NCBI GenBank assembly: GCA_020849665.1
Contig: JADLFX010000085.1
Span: 62,001-126,000, forward strand
DNA from: Planctomycetota bacterium
GTDB lineage: Bacteria > Planctomycetota > UBA1135 > UBA2386
DNA: 64,000 bases
Reading direction: 5' to 3'
Shown: in pieces, positions 1 through 64,000 of the stretch
Position numbering within the stretch: position 1 is the stretch's first letter
How the letters are laid out: each line of letters opens with the position of its first letter
Notes under the pieces: generated by a model
The model's input: only the letters and a program-made list of their open reading frames with translations
What the model was told of the DNA's origin: nothing
The model's database searches: none
Position numbers and translations under genes: made by a program

Positions 1-726
1 CTCGGGCAGCCTTGCGTCCGCCTCATCGGGGCCGGCCACGAGCACGACGGGCCAGGGCGCTCCCGGGTCCGGCAGGCCCAGCGCCGTCCGCAGGTGGGCC
101 GGCACGGTCCCGGAACGGGCGAACTCCGCGGCCCGCGCCAGGGGCCAGCTGCGCGGGTCGTCCAGCGGACCGATCACGGCGACGGCGAAGGGGCGCAGCG
201 GATCGACCCCGAGGCCGCGCAGGACCTCCGCCTCCGCCGCCTCCTCTTCGGCGCGGGCCACGAGCCGCGGCGGCCGGCTGGCGGCGCCGGGAGCCAGGAC
301 GCGCACGACCGCCAGGGCGAGGTCCGCGGGATGGCAGAGACCGGGCGCGGGCACCCGCTGGTGCAGCAGCGTCGCGCTCCAGCCCTCGCGCCGCTCGCGC
401 GCGCGGATGCCCACGGCGCGGCCCGCGCCGCTCGCGCGCGCCAGGAGCGCGCTCTTGGCGTTCCCCTGCAGGTCCAGGGCGCAGGCATAGCCCTGGCGCC
501 GCAGCTGCCGCGCCGTGCGCACGAATCCGCGCACCCCCGCGCCGCGCTCGTGCCGGATCACGGCGGCGAGCCAGGGCAGGTTCTCGAGCAGGGGCGCGAA
601 GCGCTCCTGCACCACCCAGTGCAGCTCCAGGTCCGGGCGTGCCGCCGCCAGCGCCTCGGCCGCGCCCAAGGACTGCACGACGTCGCCCATCGCCGAGAGG
701 CGGACCAGGAGCACGCGCTCCGTCAT
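1..726 (-). CDS. glycosyltransferase family 9 (heptosyltransferase-like), C-terminus cut by window edge
   Basis: The reading frame stays open from an ATG at 726 to the left edge, giving 242 residues of a protein family usually near 350. The N-terminal motif RLSAMGDVVQSL (about residues 9-20) is the nucleotide-sugar-side signature of GT9 ADP-heptose:LPS heptosyltransferases, followed by the Rossmann segments of a GT-B fold. GT9 enzymes add heptose or related sugars to the lipid A core on the cytoplasmic side of the inner membrane. The start overlaps the stop of the upstream GT39 gene (ATGA), so the two are probably translationally coupled. The acceptor and sugar cannot be read from sequence, and the C-terminal active-site half is missing from the window. 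Confidence 0.85.
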   Translation of the reverse strand, partial: MTERVLLVRLSAMGDVVQSLGAAEALAAARPDLELHWVVQERFAPLLENLPWLAAVIRHERGAGVRGFVRTARQLRRQGYACALDLQGNAKSALLARASGAGRAVGIRARERREGWSATLLHQRVPAPGLCHPADLALAVVRVLAPGAASRPPRLVARAEEEAAEAEVLRGLGVDPLRPFAVAVIGPLDDPRSWPLARAAEFARSGTVPAHLRTALGLPDPGAPWPVVLVAGPDEADARLPE

Positions 727-2240
727 CGCCGCTCCTGCAGCACGAGGGTCTTGCCGCGCACGCGCAGCCGGACGCGATCCTCGTAGCCCTCGGCGCGCGA
801 GGCGTCGACCGCGACCTGGGCGTCGGGATCCTCGACCAGGAGCCAGCGGGTGCGCGGCGCACGCGCCGCCAGTTCGTCGCCCGGCGGGAGCAGACCTGCG
901 GCGAGGAGCACCTGCGAGGGGAAGTGCCCGCGGGTGCCGAGATCCTGCGCGGCGCGCGTGCGCACCTCCTCCGCCAGGGTCGCCCCGGCGCGCGCCAACG
1001 TGCGCGGTCCGCTGCCCAGCGGATGCGCGAACACGCTCCACGCCGCGCTCGCGCACACCAGCGCCAGCGCCGCCAGCACCCCGGCGCGCGTGCGGGCCAC
1101 CAGGGGCACCGCGCCGAGGCCGAGGGCCAGGCCCGGCACGATGGCCTGGACTTGCGCCGGGAGCAGGGGCACCGCCGCGAGGAGGCCGACCCCCGCGAGC
1201 CCGAGCCCGCGCACGACGGCGGCCAGCCACCGCGGCACTCCCCCGCCCTGCAGCCACGCCAGGACCCGGGGCAGGAGCGCCACGACCAGGAGCGGGAATC
1301 CGGGCAGGAGGTAGCGCGTGGGGCGGCCGGGGAAGAGCGCCACGAGGAGGATCGCGCCGATCCCACCCCAGGCGCACAGGCGCGCGAAGCGCCGTTCCGG
1401 CGCGGTCTCCTCGGCCGCCGGGCGCGCGAACACGAAGAGCCCCAACGGCAGGGTGAGGAGCGCCATGCGCAGCAGGTAGCCCGGCGTCTCGACCACCTGC
1501 TCGCGGGTGAAGTAGAGCAGGCGGCCCACGCTCTCCTCTCCCGCCACGCGCGAGGCCTCGCCCGCGTCGACCTCCTTGCCGAGCAGCGGCACCAGCCACA
1601 CGAGGGGCAGGGCCACCAGCGGCACGAGATACGCCGCCAGCATGGCCGCGCTGCGTCCGGACTCCCGCGCACCCCGGCCGCGCAGCGCCGCCACGGCCAT
1701 GCCCGCCAGGAAGAGGAGATACGGGGGCCCCTTGGTCAGCAGCGCCAGTCCGCCGCACACGCCCGCGAGCCAGGCGGCGGAGCGCGGCCCGCCGCAGCAT
1801 GCATCGGCCAGCGCCAGCAGCGAGACCGCGGTGAACGCGGTGAAGAGCGGGTCGATCTCGGCACGCGGCATCGCCTCGAGCAGCACGGGCATCAGCAGGA
1901 TCGCGAGGGCGGCCACGAGGCCGGCGTGCGGCCCGCGCCGGCGCCGCAGCAGTGCGAAGACGTAGGCGGCCAGGAGCGCATGCGCGAGCACCGAGGGCAC
2001 CCGCGTGGCCGCGGGGCTTGGCCCGAACGCCCCCACCAGCGGCGCGAGCAGCCAGTAGTAGAGCGGTGGCTTGGCCAGCGTCGGCTCGTGTCCGAGCGTC
2101 GGCAGCAGCCACTGCCCGCTCTGCGCCATCTCCAGGGCGATCTGCACGCGGCGCGCCTCGGTGCCGGACCAGGTCTCGCCGCCGAGCTGGGGCAGGGCCA
2201 GGAGGAAGGCGAGGGCGAGGAGCGCCAGCGCGGGCCGCAT
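723..2240 (-). CDS. GT39/ArnT-like polyprenyl-phosphate-sugar glycosyltransferase
   Basis: A 505-residue polytopic membrane protein. Residues 1-20 form the first membrane helix. The first periplasmic loop has GTEARR (about 26-31), whose acidic residue matches the catalytic position of ArnT/PMT enzymes, then GHEPTLAKPPLYYW (50-63), the classic ArnT-family loop. Several further hydrophobic helices follow, and there is a soluble C-terminal tail. Family knowledge: such GT-C enzymes move a sugar from undecaprenyl-phosphate to lipid A or protein on the periplasmic face. The ATG at 2240 is chosen because TAAGGT lies 8 nt upstream and TTGCCC 17 bp further; longer frames add only Arg-rich sequence. 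It overlaps the downstream GT9 gene by 4 nt. Confidence 0.88.
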   Translation of the reverse strand: MRPALALLALAFLLALPQLGGETWSGTEARRVQIALEMAQSGQWLLPTLGHEPTLAKPPLYYWLLAPLVGAFGPSPAATRVPSVLAHALLAAYVFALLRRRRGPHAGLVAALAILLMPVLLEAMPRAEIDPLFTAFTAVSLLALADACCGGPRSAAWLAGVCGGLALLTKGPPYLLFLAGMAVAALRGRGARESGRSAAMLAAYLVPLVALPLVWLVPLLGKEVDAGEASRVAGEESVGRLLYFTREQVVETPGYLLRMALLTLPLGLFVFARPAAEETAPERRFARLCAWGGIGAILLVALFPGRPTRYLLPGFPLLVVALLPRVLAWLQGGGVPRWLAAVVRGLGLAGVGLLAAVPLLPAQVQAIVPGLALGLGAVPLVARTRAGVLAALALVCASAAWSVFAHPLGSGPRTLARAGATLAEEVRTRAAQDLGTRGHFPSQVLLAAGLLPPGDELAARAPRTRWLLVEDPDAQVAVDASRAEGYEDRVRLRVRGKTLVLQERR

Positions 2241-2248
2241 CCCGCGCG

Positions 2249-2277
2249 ACCTTAGGCGGCCCGCAGCGCCCGGGCAA
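2249..2277 (-). promoter_or_regulatory. predicted promoter of the GT39-GT9 operon
   Basis: On the minus strand TTGCCC (2277-2272), a 17-bp spacer and TAAGGT (2254-2249) lie just before the ATG at 2240. The 8-nt gap between hexamer and start codon would put the transcript start at or next to the A of ATG, giving a leaderless mRNA. Confidence 0.5.
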
Positions 2278-3777
2278 TCACCGCGGGTGGATCGGCGCGC
2301 GCCGCGCGTGCAGCTGTGCATCCAGCTCGAGCGCCCAGCGTGTGCGGTCCTGGAACTCGCGCTCGAGATGCTGGTAGGCGTCGCGGGCCCGCGCCAGCTC
2401 GCGCCGCAGGATGCGGATCTCGCGCTCGCGCTCGCGCATCTGGTTGCCGCGCAGGTCGAGGTAGAGCAGGCTCTGGTGCTCGGGGATCGGCGCGTCCGAG
2501 GCCACGCCCATCAGGTAGTGCGCGGTGGCGAGTTCGCGCCCCGTGGACGCGGCCTCCGACTCGATCCGGGCGATGTCGGCCCCCAGGTCGTCGATCAGGA
2601 TCCCGGCGACGTGGTTCTCGCCGAAGATGCGGACCTCGCGGAACCGCGCCTGCAGCGCGTCGCGCAGCTCGGGGAGGTCGAACTCGTGCACGTGGTACGG
2701 ATTCACCTCGTTCCGCTCCATGCGGTAGTACGGCCGGTTGGGCGAGGACACGATCAGGATCCCGCCCGGGGCCAGGAGCCGCCGCGCCTCGTCCAGCAGG
2801 CGGTCCGGATCGGGCACGTGCTCGATCACCTCGAAGGCCGTCACGAGGTCGTACGAGCCGCTGGCGAAGGGCAGCAGGCCGGTCGCCCCCACGTGGACGA
2901 AGCAGAGGTTGGCGTGGCGGTACGCCGCGGCCGCGCGTGCCACGGCCCCCGCGTCGATCTCGCAGCCCACCACGCTGCGCGCGCTCAAGCCCAGCAGTGC
3001 CGCGCCGTAGCCCTCGCCGCAGCCGAGGTCGAGGACCCGGCGCCCGACCGCGAATCCCAGGGCGAACCGGTAGCGGGCCAGGTGCTCCATCTCGAGGTCG
3101 GGATCGACGCCGGGCACGAAGCGCTCGCCCGTGAACACCGCGGCGCCCTGCTCCGGCGACCCCGCGGCACGCTCGGGCTCCGGCTGCCAGCCCAGGGCCC
3201 GGGGAGTGGCGATCTCGAACGCGGTGGCGGGCGCGCGGCGCCGCCGCGTCGTGGTCCAGGCGCTGAGCGCCAGCCACGCCATCCCGGTGGCCAGTTCGGC
3301 CGCGCGCAGCGGGGCGGTCCACAAGCGCCGCGGATGCCGGACACCGCTCGCCTGCAGGAGCTGGTGGCAGAGGCGCGGGATGCCCGCGCGCGCGGCGAAG
3401 TACGCGTCGCCGTGCTCGTTGCAGATCAGGTAGGACCGGGCCCCGACCATCCCGCCGACGAGCCACTGGCGCCAGTACGCCCAGTCGGAGCCGATCAGGA
3501 TCGCGCCCACGTCCGGACGCCGCGCGGCCAGCTCGGCCAGCCGCTCGCGCCGCGCGCGCGCCAGTTCCGCCAGCGTGATCCGCTCGTCCTCGCCGACGCC
3601 CCCGAGCGCCGCATCGCAGAGCAGGACGAGCCGCGCCCCGGGGAAGAGCCTGCGCACCGTGGCGAGCATCGCCGCGATCTGCGGCTCCGGGCCGGAGCCC
3701 ATGCAGACGGCGAGGCGGACCGAGGCGGACTCCGGCAGCCGGGCGCCGAGGAAGTGCAGGGGTGCAGGGACTCTCAT
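2278..3777 (-). CDS. SAM-dependent methyltransferase with unknown N-terminal domain and C-terminal coiled coil
   Basis: A protein of 499 residues. Residues 1-205 resemble no domain I can name; they contain a Rossmann-like stretch (GARLVLLCDA, about 47-56) and one possible membrane-associated helix near 162-176. Residues 215-400 are a class I methyltransferase (Methyltransf_11 type) with motif I VLDLGCGEG at 248-256 and TAFEVIEHV downstream. The last 60 residues are charged and helical (EREREIRILRREL), probably a coiled coil, as in Wzd/WbdD-type chain-length regulators. Methylation of a terminal sugar is a known stop signal for Wzt-type export. As the last gene behind wzm-wzt, joined to wzt by an ATGA overlap, it is a good candidate for such a chain-capping enzyme; that role is inference. 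Confidence 0.8.
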   Translation of the reverse strand: MRVPAPLHFLGARLPESASVRLAVCMGSGPEPQIAAMLATVRRLFPGARLVLLCDAALGGVGEDERITLAELARARRERLAELAARRPDVGAILIGSDWAYWRQWLVGGMVGARSYLICNEHGDAYFAARAGIPRLCHQLLQASGVRHPRRLWTAPLRAAELATGMAWLALSAWTTTRRRRAPATAFEIATPRALGWQPEPERAAGSPEQGAAVFTGERFVPGVDPDLEMEHLARYRFALGFAVGRRVLDLGCGEGYGAALLGLSARSVVGCEIDAGAVARAAAAYRHANLCFVHVGATGLLPFASGSYDLVTAFEVIEHVPDPDRLLDEARRLLAPGGILIVSSPNRPYYRMERNEVNPYHVHEFDLPELRDALQARFREVRIFGENHVAGILIDDLGADIARIESEAASTGRELATAHYLMGVASDAPIPEHQSLLYLDLRGNQMREREREIRILRRELARARDAYQHLEREFQDRTRWALELDAQLHARRAPIHPR

Positions 3778-5012
3778 CGCTGGATGGGCACGTGGAACGA
3801 GACCTCGACCGGCACCCGCAGGTGCCCCACCACCCGCCGGGTCGCGCGCACCTGGACCACCGCGGCATGGTCGACCCAGTCGAGCATGCGGTAGTGCACG
3901 GCGTCGCCGTCGGCCACGGCAGGGCTGAGCGAGTAGCTGCCCGACGCCAGCTCGGGGAGCCGGGCGCGGAACTCGACCACGAGCGTCTCGCCGGGCGCGA
4001 GGGGCGGCGGCGCGTGGCCCTCGAGCGCGAGGTTGGTGCCGAGCCAGTCGAGTCCCTTGCGGTCGCGGAACAGGAACCCCACGTTGCAGCGCTCCACGCG
4101 CTGCAGGGCCTCGACCACGATCCGCACGCAGAGCGCCTCGCCGCCGTCCACGTGATCCACGGGCCGCCCCGCGCCGTCGAGGACCAGGATGCCGGCCACC
4201 CGGGCCTCGCCGGAGCCGTGCCGCTCGGCGCCCTGCGGCAGGCGCGCGAGCGGCACGGTGCCCGGCAGGGCGCGCGCCGGAGCATCGCCGGCGCGCTCCT
4301 GCAGGTAGCGGGCCACGACCTCGGCGGGGGCGCCCTCGGCCACCAGCTCGCCGTTGCGCAGGTAGAGCGCGCGGTCGCAGAGGTGGCGGATCGCCTGCGG
4401 ATCGTGCGAGACCAGCACCAGGGTCCGCCCGTCGGCGCGCAGCTGCTCCAGGCGCGACGTGCACCGGTGCTGGAAGAACACGTCCCCCACCGACAGCGCC
4501 TCGTCCACGATGAGCACGTCGGGATCCCAGTGCACGGCGGCGGCGAACGCCAGCCGGACGAACATGCCGGTCGAGTACGTGCGCACCGGCTGGCCGGCGT
4601 ACGCGCCGATCTCGGCGAAGGCCAGGATCTCGGGCAGCCGCTCCTCGACCGCGCGCGCGGAGAGTCCCTGCAGGCGGCCCTGCAGGCGCACGTTGTCGAT
4701 GCCGGTGAACTCCGGATGGAAGCCGGTGCCGAGTTCGAGCAGGCTGCCCACGCGCCCTTGCACGCGGATCCTGCCGGCGCTCGGCTCGAGGACTCCGGCG
4801 AGCAGGGCCAGCAGGGTGCTCTTGCCCGCGCCGTTGGCGCCGACGATGCCGAGCGTCGTGCCCGGCGCGACGGCGAAGCTCACGTCGCGCAGCGCGCACG
4901 CCCCGGCGTCCGGCGCGCCGCCGGGCCGCAGGAGCTCGCGCAAGAGCCGCCGCGCCGGCCCGCGCCCGGAATAGCGCTTGGTCAGGTGCTCGACGTGGAT
5001 GACGGGGATCAC
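3774..5012 (-). CDS. wzt: Wzt-type ABC transporter ATP-binding protein with C-terminal glycan-binding domain
   Basis: A 412-residue protein. Residues 1-235 are an ABC ATPase: Walker A GANGAGKSTLL, signature YSTGMFVRLAFA, Walker B VLIVDEALSVGD and H-loop VSHD. Residues from about 265 form a beta-rich Wzt_C-like domain (FLFRDRKGLDWLGTNL), which in O-antigen exporters recognises the modified glycan end. The spacing and wording (LELGTGFHPEFTGIDNV) are typical of the RfbB/Wzt/TagH branch. The GTG start at 5012 overlaps the wzm stop (GTGA), and the stop overlaps the methyltransferase start. With the permease it would export a polyprenol-linked glycan across the inner membrane. Confidence 0.92.
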   Translation of the reverse strand: MIPVIHVEHLTKRYSGRGPARRLLRELLRPGGAPDAGACALRDVSFAVAPGTTLGIVGANGAGKSTLLALLAGVLEPSAGRIRVQGRVGSLLELGTGFHPEFTGIDNVRLQGRLQGLSARAVEERLPEILAFAEIGAYAGQPVRTYSTGMFVRLAFAAAVHWDPDVLIVDEALSVGDVFFQHRCTSRLEQLRADGRTLVLVSHDPQAIRHLCDRALYLRNGELVAEGAPAEVVARYLQERAGDAPARALPGTVPLARLPQGAERHGSGEARVAGILVLDGAGRPVDHVDGGEALCVRIVVEALQRVERCNVGFLFRDRKGLDWLGTNLALEGHAPPPLAPGETLVVEFRARLPELASGSYSLSPAVADGDAVHYRMLDWVDHAAVVQVRATRRVVGHLRVPVEVSFHVPIQR

Positions 5013-5803
5013 AGGAGGTCCAGGATCAGGCCGCGGCGGCGGCGCAGGAGGCCGCGGACGGCGAGGAAGAGCACGAGCGAGGCGGCCACGAGCGCGCAGA
5101 GCGCGAGGGGTGCGGGGCCAGGCCCGGCGAAGAGGCAGTCGCGGAACAGCGCGGTGAACCAGTACATGGGGTTGAGCCGCAGCAGCGCCCCGGCGGTGGT
5201 GCCCGCGCCGAGGCCGGGCCCCAGGCCGTCGAGGTCGTAGAACACCGGCGTGGCGAAGAGCCACGCGACCAGGACCAGCGCCACGACTTCGCGCGCATCG
5301 CGCAACACGAGCCCCACCAGCGCGGCGAGCATGGTCGCGGCGAGGCTGAACGCGCAGAGGCCGGCGAGCAGCAGGGGCAGCCAGAGCACGGCCGCGGACA
5401 CGCCCCGTCCGCCGGCCACGACCACCACCAGGAGCACGAGCAGGCTCGCGGCCTGGTGCGCGAGGTGGTAGAGCAGGCGCGACAGGAACACGGTCTCCAG
5501 GGGCACGCGGACGCGGGTCAGCAGCGTCCGCTGCGCGCCGAGGAGCTCGGGTCCCTCGCCCGCCAGACGCGCGAAGAGGTCCCACACCACGTAGCCGGAG
5601 AACAGGTGCAGGACGAATCCGCTGCGGATGGGTGCGGAGCGGTCGAGACCGAGGATCACGCCGAAGAAGAGCCAGTAGACGGCGAGCAGGACGAACGGCG
5701 CGACCAACGGCCAGAGCAGGCCCAGGAGCGCGCCGCGGTAGCGCGCCTCGATCTCGCGCCGCGCGAGCAGCACGGCGATCGGCATGGCGTTCACGCCGTG
5801 CAT
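5009..5803 (-). CDS. wzm: Wzm-type ABC-2 polysaccharide export permease
   Basis: A 264-residue membrane protein of the ABC2_membrane family with about six hydrophobic helices. N-terminal amphipathic RREIEARYRGALLGLLWPLVAP and the helix pair with NPMYWFTALFRDCL match O-antigen and teichoic-acid export permeases. The ATG at 5803 is preferred over the one at 5785 because GGAGGTGG lies 5-6 nt upstream of it. This start overlaps the end of the glycosyltransferase gene by 13 nt. It pairs with the Wzt ATPase directly downstream. Confidence 0.9.
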   Translation of the reverse strand: MHGVNAMPIAVLLARREIEARYRGALLGLLWPLVAPFVLLAVYWLFFGVILGLDRSAPIRSGFVLHLFSGYVVWDLFARLAGEGPELLGAQRTLLTRVRVPLETVFLSRLLYHLAHQAASLLVLLVVVVAGGRGVSAAVLWLPLLLAGLCAFSLAATMLAALVGLVLRDAREVVALVLVAWLFATPVFYDLDGLGPGLGAGTTAGALLRLNPMYWFTALFRDCLFAGPGPAPLALCALVAASLVLFLAVRGLLRRRRGLILDLL

Positions 5804-8160
5804 GCGTCCACCTCCCGGTCGCGCCGCCACGGCCAGCCGCTGTGCCGGCCGCCGGCCTCGGCGAGGACCTCGCGCCAGATGCGGTCGTGCTCCGCCGCCT
5901 TCACCTCCCAGGCGTACTCGGCCTGCACGCGGCGCAGCGCGTTGGCGACCATGCGCCGGCGCAGTTCGGGGTCGCGCAGCACCTCCACCACCGCATCGGC
6001 GAACTCGTCGTCGCGGTCGGCGATGCGCAGGTGCAGGCCGTCCCGGCAGCGCAGCCCCGCGACCGCCACGCGCGTGGCCACCACCGCCCGACCCAGCGCC
6101 CAGGCCTCCAGGATCTTGCCGCGGATCCCGGCTCCGAGCGTCAGGGGCACCACGAACACCTTCGCGGCGTGCACTTCCGGGGCGATCTCGGGCACCCGGC
6201 CGGTGATCCGCACCCCCGGCTCGCGCTCCAGCGCCAGGATCTCGGCGGGGGGCGATGAGCCCACGATCGAGAGCGTGACCCCGGGCACCCGCGCGCGGAT
6301 CCTGGGCAGGATCCGCCGCACCATCCGCACCATCGCCTCGACGTTCGGCTGGTGGCCGAAGTAGCCCACGAACACCAGTCGGTCCTCGTCGGGCTCCGGC
6401 GCGGGTCGCAGGTGGCGGACGTCGCCGCCGGTGTTGTTCACGGCCACGCGCAGGCCGCCGCGGTACTGCAGCAGGCCTGCGGCATCCGGGTCGGTGACCG
6501 TGACGACCCGCTGGAACGCGCGGCACCACCCCAGCTCGAAGCGCAGCATCCGCATCCAGGTGACCACGCGCCGCAGCCTGGCGAGGCCGCGCGCCTCCCA
6601 CACCTGGCGCGCGTACGCCACGCACTGCACCTCGTGGTCGGTGAGCAGCCTCGGCACGGTGTGGTGCTCCGGCAGCAGATGGGCCATCTGCAGGTACTCG
6701 ACGTGCACGAGGTCGTAGCGGCTGCTGGCGAGGCGCTGCCGGATCCGTTCGCGCATGCGTGGATCCGAGTACTCGCTCACCACCGCCGGCGGGGCCAGCC
6801 GGAACGGATTGGCGGCCCACGGGGTGCGCTCGCGTTGCAGCACCTCCACCTCCTCGCAGAACGTGAGCGCGGCGCCGGCGGCGGCCTCGGCCTGGCTCTC
6901 CGCGAACGCGAGGACGGTGATGTCGTGACGGCCGGCCAGCTCCTCCAGCAGGTGGTACATGCGCATCGCGCCGCCGTGCGCGCCCAGGCGGGGCACGTAC
7001 GCCGCGATCACCAGGACCCGCGGGCGGCGGGTGCGCGGCGGCGCCGGGACCACGAAGCGCGGATCCATGGCCAGGAGGGCGCGGTCCGGGATGCGGTTCC
7101 GGGCCGCGCACCAGGCGGCGCGCCGGCGGGCGATCGACGGCAGCCGGCCCAGGACGCGCAGCAGCGCCGGCAGGGCCACACCCAGCCCCTCGTGCCAGGT
7201 CGCACGCAGGAGCGCCAGCGGCCAGGCGCGGCGGTGCTCGCGCAGCAGCCCGGCGTCGGTGAGACAGGCGAGGTGGAAGGCCCAGCGGTTGGCCAGCACC
7301 AGGGCCCGCAGCCGGCGCGGCGAGAAGAGGCGCGTGCTGGTCGCACGGTGCAGGTGGAGCACGCGCGACCGCGGCGCGAGCACGCAGCGCCAGCCGCGCT
7401 TCCAGGCCCGCCACGACAGGTCGAGGTCCTCGGCGTAGGCCGGGGCGTAGATGGGGTCGAACCCGCCGAGCTGGCGCAGCTTCGCGGCATCGAATGCGCT
7501 GGCGCCGCCGCCGGCCCACAGCACCGGATGCTCCTCGCCGGGTCGGGGCGCGGGGACCGGGTCGTGGAAGAGGTGCAGCTCGCCCGCGCGCCACGTCCCG
7601 GCGGTGTTGCCGGTCTCCTCGCGGCGCACACCCTCCAGCTGCACGATCTGCGCCGAGACCGCGAACACGTCGTCGTCGCGGAACCCTGCCAGCAGCGGCG
7701 CCAGGAAGTCCTCCTCGACGATCATGTCGTCGTTGAGGAGCACCACCGTGGCGTGGCGCGCCTCCGCCAGGGCCGCGTTGTTGCCGCCGCCGAACCCCAG
7801 ATTGCCCGGCAACGCGACACAGCGCACCCAGCCGTGCTCGCGCGCGAGCCACTCCTGCGTACCGTCGCGCGAGCCGTTGGCGACGACCAGGACCTCCGCC
7901 GGCCCGCCGTGATGCTGCAGCGCGCGCCGCAGCGCGGGCAGCGAGCGCTCCAGCAGGTGGCGGCCGTCGCAGCTCACCAGGAGCACCGACACCCCCTCCG
8001 CGACGCGGCGCGGGCGCAGGCCCTGGACCGGCGGCGGATCGGCCGGGATCCGCCGCGTGCCGGCCCAGCACCACACGAGCCGCGCGACGAGCAGGTAGAG
8101 CCCCGCCAGGGGGATGCACGCGAGCGCACGGAGGAATCGGATCGGGGACGAGGAGTTCAC
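5791..8160 (-). CDS. bifunctional GT2-GT4 glycosyltransferase
   Basis: A 789-residue fusion. Residues 12-32 are one hydrophobic helix. Residues 55-285 are a GT2 (GT-A) domain of the rhamnosyltransferase type: VSVLLVSCDGR, VVANGSRDGTQ, GNLGFGGGNN and the metal-binding LLNDDM (143-145). From about 405 a GT4 (GT-B) domain follows, with RVLVIAAYVPRLGAHGGA at its N-terminus and EAWALGRAVVATRVAVAGL near the donor site. Two sugar transfers are likely, probably building repeat units exported by the adjacent Wzm/Wzt. GTG at 8160 overlaps the regulator stop codon (GTGA). The predicted FNR-controlled promoter at 8195-8236 would initiate just upstream. Confidence 0.88.
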   Translation of the reverse strand: MNSSSPIRFLRALACIPLAGLYLLVARLVWCWAGTRRIPADPPPVQGLRPRRVAEGVSVLLVSCDGRHLLERSLPALRRALQHHGGPAEVLVVANGSRDGTQEWLAREHGWVRCVALPGNLGFGGGNNAALAEARHATVVLLNDDMIVEEDFLAPLLAGFRDDDVFAVSAQIVQLEGVRREETGNTAGTWRAGELHLFHDPVPAPRPGEEHPVLWAGGGASAFDAAKLRQLGGFDPIYAPAYAEDLDLSWRAWKRGWRCVLAPRSRVLHLHRATSTRLFSPRRLRALVLANRWAFHLACLTDAGLLREHRRAWPLALLRATWHEGLGVALPALLRVLGRLPSIARRRAAWCAARNRIPDRALLAMDPRFVVPAPPRTRRPRVLVIAAYVPRLGAHGGAMRMYHLLEELAGRHDITVLAFAESQAEAAAGAALTFCEEVEVLQRERTPWAANPFRLAPPAVVSEYSDPRMRERIRQRLASSRYDLVHVEYLQMAHLLPEHHTVPRLLTDHEVQCVAYARQVWEARGLARLRRVVTWMRMLRFELGWCRAFQRVVTVTDPDAAGLLQYRGGLRVAVNNTGGDVRHLRPAPEPDEDRLVFVGYFGHQPNVEAMVRMVRRILPRIRARVPGVTLSIVGSSPPAEILALEREPGVRITGRVPEIAPEVHAAKVFVVPLTLGAGIRGKILEAWALGRAVVATRVAVAGLRCRDGLHLRIADRDDEFADAVVEVLRDPELRRRMVANALRRVQAEYAWEVKAAEHDRIWREVLAEAGGRHSGWPWRRDREVDACTA

Positions 8161-8939
8161 GGCATCTGCCGGCGCAGGCGCGTCGGTGGCGCGCTCCTTA
8201 GCCGTTGGGGGACGCGCGTTCCTTGATCTGCATCAAGGTCGGCTTCGCCCGCCTCGCCGGCGACCTCGGCGAGGCGATCTGGCCGGCGCAGGATCCAGGT
8301 CCGGCCTTCGACGGCGATCCAGCCGCGCCTGCGCAGCCACGCGAGGGCACGCGAGAGGGTCTCGGGACGCATGTCCAGCTCCGCCGCCATGTCCTTCTTC
8401 GTGCCCGCGTACGCGAAGCGCAGGCAGCCCTCGCCGGCACAGGCCGCCGGCTGGCGGAGCAGGTGGCGGGCCAGCCGCATGCGGGCGTCGCCGCCGCGCG
8501 TCGTGTCGAGGCGCTCGACCAGGGCCAGCAGCCGGCCGCAGAGCGTGCCCGTGAGCGCGGCGTGCACCTGCGGATCCGCGGCGAGCAGGGTCCGGAACGC
8601 GGCCTTGGGCACGACGACGACGCGGGTCGGCGTGACCCGGGCGCGCGCATGCACGGGGTAGCGCGCGAACGAGAACGCCGCGGCCTCGGCGAAGCTCTGC
8701 CCGGCGCGGAACGCGCGCAGCACGCGCTCGCGGCCCTCGCCGTCCCGGCGCACGACGCTGATCGCGCCCGCCTCGACCACGAAGAACGCGTCGGCCGCCG
8801 TGCCCTGCAGGAAGAGCGTTTCGCCGCGCGCGAGTTCCACGCGCCGGCAGCGTTGGGCGAGCGCGAGCAGGAGCGGGCCCGGACAGCGGCGCAGGTAGCA
8901 GAGACGGCCCAGCAGGTCGGCGAGGGGCAGTGGGTCCAC
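8157..8939 (-). CDS. Crp/Fnr-family transcriptional regulator with FNR-type ExxSR recognition helix
   Basis: A 260-residue protein. Residues 15-135 form a cyclic-nucleotide-binding-type beta-roll (ELARGETLFLQGTAADAFFVVEAGAISVV), followed by a dimerisation helix and a winged helix at about 155-215. The recognition helix RPETLSRALAWL (191-202) carries E193, S196 and R197, the ExxSR pattern with which E. coli FNR reads TTGAT. The four cysteines of FNR are not reproduced (C14, C19, C31 and C134 have other spacing), so an oxygen-labile 4Fe-4S cluster is unlikely; a DNR-like haem/NO or redox signal is possible. The GTG start at 8939 has TATCCC 6 nt upstream. An exact TTGAT-N4-ATCAA box lies in its own 3' end. 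Confidence 0.9.
   Translation of the reverse strand: MDPLPLADLLGRLCYLRRCPGPLLLALAQRCRRVELARGETLFLQGTAADAFFVVEAGAISVVRRDGEGRERVLRAFRAGQSFAEAAAFSFARYPVHARARVTPTRVVVVPKAAFRTLLAADPQVHAALTGTLCGRLLALVERLDTTRGGDARMRLARHLLRQPAACAGEGCLRFAYAGTKKDMAAELDMRPETLSRALAWLRRRGWIAVEGRTWILRRPDRLAEVAGEAGEADLDADQGTRVPQRLRSAPPTRLRRQMP
8195..8236 (-). promoter_or_regulatory. FNR-type operator plus -10 element upstream of the glycan-export operon
   Basis: Positions 8223-8236 read TTGATCTGCATCAA, a perfect match to the FNR/DNR consensus TTGAT-N4-ATCAA, inside an 18-bp palindrome (8221-8238). On the minus strand TAAGGA (8200-8195) follows. A start site 7 nt beyond it falls near 8188, which places the operator centre (8229.5) at about -41.5, the class II activation position. 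The site lies in the 3' coding end of the Crp/Fnr gene and would drive the genes from 8160 to 2278. Confidence 0.65.
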
Positions 8940-8945
8940 GCGCGC

Positions 8946-8951
8946 GGGATA
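8946..8951 (-). promoter_or_regulatory. predicted -10 hexamer of the Crp/Fnr regulator gene
   Basis: TATCCC (minus strand, 8951-8946) lies 6 nt upstream of the GTG at 8939. It supports this GTG as the start of a leaderless transcript. No clear -35 is visible. Confidence 0.4.
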
Positions 8952-9025
8952 GCACGCCGACCCCGCCCAGGAACAGCGCCTCGCCCTGACGTGAGAGGCC
9001 GGGTCCGGGCCGCCGGCGCCGCGCG

Positions 9026-9331
9026 TCAGGCCTCGCTCGGCGCGTTCTTCTCGCGGCCGCGGATCACCAGATTGCGGACGTAGACCAGGGTGCCGGTCAC
9101 CTGACCGACGATGAACACCGGGTCGCGCTGGTAGATCGCGTAGCTCAGCAGGAGCAGGCCGCCCACGATGCTCATGTGCCAGAAGAGCGCCGGCACGATC
9201 ACGCGCTTGGCGCGCTCCGTGGCGATCCACTGCACCAGGAAGCGCGTGCCGAAGATCGCCTGCCCCACGAAGCCGATCGCCAGCCAGAACCAGGGGGTCG
9301 CCGCAGCATCGGCGAGGGAGAACGCGAGCAT
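9026..9331 (-). CDS. small LAB_N (lipid-A-disaccharide synthase N-terminal-like) membrane protein
   Basis: A 101-residue protein with three hydrophobic helices. GQAIFGTRFLVQWIATERAK, ALFWHMSIVGGLLLLSYAIY and RDPVFIVGQVTG are the hallmarks of the LAB_N domain, which occurs fused to LpxB in some species and alone in others. Its function is not established; stand-alone copies commonly sit beside polyprenyl-phosphate glycosyltransferases and ArnT-like genes, suggesting a role in lipid-linked sugar handling at the inner membrane. The ATG at 9331 overlaps the upstream GT2 stop (ATGA), so the two are coupled. Confidence 0.88.
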   Translation of the reverse strand: MLAFSLADAAATPWFWLAIGFVGQAIFGTRFLVQWIATERAKRVIVPALFWHMSIVGGLLLLSYAIYQRDPVFIVGQVTGTLVYVRNLVIRGREKNAPSEA

Positions 9332-10056
9332 CACACTTCCTCCTGCACCTGATAGTCGAGCATGCGCTGGCGCAGCCAGCGCATGGCGAGACAGTCCTTG
9401 AGGCCCCGCCATGCCCGGTTGCCCACGCCGTACTTGGCCTTGCCGGCATGGCGCGGGCGGTGGTTCACGGGGATCTCCACGACGTTGGCGCCGCGGTAGC
9501 GCGCCAGCGTGGGAAGGAACCGGTGCATCCCGACGAAGCGGGGCAGTCCCGAGAGGACCTCGCGCCGGAACGCCTTGATGCCGCTCGCCGAGTCCGCGAC
9601 CCGGTCCGCGGTGATCGCGTTGCGCACCGCGTTGCCGATCCGCGACGACACGCGGCGCAGCCAGGAATCCCTGCGCCGCACGCGCACGCCGCTCACGCCG
9701 TCGGCCGCGCCGCGCTCCAGCAGCGCCAGCATCGCGGCGAAGTCGCGCGGATCGTTCTGCAGGTCGCCGTCCATCATCAGCACCAGCGGTGCGCGGCTGC
9801 GGTCCACGCCGGCCATCACCGCGGCGCTCTGGCCGCGGTTGCGCGCCAGCGAGACGATGCGGAGCCAGGGGGCGTCGTGGCGCTGCTTCCAGGCGCGCAA
9901 CCGCGCCAGGCTCTGGTCGCGCGAGCCGTCGTCCACCACCAGGCACTCGCACGGGCCCAGGGGCACGACCACGGCCGCGATCTCGTCGAGCAGCGCGTCC
10001 ACGTTGTCGGCCTCGTCGAAGACCGGCACCACCAGCGAGAACCGCAGCCCGCTCAC
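9331..10056 (-). CDS. polyprenyl-phosphate glycosyltransferase (GT2, DPM1/ArnC-like)
   Basis: A 241-residue GT2 enzyme with SLVVPVFDEADNVDALL, VVDDGSRD (metal and nucleotide site), LMMDGDLQNDP and a C-terminal HRPRHAGKAKYG motif that is typical of dolichol- and undecaprenyl-phosphate sugar synthases. It would load a sugar onto undecaprenyl-phosphate as donor for a GT-C enzyme such as the GT39 protein at 723-2240. No membrane anchor is seen. GTG at 10056 is chosen over an upstream in-frame ATG at 10125 because GGGGAGG lies 6-7 nt before it and the longer form would overlap the previous gene. Confidence 0.88.
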   Translation of the reverse strand: MSGLRFSLVVPVFDEADNVDALLDEIAAVVVPLGPCECLVVDDGSRDQSLARLRAWKQRHDAPWLRIVSLARNRGQSAAVMAGVDRSRAPLVLMMDGDLQNDPRDFAAMLALLERGAADGVSGVRVRRRDSWLRRVSSRIGNAVRNAITADRVADSASGIKAFRREVLSGLPRFVGMHRFLPTLARYRGANVVEIPVNHRPRHAGKAKYGVGNRAWRGLKDCLAMRWLRQRMLDYQVQEEV

Positions 10057-10099
10057 CGCCGTCCTCCCCGCCGCGCGGGACCGCCGCGGCCACCCCCGC

Positions 10100-12223
10100 T
10101 CACGGCGCCACCCGGATGCGGGCATCGACGGCGACCGAGGGCACGCCCTTGGCGCCGAGGATGAAGGGGTTCACCTCGACCTCCTGGATCTGCGGGAAGT
10201 CGAGCACCAGCTGGTGCAGGCGCAGCAGCGCTTCCTCGGCCACCCGCAGGTCCACGGCCGGGTCGCCGCGGAACGGCCCGAGGAGCGCGGCCCCCTTCAG
10301 GGCCGCGAACATCTCCGCAGGGTCGTGCTCGTCCAGCGGGGCGACGCGGAACGAGAGGTCGCGCAGCACCTCGACCATCGTGCCGCCCAGGCCCACCGCG
10401 AAGAGCGGGCCGTAGCGGGGATCGCGCGTCATGCCGAGCAGGATCTCGCGATGGCCGCGCGCCCGCTGCTGCACCTGGAGGCGCAGCTGCGGCAGGTGCG
10501 CGAGCCGCGCCAGCAGGTCGCGCGCCGCGGCGAACACGTCCTCGCCGCTGGTGAGGCCGGTGCGCACCGCGCGCAGCTCGCTCTTGTGCAGCAGCGCCGG
10601 CGACTCGCCCTTGAGGACCACCGGCAGGCCCAGCGCGAACGCCGCGGCCACGGCGGCCTCGGGCGTGCGCACGCGGCGGCACTCCGCGAAGCGGATCCCG
10701 TACGCGGCGAGCACCGCCTCGGCCCTCTCGCCCAGGAGCCAGGTGCCCCGCGGGTCGGAGCCGCGCGGCACCTTCAGCAGGCGCGCGGCGGCGCGCCGGT
10801 CGACGGTGAAGCGCCGCGGCCGACCGGGCCGCCGGCAGACCAGCTCGGCCCTGCGACAGAGCAGCCGCAAGGTGCGCGCCGCATCCTCGGGGAAGCGGTA
10901 CACGACGATGCCGTTGGCACGCAGCAGCTCGCTGGCCTCGTCGCCACGCTGGCGGCCCATGAGGCAGGCGAGCACCGTCTTGCCCTTGTCCTTCACCTGA
11001 CTCACGATCGCCTCCGCCACCGCGACCGCGTCGATCATGATCGGCGAGACGAAGAGCACGAGGAGCGCGTCCACCCCCGGGTCGGCCACCACCAGCCGCA
11101 GGGCGTCGCGGTAGCGCCGGGCATCGGCCGACGCGATCAGGTCCACGGGGTTCGCCACCGAGGCCTCCACCGGCAGCACCTTGCGCAGGCGCGCCTTGGT
11201 GGCCGCGGTGAACGACGCCATCTCGAGGCCGAGCGCCACCACCGCGTCGGTGGCCAGGATCCCCGGGCCGCCGGCGTTGGTGACCACCGCGACCCGCCGG
11301 CCCCGGGGCAGCGGCTGGTGCAGGAGCGCCGCCGCCAGGGAGAACATGTCGCGGAACGACTCGAGGCGCAGCACGCCGCACTGGCGCAGCAGCGTGTCGG
11401 CGGCAACGTCGGCGCCGCCGACGCTGCCGGTGTGCGAACCCGCGGCGGCGGCCCCGGCGGCGCTGCGGCCGGCCTTCACCGCCAGGATCGGCTTCTTGCG
11501 GCTGACCCGGCGCGCCACCTCGGCGAAGCGCGTCGCCTCGCCGAAGCTCTCCATGTAGAGCAGGATCACCTGCACCTGCGGGTCGTCCTCCCAGTACTCG
11601 ATCAGGTCCGCGGGCTCGACGTCCACCACGTTGCCGATCGAGGCGAACATCGCCACGCCCAGCCCCGCGCCGGCCGCGTCGGCGAGGATCGCCTCGCCCA
11701 GCGCTCCCGATTGCGACAGCATCGCGACCTGCCCGTGCCGCGGCAGCGTGGCCGAGAACGACGCGTTCATCGCGGTCTCGGGGCTGGAGTGGATCACGCC
11801 CATGCAGTTGGGGCCGATCACCCGGATGCCGTAGCGCCGCGTGATCCGCTTGAGGCGCTCCTCGCGTTCGATCCCCACCCCGCCGATCTCGCGGAACCCC
11901 GCGGTGACGACCACCATGCCCTTCACGCCCTTGCGGCCGCACTCCTCGGCCACGCGCGCGACGTCGTTGGCGGGCACCACCACGACGGCGAGATCCACCG
12001 GGCCGGGGATGGCGCCGACGGAGCGGTGGCACGGCACCGAGAGCACGGTGTCGGTGTGCGGATTGACCGGGTACACCGGCCCCGTGAAGCCGCCGGTGAC
12101 CAGGTTCGCCACCACCTGGCGGCCGATCGCGCCGGGCCGGCGGCTGGCGCCGATCACGGCGATGGAGCGCGGGCGGAACAGGCCGTCGAGAGAGGCACGG
12201 GGACGACGCGGGCGAGCGGACAC
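10100..12223 (-). CDS. NDP-forming acyl-CoA synthetase (fused alpha-beta, acetate:CoA ligase type)
   Basis: A 707-residue protein. Residues 14-115 form the CoA-binding domain (SIAVIGASRRPGAIGRQV), followed by succinyl-CoA-ligase-like domains with VIGPNCMGV and MLSQSGALGE. AAAGSHTGSVGG includes the histidine that is phosphorylated in this family. The C-terminal 230 residues form an ATP-grasp domain (ALGLPVVLKGESPALLHKSE, GLGGTMVEVLRDLSFR). It interconverts acyl-CoA with acid, CoA and ATP from ADP and phosphate in the cytoplasm; the acyl chain is unknown. The GTG start has TAGGAC 7 nt upstream and TGGACA 17 bp beyond, so it probably has its own promoter. Confidence 0.9.
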   Translation of the reverse strand: MSARPRRPRASLDGLFRPRSIAVIGASRRPGAIGRQVVANLVTGGFTGPVYPVNPHTDTVLSVPCHRSVGAIPGPVDLAVVVVPANDVARVAEECGRKGVKGMVVVTAGFREIGGVGIEREERLKRITRRYGIRVIGPNCMGVIHSSPETAMNASFSATLPRHGQVAMLSQSGALGEAILADAAGAGLGVAMFASIGNVVDVEPADLIEYWEDDPQVQVILLYMESFGEATRFAEVARRVSRKKPILAVKAGRSAAGAAAAGSHTGSVGGADVAADTLLRQCGVLRLESFRDMFSLAAALLHQPLPRGRRVAVVTNAGGPGILATDAVVALGLEMASFTAATKARLRKVLPVEASVANPVDLIASADARRYRDALRLVVADPGVDALLVLFVSPIMIDAVAVAEAIVSQVKDKGKTVLACLMGRQRGDEASELLRANGIVVYRFPEDAARTLRLLCRRAELVCRRPGRPRRFTVDRRAAARLLKVPRGSDPRGTWLLGERAEAVLAAYGIRFAECRRVRTPEAAVAAAFALGLPVVLKGESPALLHKSELRAVRTGLTSGEDVFAAARDLLARLAHLPQLRLQVQQRARGHREILLGMTRDPRYGPLFAVGLGGTMVEVLRDLSFRVAPLDEHDPAEMFAALKGAALLGPFRGDPAVDLRVAEEALLRLHQLVLDFPQIQEVEVNPFILGAKGVPSVAVDARIRVAP

Positions 12224-12230
12224 GCGCCTT

Positions 12231-12259
12231 GTCCTACGCCCGCCGCCGGGCAATGTCCA
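12231..12259 (-). promoter_or_regulatory. predicted promoter of the acyl-CoA synthetase gene
   Basis: On the minus strand TGGACA (12259-12254), a 17-bp spacer and TAGGAC (12236-12231) end 7 nt before the GTG at 12223, consistent with a leaderless transcript. The element lies in the 53-bp gap between the synthetase gene and the upstream GT22 gene. Confidence 0.45.
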
Positions 12260-12276
12260 CCACACGAGCCGGGCGC

Positions 12277-13719
12277 CTAGCGGCGCTCGGCCACGTAGAG
12301 GAAGCGCCGGTTGCGCGCCTTCCAGTCGGGCAGATCCGCGCTGCGAAACCACTCCGTGAGGCGCCATCCCTCCGGCGCCGCGCCGGCGAGCGGCACGCCC
12401 ACCACCATGAGGTGCACGCGCGCGGGCCGCGCCGGATCGGCGAGCCAGCCGGCGAGCCGCTCGCGCGCCACGCACTCGACCTGGACGTCCTGGCGCTGCA
12501 GGTAGTACCAGCCCCCCACGCTGGTCTCGGAGCCGTCGACCACGGCGAGCGCGCCGGTGAAGTCGCCGCGCGCCGCGAGCGCCTGCGCCGCCTCCACCGG
12601 ACCGCGGTGGAAGTAGGCGAACCATGCGAGCACCAGCAGGATCCCCTGCGCGCCCAGCCACACGCGCCGGTGCACCTTCGTCAGCCGGTCGTCGCGCGCG
12701 CCGGCCGCGCGCCGCGCGTACGCCTCGCCGACCATCCCGGCGGCGTGGACGATGCCGAGCAGGACCAGCGCGGGGACCACGAAGCGGAACTGCTTGCGCG
12801 CGATCAGGCTGTGGATCAGGAGGTAGGCGACGGCCACGGCGAGCGGCAGGGGCAGCGCCCGGGCTCCGCGCGCGAACCAGCGCCAGGCGGACGGGAACAC
12901 CATCAGGAAGAGCCCGGCGACGATGCCGGCGTAGGCCAGCGGCGCGGCCGCCGGCCACCGGCTCGCGGCCCCGTACACGAGGTTGAGTTCCACGTAGCGC
13001 CACGCGGTGTGCAGGAAGCGCCCGTGCACCTCGAGGTCGAGGAGCCCCTGGCCCAGCACGCCGGGCACGCAGCCCAGGACCAGGAGCGCCGACGCCGCCC
13101 AGCGCCGCTGCAGCGCGCCGGCCACGACCAGCACCGGCCCGAACACCGCGTCCTGGGCGCGCCCGCAGAACGCGAGCCCGAGACAGAGTCCGGCCACGAA
13201 GGGCCAGAGCCGGCCCGGGCCCAGGAAGAACAGCACGCTGGCCACCGAGAGGCTGGCCGCGGCGAACGGCGCGTTGGGCTGCACGGCGGCGTAGACCACC
13301 AGGAACCACGACGCCACCCACAGGAGCACCTGCCGCTGGCCGGCGACGGGTCGCCAGCGGGTCACGACCAGCCAGAGCGCCGCCATCGGCACGAGCCCGA
13401 GCAGGGCGTGGGCGAGGCGCGCGAACCCGAGCAGCGGCTCGGGCGCCGCGATGCCGAGCGAGCGGCCCAGCACGAACACGCCGGCCAGCGCGCCGGGATG
13501 CACCAGGCTGCGCACGCCGTCGATCCATTCCCACGTGCGGTGCCACGCCGCACCGGTGGCGAGGTGCCACGCCGGATCCACGTACTGGAACTGCTGGTCG
13601 AGGAACTCGTAGCCGCGCGCCCACGCCACCGCGGGCAGGCGCAGCAGCAGCGCCACGCCCAGGAACGCCGGCAGCGAGAGCGGCGTCTCGGCGCGCAGCC
13701 ACGCCCCGAGCCGCCTCAC
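12277..13719 (-). CDS. GT22 (Alg9/PIG-B-like) membrane mannosyltransferase
   Basis: A 480-residue polytopic protein. The first extracytoplasmic loop carries EFLDQQFQYVDPAWHLATG followed by WEWIDGVRSLVHPG, the arrangement (acidic pair, F-Q-Y, TWEW...R...P) that defines GT22 enzymes of eukaryotic N-glycan and GPI synthesis and their bacterial homologues. About ten helices follow, ending in a soluble segment with AERR at the terminus. It would use a polyprenyl-phosphate mannose (or similar) donor on the periplasmic side. GTG at 13719 overlaps the stop of the GT87 gene (GTGA). Confidence 0.82.
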   Translation of the reverse strand: MRRLGAWLRAETPLSLPAFLGVALLLRLPAVAWARGYEFLDQQFQYVDPAWHLATGAAWHRTWEWIDGVRSLVHPGALAGVFVLGRSLGIAAPEPLLGFARLAHALLGLVPMAALWLVVTRWRPVAGQRQVLLWVASWFLVVYAAVQPNAPFAAASLSVASVLFFLGPGRLWPFVAGLCLGLAFCGRAQDAVFGPVLVVAGALQRRWAASALLVLGCVPGVLGQGLLDLEVHGRFLHTAWRYVELNLVYGAASRWPAAAPLAYAGIVAGLFLMVFPSAWRWFARGARALPLPLAVAVAYLLIHSLIARKQFRFVVPALVLLGIVHAAGMVGEAYARRAAGARDDRLTKVHRRVWLGAQGILLVLAWFAYFHRGPVEAAQALAARGDFTGALAVVDGSETSVGGWYYLQRQDVQVECVARERLAGWLADPARPARVHLMVVGVPLAGAAPEGWRLTEWFRSADLPDWKARNRRFLYVAERR

Positions 13720-14999
13720 GCCGCGGGACCCTCCCGCGCCGCATCCCGCGCCAGCGCCAGCGCGCGCGCCACCGCCAGCAGCGCGCACACGGCCACCCAG
13801 GTCACGCTGCCGTGGGCGAGGATGGCGTTGCCGAGCTCGCGGCCGACCAGACCCTTCACCGTGAGCGAGCCGAGCGCGAACACCACGCCGAGCAGGATGC
13901 CCAGCAGCAGGTCGCGGCGTACGAAGAGCCAGGTGGCCACCGCGTGCACGACCGGCACCAGGAGCACGCAGAAGTGCGACTTGCTGCTCATCGGCGAGAG
14001 CAGCACCATCCCGCATGCCGTCGCGCCGGCGACGCCGACCAGCGCGAAGCCGTGCCGGGTCCGCCGCGCGGCGAACGCGACCCACCCGAGCAGCAGCGCC
14101 ACCAGCAGGCGCGCGGCGAGGATCACGGCGCCGCGCGTGCGCTCGTCGAGCGTCACCACGGCCACGTCCCTGGCGAAGCGTGCCGGGTCGTCCACGCCCC
14201 GGGTGGTGAGCCGGTGCAGCGTGCCGGAGAGGCTCTGGTTCAGGTAGCTGTGCGCCGACCAGGCGCCCTCGCCCTGCGCGGCCTGCCCCACGCCCTGCGA
14301 GCGCACGAAGGTCGTGTACCACGCCATGCCCCAGGAGCGGCCGTCGGCGCGGGGCAGGACCAGGTCGGGCAGGAGCGTGGCGGCGGCGAACACCGCGAGC
14401 AGCGCGAGGCCGGCGCGCCAGCGCAGCGTCGCCAGGAAGGGCAACGCGAAGAGCAGCGGCGTGGCCTTGCACGCGGCCCCCAGACCCGCCGCCGCGCCGC
14501 CGAGCGGATCCCGCCCGCGGCGCAGTGCGTCGGCCGCGGCGGTCACGCAGGCCAGGATCACGAGGTCGTGGCTCTGGTTCTCGAACACCGCGGTGATGTG
14601 GCGGAAGCTCAACGCGAGGACGAGCCCCCAGAACGGGGCCAGCGCGCGCCCGGGTGCGGCCTCGCGCACGGCGCGGTGCAGGGTGCGCAGCACGTACGCG
14701 AGGAGCAGGACGTTCAGCGCGAACCACACCCCCCGCTGGGCCGGCTCCGGCAGCCACGCCAGCGGCACGAACGGCAGCGCGAAGAACGGCGGGTAGGTGA
14801 ACGGCTTGAAGTCGTCGCGCCGGTAGATCTCCTCGCCCGCCCACATCCGCGCGGCGCCGGTCGTGTAGACCGGCAGCTCGCTCGTGTCCTTGCCCAGGAA
14901 CCCCGCGAGCCCGCCGGCCAGGAGCAGAACCAGCAGCGTGGCGAGCAGCCAGCGGCGCCGGCGATCGGCGGGCTGCGGCGGCTCCTGCGGATCGGTCAT
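13716..14999 (-). CDS. GT87-family (DUF2029) membrane glycosyltransferase
   Basis: A 427-residue protein with roughly ten hydrophobic helices. DTSELPVYTTGAARMWAGEEIY and FKPFTYPPFFAL are the first-loop signature of GT87 enzymes such as actinobacterial PimE, and GLGAACKATPLLFALPF is the usual later motif. GT87 members add mannose or other sugars from polyprenyl-phosphate donors. The gene starts the minus-strand unit GT87-GT22. TACAAC (15016-15011) lies 11 nt upstream of the ATG. The two enzymes next to each other suggest successive periplasmic sugar additions to a lipid or glycoprotein. Confidence 0.82.
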   Translation of the reverse strand: MTDPQEPPQPADRRRRWLLATLLVLLLAGGLAGFLGKDTSELPVYTTGAARMWAGEEIYRRDDFKPFTYPPFFALPFVPLAWLPEPAQRGVWFALNVLLLAYVLRTLHRAVREAAPGRALAPFWGLVLALSFRHITAVFENQSHDLVILACVTAAADALRRGRDPLGGAAAGLGAACKATPLLFALPFLATLRWRAGLALLAVFAAATLLPDLVLPRADGRSWGMAWYTTFVRSQGVGQAAQGEGAWSAHSYLNQSLSGTLHRLTTRGVDDPARFARDVAVVTLDERTRGAVILAARLLVALLLGWVAFAARRTRHGFALVGVAGATACGMVLLSPMSSKSHFCVLLVPVVHAVATWLFVRRDLLLGILLGVVFALGSLTVKGLVGRELGNAILAHGSVTWVAVCALLAVARALALARDAAREGPAA

Positions 15000-15036
15000 C
15001 CGGGGCGCAGGTTGTAGCGCGGCGCTCCCGGGCGCG

Positions 15037-15789
15037 TCACGCGGTGAAGCGGTACTTCACGATCGCCCACAGGGCGCTGATCCCGTCGCGCCACGAGATC
15101 TTCTTGCCTTCCCGGAAGTCGCGGCCCGAGTAACGGATCGGCACCTCGTAGACCCGGCAGCGCAGCCGCGCGACCTTGGCGGTCAGCTCGGGGTCGACCG
15201 CGAAGCTCCGGCTCCGGATCTGGATCCGCCCCAGCACCTCGCGCCGGAACATCTTGTAGCAGGTCTCCATGTCGCTGAGGTTGAGCCCGGTGAACACGTT
15301 GCTCACGAAGGTGAGGAACCGGTTGCCGAGGTAGTGATGGAAGAGGTGCACCCGCACGTACTCCGAGCCGAGGAAGCGCGAGCCGTACACCACGTCGGCG
15401 CGGCCCTCGACGATCGGCCGCAACAGCCGTCCGTAGTCGCCGGGGTCGTACTCGAGGTCTGCGTCCTGGATCACCACCACGTTGCCCTGCACGACTGCGA
15501 AGCCGGCGCGCAGCGCCGAGCCCTTGCCCTCGTTGCGCTCCTTCAGCAGCACGCGGATGCCCGGCTCGGTGCCGAGACGCCGCACGATCTCGCGCGTGCC
15601 GTCGGTGGAGCCGTCGTCGACGAGCACGATCTCCTTGCGCGTCGGCTCGGCCTGCACCCGGCGCACCAGGGCCTCGAGCGTGGGCGCCTCGTTGTAGGCC
15701 GGGATCACCACCGAGAGCAGGAGCTGCTCGGGCGGGATCGGCGTGAGTCCGGGAAGCGTCTGCGGTTGGTCCTTGGCGGGTGGCGGCAC
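15037..15789 (-). CDS. GT2 glycosyltransferase (dolichyl-phosphate sugar synthase type)
   Basis: A 250-residue GT2 protein without a clear membrane anchor: SVVIPAYNEAPTLEALV, VLVDDGSTDGTREIV (DDGS about 58-61), ERNEGKGSALRAGF, VIQDADLEYDP and VYGSRFLG. This is the common pattern of bacterial enzymes annotated as dolichol-phosphate mannose/glucose synthases, and C-terminal RYSGRDFREGKKISWRDG is typical of the same group. It may make the lipid-linked sugar used by the neighbouring GT87/GT22 enzymes (inference). The GTG at 15789 has a TATCCT hexamer 7 nt upstream, which decides the start. It is divergent from the inositol-phosphate synthase gene. Confidence 0.88.
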   Translation of the reverse strand: MPPPAKDQPQTLPGLTPIPPEQLLLSVVIPAYNEAPTLEALVRRVQAEPTRKEIVLVDDGSTDGTREIVRRLGTEPGIRVLLKERNEGKGSALRAGFAVVQGNVVVIQDADLEYDPGDYGRLLRPIVEGRADVVYGSRFLGSEYVRVHLFHHYLGNRFLTFVSNVFTGLNLSDMETCYKMFRREVLGRIQIRSRSFAVDPELTAKVARLRCRVYEVPIRYSGRDFREGKKISWRDGISALWAIVKYRFTA

Positions 15790-15796
15790 GCGCGCC

Positions 15797-15802
15797 GGAG
15801 GA
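15797..15802 (-). promoter_or_regulatory. predicted -10 hexamer of the GT2 gene
   Basis: TATCCT (minus strand, 15802-15797) ends 7 nt before the GTG start at 15789. The same hexamer precedes the genes at 27639 and 36615. The spacing predicts a leaderless message. Confidence 0.45.
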
Positions 15803-15985
15803 TACGCGCCGCGCCGTGCGACTCCTCGTCCCGCGTGTCGCGGCGTCGTGTCCTGCGGAGTCCCGAGGGCGCGGCGATGGTGCGGCGTCGCGCTCCCCGG
15901 CGCGCGGCGGCGCGGCCGCAAACCCCGGAACTGGCTCCCCCGCGCCGGCGGCACTGGTAGACTCCCCGCCCTTTCGCGTCCTCCC

Positions 15986-17218
15986 TTGGCTGTTTCGAAG
16001 CGAGCCCGGCCGTCCGCACCCGCACCCCGCGTGGGCGTGTGGATCTTCGGCGCCCACGGCGGGCTGGCCACCACGGTCGTGGTCGGGGCCAGGGCCCTGG
16101 CGCGCGGGCGCATCGCTCCGCAAGGCCTGATCACGGCCACCCCGCTCTTCGCCGGCGTGCCGCTGGTGGACTTCCCGCGCATGGTGTTCGGCGGCCACGA
16201 GGTGCGGCGCGGAACGCTGGGCGGATCGGCGGAGGAGATCGCGCGCGAGAACGGCACCATCCCCGCCACGCTGCTGGCCGGCCTGCGCGCGGACCTCGCG
16301 CGCGCCGATGCCGAGGTGCGGCGCGGCACCCTGGTGAACGCCGGCCGCGCCATCGACCGCCTCGCGGGCGCGCGGGCGGGCAGGCGGGTGCGGCTGCGCG
16401 CCGAGGCGCGGCGCCTGCAGGGCCACCTGCGCGCGTTCCTGCGCCGCCACCGCCTCGAGCACTGCGTCTGCGTGAACCTCGCCTCCACCGAGCCGCAGCT
16501 CGAACTCACGCCGCGCCACCGGAGCGCCGCCGGCATCGAGCAGATCCTGGACCAGGACCGGGTGCGCGAGGTGCGCCCGTCCCTGCTCTACGCGTACGCG
16601 GCGGCGTCGCTGGGCCAGTCCTTCGTGCACTTCACGCCCAGCAACGCCGCGCTCGTGCCCGGCATCCAGGAGCTCTTCGCGCTCCGCGGGGCCCCGTTCA
16701 TGGGCCGCGACGGCAAGACCGGCGAGACCCTGGTGAAGTCGAGCCTCGCCCCGCTCTTCAAGTACCGCAACCTGCGGGTGCTGGCCTGGCAGGGCTACAA
16801 CATGCTCGGCGACCGCGACGGCGCGATCCTGGCCGAGGCCGAGAACAAGCGCACCAAGGTCGCGACCAAGGACAGCCTGCTGGCGCGCATCCTCGGCTAC
16901 GCGCCGCACAGCCACGTGGGCATCGACTACGTGCCGTCCCTGGGCGACCTCAAGACCGCCTGGGACTTCATCCACTTCGAGGGCTTCCTCGGCCACCGGA
17001 TGGCGATGGAGTTCACCTGGCACGGCTGCGACGCGATCCTGGCCGCGCCCCTGGTGCTCGACATGGTGCGCCTCGCCGACCTGGCGCGGCGCCGCGGCGA
17101 GGCCGGCGCGATGCCGCACCTCGCCTGCTTCTTCAAGCAGCCCGAGGGCGTACCGGAGCAGGACCTGCACGCGCAGTGGCACATGCTCGTGGAATACGCG
17201 CGCGCGGCCCGGGCCTGA
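15986..17218 (+). CDS. ino1: myo-inositol-1-phosphate (inositol-3-phosphate) synthase
   Basis: About 410 residues. The N-terminal Rossmann segment RVGVWIFGAHGGLATTVVVG binds NAD. Central motifs NMLGDRDG, KVATKDSLLARILG and VGIDYVPSLGDLKTAWDF correspond to the NYN-x-G-N-x-DG, lysine-rich and GDSKRA-like regions of eukaryotic and planctomycete-type synthases, and HGCDAILAAPLVLDMVRLADL is the conserved C-terminal helix. The enzyme converts glucose 6-phosphate to inositol 3-phosphate (EC 5.5.1.4), the entry to inositol lipids. The start is uncertain: TTG at 15986 is chosen (TAGACT at 15958-15963 could be its -10), with GTG at 16031 as alternative. No ribosome-binding site is seen for either. It converges on the next gene with a 6-nt gap. 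Confidence 0.88.
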   Translation: MAVSKRARPSAPAPRVGVWIFGAHGGLATTVVVGARALARGRIAPQGLITATPLFAGVPLVDFPRMVFGGHEVRRGTLGGSAEEIARENGTIPATLLAGLRADLARADAEVRRGTLVNAGRAIDRLAGARAGRRVRLRAEARRLQGHLRAFLRRHRLEHCVCVNLASTEPQLELTPRHRSAAGIEQILDQDRVREVRPSLLYAYAAASLGQSFVHFTPSNAALVPGIQELFALRGAPFMGRDGKTGETLVKSSLAPLFKYRNLRVLAWQGYNMLGDRDGAILAEAENKRTKVATKDSLLARILGYAPHSHVGIDYVPSLGDLKTAWDFIHFEGFLGHRMAMEFTWHGCDAILAAPLVLDMVRLADLARRRGEAGAMPHLACFFKQPEGVPEQDLHAQWHMLVEYARAARA

Positions 17219-17224
17219 GCCGCG

Positions 17225-18892
17225 TCAACGCTGCACGACCAGCGTGGCGAAGGCGTAGCGCACGCGTTCGAACTCGAAGTCCTCGCGGCCCTCGTGCCAG
17301 CGCGGTTCGTCCACCGGCCGCGCGGGCAGCAGCGCGGCGAGCACCCGCCGCCGCAGGTCGTCGCGGGTGTAGAGGCGCACGTCGGAGGTCGGCAGCGGCC
17401 GGCCCGGGCGCCACGCGTCCTGGAAATCGCAGGTGAGCACGGCCACCCCGGCCGGGGCCAGGAGCTCCGCGATCCGGCGCAGGAAGCCCGAGTCGTCCGG
17501 CACGTGCTCGAGCACCGAGGTGGAGAACACCACGTCGTAGCCGCCGATGCGCTCCGGGTGTGCGGCCACGAACCCCTCGAGGTCGGTGTTGAGCAGCGGA
17601 TCGACTTCGTCCACCGCGTGGCCGAGCTCCTGCAGGGCCATGCACGCGGTGTCCTCGAAGGCGCCCACGCACAGGATCCGCGCCGCGCGCCGCCCGGCCA
17701 GCGCCTCGAGCACCGCGCCCAGCACGAACGCCTGCTGGACGTTCGCCCGCGGCAGCTTGCGTGCCATCGCCTCGGGCACCAGCTCGCGCAGCAACGCCTC
17801 GCACGGAGCCAGGGCGGCGCGCGCGGCGTCGTCCAGGATGCGGTTGCGGCCGCCGGACGGCAGCGCGGGGATCACCACCGCGGCGGGACGCGCCACCGGA
17901 CCGGCGGCGAGCACGGCGTCCACGATGGCCTCCCACTCGCCCCGCAGGCGCTCGGGCGACCATGCCGCGACCAGGGGCGCGAGCGGCGCCGTGCCGCCGG
18001 CGAGGATCGCGCGCAGGGACCGGTGCTCGGCCACGAGCGACGGCGTCACCCCATGCAGGTGGCGGAACATCGCCGAGCCCGACACCGCCACCGGCCGCCC
18101 GACCGCGAGCGCGTGGTCGGGAGTGCTCGCCACGCCGCGGCCCTCCATCGGGTCGTAGAGGAACGCGTTCAGGTGGTTGCCCGCGAGGAAGCGGCACAGC
18201 CCGTCCTCGTCGAGGACGCCGCTGGTCACCTGGACCTGGATCCCGGTGTGCGCGGCCGCGGCGCGGGCCCGGGCGACCGTCTCGTGCCAGAGCGAGCCGT
18301 CGGGATCGCACATGCCGCTGCGCGGCACGTGCAGGCGCACGACCGCGCGCGGCCACTCCTCGGCCACGCGGCGCACCAGCCGCTCAAACCCCTTGTTGGG
18401 GAAGCCGAACCCGAAGCTGCCGATCGTGGGCACATCGGGCTCGGCGCGCGCGCCCGTCCAGGGGAACACCACGCGCCCGGTACGGAACACGCGCGAGTGT
18501 GCGGGCACGAGCGTGGGGTCCGGCACCACCAGGGCGTCGAAGACGCCGAGCGGCGCGGCGTCGGCCACCCGCTGGTCGGCCTCGTGCAGCACGCCGACGT
18601 GCGGCACCGCGTGCGCGGCGCGCACGTGCGGGCGCAGCCAGGGCATGGTCGCCGGATGGTGGTTCACCACCACCAGGGCCGGCGCGGACTCCCGCAGCGC
18701 CGCGTGGTACTGGAGCGCGCTCGCGACCTCGCGGTAGACGAAGCGGTAGCGCGGCGAGGGAGCCAGGGCCCGGAACACCCGGCAGCCGAACTCGTGCACG
18801 CCGCAGGCGCGCTCGCGGTGCGACACGAAGAGCACCACCGGACGGCCGTCGCCGCCGCGCCCGCGCCCGGCCCCTGCGGATCCCTGGCCCAC
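17225..18892 (-). CDS. fused glycosyltransferase-like and SAM-methyltransferase protein
   Basis: A 555-residue protein. Residues 18-330 look like a GT-B glycosyltransferase: VVLFVSHRERACGVHEFG at the start, TIGSFGFGFPNKGFERLV at the C-domain entry, and LNAFLYDPMEGRGVASTPDHALAVGRPVAVS in the donor-site helix. Residues from about 400 are a class I methyltransferase with ARILCVGAFEDTACMALQ as a motif-I variant (CVGAFED instead of GxGxG) and VVFSTSVLEHVPDD. It may add and methylate one glycan residue, but this is inference. The GTG start at 18892 is preceded by a GAAGGGGG Shine-Dalgarno-like stretch. It is divergent from the gene at 18976. Confidence 0.72.
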   Translation of the reverse strand: MGQGSAGAGRGRGGDGRPVVLFVSHRERACGVHEFGCRVFRALAPSPRYRFVYREVASALQYHAALRESAPALVVVNHHPATMPWLRPHVRAAHAVPHVGVLHEADQRVADAAPLGVFDALVVPDPTLVPAHSRVFRTGRVVFPWTGARAEPDVPTIGSFGFGFPNKGFERLVRRVAEEWPRAVVRLHVPRSGMCDPDGSLWHETVARARAAAAHTGIQVQVTSGVLDEDGLCRFLAGNHLNAFLYDPMEGRGVASTPDHALAVGRPVAVSGSAMFRHLHGVTPSLVAEHRSLRAILAGGTAPLAPLVAAWSPERLRGEWEAIVDAVLAAGPVARPAAVVIPALPSGGRNRILDDAARAALAPCEALLRELVPEAMARKLPRANVQQAFVLGAVLEALAGRRAARILCVGAFEDTACMALQELGHAVDEVDPLLNTDLEGFVAAHPERIGGYDVVFSTSVLEHVPDDSGFLRRIAELLAPAGVAVLTCDFQDAWRPGRPLPTSDVRLYTRDDLRRRVLAALLPARPVDEPRWHEGREDFEFERVRYAFATLVVQR

Positions 18893-18975
18893 GCAACCCC
18901 CTTCGGCCCGGGCCGGGCCGCGGCTTGATCCGGCCCGCCGCGCCGGCCGATACGGAGGCGGAGGCGAGGACGGCG

Positions 18976-19425
18976 ATGGCGGAAACCCTGGGATCGCTCT
19001 GCGACAAGCTGACGATCGTCAAGCTCAAGCTCTGGCACTGCGACGACGCGCAGCGCCGCGCCAGCCTGGCCGCCCAGGCGGGCGAGCTCGCGGCCGAGAT
19101 CGACGAGTTCGTGGCGGACGCCCGCGCCGGCCGCGTGCCGCGCGCCCGGCTGACGTTCCCCGCCAACAAGGTGTACCGGCGCGATGCCCACGAGGTCGCC
19201 GTGGCCGAAGGGGAGCTGGGCACGCTCGTGGGCCGGCTCGCGCACGTGAACTGCGAGCTCTGGCACGAGCAGGAGAAGGTCTACGCGTTCACCGCGCTGC
19301 CGGTGGCGGACAAGGACCGCGTGGTGCACCGGCTCGCGGTCCTCAACCTCGAACGCAACGCGTGCATCGAGGCGATCGACCGGCGCTTCGTGGCGCAGCT
19401 CGCGCCGTTGGGAGGTCCCGCGTGA
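18976..19425 (+). CDS. small conserved protein of glycan loci, function unknown
   Basis: A 149-residue mostly helical soluble protein. N-terminal TLGSLCDKLTIVKLKLWHC, then LTFPANKVYRRDAHE, HVNCELWHEQEKVYAFTALP and LAVLNLERNACIEAIDRRF are clearly patterned like a conserved family. The DKLTI-x2-LK motif recalls small DUF6165-like proteins found beside lipopolysaccharide genes, but that match is from memory and unverified. The ATG is preceded by purine-rich GGAGGCGAGGA. Its stop overlaps the GTG of the C-methyltransferase (GTGA), so it probably works with that enzyme. No signal peptide and no catalytic motif were recognised. Confidence 0.75.
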   Translation: MAETLGSLCDKLTIVKLKLWHCDDAQRRASLAAQAGELAAEIDEFVADARAGRVPRARLTFPANKVYRRDAHEVAVAEGELGTLVGRLAHVNCELWHEQEKVYAFTALPVADKDRVVHRLAVLNLERNACIEAIDRRFVAQLAPLGGPA

Positions 19426-20696
19426 GCGCCGGTCCGTCCGCCGCCACCGCCATCCGGCGCATGGATCTGTGCCGGGTCTGCGGCTCGGACGGCCTCGCCC
19501 CCGTGCTCGACCTGGGCCGGCAGGCGCTGGGCAACGCGTTCCACCGCCCGGGCGGGCCCGAACCGCTGCGCGCCCCCCTGGAGCTGGTGCGCTGCAGCGC
19601 CTGCAGCCTGGTCCAGCTCGGCTACTCGGTGGACCCGGGCCGCATGTACGCGACCTACTGGTACCGCTCGGGCGTCAACCGCACGATGACCGAACACCTG
19701 CACGGCATCGTGGCGGAGACGCAGCGCGTCGCCGGCGTCGTCGCCGGCGACGTGGTGGTCGACATCGGCTGCAACGACGGCACGCTGCTGCAGGCCTGGC
19801 CGGCCGGCGTGCGCACCGTGGGCGTCGATCCCTCCAACCTGCGCCCGGCGCGCGCCGACGCGTTCGTGAACGACTACTTCTCGGCACGGTCGGTGGCCGG
19901 GGCACTCGGCGGCGCGCGCGCCAAGGCAGTGACCTCGATCGCGATGTTCTACGACCTGGACCGGCCGGCCGATTTCGCGCGCGACGTGGCGGCGATCCTC
20001 GACCCGCGCGGCGTGTGGGTGCTGGAGCTGAGCTATCTGCCGCGCATGCTGGAGATGGTCTCGTACGACACCATCTGCCACGAGCACGTCGCCTACTACC
20101 GGCTCGGGACCTTCGAGCGCGTCCTGGCGGACAGCGGCCTGGAGGTCGTGGACCTCGGGTTCAATGCCAGCAACGGCGGCTCGTTCCGCATCGCCGTGGC
20201 GCACCGTGGCGCGCGGACGCCGGCCCCGGTCGTGGCGCGGGTGCGCGCCGTCGAGACCCTGGACGGCATGGACGGCGCCGAGCCGTACGCGCGCTTCGCC
20301 GCGGCCGCGCGCCGCAACCGCGAGGAGCTGCTGCGCTTCCTGCGGGCGGCCCGGGCCGATCGCCGCGTGGTGTACGGCTACGGCGCCTCGACCAAGGGGA
20401 TGGTCACGCTGCAGTTCTGCGGCATCGACGCGGAGCTGCTGCCGGCGATCGCCGAGCGCAACCCCGACAAGGTCGGCCTGCTGACCCCAGGCACCGATAT
20501 CCCGATCGTGAGCGAGGCCGAGATGCGCCGCGCGCAGCCCGACGCCCTGCTCGTGCTCCCCTGGCACTTCCTGGACGAGTTCCTCTTGCGCGAGCGCGAG
20601 TACCTCGCGCGCGGCGGCCGGCTCGTCACCCCGATGCCCACCCTCCGCCTGCACCGCGGGGAACGCGACGTCGCCGGCACGTCCCGGTCACGCTGA
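19422..20696 (+). CDS. class I SAM-dependent sugar C-methyltransferase (NovU/TylC3 type)
   Basis: A 424-residue protein with the three-domain layout of sugar C-3/C-5 methyltransferases. An N-terminal zinc-binding domain has CRVCGSDGL (C17, C20) and CSAC near 60. A central SAM domain has VVDIGCNDGTLLQ and a HEHV motif (ICHEHVAYY) proposed as catalytic in this family. A C-terminal Methyltransf_14 domain has VVYGYGASTKGMVTLQFCGI. Substrates in characterised relatives are dTDP-4-keto-6-deoxy sugars, suggesting a branched deoxysugar in the surface glycan. GTG at 19422 overlaps the previous stop, and GGGAGGTCCCGC precedes it. Its 3' end overlaps the convergent dehydratase gene by 9 bp. Confidence 0.9.
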   Translation: MSAGPSAATAIRRMDLCRVCGSDGLAPVLDLGRQALGNAFHRPGGPEPLRAPLELVRCSACSLVQLGYSVDPGRMYATYWYRSGVNRTMTEHLHGIVAETQRVAGVVAGDVVVDIGCNDGTLLQAWPAGVRTVGVDPSNLRPARADAFVNDYFSARSVAGALGGARAKAVTSIAMFYDLDRPADFARDVAAILDPRGVWVLELSYLPRMLEMVSYDTICHEHVAYYRLGTFERVLADSGLEVVDLGFNASNGGSFRIAVAHRGARTPAPVVARVRAVETLDGMDGAEPYARFAAAARRNREELLRFLRAARADRRVVYGYGASTKGMVTLQFCGIDAELLPAIAERNPDKVGLLTPGTDIPIVSEAEMRRAQPDALLVLPWHFLDEFLLREREYLARGGRLVTPMPTLRLHRGERDVAGTSRSR

Positions 20697-21578
20697 GGCC
20701 GGCTCGGGCGCGGCGACCATCTGCGCGACCAGTGCGTCGAGGCCGACGCGGGGCGCCCAGCCCAAGGAGCGGAGCGGCGCAGGGTCGCCCACCAGGCGCC
20801 GGAACGGAGCGCGGTAGCCCGGGCGCGGGCGCACGTGTTCGCGCCAGTCGAGGCCGTGCCGCCGGAACACCTCGGCCACGAACGCGCGCACCGGGAGGGC
20901 CTCGCCGGATGCGATCACCGCCTCGGGCACGTGGTCGTGGTCCAGCAGCACCAGCATCCCTTCCACGACGTCGCCGGCGAAGGTCCACTCCCGCTCGACC
21001 TCCAGGTCGCCGATCGCCAGGGACGCGCGCTGGCCCGCGGCGATCCGCGCCGCCCCCTGCACGATCGTCTGGCTCAGGTGCCGCGGGCTGCGGCGCGGGC
21101 TCTCGTGGTGGAAGAGGTAGCCCACCTGCACCCGCACGCCGCGCCCGCGGTAGTAGCGCGCCGCCTCCACCGCGGCGATCCGGGCCCAGGCGTACGCCGA
21201 CGTGGCCGCGAACGGCGCATCCGCCCCCAGCGGGGCGCCCAAGTTGCGGAACTGCAGCCCGCTGCCGGGCACGAACACGCGGCACGCGGGGGCGAAGCGT
21301 TCCACCGCCTCCAGCGCGAAGAGGGTGCCGTCCACGATCGTGCGCCGGTGCCCGCCGAGCAGGTCGTGATCCAGCGCGGAATCCGCCGCCAGCTGGAAGA
21401 GCAGCGTGGGCCGATGCGCCTGCACCAGGGTCTCCACGCACTCCTGGCTGCCCACGTCGCCGACCACGGGTCCGCGGCGCGACACCGCCACCACTTCCAG
21501 GCCGCGCGCACGGCAGGCGGCCGCCAGGTAGGGCCCGTCCTGGCCCGAGGCTCCGAAGATCAGTGCCGTTCCGGCCAT
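20688..21578 (-). CDS. GDP-mannose 4,6-dehydratase-like extended SDR with altered catalytic motif
   Basis: A 296-residue NAD(P)-dependent epimerase/dehydratase. ALIFGASGQDGPYLA is the GMD-type nucleotide-binding motif (GxxGxxG), FHHESPRRSPRHLS matches the GMD NHESPRRG segment, and DLEVEREWTFAGDVVEGM matches its GN-DAKRDWGHAKDYVEAM region. It is shorter than typical GMD (340-370). The catalytic YxxxK reads SAYAWAR, so lysine is replaced by arginine, and the usual SELYG loop reads GSGLQFRN. It may be an altered dehydratase, a reductase or epimerase, or an inactive homologue. The ATG at 21578 has no clear Shine-Dalgarno. It is divergent from the gene at 21655. Confidence 0.8.
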   Translation of the reverse strand: MAGTALIFGASGQDGPYLAAACRARGLEVVAVSRRGPVVGDVGSQECVETLVQAHRPTLLFQLAADSALDHDLLGGHRRTIVDGTLFALEAVERFAPACRVFVPGSGLQFRNLGAPLGADAPFAATSAYAWARIAAVEAARYYRGRGVRVQVGYLFHHESPRRSPRHLSQTIVQGAARIAAGQRASLAIGDLEVEREWTFAGDVVEGMLVLLDHDHVPEAVIASGEALPVRAFVAEVFRRHGLDWREHVRPRPGYRAPFRRLVGDPAPLRSLGWAPRVGLDALVAQMVAAPEPASA

Positions 21579-21654
21579 GGGACTGGATCGATCCTGCCGG
21601 CGCCTCCGCTTTAGCCGGGTGCCCGCGGCTTCCGAACCAGGACCGGGCCGGGGC

Positions 21655-23193
21655 ATGGCGAAGCGCTACGGGATCGCGGTCTTCCGCAACAAGGGCGATG
21701 TCATCAGCTGCACGCCCGTGGCGGCCCAGCTCAAGGCCGACGAACCCGATTGTCACGTGACGTGGTTCTCGTCCACCCGCCACGGCACGGTGCTGGAGAA
21801 CCACCCCCACGTCGATGAGCTGGTGCTGCTCGACGGCGATCCGGCCGGACTCGACGCCACGCTGCCGGCGCTGTGCGCCCGCGCCGACCTGGACGAGCTG
21901 TTCACGCCGGCCGCCTACCACAACTACGCGCGCCGTCCGGGTGCCGCGATCTTCGAGCTGGTGCAGGCCAGCCTGGATCGCCCGTGGACCGTGCCGTTCG
22001 TGTTCGACGTCCGCCTGACCGGGCAGGAACGCGCCGCCGCGGGCGCGTGGTGGGAGGCGCTGCCGCGCGGCCCGCGCGTGCTGGTGGAGACCGAGTTCCT
22101 GAGCGACCAGTCGGCGTGGACCGATGCGTGCGCATCCGAAGTGCACGAGGCGCTGGCCGGCCTCGATCCGCTCCTGGTGTTCAGCGCCGGCGGGCGGCCG
22201 CCGTTCCTGGACGCGCTGCTCGCGCGCGGCGCGCGCGCGCTCTGGTGCGACCGGCCGTTCCGCTGGAACCTGGAGTTCTTCAACCGCTGCGACGCGTTCG
22301 TCGGCGTGTCGTCGGGGATCTCCACGCTGTGCTGCGCGAGCGAGGCGCGGCGCGACGTGCCGCGCCTCGAGTTCACGCGGGGCTGGCACTGGAGCGCCGC
22401 CTGCCTGCCGGGACTGCCGTCCCTGCGCGTGGCGTACTCGCGCCGCCGCTTCCGCGCCGAGCTGGTCCGCCTCGCGGCCCGGCTGCGCGGCGCTCCCGCG
22501 CCCGCTGCGGCGTGTGCACCGAGCGGTCCTCCCCGCTGCCCGCTGTGCGAGTCCGGGACCATCGCCTACGCCCGCGCCAGCGACGCGGCCTATGGCCGTT
22601 GCGTGCCGTGCGGCCACGTCTTCCGCCTGCCCGGCCCCGTGGCGGACCTGGGACCGCCCCCGGCCCCGGCCCAGGACCCGGCGCTGCGCGAAGAGCTCCT
22701 GGAGCTCGCCCTGCGCGCCCACCCCGGCCCGAGCCAGGCGCCGAGCGTGTTCGAGTCCCACGCCGCAGCGGCTCCGGCCCACGCGCGCAGCGACGTCGTG
22801 CTCGACCTCGGCGGACTGGATCGCGCGGACGATCCGCACGCCTGGCTCGACCGGCTGCACGAACGGCTGGCCCCGCGCGGCGTGCTCGCATGCCTGTGCG
22901 CCAACCGCGACGCGCTCGGCTGGCTGGCGCTGGGCGCGGACTGGGGTCCGCGCGCGGCTGGCGGCCTGCGGCACCTGTGGAGCCGCGACGCCCTGCGGGC
23001 GGTGCTGGCCGAGACGGGGTTCCGGATCCTCGGGCTGCGCGCGCACCCGGGCCCGGGCGGGAACGCCGCGGCCCGCGCGGCCCTGCGCACCCTGCGTCCG
23101 GACGCCCCCGAGACCGCGCTGCCGGCCCTGGTCGAGGCCGTGCTGGCCGAGGGCCGCGGGGACGCGTGGCTCGCACTCGCCACGCCGCGCTGA
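21655..23193 (+). CDS. GT9-like glycosyltransferase fused to a zinc-ribbon degenerate methyltransferase
   Basis: A 512-residue protein. Residues 1-290 are GT9-like: YGIAVFRNKGDVISCTPVAAQL is the ADP-heptose-transferase entry motif and FVGVSSGISTLCCASEA the donor-site loop. At about 297-325 a zinc ribbon (CPLCESG, CVPCGHVF) follows, as often precedes a methyltransferase. The C-terminal part keeps a methyltransferase-like order (DVVLDLGGLDR, LAPRGVLACLCAN) but lacks a recognisable GxGxG SAM site, so methylation is doubtful. I infer a glycosyltransferase with a repurposed accessory domain. The ATG at 21655 is the first sensible start; no clear promoter motif lies within 12 nt. Confidence 0.75.
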   Translation: MAKRYGIAVFRNKGDVISCTPVAAQLKADEPDCHVTWFSSTRHGTVLENHPHVDELVLLDGDPAGLDATLPALCARADLDELFTPAAYHNYARRPGAAIFELVQASLDRPWTVPFVFDVRLTGQERAAAGAWWEALPRGPRVLVETEFLSDQSAWTDACASEVHEALAGLDPLLVFSAGGRPPFLDALLARGARALWCDRPFRWNLEFFNRCDAFVGVSSGISTLCCASEARRDVPRLEFTRGWHWSAACLPGLPSLRVAYSRRRFRAELVRLAARLRGAPAPAAACAPSGPPRCPLCESGTIAYARASDAAYGRCVPCGHVFRLPGPVADLGPPPAPAQDPALREELLELALRAHPGPSQAPSVFESHAAAAPAHARSDVVLDLGGLDRADDPHAWLDRLHERLAPRGVLACLCANRDALGWLALGADWGPRAAGGLRHLWSRDALRAVLAETGFRILGLRAHPGPGGNAAARAALRTLRPDAPETALPALVEAVLAEGRGDAWLALATPR

Positions 23194-23213
23194 GCGGCCT
23201 CGCTCCGGACCGG

Positions 23214-24257
23214 TCAGCGCCGCCGGCGCAGCACGAGTTCCGCCTCGGCTTCCGGAGCCCATGCCGGCTTGCCGTGTGCGGGCCACGCCCAGATCCACGT
23301 GTCGTCGTCGAGCGTCCAGGTGCAGGGCACGAGGTGCGGCCGCGGGCTTCCACCCGGGACCGCCGACGTGATCAACAGCACGTGCGCATCCCCCTGCATC
23401 CGGGCCACGACCTGCCGGGGCACGGCGCCCTCCAGGTCCTCGGGGACGATCAGGATCCGCAGCGTGGTGCTCCCCTTCATGCGGCCCATGAGCCCGACGG
23501 TCTCCAGCACCCGCTCCGCGCCCGTGCTGCGCAGCACGAACCAGAGCGCCTCGCCCCCGAGGCAGGACCCGGCCTCGACTTCCCACCCGCTGTCCCGCGA
23601 GTCGCCCTGGCCGCCGAGCCAGTGCCCTGCGAAGAGGTCGGGCGCCAGGCCGCGGGTGTTCCGGGCCGTGGGCTCCTCGGCAGCCTCGACCGCCACCTGG
23701 GTGGCCGTGGGGACGCGGCGCACGAAGAGCGTCGCCGACGTGGTCATCGTCTGGGCGCCGCGCCGGCGCATCGCGCGCGAGCGCACCGCGCCGCCGGCCA
23801 GGATCTCCTCCTCCACCCACGACGTGTCCTTGAGCGCTTCCTCCTCGGGACGCCAGACCATGGCCTCGCGGCCTGGATCCCATGCCCCGCGCATGGTGCG
23901 CATCCCCGTGGCCGGATCGAACGCGGCCAGGAACGCACCCGAGCCGCCGGGCGCGAGGGTGATGAGCAGCACGGACTCGCGGCGCTCCCGGGCGCTGCGG
24001 AACGTCTCGACCACCACCACGGCACGCCCCGCGCCGAGCAGGGTGCCACGACGCGTGATCACCGGCGGGGCGGAGCCCGCCGGCAGCCGGCCCTCCCACC
24101 GGCCCTCGAAGTCGCCGACCAGGTCGAGGAGGTGTTGGTGCACGGCTCCGAGCCCGGCCGCCGGACGCGTCGCCTGTGCCGGCGCGGAGCCGCCCAGCAG
24201 GAGCGCCAGCGCGGCGGCACAGGGGGAGCACGCGCTCCGCGGGGCGGGGGTGGCCAT
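23214..24257 (-). CDS. secreted protein of unknown function, paralogue of its upstream neighbour
   Basis: A 347-residue protein with a signal peptide (about 1-29, ending SAPAQA). The mature part starts with HLLDLVGDFEGRWEGRLPAG and is built from two similar beta-rich halves that read like DUF1579-type lipocalin-like domains (FRSARERRESVLLITLAPGGSGAFLAAFDPATG; LETVGLMGRMKGSTTLRIL). No catalytic motif is seen. It follows the gene at 24266-25324 by 8 nt in the same orientation and shares its plan (WRPEEEALKDTSWVEEEIL versus WEPYWPRNRDLKRWWLVEERL), which indicates an operon made by duplication. Periplasmic or surface location is expected. Confidence 0.8.
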   Translation of the reverse strand: MATPAPRSACSPCAAALALLLGGSAPAQATRPAAGLGAVHQHLLDLVGDFEGRWEGRLPAGSAPPVITRRGTLLGAGRAVVVVETFRSARERRESVLLITLAPGGSGAFLAAFDPATGMRTMRGAWDPGREAMVWRPEEEALKDTSWVEEEILAGGAVRSRAMRRRGAQTMTTSATLFVRRVPTATQVAVEAAEEPTARNTRGLAPDLFAGHWLGGQGDSRDSGWEVEAGSCLGGEALWFVLRSTGAERVLETVGLMGRMKGSTTLRILIVPEDLEGAVPRQVVARMQGDAHVLLITSAVPGGSPRPHLVPCTWTLDDDTWIWAWPAHGKPAWAPEAEAELVLRRRR

Positions 24258-24265
24258 GGACGTCG

Positions 24266-25324
24266 TCAACGGCGGCGCGTGAGGCAGACTCCTGCGACGC
24301 CGAGCGGCGGCGGCTGCTTGTGCTTGTGCGAGGGCGTCCACGAGAGTTCGAGATGCTCGTCCCCCAGCGACCAGGTCCAGAGGACGCGCGCCCCCTCCGG
24401 TTCCGCGAACCGCACGGTCGTGCCATCCGGGTACAGGTGCCCCGAGAGCGAGAGCACGCACGGCTCGCCGGGCGGCAGCAGGGCGAGGTCGACCGGGTTC
24501 ACCGGGCCCCGGATCTCGGGCGGGTGCTTCACGACCAGGAGACCGTAGGCCTCTTCGCACAGCCCTCCCCGCTCGACGCGCAGCGCGAGCACGGCCACCC
24601 CCCGCGCGCCCAGGGAATCGATGCGCAGCTCGACGCCGGCCTCGTCCGGTCCCGCGGTCCGATGGCTCCAGGCACCGGCGAAGCCCTGCAAGCGCTCCTC
24701 GAGGGCCGCGTCCCCGCCGCCTCGCTCCCGCGCGAGGGCCCCCGGCGCCTCGGGCCCGCCGGCCTGCACCGGCAGGGGCTCGTACACGATGCGCAGCACC
24801 TCGAGCTCCTTGCCGTCCGGAGCGAGCTCCCAGCGCCGCCAGCGGATGCGCCCCTCCGGCAGGCGCTCTTCGACCAGCCACCAGCGCTTCAGGTCGCGGT
24901 TGCGCGGCCAGTAGGGCTCCCAGCGCACCGCGTCCAGCTCCGGGTCGTAGGTGCCGTCCAGGGAGCGGAGCAACCCGTCCGCGGGATCGAAGGAGGCCAT
25001 CTGCAGCGAGCGCCCGTCCGCGGTGGCGCGCAGCAGGCGCAGCGTCTCGCCCCCCGCGCGCCCCTGCCCGCGGCTCTCCTCCAGGAGCAGGGTCTGGCCC
25101 TGGTCGAGGAGCCGGCCTTGCAGGCTGCGGGCGCCGCCGAGCCGCTCGGCCATGGGCAGGATCTCGCCGCGTCCCACGCGCTCGCCCACGCTGGCCAGGA
25201 GCCAGGGATGCGGCGCTCGCGGCAGGGGCGACGCCCGGGACTCCTGCGGCGCCGCGGCCGCGGGACAGGACGACGACACGCAAGCGGCGAACAGGGACGC
25301 GGCGACACCAGCCCACACTTGCAT
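24266..25324 (-). CDS. secreted protein of unknown function, first gene of a paralogous pair
   Basis: A 352-residue protein with an N-terminal signal sequence (MQVWAGVAASLFAACVSSSC); the SSSC segment could be a weak lipobox. Two beta-rich halves follow, with DGRSLQMASFDPADGLLRSLDG and LEERLQGFAGAWSHR echoing the neighbouring paralogue. The ATG at 25324 has GAGGGAAC upstream as ribosome-binding site, and TATCCT (25379-25374) lies 49 nt upstream as a possible -10. So unlike many units in this window it seems to have a leader. The function is unknown. Confidence 0.8.
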   Translation of the reverse strand: MQVWAGVAASLFAACVSSSCPAAAAPQESRASPLPRAPHPWLLASVGERVGRGEILPMAERLGGARSLQGRLLDQGQTLLLEESRGQGRAGGETLRLLRATADGRSLQMASFDPADGLLRSLDGTYDPELDAVRWEPYWPRNRDLKRWWLVEERLPEGRIRWRRWELAPDGKELEVLRIVYEPLPVQAGGPEAPGALARERGGGDAALEERLQGFAGAWSHRTAGPDEAGVELRIDSLGARGVAVLALRVERGGLCEEAYGLLVVKHPPEIRGPVNPVDLALLPPGEPCVLSLSGHLYPDGTTVRFAEPEGARVLWTWSLGDEHLELSWTPSHKHKQPPPLGVAGVCLTRRR

Positions 25325-25471
25325 CGGGTTCCCTCGTGCAGGACGCGTCCGCGGGGCGAACGGGACGCGGACGAGGATAGCGCCGCGGGTGCGCCGTGGG
25401 GTGCCCGGCTTCCGCTCCGGCGGTCAAGCGGTACGCCCCCCGCGGACGATCCATCCGGGGCCGGAACCCCC

Positions 25472-26611
25472 GTGGCGAATCTCCCCATCCACTTCCGCGG
25501 CGTCGTACTCGGCCCCTCCGGCTTCGCGCAGGAGGGGCGCGAGTGGCTCGCCGCCCTCGAGGCGGCGGGCTTCGCGGCCTCGCTGGAGGGCGCCTCGCTC
25601 GGGGCGCTGGACGCGCCGCTGCCGCCCGGCGACCAGGAACGGGTCGCGCGCTGCGCCGCCCGCCCGCGTTGCCGCGGCGGGACCACGTTCCACCACATGC
25701 TGATCCCGCACGCCGTGCCCGATCCCCGCGCGGCGCGCAACGTCCTGCACACCCTGTTCGAGACCGACGACCTGCCGGAGGAGTGGGTCCCGCGCCTGCG
25801 GGCGTTCGACCTCCTGGTGGTGCCGAGCGAGCATCAGCGCGGCGTGTTCGCACGCGCCGGGGTCGCTCCCGAGCGACTCGCCGTCCTGCCGCCGCCCCTG
25901 CGGACCGACCAGGCGGTGCGCGGCGACCCGGAACGCGCCGCCGACCCACCGCGGCCGGGCGGTGCGCGGCCGTTCCGGTGGCTCTCGGTGTTCGACTGGT
26001 CGCTGCGCAAGGGCCACGACGTGCTGCTGCGCGCGTTCGCGCGTGCGTTCCGCGCCGGCGAGGCCGAGCTGGTGCTGAAGGTCCTGCCTGGCCGGCACGC
26101 CCAGGCGGCCCTGCAGGAGCACTGCGACGGCGTCGTGCGCGCCAACGCCCGCGGCACGCCCCCGCGCGTGCAGGTCCTGCAGGCGGTCGTCGACGATCGC
26201 CGCTGCGACTCGCTCTATCGCTGCGCCGACGCCTTCGTCCTCGCGTCGCGTGGCGAGGGCTGGGGCCGACCCGTGCACGAGGCCCTGCTCCACGCCCTGC
26301 CCACGGTCACGACCGCGGGCGGCACGCTCGCCGAGGTGATGCCGCCCCACGCGGGGTTCGCGGTGCGCGCGTCCCGCGTGCCCGTGTCCGCCGAGGCCGC
26401 CGCGGAGACGCCGTGCTTCGCGGGCCTCCACTGGTGGGAGCCGGACGTCGAGGATCTCGCCGCGCAGATGCGCGCCGTGTACGAGGACCTGCCCGCGGCG
26501 CGGCAACGCGCGTGGCGCGGGCGCGAGCATGGCCTCTGGTTGTGCGAGCGCGGGCGGATCGCGGAACGGCTGCGTGCGATCCTCGCGGCAGTTCCGCGCG
26601 CGGTCGTGTGA
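25472..26611 (+). CDS. glycosyltransferase family 4
   Basis: A 379-residue GT-B protein. The N-domain has a TLFETDDLPEEWVPRLRAFDLLVVPSEHQR stretch, a form seen in GT4 enzymes of the RfaB/WbaZ-like group. The C-domain has FRWLSVFDWSLRKGHDVLLRAF and ADAFVLASRGEGWGRPVHEALLHALPTV, in which E-x7-E (EGWGRPVHE) is the donor-phosphate site. There is no membrane helix. GTG at 25472 is the start; no Shine-Dalgarno or -10 motif is obvious. It stands alone, divergent from the paralogous secreted pair and convergent with the lipoprotein gene at 26681. Confidence 0.85.
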   Translation: MANLPIHFRGVVLGPSGFAQEGREWLAALEAAGFAASLEGASLGALDAPLPPGDQERVARCAARPRCRGGTTFHHMLIPHAVPDPRAARNVLHTLFETDDLPEEWVPRLRAFDLLVVPSEHQRGVFARAGVAPERLAVLPPPLRTDQAVRGDPERAADPPRPGGARPFRWLSVFDWSLRKGHDVLLRAFARAFRAGEAELVLKVLPGRHAQAALQEHCDGVVRANARGTPPRVQVLQAVVDDRRCDSLYRCADAFVLASRGEGWGRPVHEALLHALPTVTTAGGTLAEVMPPHAGFAVRASRVPVSAEAAAETPCFAGLHWWEPDVEDLAAQMRAVYEDLPAARQRAWRGREHGLWLCERGRIAERLRAILAAVPRAVV

Positions 26612-26680
26612 GTCCGCCGCGGGGGCGCCGCATCCTCGGGACGCCCGGCCGCCGCCGCCCGCGCGCCGCGCGAGCGGCAC

Positions 26681-27586
26681 TCACCGCGGCCGCGACGCCG
26701 GCGCGCCGTCCGGCGCGGCCAGGAGTTCGCGCAGCTCCGCCAGCACCGCCTCCGCCGACCGCAGCATGAGCGTGTCGCGGCGCAGGCGCGCGGCGCGCGC
26801 GGCGAGCTCGTCGTAGGCCTTCACCGCGCCGGCGCGGTCGCCCTGGGCCTGTGCCAAGGCGAACTCCTCCAGCCAGAGCTCCGGGTCGTCCGGGCGCCGG
26901 CGCAGCAGTTCGGCCTGGAGCTCACGCGCATCGGCCAGCGAGCGTGCGGGCGCCGGCACCCGCGCGAGGCGGCGCGGCTCGGGATCGCCCTGGATCTCGG
27001 GCAGCCAGAACTCCTTCCCCTCGGGAAGGAACGCGTTCAGCACGTGGATCAGTCGGTACACGGGGCCGTAGGCGCGGCCACGCACCACGACCAGACGGCT
27101 GTCCTCGAACCACGTGACCTGCACGGCGAGCGAACGCGTCTCGCCCTCCTGCAGCTCGCCCTGCTCCTCAGGCTGGTCGGCGAGACCGGTCCCGGCCAGC
27201 ATCCGGGCCAGGATGCGGGTGGACTCCGGGCGCATGCGCCACGCGGCGACGGTGCCGAAGAGCGGCGGCCAGGACTGGTCCTGTCCGGGGGGCGGCGCCT
27301 CGGCCTCGCGGTAGGCGGCGAAGCCGTCGGCGAACACCGTGAAGCGCTGCAGGTCGGTGACCACGCCCAACGGCGACACCGAGGAGGAGCGCACGTCCAG
27401 GTGGAAGTCCTTCGGCGGCCAGATCGACGTCTGGACCTGATCCGAGGTGAGACAGCCCGCGGGCGCGAGCAGCAGGGCGACGAGCAGGACGGCGCGCGCT
27501 GCGGCCCATGCCGTCGCGCCCACTCCCTGCCCCAGGCTGGGCCCTGCGATCGATCGGCGCGACGGCCGGTCTCGGAGCGAGATCAT
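26681..27586 (-). CDS. predicted lipoprotein, function unknown
   Basis: The sequence contains a hydrophobic stretch ending in LLLAPAGC, a lipobox, so it is probably a lipid-anchored secreted protein. The mature part has no recognised domain; the C-terminal third (RRPDDPELWLEEFALAQAQGDRAGAVKAYDELAA) looks like a single TPR-type helical pair. The ATG at 27586 (301 residues) is supported by CAAAAT 11 nt upstream but gives an unusually long 44-residue leader. A GTG at 27523 (280 residues) would give a normal lipoprotein signal peptide. It is divergent from the XRE regulator, which may control it. Confidence 0.75.
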   Translation of the reverse strand: MISLRDRPSRRSIAGPSLGQGVGATAWAAARAVLLVALLLAPAGCLTSDQVQTSIWPPKDFHLDVRSSSVSPLGVVTDLQRFTVFADGFAAYREAEAPPPGQDQSWPPLFGTVAAWRMRPESTRILARMLAGTGLADQPEEQGELQEGETRSLAVQVTWFEDSRLVVVRGRAYGPVYRLIHVLNAFLPEGKEFWLPEIQGDPEPRRLARVPAPARSLADARELQAELLRRRPDDPELWLEEFALAQAQGDRAGAVKAYDELAARAARLRRDTLMLRSAEAVLAELRELLAAPDGAPASRPR

Positions 27587-27600
27587 TTGCGCGTCCCATT

Positions 27601-27630
27601 TTGGCCGGGTCGACGCCAGCGGACTATCCT
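27601..27630 (+). promoter_or_regulatory. predicted promoter of the XRE regulator gene
   Basis: TTGGCC (27601-27606), an 18-bp spacer and TATCCT (27625-27630) end 8 nt before the ATG at 27639, predicting a leaderless transcript. The region also lies just upstream of the divergent lipoprotein gene. Confidence 0.5.
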
Positions 27631-27638
27631 CGTACGCG

Positions 27639-28091
27639 ATGGCTTGCCCCATCCACGACAAGATCAACCTGCTCCTGCACCGGCGCGGGCTCCTCAAGCG
27701 CGACCTGGCCCGAGCCCTGGGAATCTCGCCACAGACCGCCACGGACATCTGCAAGGGCCGGTCGTCGATCAGCATCGAGCACCTCCGGCGCCTGGTGGCC
27801 TTCTTCCAGATCCAGGCCGACTACTGGCTGGACGAGGAGCGCATGGAGCCGACGGCAGCGGACGAGCAGGCCGTCGCCCGGGACGAACGCGTGCAGGAGC
27901 TGCGGGAGACCGGCCTCCTGGACGTGGACAAGCCGGCATGGCTCTTCGAGCGCCTGCGCAAGTTCGCGACCCAGCACCGGCAGGAGTTCGTGGACGAGTT
28001 CGGCGAGCCGAGCCCTGAGGAACGACGCGTCCTGGGCTTCCCCGCCCAGCGAGGCGGCAGCGTGGGCCGGGTCGAGCCGAGCATGGATTGA
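27639..28091 (+). CDS. XRE-family helix-turn-helix transcriptional regulator
   Basis: A 150-residue protein. Residues 8-65 form a Cro/C1-type HTH_3 domain: INLLLHRRGLLKRDLARALGISPQTATDICKGRSSISIEHLRRLVAFF, with helix 3 around QTATDICKG. The remaining 85 residues are charged and helical with no recognised ligand domain. No toxin gene lies next to it, so an antitoxin role is unsupported. It may be an autoregulator or may control the divergent lipoprotein gene 52 bp away. The ATG fits the leaderless-promoter spacing. Confidence 0.85.
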   Translation: MACPIHDKINLLLHRRGLLKRDLARALGISPQTATDICKGRSSISIEHLRRLVAFFQIQADYWLDEERMEPTAADEQAVARDERVQELRETGLLDVDKPAWLFERLRKFATQHRQEFVDEFGEPSPEERRVLGFPAQRGGSVGRVEPSMD

Positions 28092-28204
28092 CGGCGGGCG
28101 CCCGCTCCCCGGAATCTGGACATGGCCCCCGGCCTTGGCCCGGGCGCTCCCTCGCCACCGGGTTTTTCGTGGCCAGCCCCGGCCGGCCCGGCTTAGTTGC
28201 GGGG

Positions 28205-29338
28205 ATGCGCCTCACGTTCCCACTCCTGGCCGCCGTCGCGGCCGCGTGCACCGCCGAACCCCCCCGCCTGCAGGAGCCCTTGGTCCCGGCGAAGCCGCTG
28301 GTGGTCGCCGCGGGCAAGCCCGTGGCGAACCTCCCGGGCGAACGCTTCTTCCGCAGCGTCCGCCAGCTCACCTTCGGCGGGGAGAACGCCGAGGCCTACT
28401 GGTCGTGGGACGGGACGCGCCTGATCCTGCAGTCGCGGCCCACCCCGACCGAGTGCGACCAGATCTACGTGCTCGACCTGCGCACGGGCACCCGGACGCT
28501 GGTCAGCACGGGCAAGGGGGTGACCACCTGCGGCTACTTCCTGCAGGGCGACAAGCGCGTGATCTTCGCGTCCACCCACGTGGCCGACGAGAAGTGCCCG
28601 CCGCCGCCGGGCCGCGTGCGCGGGCGCTACGTCTGGGCCGTCCGCCAGGGCTACGACCTGTTCACCGCCAGGCCGGACGGGACCGACCTGAAGCGCCTCA
28701 CCGACGTGCCGGGCTACGACGCGGAGGCCACGGTGTGCCCGGTGACCGGGCGCATCCTCTTCACCTCGGTGCGTGACGGCGACCTGGAGCTCTACGTGAT
28801 GGAGCAGGACGGGAGCGAGGTGCGCCGGATCACCAACCGGGTCGGCTACGACGGCGGCGCGTTCTTCTCGCACGACGGCAGCAAGATCGTGCTGCGGTCC
28901 GGCCTCCTGGAGACGCCGGAGCAGGAGAAGGAGTACAAGGACTTCCTCGCGCAGGGGCTGGTGGTGCCGTCGCGCATGGAACTGGCGGTCTGCGCCCACG
29001 ACGGCAAGGGGTTCCGCACCATCACCAACAACGGCAAGGCCAACTTCGCCCCGTTCTGGCACCCCGACAACCGCAGGATCCTGTTCTCCAGCAATCAGGA
29101 CGACCCGCGCGGGCGCAACTTCGAGCTCTACCTGATCGACGAGACCGGCAAGAACCAGGTCCGGGTCACCAACTACGAGCAGTTCGACGGCTTCCCGATG
29201 TTCTCGCCGGATGGCAGGCACCTGGTGTTCGCGAGCAACCGCTTCGGCACCATCCAGGGCGAGACCAACATCTTCCTGGCAGAGTGGGCCGAGCAGGGCG
29301 ACGTGGTGACGCCGGCCTCGCAGCCGAGCCGGCAGTAG
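28205..29338 (+). CDS. secreted TolB-like beta-propeller (PD40) protein
   Basis: A 377-residue protein with a short signal sequence whose AVAAAC could act as a lipobox. The body contains repeated PD40/WD40-like blades: AYWSWDGTRLILQSR, DLFTARPDGTDLKRLTDV, ELYVMEQDGSEVRRITNRVGYDGGAFFSHDGSKIV, APFWHPDNRRILFSSN, ELYLIDETGKNQVRVTN and FPMFSPDGRHLVFASN. This gives a six-bladed TolB-type propeller without an N-terminal TolB domain, so it is probably a periplasmic or outer-membrane-linked binding scaffold rather than TolB itself. TTAGTTG lies 5-6 nt upstream of the ATG. The DUF3500 gene begins 2 nt after its stop, indicating an operon. Confidence 0.87.
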   Translation: MRLTFPLLAAVAAACTAEPPRLQEPLVPAKPLVVAAGKPVANLPGERFFRSVRQLTFGGENAEAYWSWDGTRLILQSRPTPTECDQIYVLDLRTGTRTLVSTGKGVTTCGYFLQGDKRVIFASTHVADEKCPPPPGRVRGRYVWAVRQGYDLFTARPDGTDLKRLTDVPGYDAEATVCPVTGRILFTSVRDGDLELYVMEQDGSEVRRITNRVGYDGGAFFSHDGSKIVLRSGLLETPEQEKEYKDFLAQGLVVPSRMELAVCAHDGKGFRTITNNGKANFAPFWHPDNRRILFSSNQDDPRGRNFELYLIDETGKNQVRVTNYEQFDGFPMFSPDGRHLVFASNRFGTIQGETNIFLAEWAEQGDVVTPASQPSRQ

Positions 29339-29340
29339 CG

Positions 29341-30381
29341 ATGCGGCGCGCCGCCCTCGCCCTGGCCCTCGCCACCGCCGCACCGGCCCAGGAACCCGCC
29401 ACGCGGCCCGACCCCGCCGCGCGGCGCATGACGGCGGCGGCGCAGGACTTCCTGGCCGCCATGCCGGAGGCGGTGCGGACCAAGGCGGTGTTCCCGTTCG
29501 CGGGCTCCGAGCGCACGACCTGGACCTTCCTCCCCGGCGAGCATCCGGGAGTGAAGGTGCGCGAGCTCGACCTGCCCGGCCGCCGTGCCGCCCACGACCT
29601 CCTGCGCGCCGCGCTCTCCCAGAAGGGCTACCTGAAGGCCAACGCGATCTTCGCGCTGGAGAACGTGCTGCGGGCCATGGCCGAGCGCAGTGGCGGGAAC
29701 GCGGCGCTCCGCGATCCCGAGCACTACGCGTTCGCGGTGTTCGGCACGCCTTCGGCCGCGGAGCCTTGGGGCTGGCGGGTGATGGGCCACCACCTCTCGC
29801 TGCACTTCACCGTGCTGCCCGCGGCGGCACCGACCGCCACGCCGCTCTTCTTCGGCAGCAACCCGGCCGAGGTCCGGGAGGGCACCATGGCGGGGCTGCG
29901 CGTCCTGGGCGACGAGGAGGACCTGGGCCGCGCCCTGGCCAGGAGCCTCGACGCGGCGCAACGCGCCAAGGCCCTGCTGCCCGGGGCAGTGCCCAGCGAC
30001 GTGATCCTCGGGCCGCAGCGCCAGGCCGACTTCCTCGGCGCCCCGAAGGGCGTACCGCACGCCGACCTGCGCCCCGAACAGCGGGAGCTGGTGGTTGCGA
30101 TCCTCGCGGCCTACGCGGGCAACCTGCGCGCCGAGCTCGCCGAGGCGCAGCTCGCGCGGATCCGCGCGCGCGGGCTGGACGAGCTGTGCTTCGCGTGGTC
30201 GGGCGAGACGGCACCGGGCAAGCCGCACTACTGGCGCCTGCACGGGCGCGGATTCGCGATCGAATTCGACAACACCCAGAACGAGGCCAACCACGTGCAC
30301 ACGGTGTGGCGCGACCTGGAGACCGACTTCGGGCGCGATCCGCTGCGCGAGCATCTCGAGCGCGACCACCGCAGGCGCTGA
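29341..30381 (+). CDS. secreted DUF3500-family protein
   Basis: A 346-residue protein with a short signal peptide (ALALALATAAPAQ). The mature sequence follows the DUF3500 pattern: AAQDFLAAMPEAVRTKAVFPF, WTFLPGEHPGVKVRELDL, WRVMGHHLSLHFTVLP, LFFGSNPAEVREG and a C-terminal PHYWRLHGRGFAIEFDNTQNEANHVHTVWRD. The family is widespread in secreted proteomes but has no established reaction; conserved His and Asn in the last segment could bind a metal. It is co-transcribed with the propeller gene 2 nt upstream. Confidence 0.88.
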   Translation: MRRAALALALATAAPAQEPATRPDPAARRMTAAAQDFLAAMPEAVRTKAVFPFAGSERTTWTFLPGEHPGVKVRELDLPGRRAAHDLLRAALSQKGYLKANAIFALENVLRAMAERSGGNAALRDPEHYAFAVFGTPSAAEPWGWRVMGHHLSLHFTVLPAAAPTATPLFFGSNPAEVREGTMAGLRVLGDEEDLGRALARSLDAAQRAKALLPGAVPSDVILGPQRQADFLGAPKGVPHADLRPEQRELVVAILAAYAGNLRAELAEAQLARIRARGLDELCFAWSGETAPGKPHYWRLHGRGFAIEFDNTQNEANHVHTVWRDLETDFGRDPLREHLERDHRRR

Positions 30382-30401
30382 GCGCGCACGGTGGCGCGCG
30401 T

Positions 30402-31181
30402 TCAGCCCATCGTCGAGCCGCCGCAGATCGACCACGCCTGCCCGGTGACCATGGCGGCCTGTGGCGAGCAGAGGTAGAGCGCGAGCTGGCCCACTTCCTC
30501 GGGCTGGACGATGCGGCCCATGGGCACCAGGGCGAGCGCCGAGGCGCGCGCCTGCTCGTAGGTGGTGCCCGTGCTCGCGGCGATCCCCTGCATGCCCTGC
30601 ACCGCCATCTCGGTCTCGGTCCACCCCGGGCAGAGCGCGTTCACCGTGATCCGGCGCGGCGCGAGCTCCAGCGCCAGTGCCTTGGTGAAACCGATCACGC
30701 CGTGCTTGGACGCGCAGTAGGCGGTGTAGCCCGGGACACCGAACTTGCCGAGCACGGAGGCGATGTTCAGCACCCGACCGCCGTCGCGAAACGAGCGCAG
30801 CGCGGCCCGCGACGCGAAGAACACCCCGTCCAGGTTGGTGCGGACCACCTCGTCCCAGCGGTCGGGCCCGTCGCTGCTGCACGCATTCGGGCCACCCACG
30901 CCGGCATTGTTGACGAGGACGTCGAGGGGACCCATGGCGCGCGTCAGCTCCGCGGTGACTGCGTCGACGGCGGCGCGATCGGTCACGTCGAGGACGCGCA
31001 CCTGGGGCGGCGCCGCCGCGGCGCAACGGCTGCGGATCAGGGCCGCGGTCTCCTCGAGGAGCCGGAGCCGCCGGCCAGTCAGCGCCACGTGCGCGCCGGC
31101 CTCCGCAAGCGCGAGGGCGATGGCGCGGCCGATGCCGGTGCCCGCGCCGGTGATCAGGGCGTTGTGGTTCTTCAGCGACAT
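30402..31181 (-). CDS. short-chain dehydrogenase/reductase (classical SDR)
   Basis: A 259-residue SDR with TGAGTGIGRAIA (NAD(P) binding), NNAGVG and the catalytic S-Y-K set in IASVLGKFGVPGYTAYCASKHGVIGFTKA. The C-terminal PEEVGQLALYLCS and GQAWSICGGSTMG are typical of 3-hydroxyacyl-CoA, 3-oxoacyl-ACP or sugar-alcohol dehydrogenases such as 3-hydroxybutyrate dehydrogenase. The substrate cannot be assigned. The ATG at 31181 has TACCAT 8 nt upstream, so it is probably leaderless and monocistronic. It converges with the DUF3500 gene. Confidence 0.88.
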   Translation of the reverse strand: MSLKNHNALITGAGTGIGRAIALALAEAGAHVALTGRRLRLLEETAALIRSRCAAAAPPQVRVLDVTDRAAVDAVTAELTRAMGPLDVLVNNAGVGGPNACSSDGPDRWDEVVRTNLDGVFFASRAALRSFRDGGRVLNIASVLGKFGVPGYTAYCASKHGVIGFTKALALELAPRRITVNALCPGWTETEMAVQGMQGIAASTGTTYEQARASALALVPMGRIVQPEEVGQLALYLCSPQAAMVTGQAWSICGGSTMG

Positions 31182-31189
31182 GGCTCGCG

Positions 31190-31195
31190 ATGGTA
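31190..31195 (-). promoter_or_regulatory. predicted -10 hexamer of the SDR gene
   Basis: TACCAT (minus strand, 31195-31190) ends 8 nt before the ATG at 31181. It is one of the best TANNNT matches to the leaderless pattern. Confidence 0.45.
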
Positions 31196-31226
31196 GCCGG
31201 GCGCGGTTCCCCGCCACGCACGCCGC

Positions 31227-31892
31227 TCAGGCCATGGCCAGGACCGCCTGCACCAGCTTGGCGACGCCCTGATCCACCTCGGAGATGCGGGCGTCGTACA
31301 TGTAGGCCGGCGTGCTCACGATCTTGTTGGCCTCGTCGACCACGAAGCCGGTGACCGGGCAGGCCTCGTGCTTCGCGCCGAGCTGGACGAGCGCCGCAGC
31401 CGTGGACTTGTCGTCGCCGATCGTGAGCGTGGGGTGCACGCCCTTCTGCTTCGCGGCCGCGGCAAGCGTGGCCGGAGCGATGCACACGGCGCCGATCGGC
31501 TTCCTGGCGTCGAGCACCTCGCCCAGGAGGCGCGCCACCTCGGGATGGACCTTGGCGGCCGCGCCCTTGGTCGCGAAGTCGCTCAGGTTCTTCGCCGCGC
31601 CGAAGCCTCCGGGCAGGATCAGGGCGTCGAGGTCCCTGGCACGAACCTCGGCCAGCTCGCGGATCTTGCCGCGGGCGATCCGCGCCGACTCCTCGAGGAT
31701 GTCGCGCTTCGCCCCCGGCACGGGCTCGTGCGTGGCATGGTTCATGACCCCAGCCTGCGGGCCGCGTGGGGCGATGGCGACGATCTGGGCGCCGGCACGG
31801 TCCAGATGCAGCATCGTGAGGACGGCCTCGTGGATCTCCGAGCCGTCCAGGAAGCCGCAACCGCTCAACAGGACACCGACCTTCTTGCTCAT
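31227..31892 (-). CDS. elbB: isoprenoid biosynthesis glyoxalase ElbB (DJ-1/PfpI-like)
   Basis: A 221-residue DJ-1/PfpI superfamily protein. VGVLLSGCGFLDGSEIHEAV, GVMNHATHEP, LILPGGFGAAKNLSDFA and the nucleophile-elbow region IGAVCIAPATLAAAA match ElbB (ES1) of enteric bacteria over the whole length, which is normal for the family. ElbB has glyoxalase activity in vitro, and its link to isoprenoid synthesis is historical. A G-rich GGGGGG tract precedes the ATG at 31892, and TACTTT (31928-31923) may be the -10, giving a leader of about 25 nt. It is divergent from the ChaN-like gene. Confidence 0.92.
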   Translation of the reverse strand: MSKKVGVLLSGCGFLDGSEIHEAVLTMLHLDRAGAQIVAIAPRGPQAGVMNHATHEPVPGAKRDILEESARIARGKIRELAEVRARDLDALILPGGFGAAKNLSDFATKGAAAKVHPEVARLLGEVLDARKPIGAVCIAPATLAAAAKQKGVHPTLTIGDDKSTAAALVQLGAKHEACPVTGFVVDEANKIVSTPAYMYDARISEVDQGVAKLVQAVLAMA

Positions 31893-31955
31893 GGTGGGAA
31901 CCCCCCGTTGGATGAGGTGGCCAAAGTACCCAGGCAACGCCTGCCCCGCACCGGA

Positions 31956-32744
31956 ATGACCTCCTGCCGTCGCCTTGCGCCGCTGTTCCTCGGCCTCCTC
32001 GCCGCGTGTGCCGGCGGGGGCGTGGGCTGGCCCGAGGCGCCGGCGGTCGGCGATCCGGAGCCGAGCGGACCCGGCTATCTGCGGGAGTACAAGGAGTCGC
32101 ACTACCGCGAGCTGGGCACGGACTTCGACCGCACGCTGACGGAAGAGGCGTTCGTGAAGGAGGTGCAGAGCGCACGCGTCCTCTTCCTGGGCGACGTGCA
32201 CGACGACGTCGAGCTGCACCGCGACCATCTCCGGCTCCTCGACGCGCTGCTCGCCTTCGGGTGGACGCCCGCGCTCGGTCTCGAGGCCGTGGGCAGCGAG
32301 GACGATGCTCTGCTGCGCCAGCACACCCTGGGCGACCTGCCGATGGTCACGCTGCGCAGCGCGATCCGCGCGCGCTGGCCCGAGAGCTGGCTCGAGGACG
32401 GGAGTGTGGACGCGGCGTTCTACCGAGCCCTCCTCGAGCGGGCCCGCCGCCATCGCCTGCCGGTGTTCGGACTCGAACCAACGCCCAGACTCCCCCTGGA
32501 GGAGCGCGACGCGCGGATCGCGGCGGCCGTGCGGCGCGCCGCGGCCGCGCATCCCGGCCGCCCGATCGTCGTGGTCGTCGGCCACACCCACCTGCTCGGC
32601 CAAGGCGCCCTGATCCGTCGCATCGGCCTCCCCTCGATCGCCGTCGGCGCCCGCCTCTCCCCCGCCCTCGAACGCCGCGCCGCGTCGCTCGCCCCAGGCT
32701 ACGCCAGGACCAGCGGCGGAGTGTGGTACCGGAAACGACTCTGA
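31956..32744 (+). CDS. ChaN-like haem-binding-type lipoprotein
   Basis: A 262-residue protein with a lipobox LLAAC near residue 18. RVLFLGDVHDDVELHRDHLRLLDALL is the start of the Cofac_haem_bdg (DUF399, ChaN) fold, and VVVVGHTHLLGQGALIRRIG the conserved C-terminal strand with histidines. ChaN relatives bind haem at the surface or have EreA-like folds. The protein is slightly shorter than ChaN. Its last codons (CGG AAA CGA CTC TGA) lie inside the dispersed 3'-end repeat, which supplies the stop codon. It is convergent with sthA, 18 nt apart. Confidence 0.82.
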   Translation: MTSCRRLAPLFLGLLAACAGGGVGWPEAPAVGDPEPSGPGYLREYKESHYRELGTDFDRTLTEEAFVKEVQSARVLFLGDVHDDVELHRDHLRLLDALLAFGWTPALGLEAVGSEDDALLRQHTLGDLPMVTLRSAIRARWPESWLEDGSVDAAFYRALLERARRHRLPVFGLEPTPRLPLEERDARIAAAVRRAAAAHPGRPIVVVVGHTHLLGQGALIRRIGLPSIAVGARLSPALERRAASLAPGYARTSGGVWYRKRL

Positions 32745-32803
32745 GCAATCTCGACGGTCGTGTTACGCGCGCGTGACACGACCGTCGAGATTGCTCTGAG
32801 TCG
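32736..32803. repeat. dispersed 3'-end repeat, two inverted copies forming a 33-bp-arm palindrome
   Basis: Arms 32736-32768 and 32771-32803 are inverted copies with two mismatches and a 2-nt loop. Each arm contains the core AGCAATCTCGACGGTCG followed by a GTTAC/GTGAC half-palindrome. The arms lie at the 3' ends of two convergent genes, contain both stop codons (TGA at 32742-32744 and, on minus, TAA at 32765-32763) and match single copies at 38577-38612 and 42948-42995. A bidirectional 3'-end function is possible; there is no T-tract. Confidence 0.85.
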
Positions 32804-34187
32804 CTCTCTGGATCTCCAGAGCGGCGACGCGGTACGCCTCGGCGAGGGTGGGGAAGTTGAAGATGTTCTCGACGAACGCGTCGACCGTGTCGCCGTGGAC
32901 CAGCGCCATCTGGGCGAGGTGGATCAGCTCGGTGGCGCCCTCGCCGACGATCTGGGCGCCGAGCAGACGGCCACCGGCATCGGCCACCAGCTTCAGGAAA
33001 CCCTCGGTCTCGCCCAGGATCTGCCCCCGCGCGATCTCCTCGAAGCGCGCACGCCCGACCCGCACCTCGCCGTGCTGCTCGCGCGCCTGCGCCTCGCTCA
33101 GGCCCACCGTGGCCATCTCCGGGATCGTGTAGATCCCGGCAGGCACCAGATCCGACGTCATGCCGAGCGGCAGGTCGAACGCGGCCCGCATCGCCCGCCG
33201 GCCCTGCTCCATCGAGGCGCTGGCCAGCGACGGCGGACCGATCACGTCGCCCGCGGCGAAGATGTGCGGCACGGCGGTGCGCAGCTGTGCGTCCACGGCC
33301 AGCACGCCCCGATCGGTGGCCTTCAGCCCGGCATTGCCGATCTGCAGGTCCTCCAGGTTCGCGACCCGGCCGAGGGCACAGAGCAGCTTGTCGCTGCGCA
33401 CGCATCCGCCGCCCTCCAGCTCGGTCACCACCTGGGCCGCACCGTCCCAGGCCACACGCAGGAGCTTCGCCCTGCCCATGAAGCGGCACCCAGGATTGGC
33501 CTCGAACGCGCGCACGAACCGCTCCGAGCATTCCGGATCGAGGAACCCCAGCGGCCGGTCGGCCTTGTCGATCAGCGTCACCGCAACGCCCAGGGCCGCG
33601 AAGATCGACGCGTACTCGGACGCGATCACCCCGGCTCCGAGCACCGTGAGGGACGACGGCAGGTAGATCATCGACAGGATCGAATCGCTGTCGAGCACGT
33701 GCTCATGGTCGACCGGCACCTCCTTCGGCGTGCGCGGTCGCGAGCCCGTCGCGATCACGATCCGCTCGCCGCGTGCCACGCGCCGCGCACCGCGCACGCC
33801 CAGCACCTCGAGGTGGTGCGCGTCCACGAAGCGCGCCCGGCCGTGCCAGAGGACCACGCCGTTGCGTTCCAGCTGCGCGGCGATGAAGCGCTCGTGCGCG
33901 CCGACGACGTCCGCCAGCCGCCCCATCAGGCCGGCCACCTGCTGGTGTTCGGGGATCACGATCTCCGGCAGCCCGACGCCCAGGCGGCGCACGCGCTGCA
34001 GGTGCAGCGCCGTCTCCCGCAGGGTCTTGCTGGGGATCGTGCCGTGGTGCACGCACGCGCCGCCCGGACCGCGCTCGCGCTCCACGAGCAGGACCGTGCG
34101 TCCGGTCTTGGCCGCCTGGATCGCGGCCTTCTGGCCGGCGGGACCGCTGCCGATCACCACGACGTCGAACGCGACGACTTCGCTCAC
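32763..34187 (-). CDS. sthA: soluble pyridine nucleotide transhydrogenase (SthA-like)
   Basis: A 474-residue flavoprotein of the pyridine nucleotide-disulfide reductase family: FAD motif DVVVIGSGPAGQKAAIQAAK, NAD(P) motif LTVLGAGVIASEYASIFAALG, and FAD ribityl motif VPHIFAAGDVIGPP. The active-site region reads ACVHHGTIPSKTLRE; the second redox cysteine of dihydrolipoamide dehydrogenase is missing, as in E. coli SthA (THWGTIPSKALR), so hydride transfer between NADPH and NAD+ is the likely role. The C-terminal 14 residues (ending NLDGRVTRA) are encoded by the 3'-end repeat and are not part of the family. The start overlaps the HDOD gene stop by 4 nt. Confidence 0.9.
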   Translation of the reverse strand: MSEVVAFDVVVIGSGPAGQKAAIQAAKTGRTVLLVERERGPGGACVHHGTIPSKTLRETALHLQRVRRLGVGLPEIVIPEHQQVAGLMGRLADVVGAHERFIAAQLERNGVVLWHGRARFVDAHHLEVLGVRGARRVARGERIVIATGSRPRTPKEVPVDHEHVLDSDSILSMIYLPSSLTVLGAGVIASEYASIFAALGVAVTLIDKADRPLGFLDPECSERFVRAFEANPGCRFMGRAKLLRVAWDGAAQVVTELEGGGCVRSDKLLCALGRVANLEDLQIGNAGLKATDRGVLAVDAQLRTAVPHIFAAGDVIGPPSLASASMEQGRRAMRAAFDLPLGMTSDLVPAGIYTIPEMATVGLSEAQAREQHGEVRVGRARFEEIARGQILGETEGFLKLVADAGGRLLGAQIVGEGATELIHLAQMALVHGDTVDAFVENIFNFPTLAEAYRVAALEIQRATQSNLDGRVTRA

Positions 34188-35056
34188 GCGCTCAGCTCCA
34201 GGACGGCGGCGAGCTGCGCACGGCTCTGCACCAGCTGCTCCATCTCGTCGGGGTAGACGTTCAGGACGTCCAACGCGGGGTGCTGCCGGATCCGCGCGAT
34301 CTGCGCGGGGTCCTCGACCCCGACCAGCGCCTGGGCCAGCTCGTCAGCGAGGCAGGCGAGCATCGCCACCTCGCTCCACTCTCCAGCAAGCTCCGGCTCG
34401 TGATGCCAGCGGATCGCCGCCTGCACCAGCGCGGGCAGCCCCCACCGCTCGGCCAGCGTCGTGCCGAGCCGCACGTGGAAGGTCTGCATGCCATCCTCGA
34501 GCTGCCCGGGGGTGAACGCCACGCCACCCTCCTGCTCCGCTTCGCTCAGCAGCGACAACGCGATCGGCCGGCCCACGTCGTGCAGGAGCCCGCCGAGATA
34601 CGCGCCCTCGACGTTGCGCCGGCGCAGGCGCGCGAGCTCGCGCGCGAAGAACGCGGCGGCCAGCGAATGGCGCCACTCGGCGCGCAGCAGGCCCTGGTGC
34701 CGCGCGCTCCGGAACACCCGCTCCTGTACCGACACGGTCACCACGATCTCGCTCAGCGTCCGCATGCCGAGCCGGCTCACCGCCTGCTGCAGGCTGACGA
34801 TCTGGGTGCGCGGCATGAAGAGCGGCGAGTTGGCGACCCGCAGCACGTGTCCGGCCAGCGCTGCGTCCCGGTGCAGCACCGCCGAGAGGCGCGCGGCATC
34901 GGCGCCGGGCGCATGGACCAGCGCCAGCACCTGCGTCGCCACGTCCGGCAGCAACGGCAGGTCGAACGCGCCGCGCGCCAACCGCTGTTCCAGATTCGCG
35001 CGCGCTGCCGCGGGCAGGGCGACACCGCCCGGTTCGTCGTGTCCGTGAGCCCCCAT
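34184..35056 (-). CDS. HDOD-domain protein (signal-transduction HD fold)
   Basis: About 290 residues. After a short N-terminal segment the HDOD domain spans about 22-230: FDLPLLPDVATQVLALV, VLHRDAALAGHVLRVANSPLF, VSLQQAVSRLGMRTLSEIVV and the HD-like GGLLHDVGRPIAL, then AIRWHHEPELAG. HDOD proteins usually lack phosphodiesterase activity and act as signalling adaptors in stress or motility control. The ATG at 35056 is chosen; in-frame ATGs at 35086, 35101 and 35143 would add basic residues. It is followed by sthA with an ATGA overlap, an unusual pairing. Confidence 0.85.
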   Translation of the reverse strand: MGAHGHDEPGGVALPAAARANLEQRLARGAFDLPLLPDVATQVLALVHAPGADAARLSAVLHRDAALAGHVLRVANSPLFMPRTQIVSLQQAVSRLGMRTLSEIVVTVSVQERVFRSARHQGLLRAEWRHSLAAAFFARELARLRRRNVEGAYLGGLLHDVGRPIALSLLSEAEQEGGVAFTPGQLEDGMQTFHVRLGTTLAERWGLPALVQAAIRWHHEPELAGEWSEVAMLACLADELAQALVGVEDPAQIARIRQHPALDVLNVYPDEMEQLVQSRAQLAAVLELSA

Positions 35057-35188
35057 CGGCCGGGTTCTTCGTCCAGCGGAAGGCATCAGCTTGCGCGCCA
35101 TGCGCTGCCGGAGCGGAACCGACGCGCGACACGGCGCTGGCATCGGCTCGTGCCCGCCACCCCGCGCCGCCGTGCGGCGACCCCGGCG

Positions 35189-35620
35189 TCACTCGCCGTC
35201 GCGGCGCTCGCGCTTGCGCTCGCCGCGGTGCCGCTTCTCCTCCAGGCGCCGCAGCACGGAGCCGCGCGACGGGCGCGTGCGCCGGCGCGCCTTCGGCCGG
35301 TGCAGGGCCGTGCGCAGCAGCGCCTCCATGCGCGCCAGCGCGGCCGCGACGTTGCGTGCCTGCTCGCGATGCTCGGAACTCACCACCATCAGGCGACCTT
35401 CCGGATCGAGGCGCGCAGCGAGGACATCGCGGATCCGTTCCAGGTCGCCGGGCCGGAGAAATGCCGCCGCCGCGGCCAGATCCAGCCGCAGGTCGGCCTT
35501 GGTGGCGACCTTGTTGACGTTCTGTCCACCAGGTCCGCCGCCGCGCGAGAAGCTCACGTCCAGCAGCCGGGCCGGCAGGACCAGGCCGCCCGGCAGGTGC
35601 AGGTCACGGAGTTCGGCCAT
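35189..35620 (-). CDS. arfB: alternative ribosome-rescue peptidyl-tRNA hydrolase ArfB (YaeJ)
   Basis: A 143-residue protein, normal for ArfB. SFSRGGGPGGQNVNKVATKADLRLDL contains the GGQ motif that hydrolyses peptidyl-tRNA, and the C-terminal tail (RRRTRPSRGSVLRRLEEKRHRGERKRERR) is strongly basic, as needed to enter the empty mRNA channel of stalled ribosomes. It lacks the codon-recognition domain of RF1/RF2. The ATG at 35620 lies 17 bp inside the upstream kinase gene, indicating co-transcription. Confidence 0.93.
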   Translation of the reverse strand: MAELRDLHLPGGLVLPARLLDVSFSRGGGPGGQNVNKVATKADLRLDLAAAAAFLRPGDLERIRDVLAARLDPEGRLMVVSSEHREQARNVAAALARMEALLRTALHRPKARRRTRPSRGSVLRRLEEKRHRGERKRERRDGE

Positions 35621-36542
35621 CGTCCACCCAACGGCTCAGCGGCGGCTCGTGCCGCGCGAGTGCGAGCGCGAGGCGCGCGGCGCCCTCGGCCGCAGAGAAT
35701 CGCGGCGCGCCGGGGCCACGCGGGCCGCCGCGCGCGCGCAGCGCCGCGGCGAACGCTTCCCGTACCGGACCGTCCGGCTCGAGCACGCCGCCGCCCGCCA
35801 CCACCGGCACCGTCGCGAGATCCAGGCCCGCACGGCGCGCGGCCGCCGACACCAGTTCGGCCAGTGCCTGCATCCGGTCGGCGAGCACGCCCGTCGCCAC
35901 GGCATCGCCCGCGCCGGCGACGCCGAGCACGTGCGGCAGGAGCGCCGCCACTTCGCGCGGGGCGAGGCGTTGCAGCGCGGCGCCAACGCGATCCGCAGAG
36001 GGCGCGCCGCTGGCCCGCACCAGGACCGCGGTGAGGGCGGTGGCCGGACCGAGCCCGTCGTGCGCACGCAGCACGGCGATCGCGGCGTGGCGCACGAGGT
36101 CGAACGCCGAGCCCTCGTCCCCCAGCAGCCAGCCGCGACCGCCCACGCGGTGCAGCCCGCCCTCGGCCGCGCGCGCCACCACGAACGACCCGGTGCCCGC
36201 GTAGGCCGCGACCCCGGGTCCGTCCGCCAGCGCCGCCGCCGCCCCGACTTCGACGTCGCCGACGATGCGGGCCGGGCAGGCAAGGCCCTGCTGCGCCAGC
36301 GCCGTCTCGATCGCGCGGCGCGTCGCCGGATCCCCGGCGCCGGCGAGCCCAGCCACCAGGCACTCGGGTCCGACGCCCGCGCGCGCCGCCAGCACGCGGA
36401 GCGCAGCGGCGACCTCCACCGGCGCGAGCTGCGCGGCCTGGATCGGCCCGCCTTCCCCGCTGGCGAGCACATGGGCGCCCTCGTCGACGAGCGCGTAGCG
36501 CGAGCCGGTGCCACCGGCGTCGATTCCCAGGAAGAGCCGCAT
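35604..36542 (-). CDS. BadF/BadG-type ATPase, N-acetylglucosamine kinase-like
   Basis: A 312-residue protein of the ASKHA fold: phosphate-1 LFLGIDAGGTGSRYALVDEG, phosphate-2 PGVAAYAGTGSFVVA, RVGGRGWLLGDEGSAFDL and the adenosine motif VPVVAGGGVLEPDGPVREAF. GWLLGDEGSA is characteristic of mammalian-type NAGK and bacterial glucosamine/GlcNAc kinases in the BcrAD_BadFG family. Phosphorylation of GlcNAc or a similar amino sugar is likely and would feed NagA (44641-45756), though the two are not linked in an operon. TATGCT (36577-36572) is a possible -10, with a leader of about 22 nt. It overlaps arfB by 17 bp. Confidence 0.85.
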   Translation of the reverse strand: MRLFLGIDAGGTGSRYALVDEGAHVLASGEGGPIQAAQLAPVEVAAALRVLAARAGVGPECLVAGLAGAGDPATRRAIETALAQQGLACPARIVGDVEVGAAAALADGPGVAAYAGTGSFVVARAAEGGLHRVGGRGWLLGDEGSAFDLVRHAAIAVLRAHDGLGPATALTAVLVRASGAPSADRVGAALQRLAPREVAALLPHVLGVAGAGDAVATGVLADRMQALAELVSAAARRAGLDLATVPVVAGGGVLEPDGPVREAFAAALRARGGPRGPGAPRFSAAEGAARLALALARHEPPLSRWVDDGRTP

Positions 36543-36597
36543 GTCGATCCGCGTGCCGCCTGCGCGGCGGCGCGAGCATAGCCGCTCGCGCGCCCGC

Positions 36598-36603
36598 TAT
36601 CCT
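36598..36603 (+). promoter_or_regulatory. predicted -10 hexamer of the cyclase-fold protein gene
   Basis: TATCCT ends 11 nt before the ATG at 36615. It is the same hexamer as at 27625 and 15802, with slightly longer spacing. Confidence 0.35.
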
Positions 36604-36614
36604 TGGGTGCGTCC

Positions 36615-38411
36615 ATGCGCACCCTGCTCGCGCTCCTGATCGCAGTCCTGCCGCTCGCGGCGCAGGACTTCGTCTGGCAGCTCGGTCCGCGCGAGGCGCT
36701 CGAATACCGGCGCGAGTTCACGCTGCGCACGCGGGTCGTGGAGACCCGCGAGACGCCGCCGCCACCCGAGAACGCCGACCTGCGGGTGTTCCCCGGCGTC
36801 CACAACGGGCCCGTGCTCCTGGGCGGCGAGCTCGACCAGGAACGGCGCGCGATGGCCACGCCGCCCGCAGACCCGCGCGAGCTGGGCGCGTTCCTGGCCT
36901 TCGACCTGCGCCGGCATGGCGGGAAGCCGGTGCGCCATGTCCTGCCCGCGGTGTTCCCGTTCGGCGACCTCGTGGTCGTGGCACGCCATGGCGCGGTCGA
37001 GACCGACGGCAGCCAGCGGATCGAGGCGGAGGTGACGCGCGAGGCGCCGCCCCCCCGCGGGCTGAGCAAGGCCCAGCACGAGGCCTGGGTGCTCAGCCAG
37101 ATGCGGCACGGCCTGCGCGGCCGGATCGAGATCGTGCGCCGGCTCGACCCCGCACGGGGCATGGTGGCGGCGTTCACCGCGCGCTTCGTGGCCACCGTCG
37201 GCTACGCGGAGGGGCCGCGGAGCAAGGCCGAGTTCACGATCGAGGAGCGCTGGGACACGCCGCGGATCTGGCGCGCCGACGAGCCCGCGTTCCGCGAGCG
37301 CGTGGCGGACGCGATCCGGCGTGGTGCCGACTGGCTGCGCACCAGGGTCGCCGACCCGGCGACAGGCGAGTTCGCGCACTTCGTCGATCGCGACGGCACG
37401 GTCACCTACAACAGCGGCCGGCTCGCCCTGGTGCTCCTCACCCTGCTGAAGGCCGAGGTGGCGGCCACCGATCCGGTCCTGGTCCAGGGGTTCGCCGAGC
37501 TGCGCCGCCGCGAGCTCGTCGACACGTATTCCCTGGCGCTCGCGCTCATGGCGATGGAGGCGCGCTACGCGCCCGCGGACGAACGCGCGCGCATCCTGCG
37601 CGGCGAACTCGCGCGGGCGCAGCCGCGCACGCCGAGCCTGCCCGACCGCTCGCTGATGGGCGAGTGGGTCCAGCGCCTGCTCACCAACCACGACGCTGGG
37701 CTGGACCGCAGCTACCGCATGCGCTGGACCTACTCGGGCGGGCAGCGCTTCGACAACTCCAACTCCCAGTACGGCCTCCTGGGGCTGTGGTCGGCGCACC
37801 TGTGCGGCGTCGAGGTGCCGGCGTGGGCGTGGACCGGCGCGATCGGCCACTTCCTGGCCGAGCAGCAGCGCGTGAAGGCGGCGCCGCTCGCGTTCTCGCT
37901 CACCGGCCACGCCGAGCTGGCCAAGGCCGCCGCCGGCGCCAGGGTCACGGCGGCACTGCGCCGCGCGGAGCCGATGGGCTGGGGCTACGAGGGGAACGGC
38001 CGGCCCGCCTACGGGAGCATGACCGCGGCCGGCGTGACCGGACTCGCGATCTGCATCGCGGCGCTCACCGAGACCCGGCGCGCGCCCGGCGAGTTGTTGG
38101 TCAAGGCGCAGCGCGCCATGGACTCCGGGTTCGCGTGGCTGGCCGGACGCTTCACCCTGCGCTGGAACCCCGACAACCCCTACATGCCGCGCGAGTGGCA
38201 CGAGTACTACCTGCACTGCGTCGAGCGCGCGTGCGAGCTGTCGCGCGTGGCGTTGCTGGATGGACGGGACTGGTACTTCGAGGGCGCGATGCTGCTGCTC
38301 TCCCAACAGTTCCCGAGCGGCGAGTTCCCGGGCGGGGGCGTGCACGGGACGTGTTTCGCGGTGCTCTTCCTGAAGAAGGCCCAGCTGCCGGTGCTCACCG
38401 GCCCGCGCTGA
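36615..38411 (+). CDS. secreted protein with squalene-cyclase/prenyltransferase-type alpha-barrel domain
   Basis: A 598-residue protein with a signal peptide (MRTLLALLIAVLPLAAQ). Residues 20-215 have no recognised domain. From about 225 helical repeats follow that fit the terpenoid-cyclase/prenyltransferase alpha-alpha barrel (ADAIRRGADWLRTRV, TVTYNSGRLALVLLTLLKA, DNSNSQYGLLGLWSAHLCGV, GYEGNGRPAYGSMTAAGVTGLAIC). The catalytic DxDD of squalene-hopene cyclase is absent, so this is probably a binding or scaffold fold, as in many planctomycete and verrucomicrobial secreted proteins. It has its own -10 (TATCCT) and is convergent with the ABC operon. Confidence 0.8.
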   Translation: MRTLLALLIAVLPLAAQDFVWQLGPREALEYRREFTLRTRVVETRETPPPPENADLRVFPGVHNGPVLLGGELDQERRAMATPPADPRELGAFLAFDLRRHGGKPVRHVLPAVFPFGDLVVVARHGAVETDGSQRIEAEVTREAPPPRGLSKAQHEAWVLSQMRHGLRGRIEIVRRLDPARGMVAAFTARFVATVGYAEGPRSKAEFTIEERWDTPRIWRADEPAFRERVADAIRRGADWLRTRVADPATGEFAHFVDRDGTVTYNSGRLALVLLTLLKAEVAATDPVLVQGFAELRRRELVDTYSLALALMAMEARYAPADERARILRGELARAQPRTPSLPDRSLMGEWVQRLLTNHDAGLDRSYRMRWTYSGGQRFDNSNSQYGLLGLWSAHLCGVEVPAWAWTGAIGHFLAEQQRVKAAPLAFSLTGHAELAKAAAGARVTAALRRAEPMGWGYEGNGRPAYGSMTAAGVTGLAICIAALTETRRAPGELLVKAQRAMDSGFAWLAGRFTLRWNPDNPYMPREWHEYYLHCVERACELSRVALLDGRDWYFEGAMLLLSQQFPSGEFPGGGVHGTCFAVLFLKKAQLPVLTGPR

Positions 38412-38576
38412 GCGCCGCGATCTGCCCCGGGGCCGGCGCGGTTCCGCAGGCGGCCTGCACGGCGGCGCGGCGAACGACCGTGGCGGAGGCGTTCGCAGCA
38501 CACATGCCAACCGGCAACCCCGGAGGCGCGGCGCCAAGGGGCCCGGCGCGCGGGACCGCCGGCGGCGCTACGCGGG

Positions 38577-38612
38577 CGTAACACGACCGTCGAGATTGCT
38601 CAGAGTCGTTTC
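38577..38612 (-). repeat. dispersed 3'-end repeat, single copy
   Basis: Read on the minus strand, GAAACGACTCTGAGCAATC and the following CTCGACGGTCGTG start directly after the TAG stop (38615-38613) of the last ABC-operon gene. It has the same sequence and orientation relative to the gene as the copies at 32736-32803 and 42948-42995. The rest of the 201-bp convergent gap (38412-38576) shows no gene. Confidence 0.8.
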
Positions 38613-39812
38613 CTATTCCGCTCTCAGCGACTCGATGGGGTCGAGGCGGGCGGCGCGGCGGGCGGGGAGGACGCCGGCGACGAGGCCGATCGCGGCGGAG
38701 ACGGCCACGGCGAGGACGGCGAACTCGGGCGTGACCTGCGCGGGGAGTCGGGGGACCGCGACCGTGACCGCGAAGACGAAGGCATAGCCCGACGCGAGGC
38801 CGGCCACCCCGCCGAGGCCGGCCAGGACGACGGCCTCGGCCAGGAAGAGGGTCAGGACCTGGCGCCGGGTGGCGCCCAGGGCCACGAGCAATCCGATCTC
38901 GTGGGTGCGTTCGGCCACGGCGATGGTCAGGATCGTGAGCACGCCCACGCCGCCCACCAGGAGCGAGATCCCGCCGAGCGCGCCCACGGCGAAGGTGAGC
39001 ACGTCGAGGACCGAGCCCATCGCCTCGAGCATGGCCTCCTGCCGCACGATGGTGAAGTCCTCGCGCCCGTGGCGCTCCACCAGGAGCCTGCGCACCGCCT
39101 CGCCCACCGTCGCCGAGGGCACGCCAGGATCGAAGGTGAGATGGATCTCCTGCAGGTCGCGCCGGTCGAAGAGCGCCATGGCCCGCGCGGTCGGCACGTA
39201 GACGACCTCGTCGAGGTCGAAGCCGAGGATGTCGCCGCGCGGCGCCACCACCCCGACCACCGTGAAGCGCTGCTGCGCGATGCGGATCCGCGCGCCGAGC
39301 GGATTGCGCCCGCCGAAGAGCTCCCGGTGCACCTTGGAGCCCAGCACGGCGAACGCCCGCGCGGTGCTCTGCGGCTCGTCGGGCAGGAAGGTGCCGAGCA
39401 GCACGCCGATGTGGAACATCCGCGCCGCCTCGGGGCTGCCGCCGAACACGGTGATCCGCCGGGTACGCTGCTCGAACTCCGCCTCGGCGTTGCCGGTCAC
39501 CTGCGGGCACACGTCCATCACGTGGGCCACGCGCCGCAGCGCCTCGGCGTCGTCGAAGGTGAGCGGCCGCGTGTTGTGGATCATCCCGCCCGGCAGGCCG
39601 TGGGTCTCGGTGCGGCCCGGCTGCACCGAGATGTGGTTCGTGCCGAAGCGCGTGAACTCCGCCAGCGCGAACTCCTTGAGGCCCGTGCCCAGCGCGGTGA
39701 GCAGGACGACCGCGAAGATCCCCACGGCGATCCCCAGCGCGGTCAGGCCGGTGCGCAGACGGTGGCTGCGCAGCGCTCCGAGGGCGAGTCCGGCGAGGTC
39801 ACGGGTGCGCAT
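38613..39812 (-). CDS. MacB-like FtsX-domain ABC transporter permease (second copy)
   Basis: A 399-residue protein with the MacB_PCD plus FtsX layout: an N-terminal helix after LRSHRLRTGLTALGIAVGIFAVV, a periplasmic domain of about 220 residues (FGTNHISVQPGRTETHGLPGG), then three C-terminal helices (LGGISLLVGGVGVLTILTI, RTHEIGLLVALGATRRQVL) ending LPARRAARLDPIESLRAE. It belongs to the mechanotransmission-type ABC systems (MacB, LolCDE) that drive periplasmic substrates outward. It follows the other permease by 3 nt; a permease pair suggests a heterodimer, as in LolC/LolE. The TAG stop abuts the 3'-end repeat. Confidence 0.9.
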   Translation of the reverse strand: MRTRDLAGLALGALRSHRLRTGLTALGIAVGIFAVVLLTALGTGLKEFALAEFTRFGTNHISVQPGRTETHGLPGGMIHNTRPLTFDDAEALRRVAHVMDVCPQVTGNAEAEFEQRTRRITVFGGSPEAARMFHIGVLLGTFLPDEPQSTARAFAVLGSKVHRELFGGRNPLGARIRIAQQRFTVVGVVAPRGDILGFDLDEVVYVPTARAMALFDRRDLQEIHLTFDPGVPSATVGEAVRRLLVERHGREDFTIVRQEAMLEAMGSVLDVLTFAVGALGGISLLVGGVGVLTILTIAVAERTHEIGLLVALGATRRQVLTLFLAEAVVLAGLGGVAGLASGYAFVFAVTVAVPRLPAQVTPEFAVLAVAVSAAIGLVAGVLPARRAARLDPIESLRAE

Positions 39813-39815
39813 GCG

Positions 39816-41021
39816 TCACCGCCTCGCCAGGGCGCGCACGGGGTCGAGGCGCGCCGCCCGGTTCGCCGGCAGCACGCCGAATGCGAGCCCGGCGCCGAGG
39901 GCCAGGAGCACGGCGGCGGCGGTGGCCCACACGGGCGGGCCGCCCGCCAGCGCCGGCCACGCGCGGCCCAACGCGTGCGCACCCGAATAGCCGATCGCCA
40001 CGCCCACCGTCGCCCCGAGCAGCGAGAGCAGGAACGCCTCCCACAGGAAGAGCGCGCGCAGATCGCGCGGCGCCCCGCCCAGGGCCTTGAGCAGGCCGAT
40101 CTCGGCCGTGCGCTGGGTGACCACCACGACCATCACGTTGAGGATCAGGATGCCCGCGACCAGGAGGCTGATCGCCGCGATCGCCGCGAGCACCAGCGTC
40201 ACCATCCCGAGGATCGCGTCGAAGGTGCCCATCAGTGCATCCTGGGTGATCACCGTGACGTCCTCCTCGCCCTCGTGGCGCTCGCGCAGCGTGGCCTCCA
40301 CCGCCACCTTGGCCGCCGGGATCGCCTCGCGGCTGCGCGCCTGCACCATGATCCGGAACAGCGAGCTCTTGTCGAAGAGCGCGAATGCCGCGGCCACCGG
40401 CACCAGCACGACGTCGTCCATGTCGATGCCCAGGGAGGTGCCCTTGCTGGCCAGCACACCGATCACGCGGAAGCGGCGGTCGCCGATCCGCACCCAGTTC
40501 CCCAGCCCGCCCTGCGCGCCGAAGAGCTCGCGCCGGACCTTGGCGCCGAGCACGCACTCGGCGCGCGGTTGCCGCGGATCCTCGTCGCTCAGGAAGCGAC
40601 CCTGCGCCACCTCCAGGCGCCGGATCTCCAGCATGGCGCCGGTCGTGCCCAGGATCGGTGCCTCGCGCTCGCGCCCTTGCGCCGCCACGGGCGCGAGCCC
40701 GAAGGCGAGCGGCGCCACCCGTGCGATCAACGGGTGCCGCGTCAGGACGAGCGCGTCGTCGAGCGTGATGTCGCGCGGCATGTCGCTCACCAGCGGCGGC
40801 GCGCCGCCACGGGTCTCGGTCTTGCCCGGCAGCACGATCAACAGGTTGCTGCCGAGTCCGGCGAACTGGTCCACGATGTAGCGGCGCGCGCCGTCGCCCA
40901 GCGCCGTGAGCAGGAGCACCGCGGCCACGCCGATGGAGATCGCCAGGAGCACCAGGGACGTGCGTCCGGGGTAGGAGCGCAGGCTGCCCCAGGCGAATGC
41001 GATCCGGTCCAGGCTCCTCAT
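39816..41021 (-). CDS. MacB-like FtsX-domain ABC transporter permease (first copy)
   Basis: A 401-residue paralogue of the next gene with the same layout: LRSYPGRTSLVLLAISIGVAAVL helix, a periplasmic domain with GSNLLIVLPGKTETRGGAPP, then IAAISLLVAGILILNVMVVV, RTAEIGLLKALGGAPRDLRALF and LPANRAARLDPVRALARR. The two permeases match closely in the ends and differ in the periplasmic domain, which fits a heterodimeric exporter. It overlaps the ATPase gene stop by 4 nt (ATGA). Confidence 0.9.
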   Translation of the reverse strand: MRSLDRIAFAWGSLRSYPGRTSLVLLAISIGVAAVLLLTALGDGARRYIVDQFAGLGSNLLIVLPGKTETRGGAPPLVSDMPRDITLDDALVLTRHPLIARVAPLAFGLAPVAAQGREREAPILGTTGAMLEIRRLEVAQGRFLSDEDPRQPRAECVLGAKVRRELFGAQGGLGNWVRIGDRRFRVIGVLASKGTSLGIDMDDVVLVPVAAAFALFDKSSLFRIMVQARSREAIPAAKVAVEATLRERHEGEEDVTVITQDALMGTFDAILGMVTLVLAAIAAISLLVAGILILNVMVVVVTQRTAEIGLLKALGGAPRDLRALFLWEAFLLSLLGATVGVAIGYSGAHALGRAWPALAGGPPVWATAAAVLLALGAGLAFGVLPANRAARLDPVRALARR

Positions 41022-41692
41022 GGCGTCCGGTCGGCGACGATCCGCCCGTCGTCCATCTGGATCCGGCGGTGGGCGCGCGCTCCGAGTTCAGGGTCGTGGG
41101 TGACCACGATCAGGGCGATCCCCTCGTGGTGCAGGCCCTCCAGCACCGCCACGATCTCGTGGCTCGAGTGGCGGTCGAGGTTGCCGGTCGGCTCGTCGGC
41201 GAGGATCACCGCCGGCCGCAGGATCGTGGCCCGCGCGATCGCCACTCGCTGGCGCTGGCCGCCGGAGAGCTGGTCGGGGCGGTGGTGCGCGCGCGGAGTG
41301 AGGCCCATGGCCCCCAGCGCCGTCGCGGCGCGCGCATGCCGCTCGGCGACCGGCACGCCGGCCAGCGCCAGCGGCAGGGCCACGTTCTCCAGCGCGGTGA
41401 GCCGCGGCACCAGATGGAAGAACTGGAACACGAACCCCACCTTGGCCCTGCGCGCGCGCGCGAGCTCGGCCTCGCCGAGCAACGTGGTGTCCTGACCCTC
41501 GAGCAGGTAGCGGCCGGAGCTGGGCCGGTCGAGCAGGCCGATCACGTTCAGGAGCGTCGACGTGCCCGAGCCCGAGGGGCCCATCACCGAGACGTACTCG
41601 CCGGGCCCGATGCGCAGGTCCACGTCCTTGAGCGCGTGGACGCGCTGATCGCCCACCTCGAACACGCGGTTGACCTGCTGCAGTTCGATCAT
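41018..41692 (-). CDS. MacB/LolD-type ABC ATPase with Walker A lysine replaced by threonine
   Basis: A 224-residue ATPase. Q-loop FVFQFFHLVPRLTALENV, signature LSGGQRQRVAIARA, Walker B VILADEPTGNLD and H-loop VVTHD are all intact and typical of the MacB/LolD branch. Walker A reads GPSGSGTSTLL: residue 44, the phosphate-binding lysine in nearly all ABC ATPases, is Thr (ACG, complement of 41561-41563); AAG to ACG is a single change. As written the enzyme should bind or hydrolyse ATP poorly, although the rest of the operon looks functional. Either the change is real and the pump is impaired or unusual, or it is a base error. ATGA overlaps join it to both neighbours. Confidence 0.9.
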   Translation of the reverse strand: MIELQQVNRVFEVGDQRVHALKDVDLRIGPGEYVSVMGPSGSGTSTLLNVIGLLDRPSSGRYLLEGQDTTLLGEAELARARRAKVGFVFQFFHLVPRLTALENVALPLALAGVPVAERHARAATALGAMGLTPRAHHRPDQLSGGQRQRVAIARATILRPAVILADEPTGNLDRHSSHEIVAVLEGLHHEGIALIVVTHDPELGARAHRRIQMDDGRIVADRTP

Positions 41693-42894
41693 CGCCCGTG
41701 TGCCGGCCGGGTCGCGGCGGCACCACCCGCCGCGGGAGCCTCGGCGATCACGGCCGCGCCGGCGGCCACACCGGCGCGGTCCAACGAGACCACCACCCGC
41801 TCGCCGGGCCGCACGCCGGACGCCACCTCGGTCCACTGCCAGTTCTTGAAGCCGGGGGTCAGCGCGCGCTCCTCCAGCACCAGTCCGCCGTCCCTTTCCA
41901 CCGCCAGCAGGACCTTGCCGCCCTCCAGGACCGCCTCGGTGGGCACGCGCAGGACGCGCTCCTTGGCGCCGAGCACGATCTCCACGTCGGCCGACAGACC
42001 CGGCAGGAGGTCCTTGGCCACCTCCGCGCTGGCGAAGTGGACCTCGACCTCCACCGTGCGCGCCTCCTTCTCGCGTTCGGTCACGTACGGAGCCACGCGC
42101 GCCACCGTGCCCGGGAAGGGCCGGCCGGGGTACGCGTCGATCGTGATCCGCACCGGCTGGCCGGGCCGGACGCTGCGCATGTCCACCTCGTCGATCGGGG
42201 CCATGACCCGGAGCAGGTGCTCTTCGATCAGGTCGACGGTGGGCGGTGTGGGAATGCCCACCGGCGAGGGCGTGACGAACTCGCCCAGCTCGCAGTTGAC
42301 CTCCGCCACGATGCCCGCGAAGGGCGCGCGCAGGCGCGTGCGTTCCACGGCCGCCTCCTGCACGCGCACCCGATCCCGCGCCACCTGCACCGCGACGCGC
42401 GCGGCCTGGGCGACGGCCCGGCGCACCTCCGCCTCGGTGCGCGCCTTCTCGAGGACGTCCTCGGAAGCGATGGCCGAGGCCTGCAGCTCCTCGGTGCGCT
42501 TGAGGTCGCGCTCACCCTGTTCGGCCAGCATCCGCGCCTCCTGGTCGCGGGCCTGGGCCTGCTGCAGCTCGGAGCGCGCGAGGGCGAGGGCGGCCTGGAG
42601 ATCCTCGTTCCAGAGTTCCAGGAGGACCGTCCCGGCCTCCACCCGGTCGCCGCGCTTCACGTTGAGGACCGCCACCCGCCCGCCGGTGTCCGGCGCCAGC
42701 TTGGCGCGGCGGATGGCCTCCACCGTGCCGGCCTTGGTGTTGGCGACGATCAGCTCGACCGGGCCCTCGCCCACCGTGTGCAGGACCACGGCCACGGGCT
42801 GCGGACGCGTGTACCACCAGACCGCCGCCACGGCGGCGGCGATGAGGACTCCGACGATGAGGAGGCGGCGCAGCACACGCGTAGGTTGCGCCAA
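41689..42894 (-). CDS. MacA-like periplasmic adaptor (HlyD/RND membrane-fusion family)
   Basis: About 401 residues. It has an N-terminal anchor (LRRLLIVGVLIAAAVAAVWWYTR), a biotinyl-lipoyl half KLAPDTGGRVAVLNVKRGDRVEAGTVLLEL, a helical hairpin of about 100 residues (ALARSELQQAQARDQEARML...), the second half TRLRAPFAGIVAEVNCELGEFV, then beta-barrel and membrane-proximal domains. This is the adaptor of a MacAB-type tripartite exporter; no outer-membrane TolC partner lies nearby. The TTG start at 42894 is uncertain, and GTG at 42876 is an alternative that gives a shorter cytoplasmic tail. It is the first gene of the four-gene unit. Confidence 0.88.
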   Translation of the reverse strand: MAQPTRVLRRLLIVGVLIAAAVAAVWWYTRPQPVAVVLHTVGEGPVELIVANTKAGTVEAIRRAKLAPDTGGRVAVLNVKRGDRVEAGTVLLELWNEDLQAALALARSELQQAQARDQEARMLAEQGERDLKRTEELQASAIASEDVLEKARTEAEVRRAVAQAARVAVQVARDRVRVQEAAVERTRLRAPFAGIVAEVNCELGEFVTPSPVGIPTPPTVDLIEEHLLRVMAPIDEVDMRSVRPGQPVRITIDAYPGRPFPGTVARVAPYVTEREKEARTVEVEVHFASAEVAKDLLPGLSADVEIVLGAKERVLRVPTEAVLEGGKVLLAVERDGGLVLEERALTPGFKNWQWTEVASGVRPGERVVVSLDRAGVAAGAAVIAEAPAAGGAAATRPAHGR

Positions 42895-42947
42895 CCCGCG
42901 TCAAAAGGCACGAATTGCGTGCGGTGGGCCATGCGTGCGATGCACGA

Positions 42948-42995
42948 GCGTTACGCGCAGGTAACGCGACCGTCGAGATTGCTCAGAGTCGTTTC
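42948..42995 (-). repeat. dispersed 3'-end repeat with a GTTAC hairpin
   Basis: The core (minus strand GGAAACGACTCTGAGCAATC and CTCGACGGTCGCG) includes the TGA stop (42985-42983) of the SGNH-like gene. It is followed by a perfect hairpin, GCGTTAC-GCGCAG-GTAACGC (42948-42967). It is the third locus of the family seen at 32736-32803 and 38577-38612. Confidence 0.85.
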
Positions 42996-44560
42996 CGGAT
43001 CTGCTCCGCCAGTGCGCGGGGCGGGGAGCCATCGGCCGGTAGCGGCGCGACGGGGATCTCGTGGGCGCGGGCCCAGGTGGTGAGGGCGGTCCGGAGGTCG
43101 GGGTCGGCGTCGGGCGGATCGGCGAGGACCAAGGGCGCACCGAGGCGGCGGCACAGGGCCAGGAGTTCGTCGAGGGTGGCGGGAAGGTCGGCGGGGGGCG
43201 TGAGTCGCTGGGTGCCGCGGCGCGTGGCACGCCACAGCTCGAGGAGGAGCGGCCAGCCGTGTGGCGGGGGGCCGTGGCGCAGGGCCGCGTGCGCCGCACG
43301 CGCGGAGACGGGCTCGTCGGCCACGCCGTCCCAGGGTCCGAGGGCGAACACGACGACCTTCGGCGCGAAGTCCGCGTAGAAGCGCCCGACCACGAGCACC
43401 TGCTGGAGCGCATGGGCGAAGGGATGCGACACGACCACGGCCTCGACCTTGCGCGTCCCCTGCGACAGTTCGCCGGCGACCTGCAGCGCCAGGTGCCGGC
43501 CGAGATCGGGACCGGCCTCCCACACGGCCTCGCCGCCCAGGAACCACACGCGTTCGCCCAGGGGAGCCAGGGTGTGCACGGCATGGCGGCTCTGCACCAC
43601 GCGCGCGAGCGCGTCGAAGGGCGCGGTGCGCGACGCGGCGCCGAAGTACAGGTCCAGGCGCGGGTCCTGCAGCGGGGCGAGACCCTCGCGCACGCCGCGG
43701 GCCGCGGACTCCAGCAGCGAGGCGCCGAGGAGCGTGCCGACCACGGCCCAGGCGACCCGGGCGCGCCCCGCGAGCAGGCTCGCCGCCAGGGGTACCGCGC
43801 AGAGGCTGCCGAAGAGCACCGACTGCCCGTCCGGACGCCAGTCGCCGACGAGGTGCGCGAAGAGCACCCTCCCGGCCAGCCAGCCACCCGCCAGAGGCAG
43901 GAGCAGGACCACGACGCGCAGGCCGGCGGGCCGGATGGTGAACGCGATTCCGGCGAGCAGCCCGAGGCTCATCAGCGCCGCGGGCAGCCAGGGCAGTGGA
44001 TCCGCGGGCTCGGGCAGGCGCTCCATCCGCACCGAGCGCACGACCGCGGTACCGCCGCGCACCACCAGGGCCTGTCCGCCCTGCACGTCGAAGGCCCGGA
44101 ACGCCGGCAGGGTGCGGCCCGCCACGTTGGCCTGCACCACGTGCCCGCGCATCTCGAGGGTCACCGTGGCGGGCACGCCGGGGGCGACCTTCACCCCGCC
44201 GCGCAGGTCGTCGGCGAAGAGCGCTTCCTCGCGCGTCCGCCAGGGCGGCCCCTCGGCCACCGACGAGAGGCGCAGGAGCGCGAAGCGGCCGTGCCCGGCG
44301 GGCGGCTGGTTGCGGCGGAACACGACGTCGAGCTCGCCGTTGGCGGGCAGCTCCACGGTGAGGGTCCAGCGCACCGCGCCGAACACGTAGTGCAGCTGGA
44401 GGGGCCTGGCCTCGGTGATGGTCACCACGTGGTCGGCGTCGCGCCGGAGCAGATCCTCGCCGTGGCGCGGCGGCAGCGGGTCCACGGGCGCCACCGCCAG
44501 GAACCACGCGCCGGCGCCGGAGGACGCGGCAAGCAGGAGCAGCCCCAGGCGACCGACCAT
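42983..44560 (-). CDS. membrane protein with degenerate SGNH/GDSL-hydrolase-like C-terminal domain
   Basis: A 525-residue protein. Residues 1-22 are a membrane helix, residues 25-175 look beta-rich and extracytoplasmic, and four or five helices span about 180-275 (ALMSLGLLAGIAFTI, VVVLLLPLAGGWLAGRVLF). The C-terminal 220 residues follow the SGNH layout, but the nucleophile block reads VWFLGGEAVWEAG (Gly-Glu where Asp-Ser is expected), and the terminal Asp-x-x-His block reads ADGSPPRALAEQI without His, so hydrolysis is unlikely. Such inactive folds occur in polysaccharide O-acetylation proteins. RKRL and the stop codon come from the 3'-end repeat. The ATG at 44560 is chosen to begin at the membrane helix. 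Confidence 0.65.
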   Translation of the reverse strand: MVGRLGLLLLAASSGAGAWFLAVAPVDPLPPRHGEDLLRRDADHVVTITEARPLQLHYVFGAVRWTLTVELPANGELDVVFRRNQPPAGHGRFALLRLSSVAEGPPWRTREEALFADDLRGGVKVAPGVPATVTLEMRGHVVQANVAGRTLPAFRAFDVQGGQALVVRGGTAVVRSVRMERLPEPADPLPWLPAALMSLGLLAGIAFTIRPAGLRVVVLLLPLAGGWLAGRVLFAHLVGDWRPDGQSVLFGSLCAVPLAASLLAGRARVAWAVVGTLLGASLLESAARGVREGLAPLQDPRLDLYFGAASRTAPFDALARVVQSRHAVHTLAPLGERVWFLGGEAVWEAGPDLGRHLALQVAGELSQGTRKVEAVVVSHPFAHALQQVLVVGRFYADFAPKVVVFALGPWDGVADEPVSARAAHAALRHGPPPHGWPLLLELWRATRRGTQRLTPPADLPATLDELLALCRRLGAPLVLADPPDADPDLRTALTTWARAHEIPVAPLPADGSPPRALAEQIRKRL

Positions 44561-44627
44561 CGTGGCGGCATCATCGGGCGGGTCCCCGCCGAGTCCATGG
44601 TTTGCCGTGGGCGCGCGGGTCGGCCAG

Positions 44628-44633
44628 TATCTC
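44628..44633 (+). promoter_or_regulatory. predicted -10 hexamer of nagA
   Basis: TATCTC ends 7 nt before the ATG at 44641, which fits the leaderless pattern with one deviation from TANNNT. Confidence 0.35.
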
Positions 44634-44640
44634 CACCCGC

Positions 44641-45756
44641 ATGGCCGCCACCCTCCTGCAGCCCGATGCCGTGGTCCTCCCACACACCATCGCCCATGGC
44701 GCGCAGGTGCTGGTGGAACAAGGCCGCATCACGGCGGTGGGTTACGGCCCGTTCCACGCGGAGCGCACGGTGCGGGTCGTCGGCCACCTGCTGCCCGGGT
44801 TCATCGACCTGCAGGTGAACGGCGCCGGAGGGCGCAGCGTGGACGAGGCCACGCCCGAGGCGCTCGACGCCACGGCGCGCGCGGTGCTGGCCGGCGGCGC
44901 CGTCGCGTTCCTCCCCACGCTGATCACGGCGCCGCTGCCGCTCCTGTGCCAGCAGATCACGCGGATCGTGCGTTGGCTGGAGTCCCCGGCCCCCGGCGGC
45001 GCGCGCCCGCTGGGCCTGCACCTGGAGGGTCCGTTCCTGGAATCGTCCGGGGTGCACGACGCCGCGCTCTTCGTCGACCCCACGCCCGAGCGGCTGCGCG
45101 CGATCCTCGACGCGGCGCGCGGTCACCTGCGGCTGGTCACCCTCGCGCCCGGCCGGCCGGGCGCGCCCGAGGCGGTGCGGATCCTGCGCGAGGCGGGCGT
45201 GGCCGTGGGCTTCGGCCACGGCGAGAGCACCCAGCACTTCGACGAGTGCGCGGCGGCGGGGGCGAGCCTGGTGACGCACCTGTTCAACGCGATGGGTCCC
45301 CTGCACCACCGCAAGCCCGGGATCTCCGGCCACGCCCTCGACGACCAGCGCCTGTCGTGCACGCTGATCGTCGACGGCGCGCACGTCCACCCGGCGATGG
45401 TGCGCAACGCGTTCCGCTGCCTGGGAGTGGACCGCACGCTCCTGGTCACCGACTGCGTGAGCGCCGCCGGGATGCCCGACGGCGAGTACCTCCTCGCGGG
45501 GATGACCGTGCGCCTGCAAGCCGGCGTGGTGCGCGACGGCCAGGGCCGCCTCGCCGGATCCGCACTCACCATGGGGCTCGCCGCGCGCAACTTCCTGGAC
45601 ATGGTGCCCGCGGCCGGGCCGTGGACCCTGGCGCGGATCGCCGCCACCAACCCTGCACGTGCGGTGGGCGCGCAGGATCTGGGCGCGATCGACGTCGGCA
45701 AGCGCGCGGAGTTCAGCGTCCTGCGCGGCGACCAGATCGAGACCCTGCGCTGCTGA
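44641..45756 (+). CDS. nagA: N-acetylglucosamine-6-phosphate deacetylase
   Basis: A 371-residue amidohydrolase. GHLLPGFIDLQVNGAGG opens the barrel, LHLEGPFLESSG carries the metal-binding Glu, GFGHGEST and VTHLFNAMGPLHHRKPG the metal and substrate histidines, and LVTDCVSAAG the catalytic Asp. The length fits NagA (about 380). It converts GlcNAc-6-phosphate to glucosamine-6-phosphate and acetate in amino-sugar recycling from cell wall or chitin. It has its own promoter and no nagB alongside. It could receive GlcNAc-6-P from the kinase-like protein at 35604-36542. Confidence 0.93.
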   Translation: MAATLLQPDAVVLPHTIAHGAQVLVEQGRITAVGYGPFHAERTVRVVGHLLPGFIDLQVNGAGGRSVDEATPEALDATARAVLAGGAVAFLPTLITAPLPLLCQQITRIVRWLESPAPGGARPLGLHLEGPFLESSGVHDAALFVDPTPERLRAILDAARGHLRLVTLAPGRPGAPEAVRILREAGVAVGFGHGESTQHFDECAAAGASLVTHLFNAMGPLHHRKPGISGHALDDQRLSCTLIVDGAHVHPAMVRNAFRCLGVDRTLLVTDCVSAAGMPDGEYLLAGMTVRLQAGVVRDGQGRLAGSALTMGLAARNFLDMVPAAGPWTLARIAATNPARAVGAQDLGAIDVGKRAEFSVLRGDQIETLRC

Positions 45757-45804
45757 GCCTCCCCCCTCGCGCGGGGTGGAAGCGACCCGCCGGGTTCGCC
45801 CCGT

Positions 45805-47238
45805 TCACGGCGCGAACACCGCGCAGGTGCCGCGCACGAGGTCCACGCGCAGGATGCGGTGGTTGCCCGTGTCGGCGACGAAAAGCTGGTCCGCGTGCAC
45901 GGCCATGCCCTCCGGCCGGCACAGGCCGGCGTCCGGACCGAGGATCGTGCTGGCCATCCGCGTGCGGCGGTCGAGGCGCTTGACCGCGTCGTTGTAGGTG
46001 TCGGCCACCAGGATCGTGCCCGCGTGGCAGGCGACGGCCATGGGATGCTGCAGCCGCGCCGTCGCGAGGTCGCCGTCCGCGTCGCCGAACTCGAAGAGCC
46101 CCCGGCCCACGACCGTGCGCACGTCGCCCTGGTCGAGGTCGGCCACGCGCACGGCGCTGGACTCGCTGTCCGCGAACACGATCTCGAAGCCCTCGGCCGC
46201 GAGGCCCGCGGGCTGCGCCAGCACGGCGTAGGCGAAGGGACCGTCCACCAGCGCCTCGGCGCCCGTGCCCGCGAACGCCCCGGCGTGGCCGCTGGCCAGG
46301 TCCATCCGCCAGAGCTGGTGGCTGCCCGCCATGGCGAGGTAGAGGAGGCCGTCGTGCACGAGCACGTCGAAGGGCGAGTTCAGCCCCTGCGCACGGCCGG
46401 CCCGGCCGCCCTCCAGGTCGACCACCTGGACGCCGGTGCCGAGCACGGTGCGCACGGTGTCCGCGGCGGGGTCCAGGGCGCAGATCCGATGGTTGCCGCT
46501 GTCGGCCACGTAGACGTCCACGCCATGCACGGTGATCCCGCGCGGCGAGCGGAACGCCGCCGCGGCGAACGGCCCCTCCGCGGCGCCGGCCGCGCCGCAG
46601 CCGGCCACGTGGCGCACGGCGCCGGTCGCGAGGTCGGCGGCCACGACGCGGTGGTGTCCGGTGTCGGCGATCCAGAGGAGTCCGCGCGGGGCGTCCACCG
46701 CGACCTTCGCGGGGAACGCGAGGCGGCCCCCCGCCGCCGGCGGTGCCTGGCTCCAGGCCGGGGGCGAACCGGGCTCGCACCCCTCGCGCTCGGCGAGCAG
46801 CGCCTCGATGGCGCGCGCCATCCGCTCCCGATCCGGCTCGCCCGAGCCCTGGAAGCGGATCCTCCCGCGCGCGTCGATCAGCACCAGGGTCGGCCAGGCG
46901 CGGCACGCGTACGCGCGCCAGAGTCGCAGTTCTTCATCGACCAGCACGGGATGCCGCACGCCGAGCTGGGCCACGGCCGCGCGCACGTGCTCGGGCTGCT
47001 GCTCGCGCGGGAACTTGCCGCTGTGCACGCCCACCACCGTGAAGGGCCTGCCGGCGAAGCGCTCCTCCAGCCACCCCAGCGTGTCGAGGACGTGCAGGCA
47101 GTTCACGCAGCACGAGGTCCAGAAGTCGAGCAGGACCACGTGTCCGCTCAGCTCGTGGCGCAGGCGCAGCGGCTGGGCCGCGTTGCACCAGACCGCGTCC
47201 TCGGGGAGTTCGGGGGCGTGCAGGGCAGGATCGCGCAT
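45805..47238 (-). CDS. thioredoxin-like and NHL-repeat fusion (NHLRC2-type)
   Basis: A 477-residue protein. Residues 20-150 form a thioredoxin-like domain with VVLLDFWTSCCVNCLHVL (CVNC active site) and TVVGVHSGKFPREQ. Residues 175-477 form a beta-propeller of NHL repeats: VDAPRGLLWIADTGHHRVV, VHGVDVYVADSGNHRICALD, TILVADTYNDAVKRLD, VHADQLFVADTGNHRILRVD. The same two-domain plan, with a WTYCCINC-like motif, defines animal NHLRC2 and bacterial homologues; function is linked to redox or stress, but the substrate is unknown. No signal peptide is visible, so it is probably cytoplasmic. It is convergent with nagA. Confidence 0.9.
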   Translation of the reverse strand: MRDPALHAPELPEDAVWCNAAQPLRLRHELSGHVVLLDFWTSCCVNCLHVLDTLGWLEERFAGRPFTVVGVHSGKFPREQQPEHVRAAVAQLGVRHPVLVDEELRLWRAYACRAWPTLVLIDARGRIRFQGSGEPDRERMARAIEALLAEREGCEPGSPPAWSQAPPAAGGRLAFPAKVAVDAPRGLLWIADTGHHRVVAADLATGAVRHVAGCGAAGAAEGPFAAAAFRSPRGITVHGVDVYVADSGNHRICALDPAADTVRTVLGTGVQVVDLEGGRAGRAQGLNSPFDVLVHDGLLYLAMAGSHQLWRMDLASGHAGAFAGTGAEALVDGPFAYAVLAQPAGLAAEGFEIVFADSESSAVRVADLDQGDVRTVVGRGLFEFGDADGDLATARLQHPMAVACHAGTILVADTYNDAVKRLDRRTRMASTILGPDAGLCRPEGMAVHADQLFVADTGNHRILRVDLVRGTCAVFAP

Positions 47239-47310
47239 GGTCGGACCGGCGCGCGCATCCTGGCGGACCGCGCCGGTCTTTTGGAGCCTCTTGCCGCCTG
47301 CCCCGTGCGA

Positions 47311-47328
47311 CGGTCCCGGACGGGACCG
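47311..47328. terminator. 7-bp perfect hairpin downstream of the fasciclin gene
   Basis: CGGTCCC, a 4-nt loop and GGGACCG form a hairpin 41 nt past the stop of the fasciclin gene (minus strand). There is no T-tract, so an intrinsic terminator is only a guess. Confidence 0.25.
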
Positions 47329-47369
47329 GGCCAGGACTCCCCCCGGCGGGCGCGCCGGCCCGGGACGGG

Positions 47370-47921
47370 CTACTTCGCCGGCGGGAGGAGGACGCCGTCC
47401 ACGACGTGGACGATGCCGTTCGAGGCGCGGATCGAGGCGACCACGTTGGCGTCGTTCACCTTCACCTTGCCGTCCTTGACGTGGATGGTGACCTTGGCGC
47501 CGTTGGCCATCGCGAGCTGCTGGCCGTCCTTCAGGGTGTCGGCCTCGTAGACCGAGGTCGTGGCGTGGTACTTCAGGATCTCGCGCAGGTCGTCCTGCTT
47601 CTCGGGCTTGAGCAGCGTGGTCAGGGTGTCCTTCGGGATCTTGTCGAAGGCCGCGTTGGTGGGCGCGAACACGGTCAGCGGGCCCGGATTGGCGATCGAC
47701 TTGACGTAGTTGGCGGCCTTGAGCGCGGTCACCAGCGTGGTGTGGTCCTTGGAGCCCACCGCGATGCTGACGATGTTGTTGGCGTCGAGGGGCGGGATCT
47801 CGACGGCCGGTTGGGCCGCGCCGGAGCCCGCGGGCGGGGTCTTGGCGGGTGCACCCTCCTGGCGGCTGCAGGCGAGGGTGCCGAGGAGGGCGAGCGCGAG
47901 CAGGGAGACGAGTCGGTTCAT
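47370..47921 (-). CDS. fasciclin (FAS1)-domain lipoprotein
   Basis: A 183-residue protein. The signal peptide ends in LLGTLAC (lipobox, Cys about 18), followed by a Pro/Ala-rich linker and one complete FAS1 domain (about 50-183): DHTTLVTALKAANYVKSI, GPLTVFAPTNAAFDKIP with the H1/H2 pattern, ILKYHATTSVYEADTL, and NGIVHVVDGVLLPP. FAS1 lipoproteins are cell-surface adhesion-type proteins. AAGGAACTCCG gives a ribosome-binding site before the ATG at 47921, so this gene has a normal leader. Confidence 0.94.
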   Translation of the reverse strand: MNRLVSLLALALLGTLACSRQEGAPAKTPPAGSGAAQPAVEIPPLDANNIVSIAVGSKDHTTLVTALKAANYVKSIANPGPLTVFAPTNAAFDKIPKDTLTTLLKPEKQDDLREILKYHATTSVYEADTLKDGQQLAMANGAKVTIHVKDGKVKVNDANVVASIRASNGIVHVVDGVLLPPAK

Positions 47922-48078
47922 CGGAGTTCCTTCGAGCGTGGGAGGCGTCTGCGGACCAATCTGTCCGATTACCTCGTTGCTCTGAACCGGGCTTCCTTCG
48001 GGTTCTTTCGACCCGCCGCCCGCCCGCCGCGCGCCGGCCCGATCCTTCCGTGAGCTGCAGGTTCGGCCGGGCACGGCC

Positions 48079-49617
48079 TCAGGAAGGCCCGGACCCGCCT
48101 GCACCGCGCAGCGCGCCGTCGCGCCGCGCCACGGCGGCGCGCAGCCCGGCCACCGCGTCGGCGAACGCAGGCGCGGCGGGTCGTTCTGCGGCGAAGTGCT
48201 CGAACGCAGTGCGCAGGCACTCCGGTTCCAGGCACGGCCCCTGCAGGTGCACGAGGCGGCGCAGCATCAGGTCCTCGAACGTGACCACGGCCTGGCTCCG
48301 CAGCGCGTGCACGGCCTCCGCGGCCAGGAACCCGAGGTGCGGGCAGAGCGGTCGGGCCAGCGCGGGACGGGCCGCGCACAGCGCGCGCACCTCGGCCGCA
48401 CGGCTGCCGTGGCGCTGCCAGAGCGGATCCGCGGGCTCGTGCGGGCCCTCGCCGCCCGGCAGCGGCCGCGTGCGGGTGGGCGAAGGACCGCGGCCGAACC
48501 GGAGCGCCCGCGCCACGCGCTCGCCGAACGCGCGGTGCGTGGTGAGCTTGCCCCCCACCACCGTGTGCACGATGCCCGCCGCGGAGCGTTCGGCCACCGT
48601 GTGCGCCTCGCGCCGCAGCACGCCGGCGGCTCCGCGCCCTTGCGGCAGGGAGCGCCAGCCGCCCCACGCCGCACGCACGGCGTCGCGCGCGGGCGGCGCC
48701 TCGAGCAGGTACGCCAGCGCGTCCAACAGGTAGCGCACGTCCTCCTCGGGCACGGTGGGCGTGTCGGCCAGCGCCTCTTCCACTTCGGTGGTTCCCACGA
48801 CCGTGCCGTCCGGGTGCGGGATCACGAACTGGATCCGGCCATCGGGCAGGAACGCCGCGAGCGCCGTCTCGCCCGCGCGCGGCGCGAGGACCAGGTGCGA
48901 GCCGCGGCTCACGCGCACCAGATCGGGGCCGTCGATCCCGAGGAGGCGCCGCACCGGATCCGCGTGCGGACCCGCGGCGTTCACGATCGCCTCCGCTCGC
49001 ACGCTCCATTCCCCTTCCGTCCCGCGGACCACCAACGCGTCGCCGCGCACCCCCACGACACCAGCGTGGTTGAGGAGGTGGGCCCCGCACTCGGCGGCAT
49101 CGATGGCCACCGCCAGCGTGAGACGCTGGTCCTGCGTGGCCGCGTCCCAGTAGAGCGACCCGCCGAGCAGCCCGCGGCTGCGCAGCCCGGGGAACGCCGC
49201 GAGGCAGCGCGCGGACGTCAGCTGGCGCGGCCGCGGCAGCGTGCTGCGTCCGGCCAGAAGCTGGTAGAGGAGGAGGCCGAGGCGCAGGAGCAGGGGCGAC
49301 TTGCCGCCGTCGGCGAAGAACGGCATCAGCATCGGCACCGGGCGCACCAGGTGCGGGGCCTGGCGCAGCAGCCGTTCGCGCTCGTGCAGGGCTTCGCGCA
49401 GCAGGCCCAGGCGGCCCTGCTCCAGGTAGCGCACACCGCCGTGGATCAGCTTGGAGGAGCGCGAGCTGGTACCTGCGCCGAAGTCCTCCTGTTCCAGGAC
49501 CAGGACCGACGCCCCTGCCAGCGCCGCCTCGCGCGCGATGGCGAGGCCCTGGATCCCGCCGCCGATCACGACCAGCTGGAACCTCCGCCCGGAGAGCGCC
49601 GACTCGGATGCGCGCAC
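48079..49617 (-). CDS. glpD: FAD-dependent glycerol-3-phosphate dehydrogenase
   Basis: A 512-residue flavoenzyme: LVVIGGGIQGLAIAREAALAG (FAD), EQEDFGAGTSSRSSKLIHGGVRYLEQG (GlpD signature), LYWDAATQDQRLTLA, NAAGPHADPVRRLLG and VVGGKLTTHRAFGERV, then the C-terminal helical domain. It oxidises glycerol-3-phosphate to DHAP and passes electrons to quinone at the inner membrane. GTG at 49617 is chosen because TACTCG lies 7 nt upstream; an ATG at 49656 would add 13 residues and overlap the divergent gene. No glycerol kinase or facilitator is nearby. Confidence 0.92.
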   Translation of the reverse strand: MRASESALSGRRFQLVVIGGGIQGLAIAREAALAGASVLVLEQEDFGAGTSSRSSKLIHGGVRYLEQGRLGLLREALHERERLLRQAPHLVRPVPMLMPFFADGGKSPLLLRLGLLLYQLLAGRSTLPRPRQLTSARCLAAFPGLRSRGLLGGSLYWDAATQDQRLTLAVAIDAAECGAHLLNHAGVVGVRGDALVVRGTEGEWSVRAEAIVNAAGPHADPVRRLLGIDGPDLVRVSRGSHLVLAPRAGETALAAFLPDGRIQFVIPHPDGTVVGTTEVEEALADTPTVPEEDVRYLLDALAYLLEAPPARDAVRAAWGGWRSLPQGRGAAGVLRREAHTVAERSAAGIVHTVVGGKLTTHRAFGERVARALRFGRGPSPTRTRPLPGGEGPHEPADPLWQRHGSRAAEVRALCAARPALARPLCPHLGFLAAEAVHALRSQAVVTFEDLMLRRLVHLQGPCLEPECLRTAFEHFAAERPAAPAFADAVAGLRAAVARRDGALRGAGGSGPS

Positions 49618-49624
49618 GTTGCGG

Positions 49625-49657
49625 CGAGTATGCAGGGCGCGCGGCGTCGGCCACAAT
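49625..49657. promoter_or_regulatory. divergent promoter pair between glpD and the MBL-fold gene
   Basis: On minus, TACTCG (49630-49625) ends 7 nt before the glpD GTG at 49617. On plus, CACAAT (49652-49657) ends 7 nt before the ATG at 49665. Both spacings predict leaderless messages from a 47-bp intergenic region. Confidence 0.35.
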
Positions 49658-49664
49658 GGCGCCG

Positions 49665-58524: not shown

Positions 58525-59487
58525 GTGGTCCTGCCCCTCGTCTCCTACGTGGTCATCGGACGCAACGAGGAAGCCCACCTCGAGGCCGCCCTGCGTTCGG
58601 TGTTCGCCCAGGCGTATGCGGGGGAGCGGGAGGTGCTCTACGTGGACAGCCGGTCCACGGACCGCTCGGTCGAGATCGCCCGCTCCTTCCCTGGGGTCCG
58701 GGTGCTGGTCCTGGACGACTCCACACCCAGCGCCGCCAAGGCCCGCAACCTGGGCTGGCGCGAGGCACGCGGTGAACTGGTGCACTTCGTGGACGGGGAC
58801 GCCGAGCTGGTTCCGGAGTGGACCAGAATCGCCGTGGCCGCGTTCACCGACCCGGAGGTGGCCGCCGTGTTCGGGTGGTTCCGCGAACGCCACCCCGAGC
58901 GTTCGGTCTACAACCGCTGGGCGGACCTCGACTGGCCCATGGAGAGCGGTCCGGCCCAGGCGTTCGGCGGCATCGTCCTGGTCCGCAGGGCGTGCCTCGC
59001 GGAGACCGGCGGGTTCGACGAGCGCCTGCTCGGCGCCGAGGAGCCCGTGCTCACCATGGAGCTGCTGCGCCGGGGCCGGAAGGTCCTGCAGCTCCCCCAC
59101 CTGATGGCCTGGCACGATATCGGCCTCGTGCGCTTCGCCGACTACTGGCGCCGCTGCGTGCTCACCGGCTGGCACTACGCGGAACGGGCCGACCGCTACC
59201 GCGTGGTGTTCGGGCGCTCCGAGGGCTGGTCGCAGAACATGCGGACGCTGGTGCAGGCGGGCTTCACGCTGCTGGTCCTGCTCCTCGGCCTGCTCTGGTC
59301 GCCCTGGGTCCTCGCGGTGGCCGCCCTCCTGGGCGCCGCCGATCTCGTGCGCCTGGCGCGCAACATCCGCGCGCGCGCCGGGAGCTACGGGCATGCGCTC
59401 CTCTACGCCCTGCACCTGCGCTTCCTGGCCTTGCCGATGACCGTGGGGTATCTGAGCTGGCGCTTCGGCGCGAGAACCAGGACCTGA
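58525..59487 (+). CDS. membrane-anchored GT2 glycosyltransferase
   Basis: A 320-residue protein. PLVSYVVIGRNEEAHLEAALRSVF, VLYVDSRSTDRSVEIA, RNLGWREARGELVHFVDGDAEL (DGD) and GFDERLLGAEEPVLTMELLRRG give a complete GT2 domain of about 240 residues. Two C-terminal helices follow (FTLLVLLLGLLWSPWVLAV; ALLYALHLRFLALPMT), placing it at the inner membrane, as in lipid-linked or exopolysaccharide glycosyltransferases. GTG at 58525 is the start. The acetyltransferase gene begins within its stop codon (TGATG). Confidence 0.87.
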   Translation: MVLPLVSYVVIGRNEEAHLEAALRSVFAQAYAGEREVLYVDSRSTDRSVEIARSFPGVRVLVLDDSTPSAAKARNLGWREARGELVHFVDGDAELVPEWTRIAVAAFTDPEVAAVFGWFRERHPERSVYNRWADLDWPMESGPAQAFGGIVLVRRACLAETGGFDERLLGAEEPVLTMELLRRGRKVLQLPHLMAWHDIGLVRFADYWRRCVLTGWHYAERADRYRVVFGRSEGWSQNMRTLVQAGFTLLVLLLGLLWSPWVLAVAALLGAADLVRLARNIRARAGSYGHALLYALHLRFLALPMTVGYLSWRFGARTRT

Positions 59488-60068
59488 TGCGCGACCTGAT
59501 CCGAGAGGCGATCGTGACCCCGCTTGCCGTGCTGCACCGCGTGCTACGCAGGCCGGCGGAACGCTGGCGCCTGTGGTGGGACACCGCGCGGGCGCGGGCG
59601 CTCTTCGAGGCCGTCGGCGCGGAGGTGCGCTGCTACGGCCGCGTGCACCGCATGGGCACGGGGCGGGTCCGCCTGGGGGAGCGGGGCAACCTCTACGAGG
59701 GCGTCCTGCTGGAGACGCAGGGCCCCGGGACGATCACCGTCGGAGAGGGCTTCGTGCTCAACCGCGGGGTCGTGATCACCGCGTTCGCGGGTGTGCGCCT
59801 GGGCCGCGGCGTCCTGGTCGGCGAGTACACCTCCATCCGCGACCAGGACCACGCCATCGCCGGCGCGGGCGCCATCGCCGAGCAAGGCTACGAGGCCGCG
59901 CCGATCGAGATCGGCGACGACGTGTGGATCGGCCGTGGCTGCGCGATCCTGGCCGGCGTGCGCATCGGGGCCCGCGCGGTCGTGGGCGCCAACTCGGTGG
60001 TGACCAAGGATGTCCCGTCCGGCTCGATCGTCGCCGGCGCGCCGGCGCGCGTGCTGGGCCAGCGCTAG
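59487..60068 (+). CDS. hexapeptide-repeat acyl/acetyltransferase (left-handed beta-helix)
   Basis: A 193-residue protein. An N-terminal helix (LAVLHRVLRRPAERWRLWWD) is followed by hexapeptide repeats: GRVRLGERGNLYEGVLLE, GTITVGEGFVLNRGVVI, GVRLGRGVLVGEYTSIRDQDH with the catalytic-type His, then IEIGDDVWIGRGCAILAGVRIGARAVVGANSVVTKDVPSGSIVAGAPARVLG, the usual CoA-binding end. It probably O-acetylates a sugar made by the overlapping GT2 gene. Translation is coupled through TGATG. Confidence 0.9.
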   Translation: MRDLIREAIVTPLAVLHRVLRRPAERWRLWWDTARARALFEAVGAEVRCYGRVHRMGTGRVRLGERGNLYEGVLLETQGPGTITVGEGFVLNRGVVITAFAGVRLGRGVLVGEYTSIRDQDHAIAGAGAIAEQGYEAAPIEIGDDVWIGRGCAILAGVRIGARAVVGANSVVTKDVPSGSIVAGAPARVLGQR

Positions 60069-60070
60069 CC

Positions 60071-60370
60071 ATGTTCCACCACGCCGTGCTCTTCCGCTTG
60101 CGCGAGGGCGTGACCCTCGACCGGGTGCGCCGCGCCCGCAAGGCCCTGGCGGAGCTGGCCGAGACCCTGCCCGGCTGCCTGCACTTCGCGGTGTGCGACA
60201 ACCTCTCGGGCGAGAACCGCGGCTACACGCTCGCGCTCTTCGCCACCTTCGAGTCGCGCAAGGCCTACGAGATCTACAGCCGTCACCCCGAGGTGCAGCG
60301 GGTGCAGGCGGAGTTCGCGCCCGTGGTGACCGAGCGGATCGTCGCCGAGGGCGAGGGCTCACCCGAGTAG
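60071..60370 (+). CDS. Dabb (stress-responsive alpha/beta barrel) domain protein
   Basis: A 99-residue protein with a complete Dabb domain: [72 protein letters not shown] and [10 protein letters not shown]. Conserved His and Tyr positions fit the dimeric alpha/beta barrel. The function is unknown; relatives occur in stress response and polyketide cyclisation. It begins 2 nt after the acetyltransferase stop, so it is probably the third gene of that unit. Confidence 0.9.
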
Positions 60371-60400
60371 TGGAGTCTGGACCGGGGCGGCGGCTCGGCG

Positions 60401-60406
60401 TCCAAT
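60401..60406 (+). promoter_or_regulatory. possible -10 hexamer of mdh
   Basis: TCCAAT ends 7 nt before the ATG at 60414. The NNNAAT form resembles the CACAAT and CAGAAT hexamers seen before 49665 and 53828. Confidence 0.3.
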
Positions 60407-60413
60407 TCCCGGG

Positions 60414-61400
60414 ATGAAGAGCGTCAAGCGCGTCGCCATCACCGGAGCGGCCGGCCAGATCGGCTACAGCCTCCTGCCCCGGATCGCCTCGGGCGCGATC
60501 TTCGGCCCGGACACGCCCCTGATCTTCCAACTCCTGGAGCTCCCGGTGGCCCTGCCGGCCCTGGAGGGCGTGCGCATGGAGCTCGACGACTGCGCGTTCC
60601 CCCTCGTGCAGGGTGTGGTCTGCTCCGACGACCCCAAGGTGGTGTTCAAGGACGCGGACCTGGTGCTCCTGGTCGGATCGAAGCCACGCGGCAAGGGCAT
60701 GGAGCGCAAGGACCTGATCCTCGACAACGGGCCGATCTTCGTGGGGCAGGGCCGCGCGATCTCCGAGGTGGGCGGACCCGACGTGCGGGTGATGGTGGTG
60801 GGCAATCCCTGCAACACCAACTGCCTGATCGCGATGCACAACGCCAAGGGCGTGCCGCGGGAGCGCTTCACGGCGATGACGCGCCTCGACCAGAACCGCG
60901 CCGTGGCGCAGCTGGCGCGCAAGTCGGCCGCCGCCAATGCCGAGGTGCGCAACGTGGTCGTCTGGGGCAACCACTCGAACACCCAGTTCCCGGACTGGAA
61001 CCACGCCACGATCCGCGGCAAACCGGCCGGGCAGGTCATCCAGGACCGCGCGTGGCTGGAGGGCGAGTTCCTCAAGACCGTGCAGGAACGGGGTGCGGCG
61101 GTGATCAAGGCGCGCGGCGCATCGAGCGCGTTCTCCGCAGCCAACGCAGCCATCGACCACTGCCACGACCTGTTCCACGCGACGCCGGCCAACGCCTTCA
61201 CCTCGATCTGCGTGGTCTCCGACGGCTCGTACGACGTGCCCGAGGGGCTCATCAGCTCGTTCCCGTGCACGACCGACGGCAAGGGCGGCTGGAAGATCGT
61301 CACGGGGCTGAAGCACGACGCGTTCGCGCGCCAGGCCATCGCCCGCACGGTGAAGGAGCTCCAGGAGGAGCGCGAGACGGTCAAGCACCTGCTCGGCTGA
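60414..61400 (+). CDS. mdh: malate dehydrogenase (cytosolic/type 1 NAD-dependent)
   Basis: A 328-residue LDH/MDH protein. [21 protein letters not shown] binds [25 protein letters not shown] is the mobile-loop region with the substrate arginine, [19 protein letters not shown] follows, and [14 protein letters not shown] and [15 protein letters not shown] carry the catalytic Asp-His pair. The long form with a WGNHSNTQ-type motif is the cytosolic MDH seen in many bacteria and in eukaryotic cytosol. It oxidises malate to oxaloacetate in the TCA cycle. It stands alone as the first gene before the TauE-type permease. Confidence 0.95.
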
Positions 61401-61467
61401 TGCCCGCTCCGCACCCTCTGGCGCGCGGGCCCGCGCCGGCACCGATCCCGGCGCGCGCCTCCCAGCC

Positions 61468-62238
61468 GTGATCACCCTCGAGCTCCTGCCGATCCTGGCG
61501 CTGCTGGCCGGGGGATTCCTCATGGGGTTCGTCAACAACGTCGCGGGCGGAGGCGGCGTGATCGGACTCCTGGCGTTGGAGGACGTGGTGCACCTGCATC
61601 CGGTCCACGCCAACGCCTCGCTGCGGGTCGCGGCGGTCGCCATCGGCGGCACCGGCTGGCTGGGCTTCCGCGAGCGCGGCGTGGCGATGGCACGCAGCGC
61701 GTGGCTCTACGGGCTGCTCGCCGTGCCCGGCGCCCTGCTCGGTTCGGTGATGGTGCACACGCTCCCGGTGTGGCTCTACCGCGCGGCGCTCGCGGCGGTG
61801 CTGGTCCTGGTGCTGTGGCAGCAGCTGCGGCCCTCGGCCCGCAGCCCCGAGGGTCCGGTGCGCGCCGCGTCGCCGCTGGTCACGGTGCTGCTCTTCACCC
61901 TCATGGGTGTCCACATGGGCTTCATCCAGGTGGGCGCGGGCCTGGTGACCATGGCGACCCTCAGCTTCCTGCACACGCGGGACCTCCTGCTGGTCAACAC
62001 CGCCAAGCTCGCGATCGTGATCGTCACGTCCGCCGCGAGCGTGCTCTACCTGCATCTGGTCGGCCGCATCGAGTGGGAGCCCGCGCTCTTCCTGGCGGCG
62101 GGCGCCGGCGCGGGCTCGTACGCCGCCAGCCACTGGAGCGTGGCCAAGGGCCATCAGGGGATCCGTGTGCTGGTCCTCGTGATCACGATCGCCGTGCTCG
62201 CACGCCTGTGCTGGCAGATGGCATCGACCTGGCTCTAG
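61468..62238 (+). CDS. TauE/SafE-family sulfite/anion exporter-type permease
   Basis: A 256-residue membrane protein with about eight helices. GGFLMGFVNNVAGGGGVIGLLALEDVVHLHPVHANASLR and LFTLMGVHMGFIQVGAGLVTMATLSFLHTRDLLLVNTAKLAIVIV are the two pseudo-symmetric repeats of the TauE/SafE family (PF01925). Members export sulfite or organosulfonates, but substrate assignment from sequence is not possible. GTG at 61468 lies 67 nt after mdh with no clear Shine-Dalgarno or -10, so it may be read through from mdh. Confidence 0.88.
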   Translation: MITLELLPILALLAGGFLMGFVNNVAGGGGVIGLLALEDVVHLHPVHANASLRVAAVAIGGTGWLGFRERGVAMARSAWLYGLLAVPGALLGSVMVHTLPVWLYRAALAAVLVLVLWQQLRPSARSPEGPVRAASPLVTVLLFTLMGVHMGFIQVGAGLVTMATLSFLHTRDLLLVNTAKLAIVIVTSAASVLYLHLVGRIEWEPALFLAAGAGAGSYAASHWSVAKGHQGIRVLVLVITIAVLARLCWQMASTWL

Positions 62239-62291
62239 CCGGCACGAGGTCCGGCGAGCCCGACCTTCCAGCGTGCCGCACCGATCGGCGA

Positions 62292-62297
62292 TACTCC
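62292..62297 (+). promoter_or_regulatory. predicted -10 hexamer of the SDR-ACP region
   Basis: TACTCC ends 8 nt before the ATG at 62306. It resembles the TACTCG hexamer of glpD. Confidence 0.35.
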
Positions 62298-62305
62298 CCG
62301 GCTCG

Positions 62306-63064
62306 ATGGGCCAGCACATCCTGATCACCGGAGCCAGCTCGGGCATCGGCGCGGCCATCGCCCGCACGCTGGACCGCGACGGCAACCGCCTCTCGCTGGG
62401 TGCGCGACGCGTGGCGTCCCTGGCGGAGGCGAGCCGCGCGGCGTTCCGCGCGCACCTGGACGTCACCGACGAACGCAGCGTGGAGACCTTCCTGGCCGCG
62501 GCGATCGGCGCGCACGGTCCGGTCGACGTCCTGGTGAACAACGCCGGGCTGGCGCGCGGCGTGGAGAAGGTGGCCGAGGCGGACGGCCAGGCGTGGCGCG
62601 AGATGATCGAGACCAACGTCCTCGGCGTGCTGCACGTCACCCGGCGCGTGCTGCCGCAGATGCTCGCCCGCGGCCAGGGTCACATCGTGATGATCGGATC
62701 GGTCGCCGCGCACCAGACCTACGAGGGCGGCAGCGTGTACTGCGGCACCAAGCGCGCCCTGCAGTCGATCACCGAGGCGATCCGCCTGGAGACGGTCGGC
62801 AGCGGGGTCCGCATCACCAGCGTCGACCCCGGCATGGTGGACACCGAGTTCAGCCTCGTGCGCTTCTCGGGGGACCGCCCGCGCGCCGACCGCGTCTACG
62901 AGGGCATGCATCCGCTGCGTGCCGTCGACGTCGCCGAGTGCGTGGCATTCGCGCTCTCCCGCCCGCCCCACGTCAACATCGACCTGATCTTGGTGAAACC
63001 CACGGACCAGGCCGCGGTGGGCAAGGTGCATCGCCGCCCTGCCACCGACCGGACCCGACCCTGA
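62306..63064 (+). CDS. short-chain dehydrogenase/reductase (YdfG-like)
   Basis: A 252-residue classical SDR: ITGASSGIGAAIART for the dinucleotide, LVNNAGLARG, IVMIGSVAAHQTYEGGSVYCGTKRALQSI with the S-Y-K triad, and ITSVDPGMVDTEFSLVRF after it. The C-terminal HVNIDLILVKPTDQ is typical of the YdfG/serine-3-dehydrogenase group, which reduces 3-hydroxy acids or malonic semialdehyde with NADP. The exact substrate is unknown. The start at 62306 is fixed by the family N-terminus and the hexamer 8 nt upstream. Confidence 0.9.
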   Translation: MGQHILITGASSGIGAAIARTLDRDGNRLSLGARRVASLAEASRAAFRAHLDVTDERSVETFLAAAIGAHGPVDVLVNNAGLARGVEKVAEADGQAWREMIETNVLGVLHVTRRVLPQMLARGQGHIVMIGSVAAHQTYEGGSVYCGTKRALQSITEAIRLETVGSGVRITSVDPGMVDTEFSLVRFSGDRPRADRVYEGMHPLRAVDVAECVAFALSRPPHVNIDLILVKPTDQAAVGKVHRRPATDRTRP

Positions 63065-63101
63065 TCGACTCCTTCCCGCGCGGGAGCCGAACCCAATCCC
63101 C

Positions 63102-63368
63102 ATGCCCGACGCCAGGGCCGAGATCATCGCAGCGGTACGCGAGTACCTCGCGCAGAACTTCCTCTACGACCGGAAGGACCTGCGTCTGGAGGGGGACTCC
63201 TCGTTCACCGCCAACAAGGTGCTCGACAGCCTCGGTGTCATGGCGCTGCTCGGGCACCTCGAAGGCACGTATGGGATCGCGATCGAGGAGAGCGACCTGA
63301 CGGTGGAGAACCTCGACTCCCTCGACCGCATCGCCGCCTTCGTGCTGCGCAAGCGCGCGCTGGTGTGA
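63102..63368 (+). CDS. acyl carrier protein (phosphopantetheine-binding)
   Basis: An 88-residue PP-binding protein. AEIIAAVREYLAQNFL is helix 1, VLDSLGVMALLGHLEGTYGI contains the DSL serine that takes 4'-phosphopantetheine, and LTVENLDSLDRIAAFVLRK is the last helix. It differs from the main fatty-acid ACP (GxDSLDTVEL) and resembles the D-alanyl carrier or specialised ACPs of amino-acid or acyl activation systems. No synthase, ketosynthase or AMP ligase is within view, so its partner is unknown. It starts 37 nt after the SDR gene. Confidence 0.9.
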   Translation: MPDARAEIIAAVREYLAQNFLYDRKDLRLEGDSSFTANKVLDSLGVMALLGHLEGTYGIAIEESDLTVENLDSLDRIAAFVLRKRALV

Positions 63369-63436
63369 AGGACCCGACCCCGTGCGGCGGGAGCCCCGGC
63401 GGCTGCGGGCGGATGGACGGGCCCGCCGGCGATGGC

Positions 63437-63442
63437 TAGGGT
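63437..63442 (+). promoter_or_regulatory. predicted -10 hexamer of the right-edge secreted-protein gene
   Basis: TAGGGT ends 7 nt before the GTG at 63450. It is a full TANNNT match that fixes the start of the partial gene. Confidence 0.45.
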
Positions 63443-63449
63443 CGCCGGC

Positions 63450-64000
63450 GTGCCCTGCACTGCGCTGAGCCCCGCCCTCGCGCGCGCCGTCGCGGCGCTC
63501 GCGCTCGCCAGCCTGCTGGCCGGGCAGCAGCCGCGCGTGTCCCCCACGCCGTTCACCGGCCTGGAGGGCAACGGGGCGACGAGCTACCCGTTCAGCGCGG
63601 CGCTGTTCCGCTTCCAGCAGATCCACGCCGACCTGCGCGGCGGTGCGGCGCAGGTAGCCGCCCTGGCGTGGCGGCGCGACGCGGGCAGCGGCGGCGGTCC
63701 CGGCCTGGCGCGCACCGTCGACCTGGACCTCACCCTGGCCGAGGGCGACGCGGCCACCGCGGGCCCGGTGTTCGCCGCCAACGCGCTGGCCAACGTCACG
63801 ACTGCGGTCGCGCGCAAGAACGTGGCGCTGCCCGACTGGCGCAGCCAGCCGCCTGCGGCCCCGGCCTCCTTCACGGCACGCATCGCTCTCGACGCGCCGT
63901 GGACCTACGGCGGGTCCCGGGACCTGCTCTGGGAGGTGCGCGTGTTCGCCAACAGCGCGGCGGGCGACCTCTACCTCGCGGACTACGGGTACCCCGCGAC
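63450..64000 (+). CDS. planctomycete-type secreted protein (C-terminus cut by window edge)
   Basis: The frame is open to the right edge (183 residues visible). A signal peptide (LARAVAALALASLLAGQQ) is followed by VSPTPFTGLEGNGATSYPF, RFQQIHADLRGGAAQVAALAWRRDAG, VALPDWRSQPPAAPASFTARIALDAPWTYGG and LLWEVRVFANSA. This order (EGN-x-S-PF, FRRDG-like, SLPDW-like, L-W-x-V-R) is characteristic of secreted proteins that occur in families in planctomycete genomes and usually end in a PEP-CTERM-like or adhesin-like tail not visible here. The function is unknown. The GTG start is fixed by TAGGGT 7 nt upstream. Confidence 0.75.
   Translation, partial: MPCTALSPALARAVAALALASLLAGQQPRVSPTPFTGLEGNGATSYPFSAALFRFQQIHADLRGGAAQVAALAWRRDAGSGGGPGLARTVDLDLTLAEGDAATAGPVFAANALANVTTAVARKNVALPDWRSQPPAAPASFTARIALDAPWTYGGSRDLLWEVRVFANSAAGDLYLADYGYPA

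Follow-up and report, generated by a model that had tools for sequence, protein, structure and literature searches.

The window, that is, the whole 64-kb stretch of planctomycetal DNA analysed here, encodes a Crp/Fnr-family regulator of the putative DNR/HcpR kind, and at the 3' end of its gene lies a perfect operator palindrome, followed by a predicted promoter and by an operon for the synthesis and export of a surface glycan (Table 1). Comparison with relatives from the same order shows that the regulator-operator-promoter arrangement, as read from the sequences, was inherited from a module in which a gene for hemerythrin, an oxygen/NO-binding protein, usually comes next. The gene order places the glycan operon where hemerythrin stands in these relatives, and replacement of the target would be the simplest history. 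It is probable that the regulator acts as a local, one-target switch of the DNR/HcpR type, activating the glycan synthesis and export operon from its own 3' end.

Table 1. Coordinates of the regulator, its operator and promoter, and the neighbouring genes in the window
Feature	Position	Strand	Basis
GT2 glycosyltransferase paired with the LAB_N protein	9331..10125	-	PF00535
Membrane protein (LAB_N), upstream of the regulator and on its strand	9026..9334	-	PF07578
Crp/Fnr-family regulator, DNR/HcpR-like	8157..8939	-	PF00027 + PF13545 (Pfam, above cut-off)
Regulator: sensor fold	~8939-8480	-	
Regulator: HTH with PETLSR recognition helix	~8475-8265	-	
Regulator: disordered run-on tail	8157-8249	-	AlphaFold, alignment
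Operator, perfect palindrome CCTTGAT-CTGC-ATCAAGG, arms of 7 bp	8221..8238	.	
TAAGGA, predicted -10 element; gap to the operator exactly 22 nt	8195..8200	-	Spacing conserved in 21 promoters
Predicted start of transcription, which puts the operator centre at -41.5	8188	-	Inferred from class II geometry
Glycosyltransferase of 789 aa, a GT2-GT4 fusion, opening the glycan unit	5791..8160	-	Pfam
Wzm-like ABC-2 permease	5009..5803	-	PF01061
Wzt, ABC ATPase with C-terminal Wzt_C glycan-binding domain	3774..5012	-	PF00005 + PF14524
Protein with a methyltransferase domain, which may act as chain terminator or modifying enzyme	2278..3777	-	PF08241/PF13489
PMT-like GT-C glycosyltransferase, possible last gene of the unit	723..2321	-	PF13231

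The regulator and its family

The regulator accounts for the only match to PF13545 (HTH_Crp_2) above the Pfam cut-off in the genome. Its AlphaFold model (pLDDT 85) is matched by Foldseek to the structures of CRP, DNR and FNR, and its sequence matches the DNR crystal structure at 65.8 bits. The initial annotation had regarded the protein as FNR-like on account of the recognition-helix residues E193, S196 and R197 (E-x2-S-R). These residues were read correctly and are invariant across 26 aligned sequences. The name, however, has to be changed to DNR/HcpR-like, since the NCBIfam Fnr model scores 24 bits against a cut-off of 228 and the relatives adjoin hcp, nor, nnrS and hemerythrin genes. In FNR, four cysteines carry an oxygen-sensitive [4Fe-4S] cluster; the cysteines of the window protein do not follow the FNR spacing, as had already been recognised, and they are not conserved among its homologues. 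Assignment to the cAMP-responsive CRP was also rejected: the equivalog model gives 43 bits against a cut-off of 266, and the loop reads ARYPVHA, with no Arg-Ser, the pair that contacts the cAMP phosphate in CRP.

In Verrucomicrobia and Proteobacteria, homologues of the regulator adjoin hcp (L033, L036, L037, L039, L040 and L041) or norCB (L035, L038, L046, L054, L056, L065 and L069), and in the window's own order nnrS adjoins one homologue (L111). The motif TTGAYN4RTCAA is present in many intergenic regions of homologues near hcp, norC, nnrS and hemerythrin genes, and TTGATN4ATCAA with at most one mismatch was found in 7 of 25 intergenic regions, where single-base shuffles predict 0.06. The homologue from Pseudomonas (L047) has the P. 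aeruginosa DNR as its top PDB match. Given these neighbours and operators of the homologues, and the match of the window to the DNR consensus, the protein is classified as a DNR/HcpR-like Crp/Fnr regulator and not as FNR, and NO is its likely signal. In the phylogenetic tree it falls in a clade with its same-order relatives (support 99/99), at the end of a long terminal branch (1.64), and sequence identity is at most 42%; given this divergence, its signal may differ.

The host genome contains neither hcp nor NorB, its COX1 matches being one aa3-type and one CcoNO-type oxidase, and thus nothing else seen in the genome points to NO physiology. The possibility that hcp and norB are hidden targets of the regulator in this genome was accordingly rejected, and no denitrification or NO genes were identified among its targets in the same genome. 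Five hemerythrin genes are kept elsewhere in the genome, none of them sharing its contig with a TTGAYN4RTCAA site. Because the genome offers neither such target genes nor a second box, the protein is called DNR-like rather than a DNR.

The operator and the predicted promoter

The initial annotation had reported an exact TTGAT-N4-ATCAA at 8223-8236 (TTGATCTGCATCAA), which was confirmed and found to have longer arms, reaching 8221 and 8238. Positions 8222-8237 agree with the published DNR consensus CTTGATnnnnATCAAG (PMC1274295) at all 12 of its 12 fixed bases. With at most one mismatch allowed, the core occurs once in the window, against 0.08 expected from shuffles, and in the whole genome (5.24 Mb) this box is the single perfect TTGATN4ATCAA, the control pattern giving 0. 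There are 29 one-mismatch matches genome-wide, mostly in coding DNA, so that finding a lone perfect match in a genome is in itself unremarkable; what is unlikely is the location of the box, at the 3' end of the sole Crp/Fnr gene above the HTH_Crp_2 cut-off. Pattern matching for further boxes revealed four other TTGAYN4RTCAA sites, situated in strongly periodic coding DNA and devoid of the paired C/G flanks. Since almost all of the one-mismatch and Y/R variants likewise lie in periodic coding DNA, no wider regulon is claimed. A role of the palindrome as a hairpin or terminator was dropped, there being no T-run and no terminator predicted at this place.

The box had been described as part of the regulator's own 3' end, and it does lie inside the reading frame, but as a conserved module that this frame has overrun. 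The alignable part of the protein stops near residue 229 while the frame stays open to 8157, and the last ~30 residues are present in no aligned homologue. Residues 231-260 are predicted by AlphaFold to be disordered (pLDDT < 50), GC3 decreases from 0.94 in the body of the gene to 0.67 in the tail, and the three-base codon periodicity breaks down around the operator. Taken together, the unaligned tail, its low pLDDT, the lower GC3 and the lost periodicity indicate that the box lies in intergenic-like DNA that is read through. The body of the gene keeps strong codon periodicity and all of the invariant residues.

Searching 154 genomes from this order revealed the regulator in 21 others. In 13 newly fetched loci, as well as in L110 and L032, the operator TTGAYN4RTCAA is located directly 3' of the regulator gene on the same strand, at a distance of -4 to 49 nt from the stop codon (15 loci measured), and in five of them (L143, L147, L153, L154 and L155) the TGA stop of the regulator is itself part of the TTGA of the operator. 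The next same-strand gene encodes hemerythrin (PF01814) in L135, L136, L138, L141, L143, L147, L153 and L155, and also in L110 and L032, which makes ten Pfam-checked loci in total, and it encodes a cytochrome c in L150; L139, L142 and L154, which are close kin of the tested loci, stood outside this Pfam scan. The L032 locus, which comes from a named Planctomycetota genome, agrees in its gene lengths and mirrored boxes with L137, a locus of the window's order, and this order therefore very probably belongs to the Planctomycetota. Such co-occurrence supports the box as the putative operator of this regulator family, to which its members would bind.

An activator centred at -41.5 needs a gap of 22 nt between its operator and the -10 element. 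The hexamer TAAGGA at 8200-8195, proposed in the initial annotation together with a class II distance, is present exactly 22 nt after the box. As it had originally been picked for this spacing, comparison with relatives provides an independent test, for which 21 target promoters (of hemerythrin, cytochrome, hcp and nor genes) were aligned by their operators. All of them (21/21) carry A as the second base of the hexamer at exactly 22 nt, against 0-9 at other offsets; the set includes near-duplicates and leaves out six norC, nnrS or other sites without a hexamer at this distance. A2 is also found in all 15 group representatives, the subset from which the weight matrix was built. Both A2 and T6 are present in 15 of the 21, compared with 0-3 at other offsets. 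The class II spacing is therefore kept among the relatives, although the 22-nt rule has exceptions when the family is taken more widely.

In the window, TAAGGA has A2 and lacks T6, which is also missing in L135 and L136 (GATAAG). Owing to the missing T at position 6, the predicted promoter should be weak; activator-dependent promoters often are. The hexamer is the sole TA within 60 nt and the top-scoring one among 45 offsets on its strand, and 2.4% of the hexamers in the window score as high or higher. No comparable hexamer was found at the 22-nt spacing on the opposite strand, so the good one faces the glycan genes only. A sigma-70 promoter scan of 8050-9150 gave no match; such a scan is uninformative in DNA of 74% GC, and for this reason the comparative spacing test was used instead. 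The overlapping AAGGAG (8199-8194, within TAAGGAG) was considered as the ribosome-binding site of the glycosyltransferase gene and rejected, being more than 30 nt from the GTG.

The glycan operon

Pfam analysis bears out the order of genes given in the initial annotation (GT2/GT4, Wzm, Wzt, methyltransferase), and the run contains the components of ABC-transporter-dependent glycan export, namely, Wzm, Wzt with its Wzt_C domain, and the GT2/GT4 enzyme. The GTG start of the glycosyltransferase gene overlaps the TGA stop of the regulator (GTGA), an overlap that fits plain co-transcription with the regulator too. The PMT-like GT-C gene possibly belongs to the same unit, judging solely from its overlap with the methyltransferase gene. 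On the other side of the regulator, transcription from the LAB_N gene may feed into it.

Orthologues of the glycosyltransferase are present in the genomes G038 and G058 (54% and 53%, respectively), in which the genes for Wzm, Wzt and the methyltransferase are syntenic, and in G038 the glycosyltransferase gene opens the orthologous glycan unit. Neither the regulator nor the operator accompanies these two units, and no regulator homologue or operator was found within the fetched flanks of 19 other same-order loci of this glycosyltransferase. The regulator and the box are known beside this glycan operon from one genome only, and no relative keeping the regulator-glycan gene order was found.

Proposed mechanism and comparison with known systems

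In the proposed mechanism, the regulator would be a DNR/HcpR-type activator from the Crp/Fnr family and would read TTGAYN4RTCAA. The neighbours of its relatives suggest that it would be activated by a ligand, either NO bound via heme or a change in oxygen or redox state. The activated regulator would then bind 8221-8238 and contact RNA polymerase from -41.5, transcription would start near 8188, and the synthesis of the surface glycan and its export by the ABC transporter would be expected to rise. Read-through from the regulator gene and translational coupling at GTGA might add further expression. The broader proposal, that the module has been uncoupled from nitrosative or oxygen defence and now directly switches an O-antigen-like glycan operon, so that gas or redox sensing remodels the cell surface through a single target, we regard as evenly poised.

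As the pairing of regulator and glycan operon is known from one genome only, the main rival remains that the operator and promoter are a relic of a regulator-hemerythrin module, the glycan genes being transcribed by read-through from the GT2, LAB_N and regulator genes, without meaningful control. Hemerythrin is the usual target in the relatives, the glycan operon overlaps the stop codon of the regulator, the -10 element is weak and without T6, and the reading frame of the regulator has overrun the operator, all of which suits a relic. However, the palindrome is perfect, while a disused AT-rich site would be expected to decay in a genome of 74% GC; the regulator retains its invariant residues and strong codon periodicity, and the genome has no other box for it to serve. 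We therefore consider a relic unlikely.

Crp/Fnr proteins are also able to repress, and the bound regulator might block read-through into the glycan genes or limit its own level as a roadblock at the 3' end of its gene. The operator does lie within the regulator's reading frame, and the capsule genes of Klebsiella are repressed by FNR (PMC6828653), but both in the window and in the promoters of relatives (21/21), a -10-like hexamer stands at the class II distance, which indicates activation and makes repression improbable here. It is scarcely credible that the palindrome is a codon accident unrelated to the regulator, for although 29 one-mismatch matches, most of them coding, make about one perfect match by chance conceivable, the box occupies the last ~100 nt of the sole Crp/Fnr gene above cut-off. 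Relatives have their operator at this place, and in the window the flanks match and the 22-nt spacing is the conserved one.

Activation of the glycan operon by the regulator, if correct, represents a clean example of rewiring by target replacement, in which regulator, operator and promoter spacing stay and the gene behind them changes. The operator followed after 22 nt by an A2 hexamer provides a comparative footprint for putative NO/O2 regulators, and, should NO or oxygen prove to be the signal, uncultured bacteria would have a direct link from gas sensing to the export of a surface glycan.

The window shares the TTGAT-N4-ATCAA box with FNR, which activates from the class II position at -41.5. 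With the DNR of Pseudomonas, the NO-responsive activator of nir, nor and nos genes, it has in common the operator consensus, the E-T-x-S-R helix and the FAEA sensor motif, and homologues of the window regulator adjoin norCB. However, the identity is ~30%, the predicted regulon in the window is a local one with a single site and a glycan target, and no denitrification genes were seen in the genome. The likeness to HcpR lies in the TTGAC/TTGAT-N4 operators adjoining hcp in the verrucomicrobial homologues, but hcp is missing from the window genome; a further parallel is that HcpR, too, is known with very few sites per genome (PMC1274295).

The initial annotation had considered a glycan exporter under this type of control unusual. 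As a general statement this does not hold, since polysaccharide control by FNR and by Crp/Fnr-family proteins is known (PMC6828653, PMC3584217); it does hold for a local DNR-type switch with a replaced target. In Klebsiella, FNR represses cps, partly via RmpA/RmpA2, which links oxygen to surface polysaccharide (PMC6828653), whereas the window regulator is a putative local switch devoid of the FNR-type N-terminal cysteine set. Bcam1349, a c-di-GMP-responsive protein of the Crp/Fnr family, regulates an exopolysaccharide cluster in Burkholderia cenocepacia (PMC3584217). Control of a surface polysaccharide cluster by this family would be common to both cases, the clade and operator of Bcam1349 being outside the comparison, but the signal and the kind of polysaccharide cluster are different. 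In the literature searched we found neither a DNR-type module with an ABC-transporter glycan operon as the replaced target nor a paper on this putative NO/O2 regulator family, apparently in Planctomycetota. What is new here is the output, the GT2/GT4-Wzm-Wzt-methyltransferase operon in place of hemerythrin. Like Wzm/Wzt O-antigen systems, this unit combines the permease, the ATPase with Wzt_C, the methyltransferase and the fused glycosyltransferases in one run, but unlike them it has a Crp/Fnr regulator and operator of its own in front.

Operators in relatives and in genome G000

In five relatives, the TGA stop codon of the regulator sits inside the operator half-site TTGA, fusing the coding end with the operator. 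A second operator, located between the regulator and a divergent gene for an alginate_exp-like outer-membrane protein, is present at two homologue loci; the regulator may control its own gene at these loci, or act on an additional target. Genome G000 contains a further box, CCTTGATGATGATCAGC, with one mismatch; codon periodicity is weak in the DNA around it, and neither flank has a hexamer of the predicted -10 type (A at position 2, T at position 6) 22 nt from the box.

Coordinates of the features in the window and at the fetched loci (L)
Feature	Position
TTGA half-site containing the regulator TGA	L143:995
	L147:1464
	L153:1404
	L154:1762
	L155:1413
Second operator	L032:2785
	L137:2205
One-mismatch box	G000:C4:42034 (= L071:1501)
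Inverted repeat	window 8985-9030
Acyl-CoA ligase frame	window 10100-13744
Fused cbb3 frame	L114:1303-3753 (G000:C19)
Radical SAM gene	L111:9309-10562
	L112:8876-10135
	L034:3792-5057

Neighbouring genes

The stretch of the window that separates the stop of the LAB_N gene from the start of the regulator gene holds an imperfect 18-nt inverted repeat (78%), which includes CCTGACG/CGTCAGG and has no T-run. Also in the window, amid glycosyltransferase genes, is a reading frame of 1214 aa in which domains of the ADP-forming acyl-CoA ligase type (CoA_binding_2, Succ_CoA_lig and ATP-grasp_5) are recognised; its first ~520 residues, which match no Pfam family, may represent an over-extended start.

A single open frame of 816 aa in G000 encodes cbb3-type oxidase subunit I fused to a FixO/CcoO cytochrome c subunit. 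Some regulator homologues adjoin a conserved radical SAM gene (~420 aa) instead of hcp, nor or hemerythrin.
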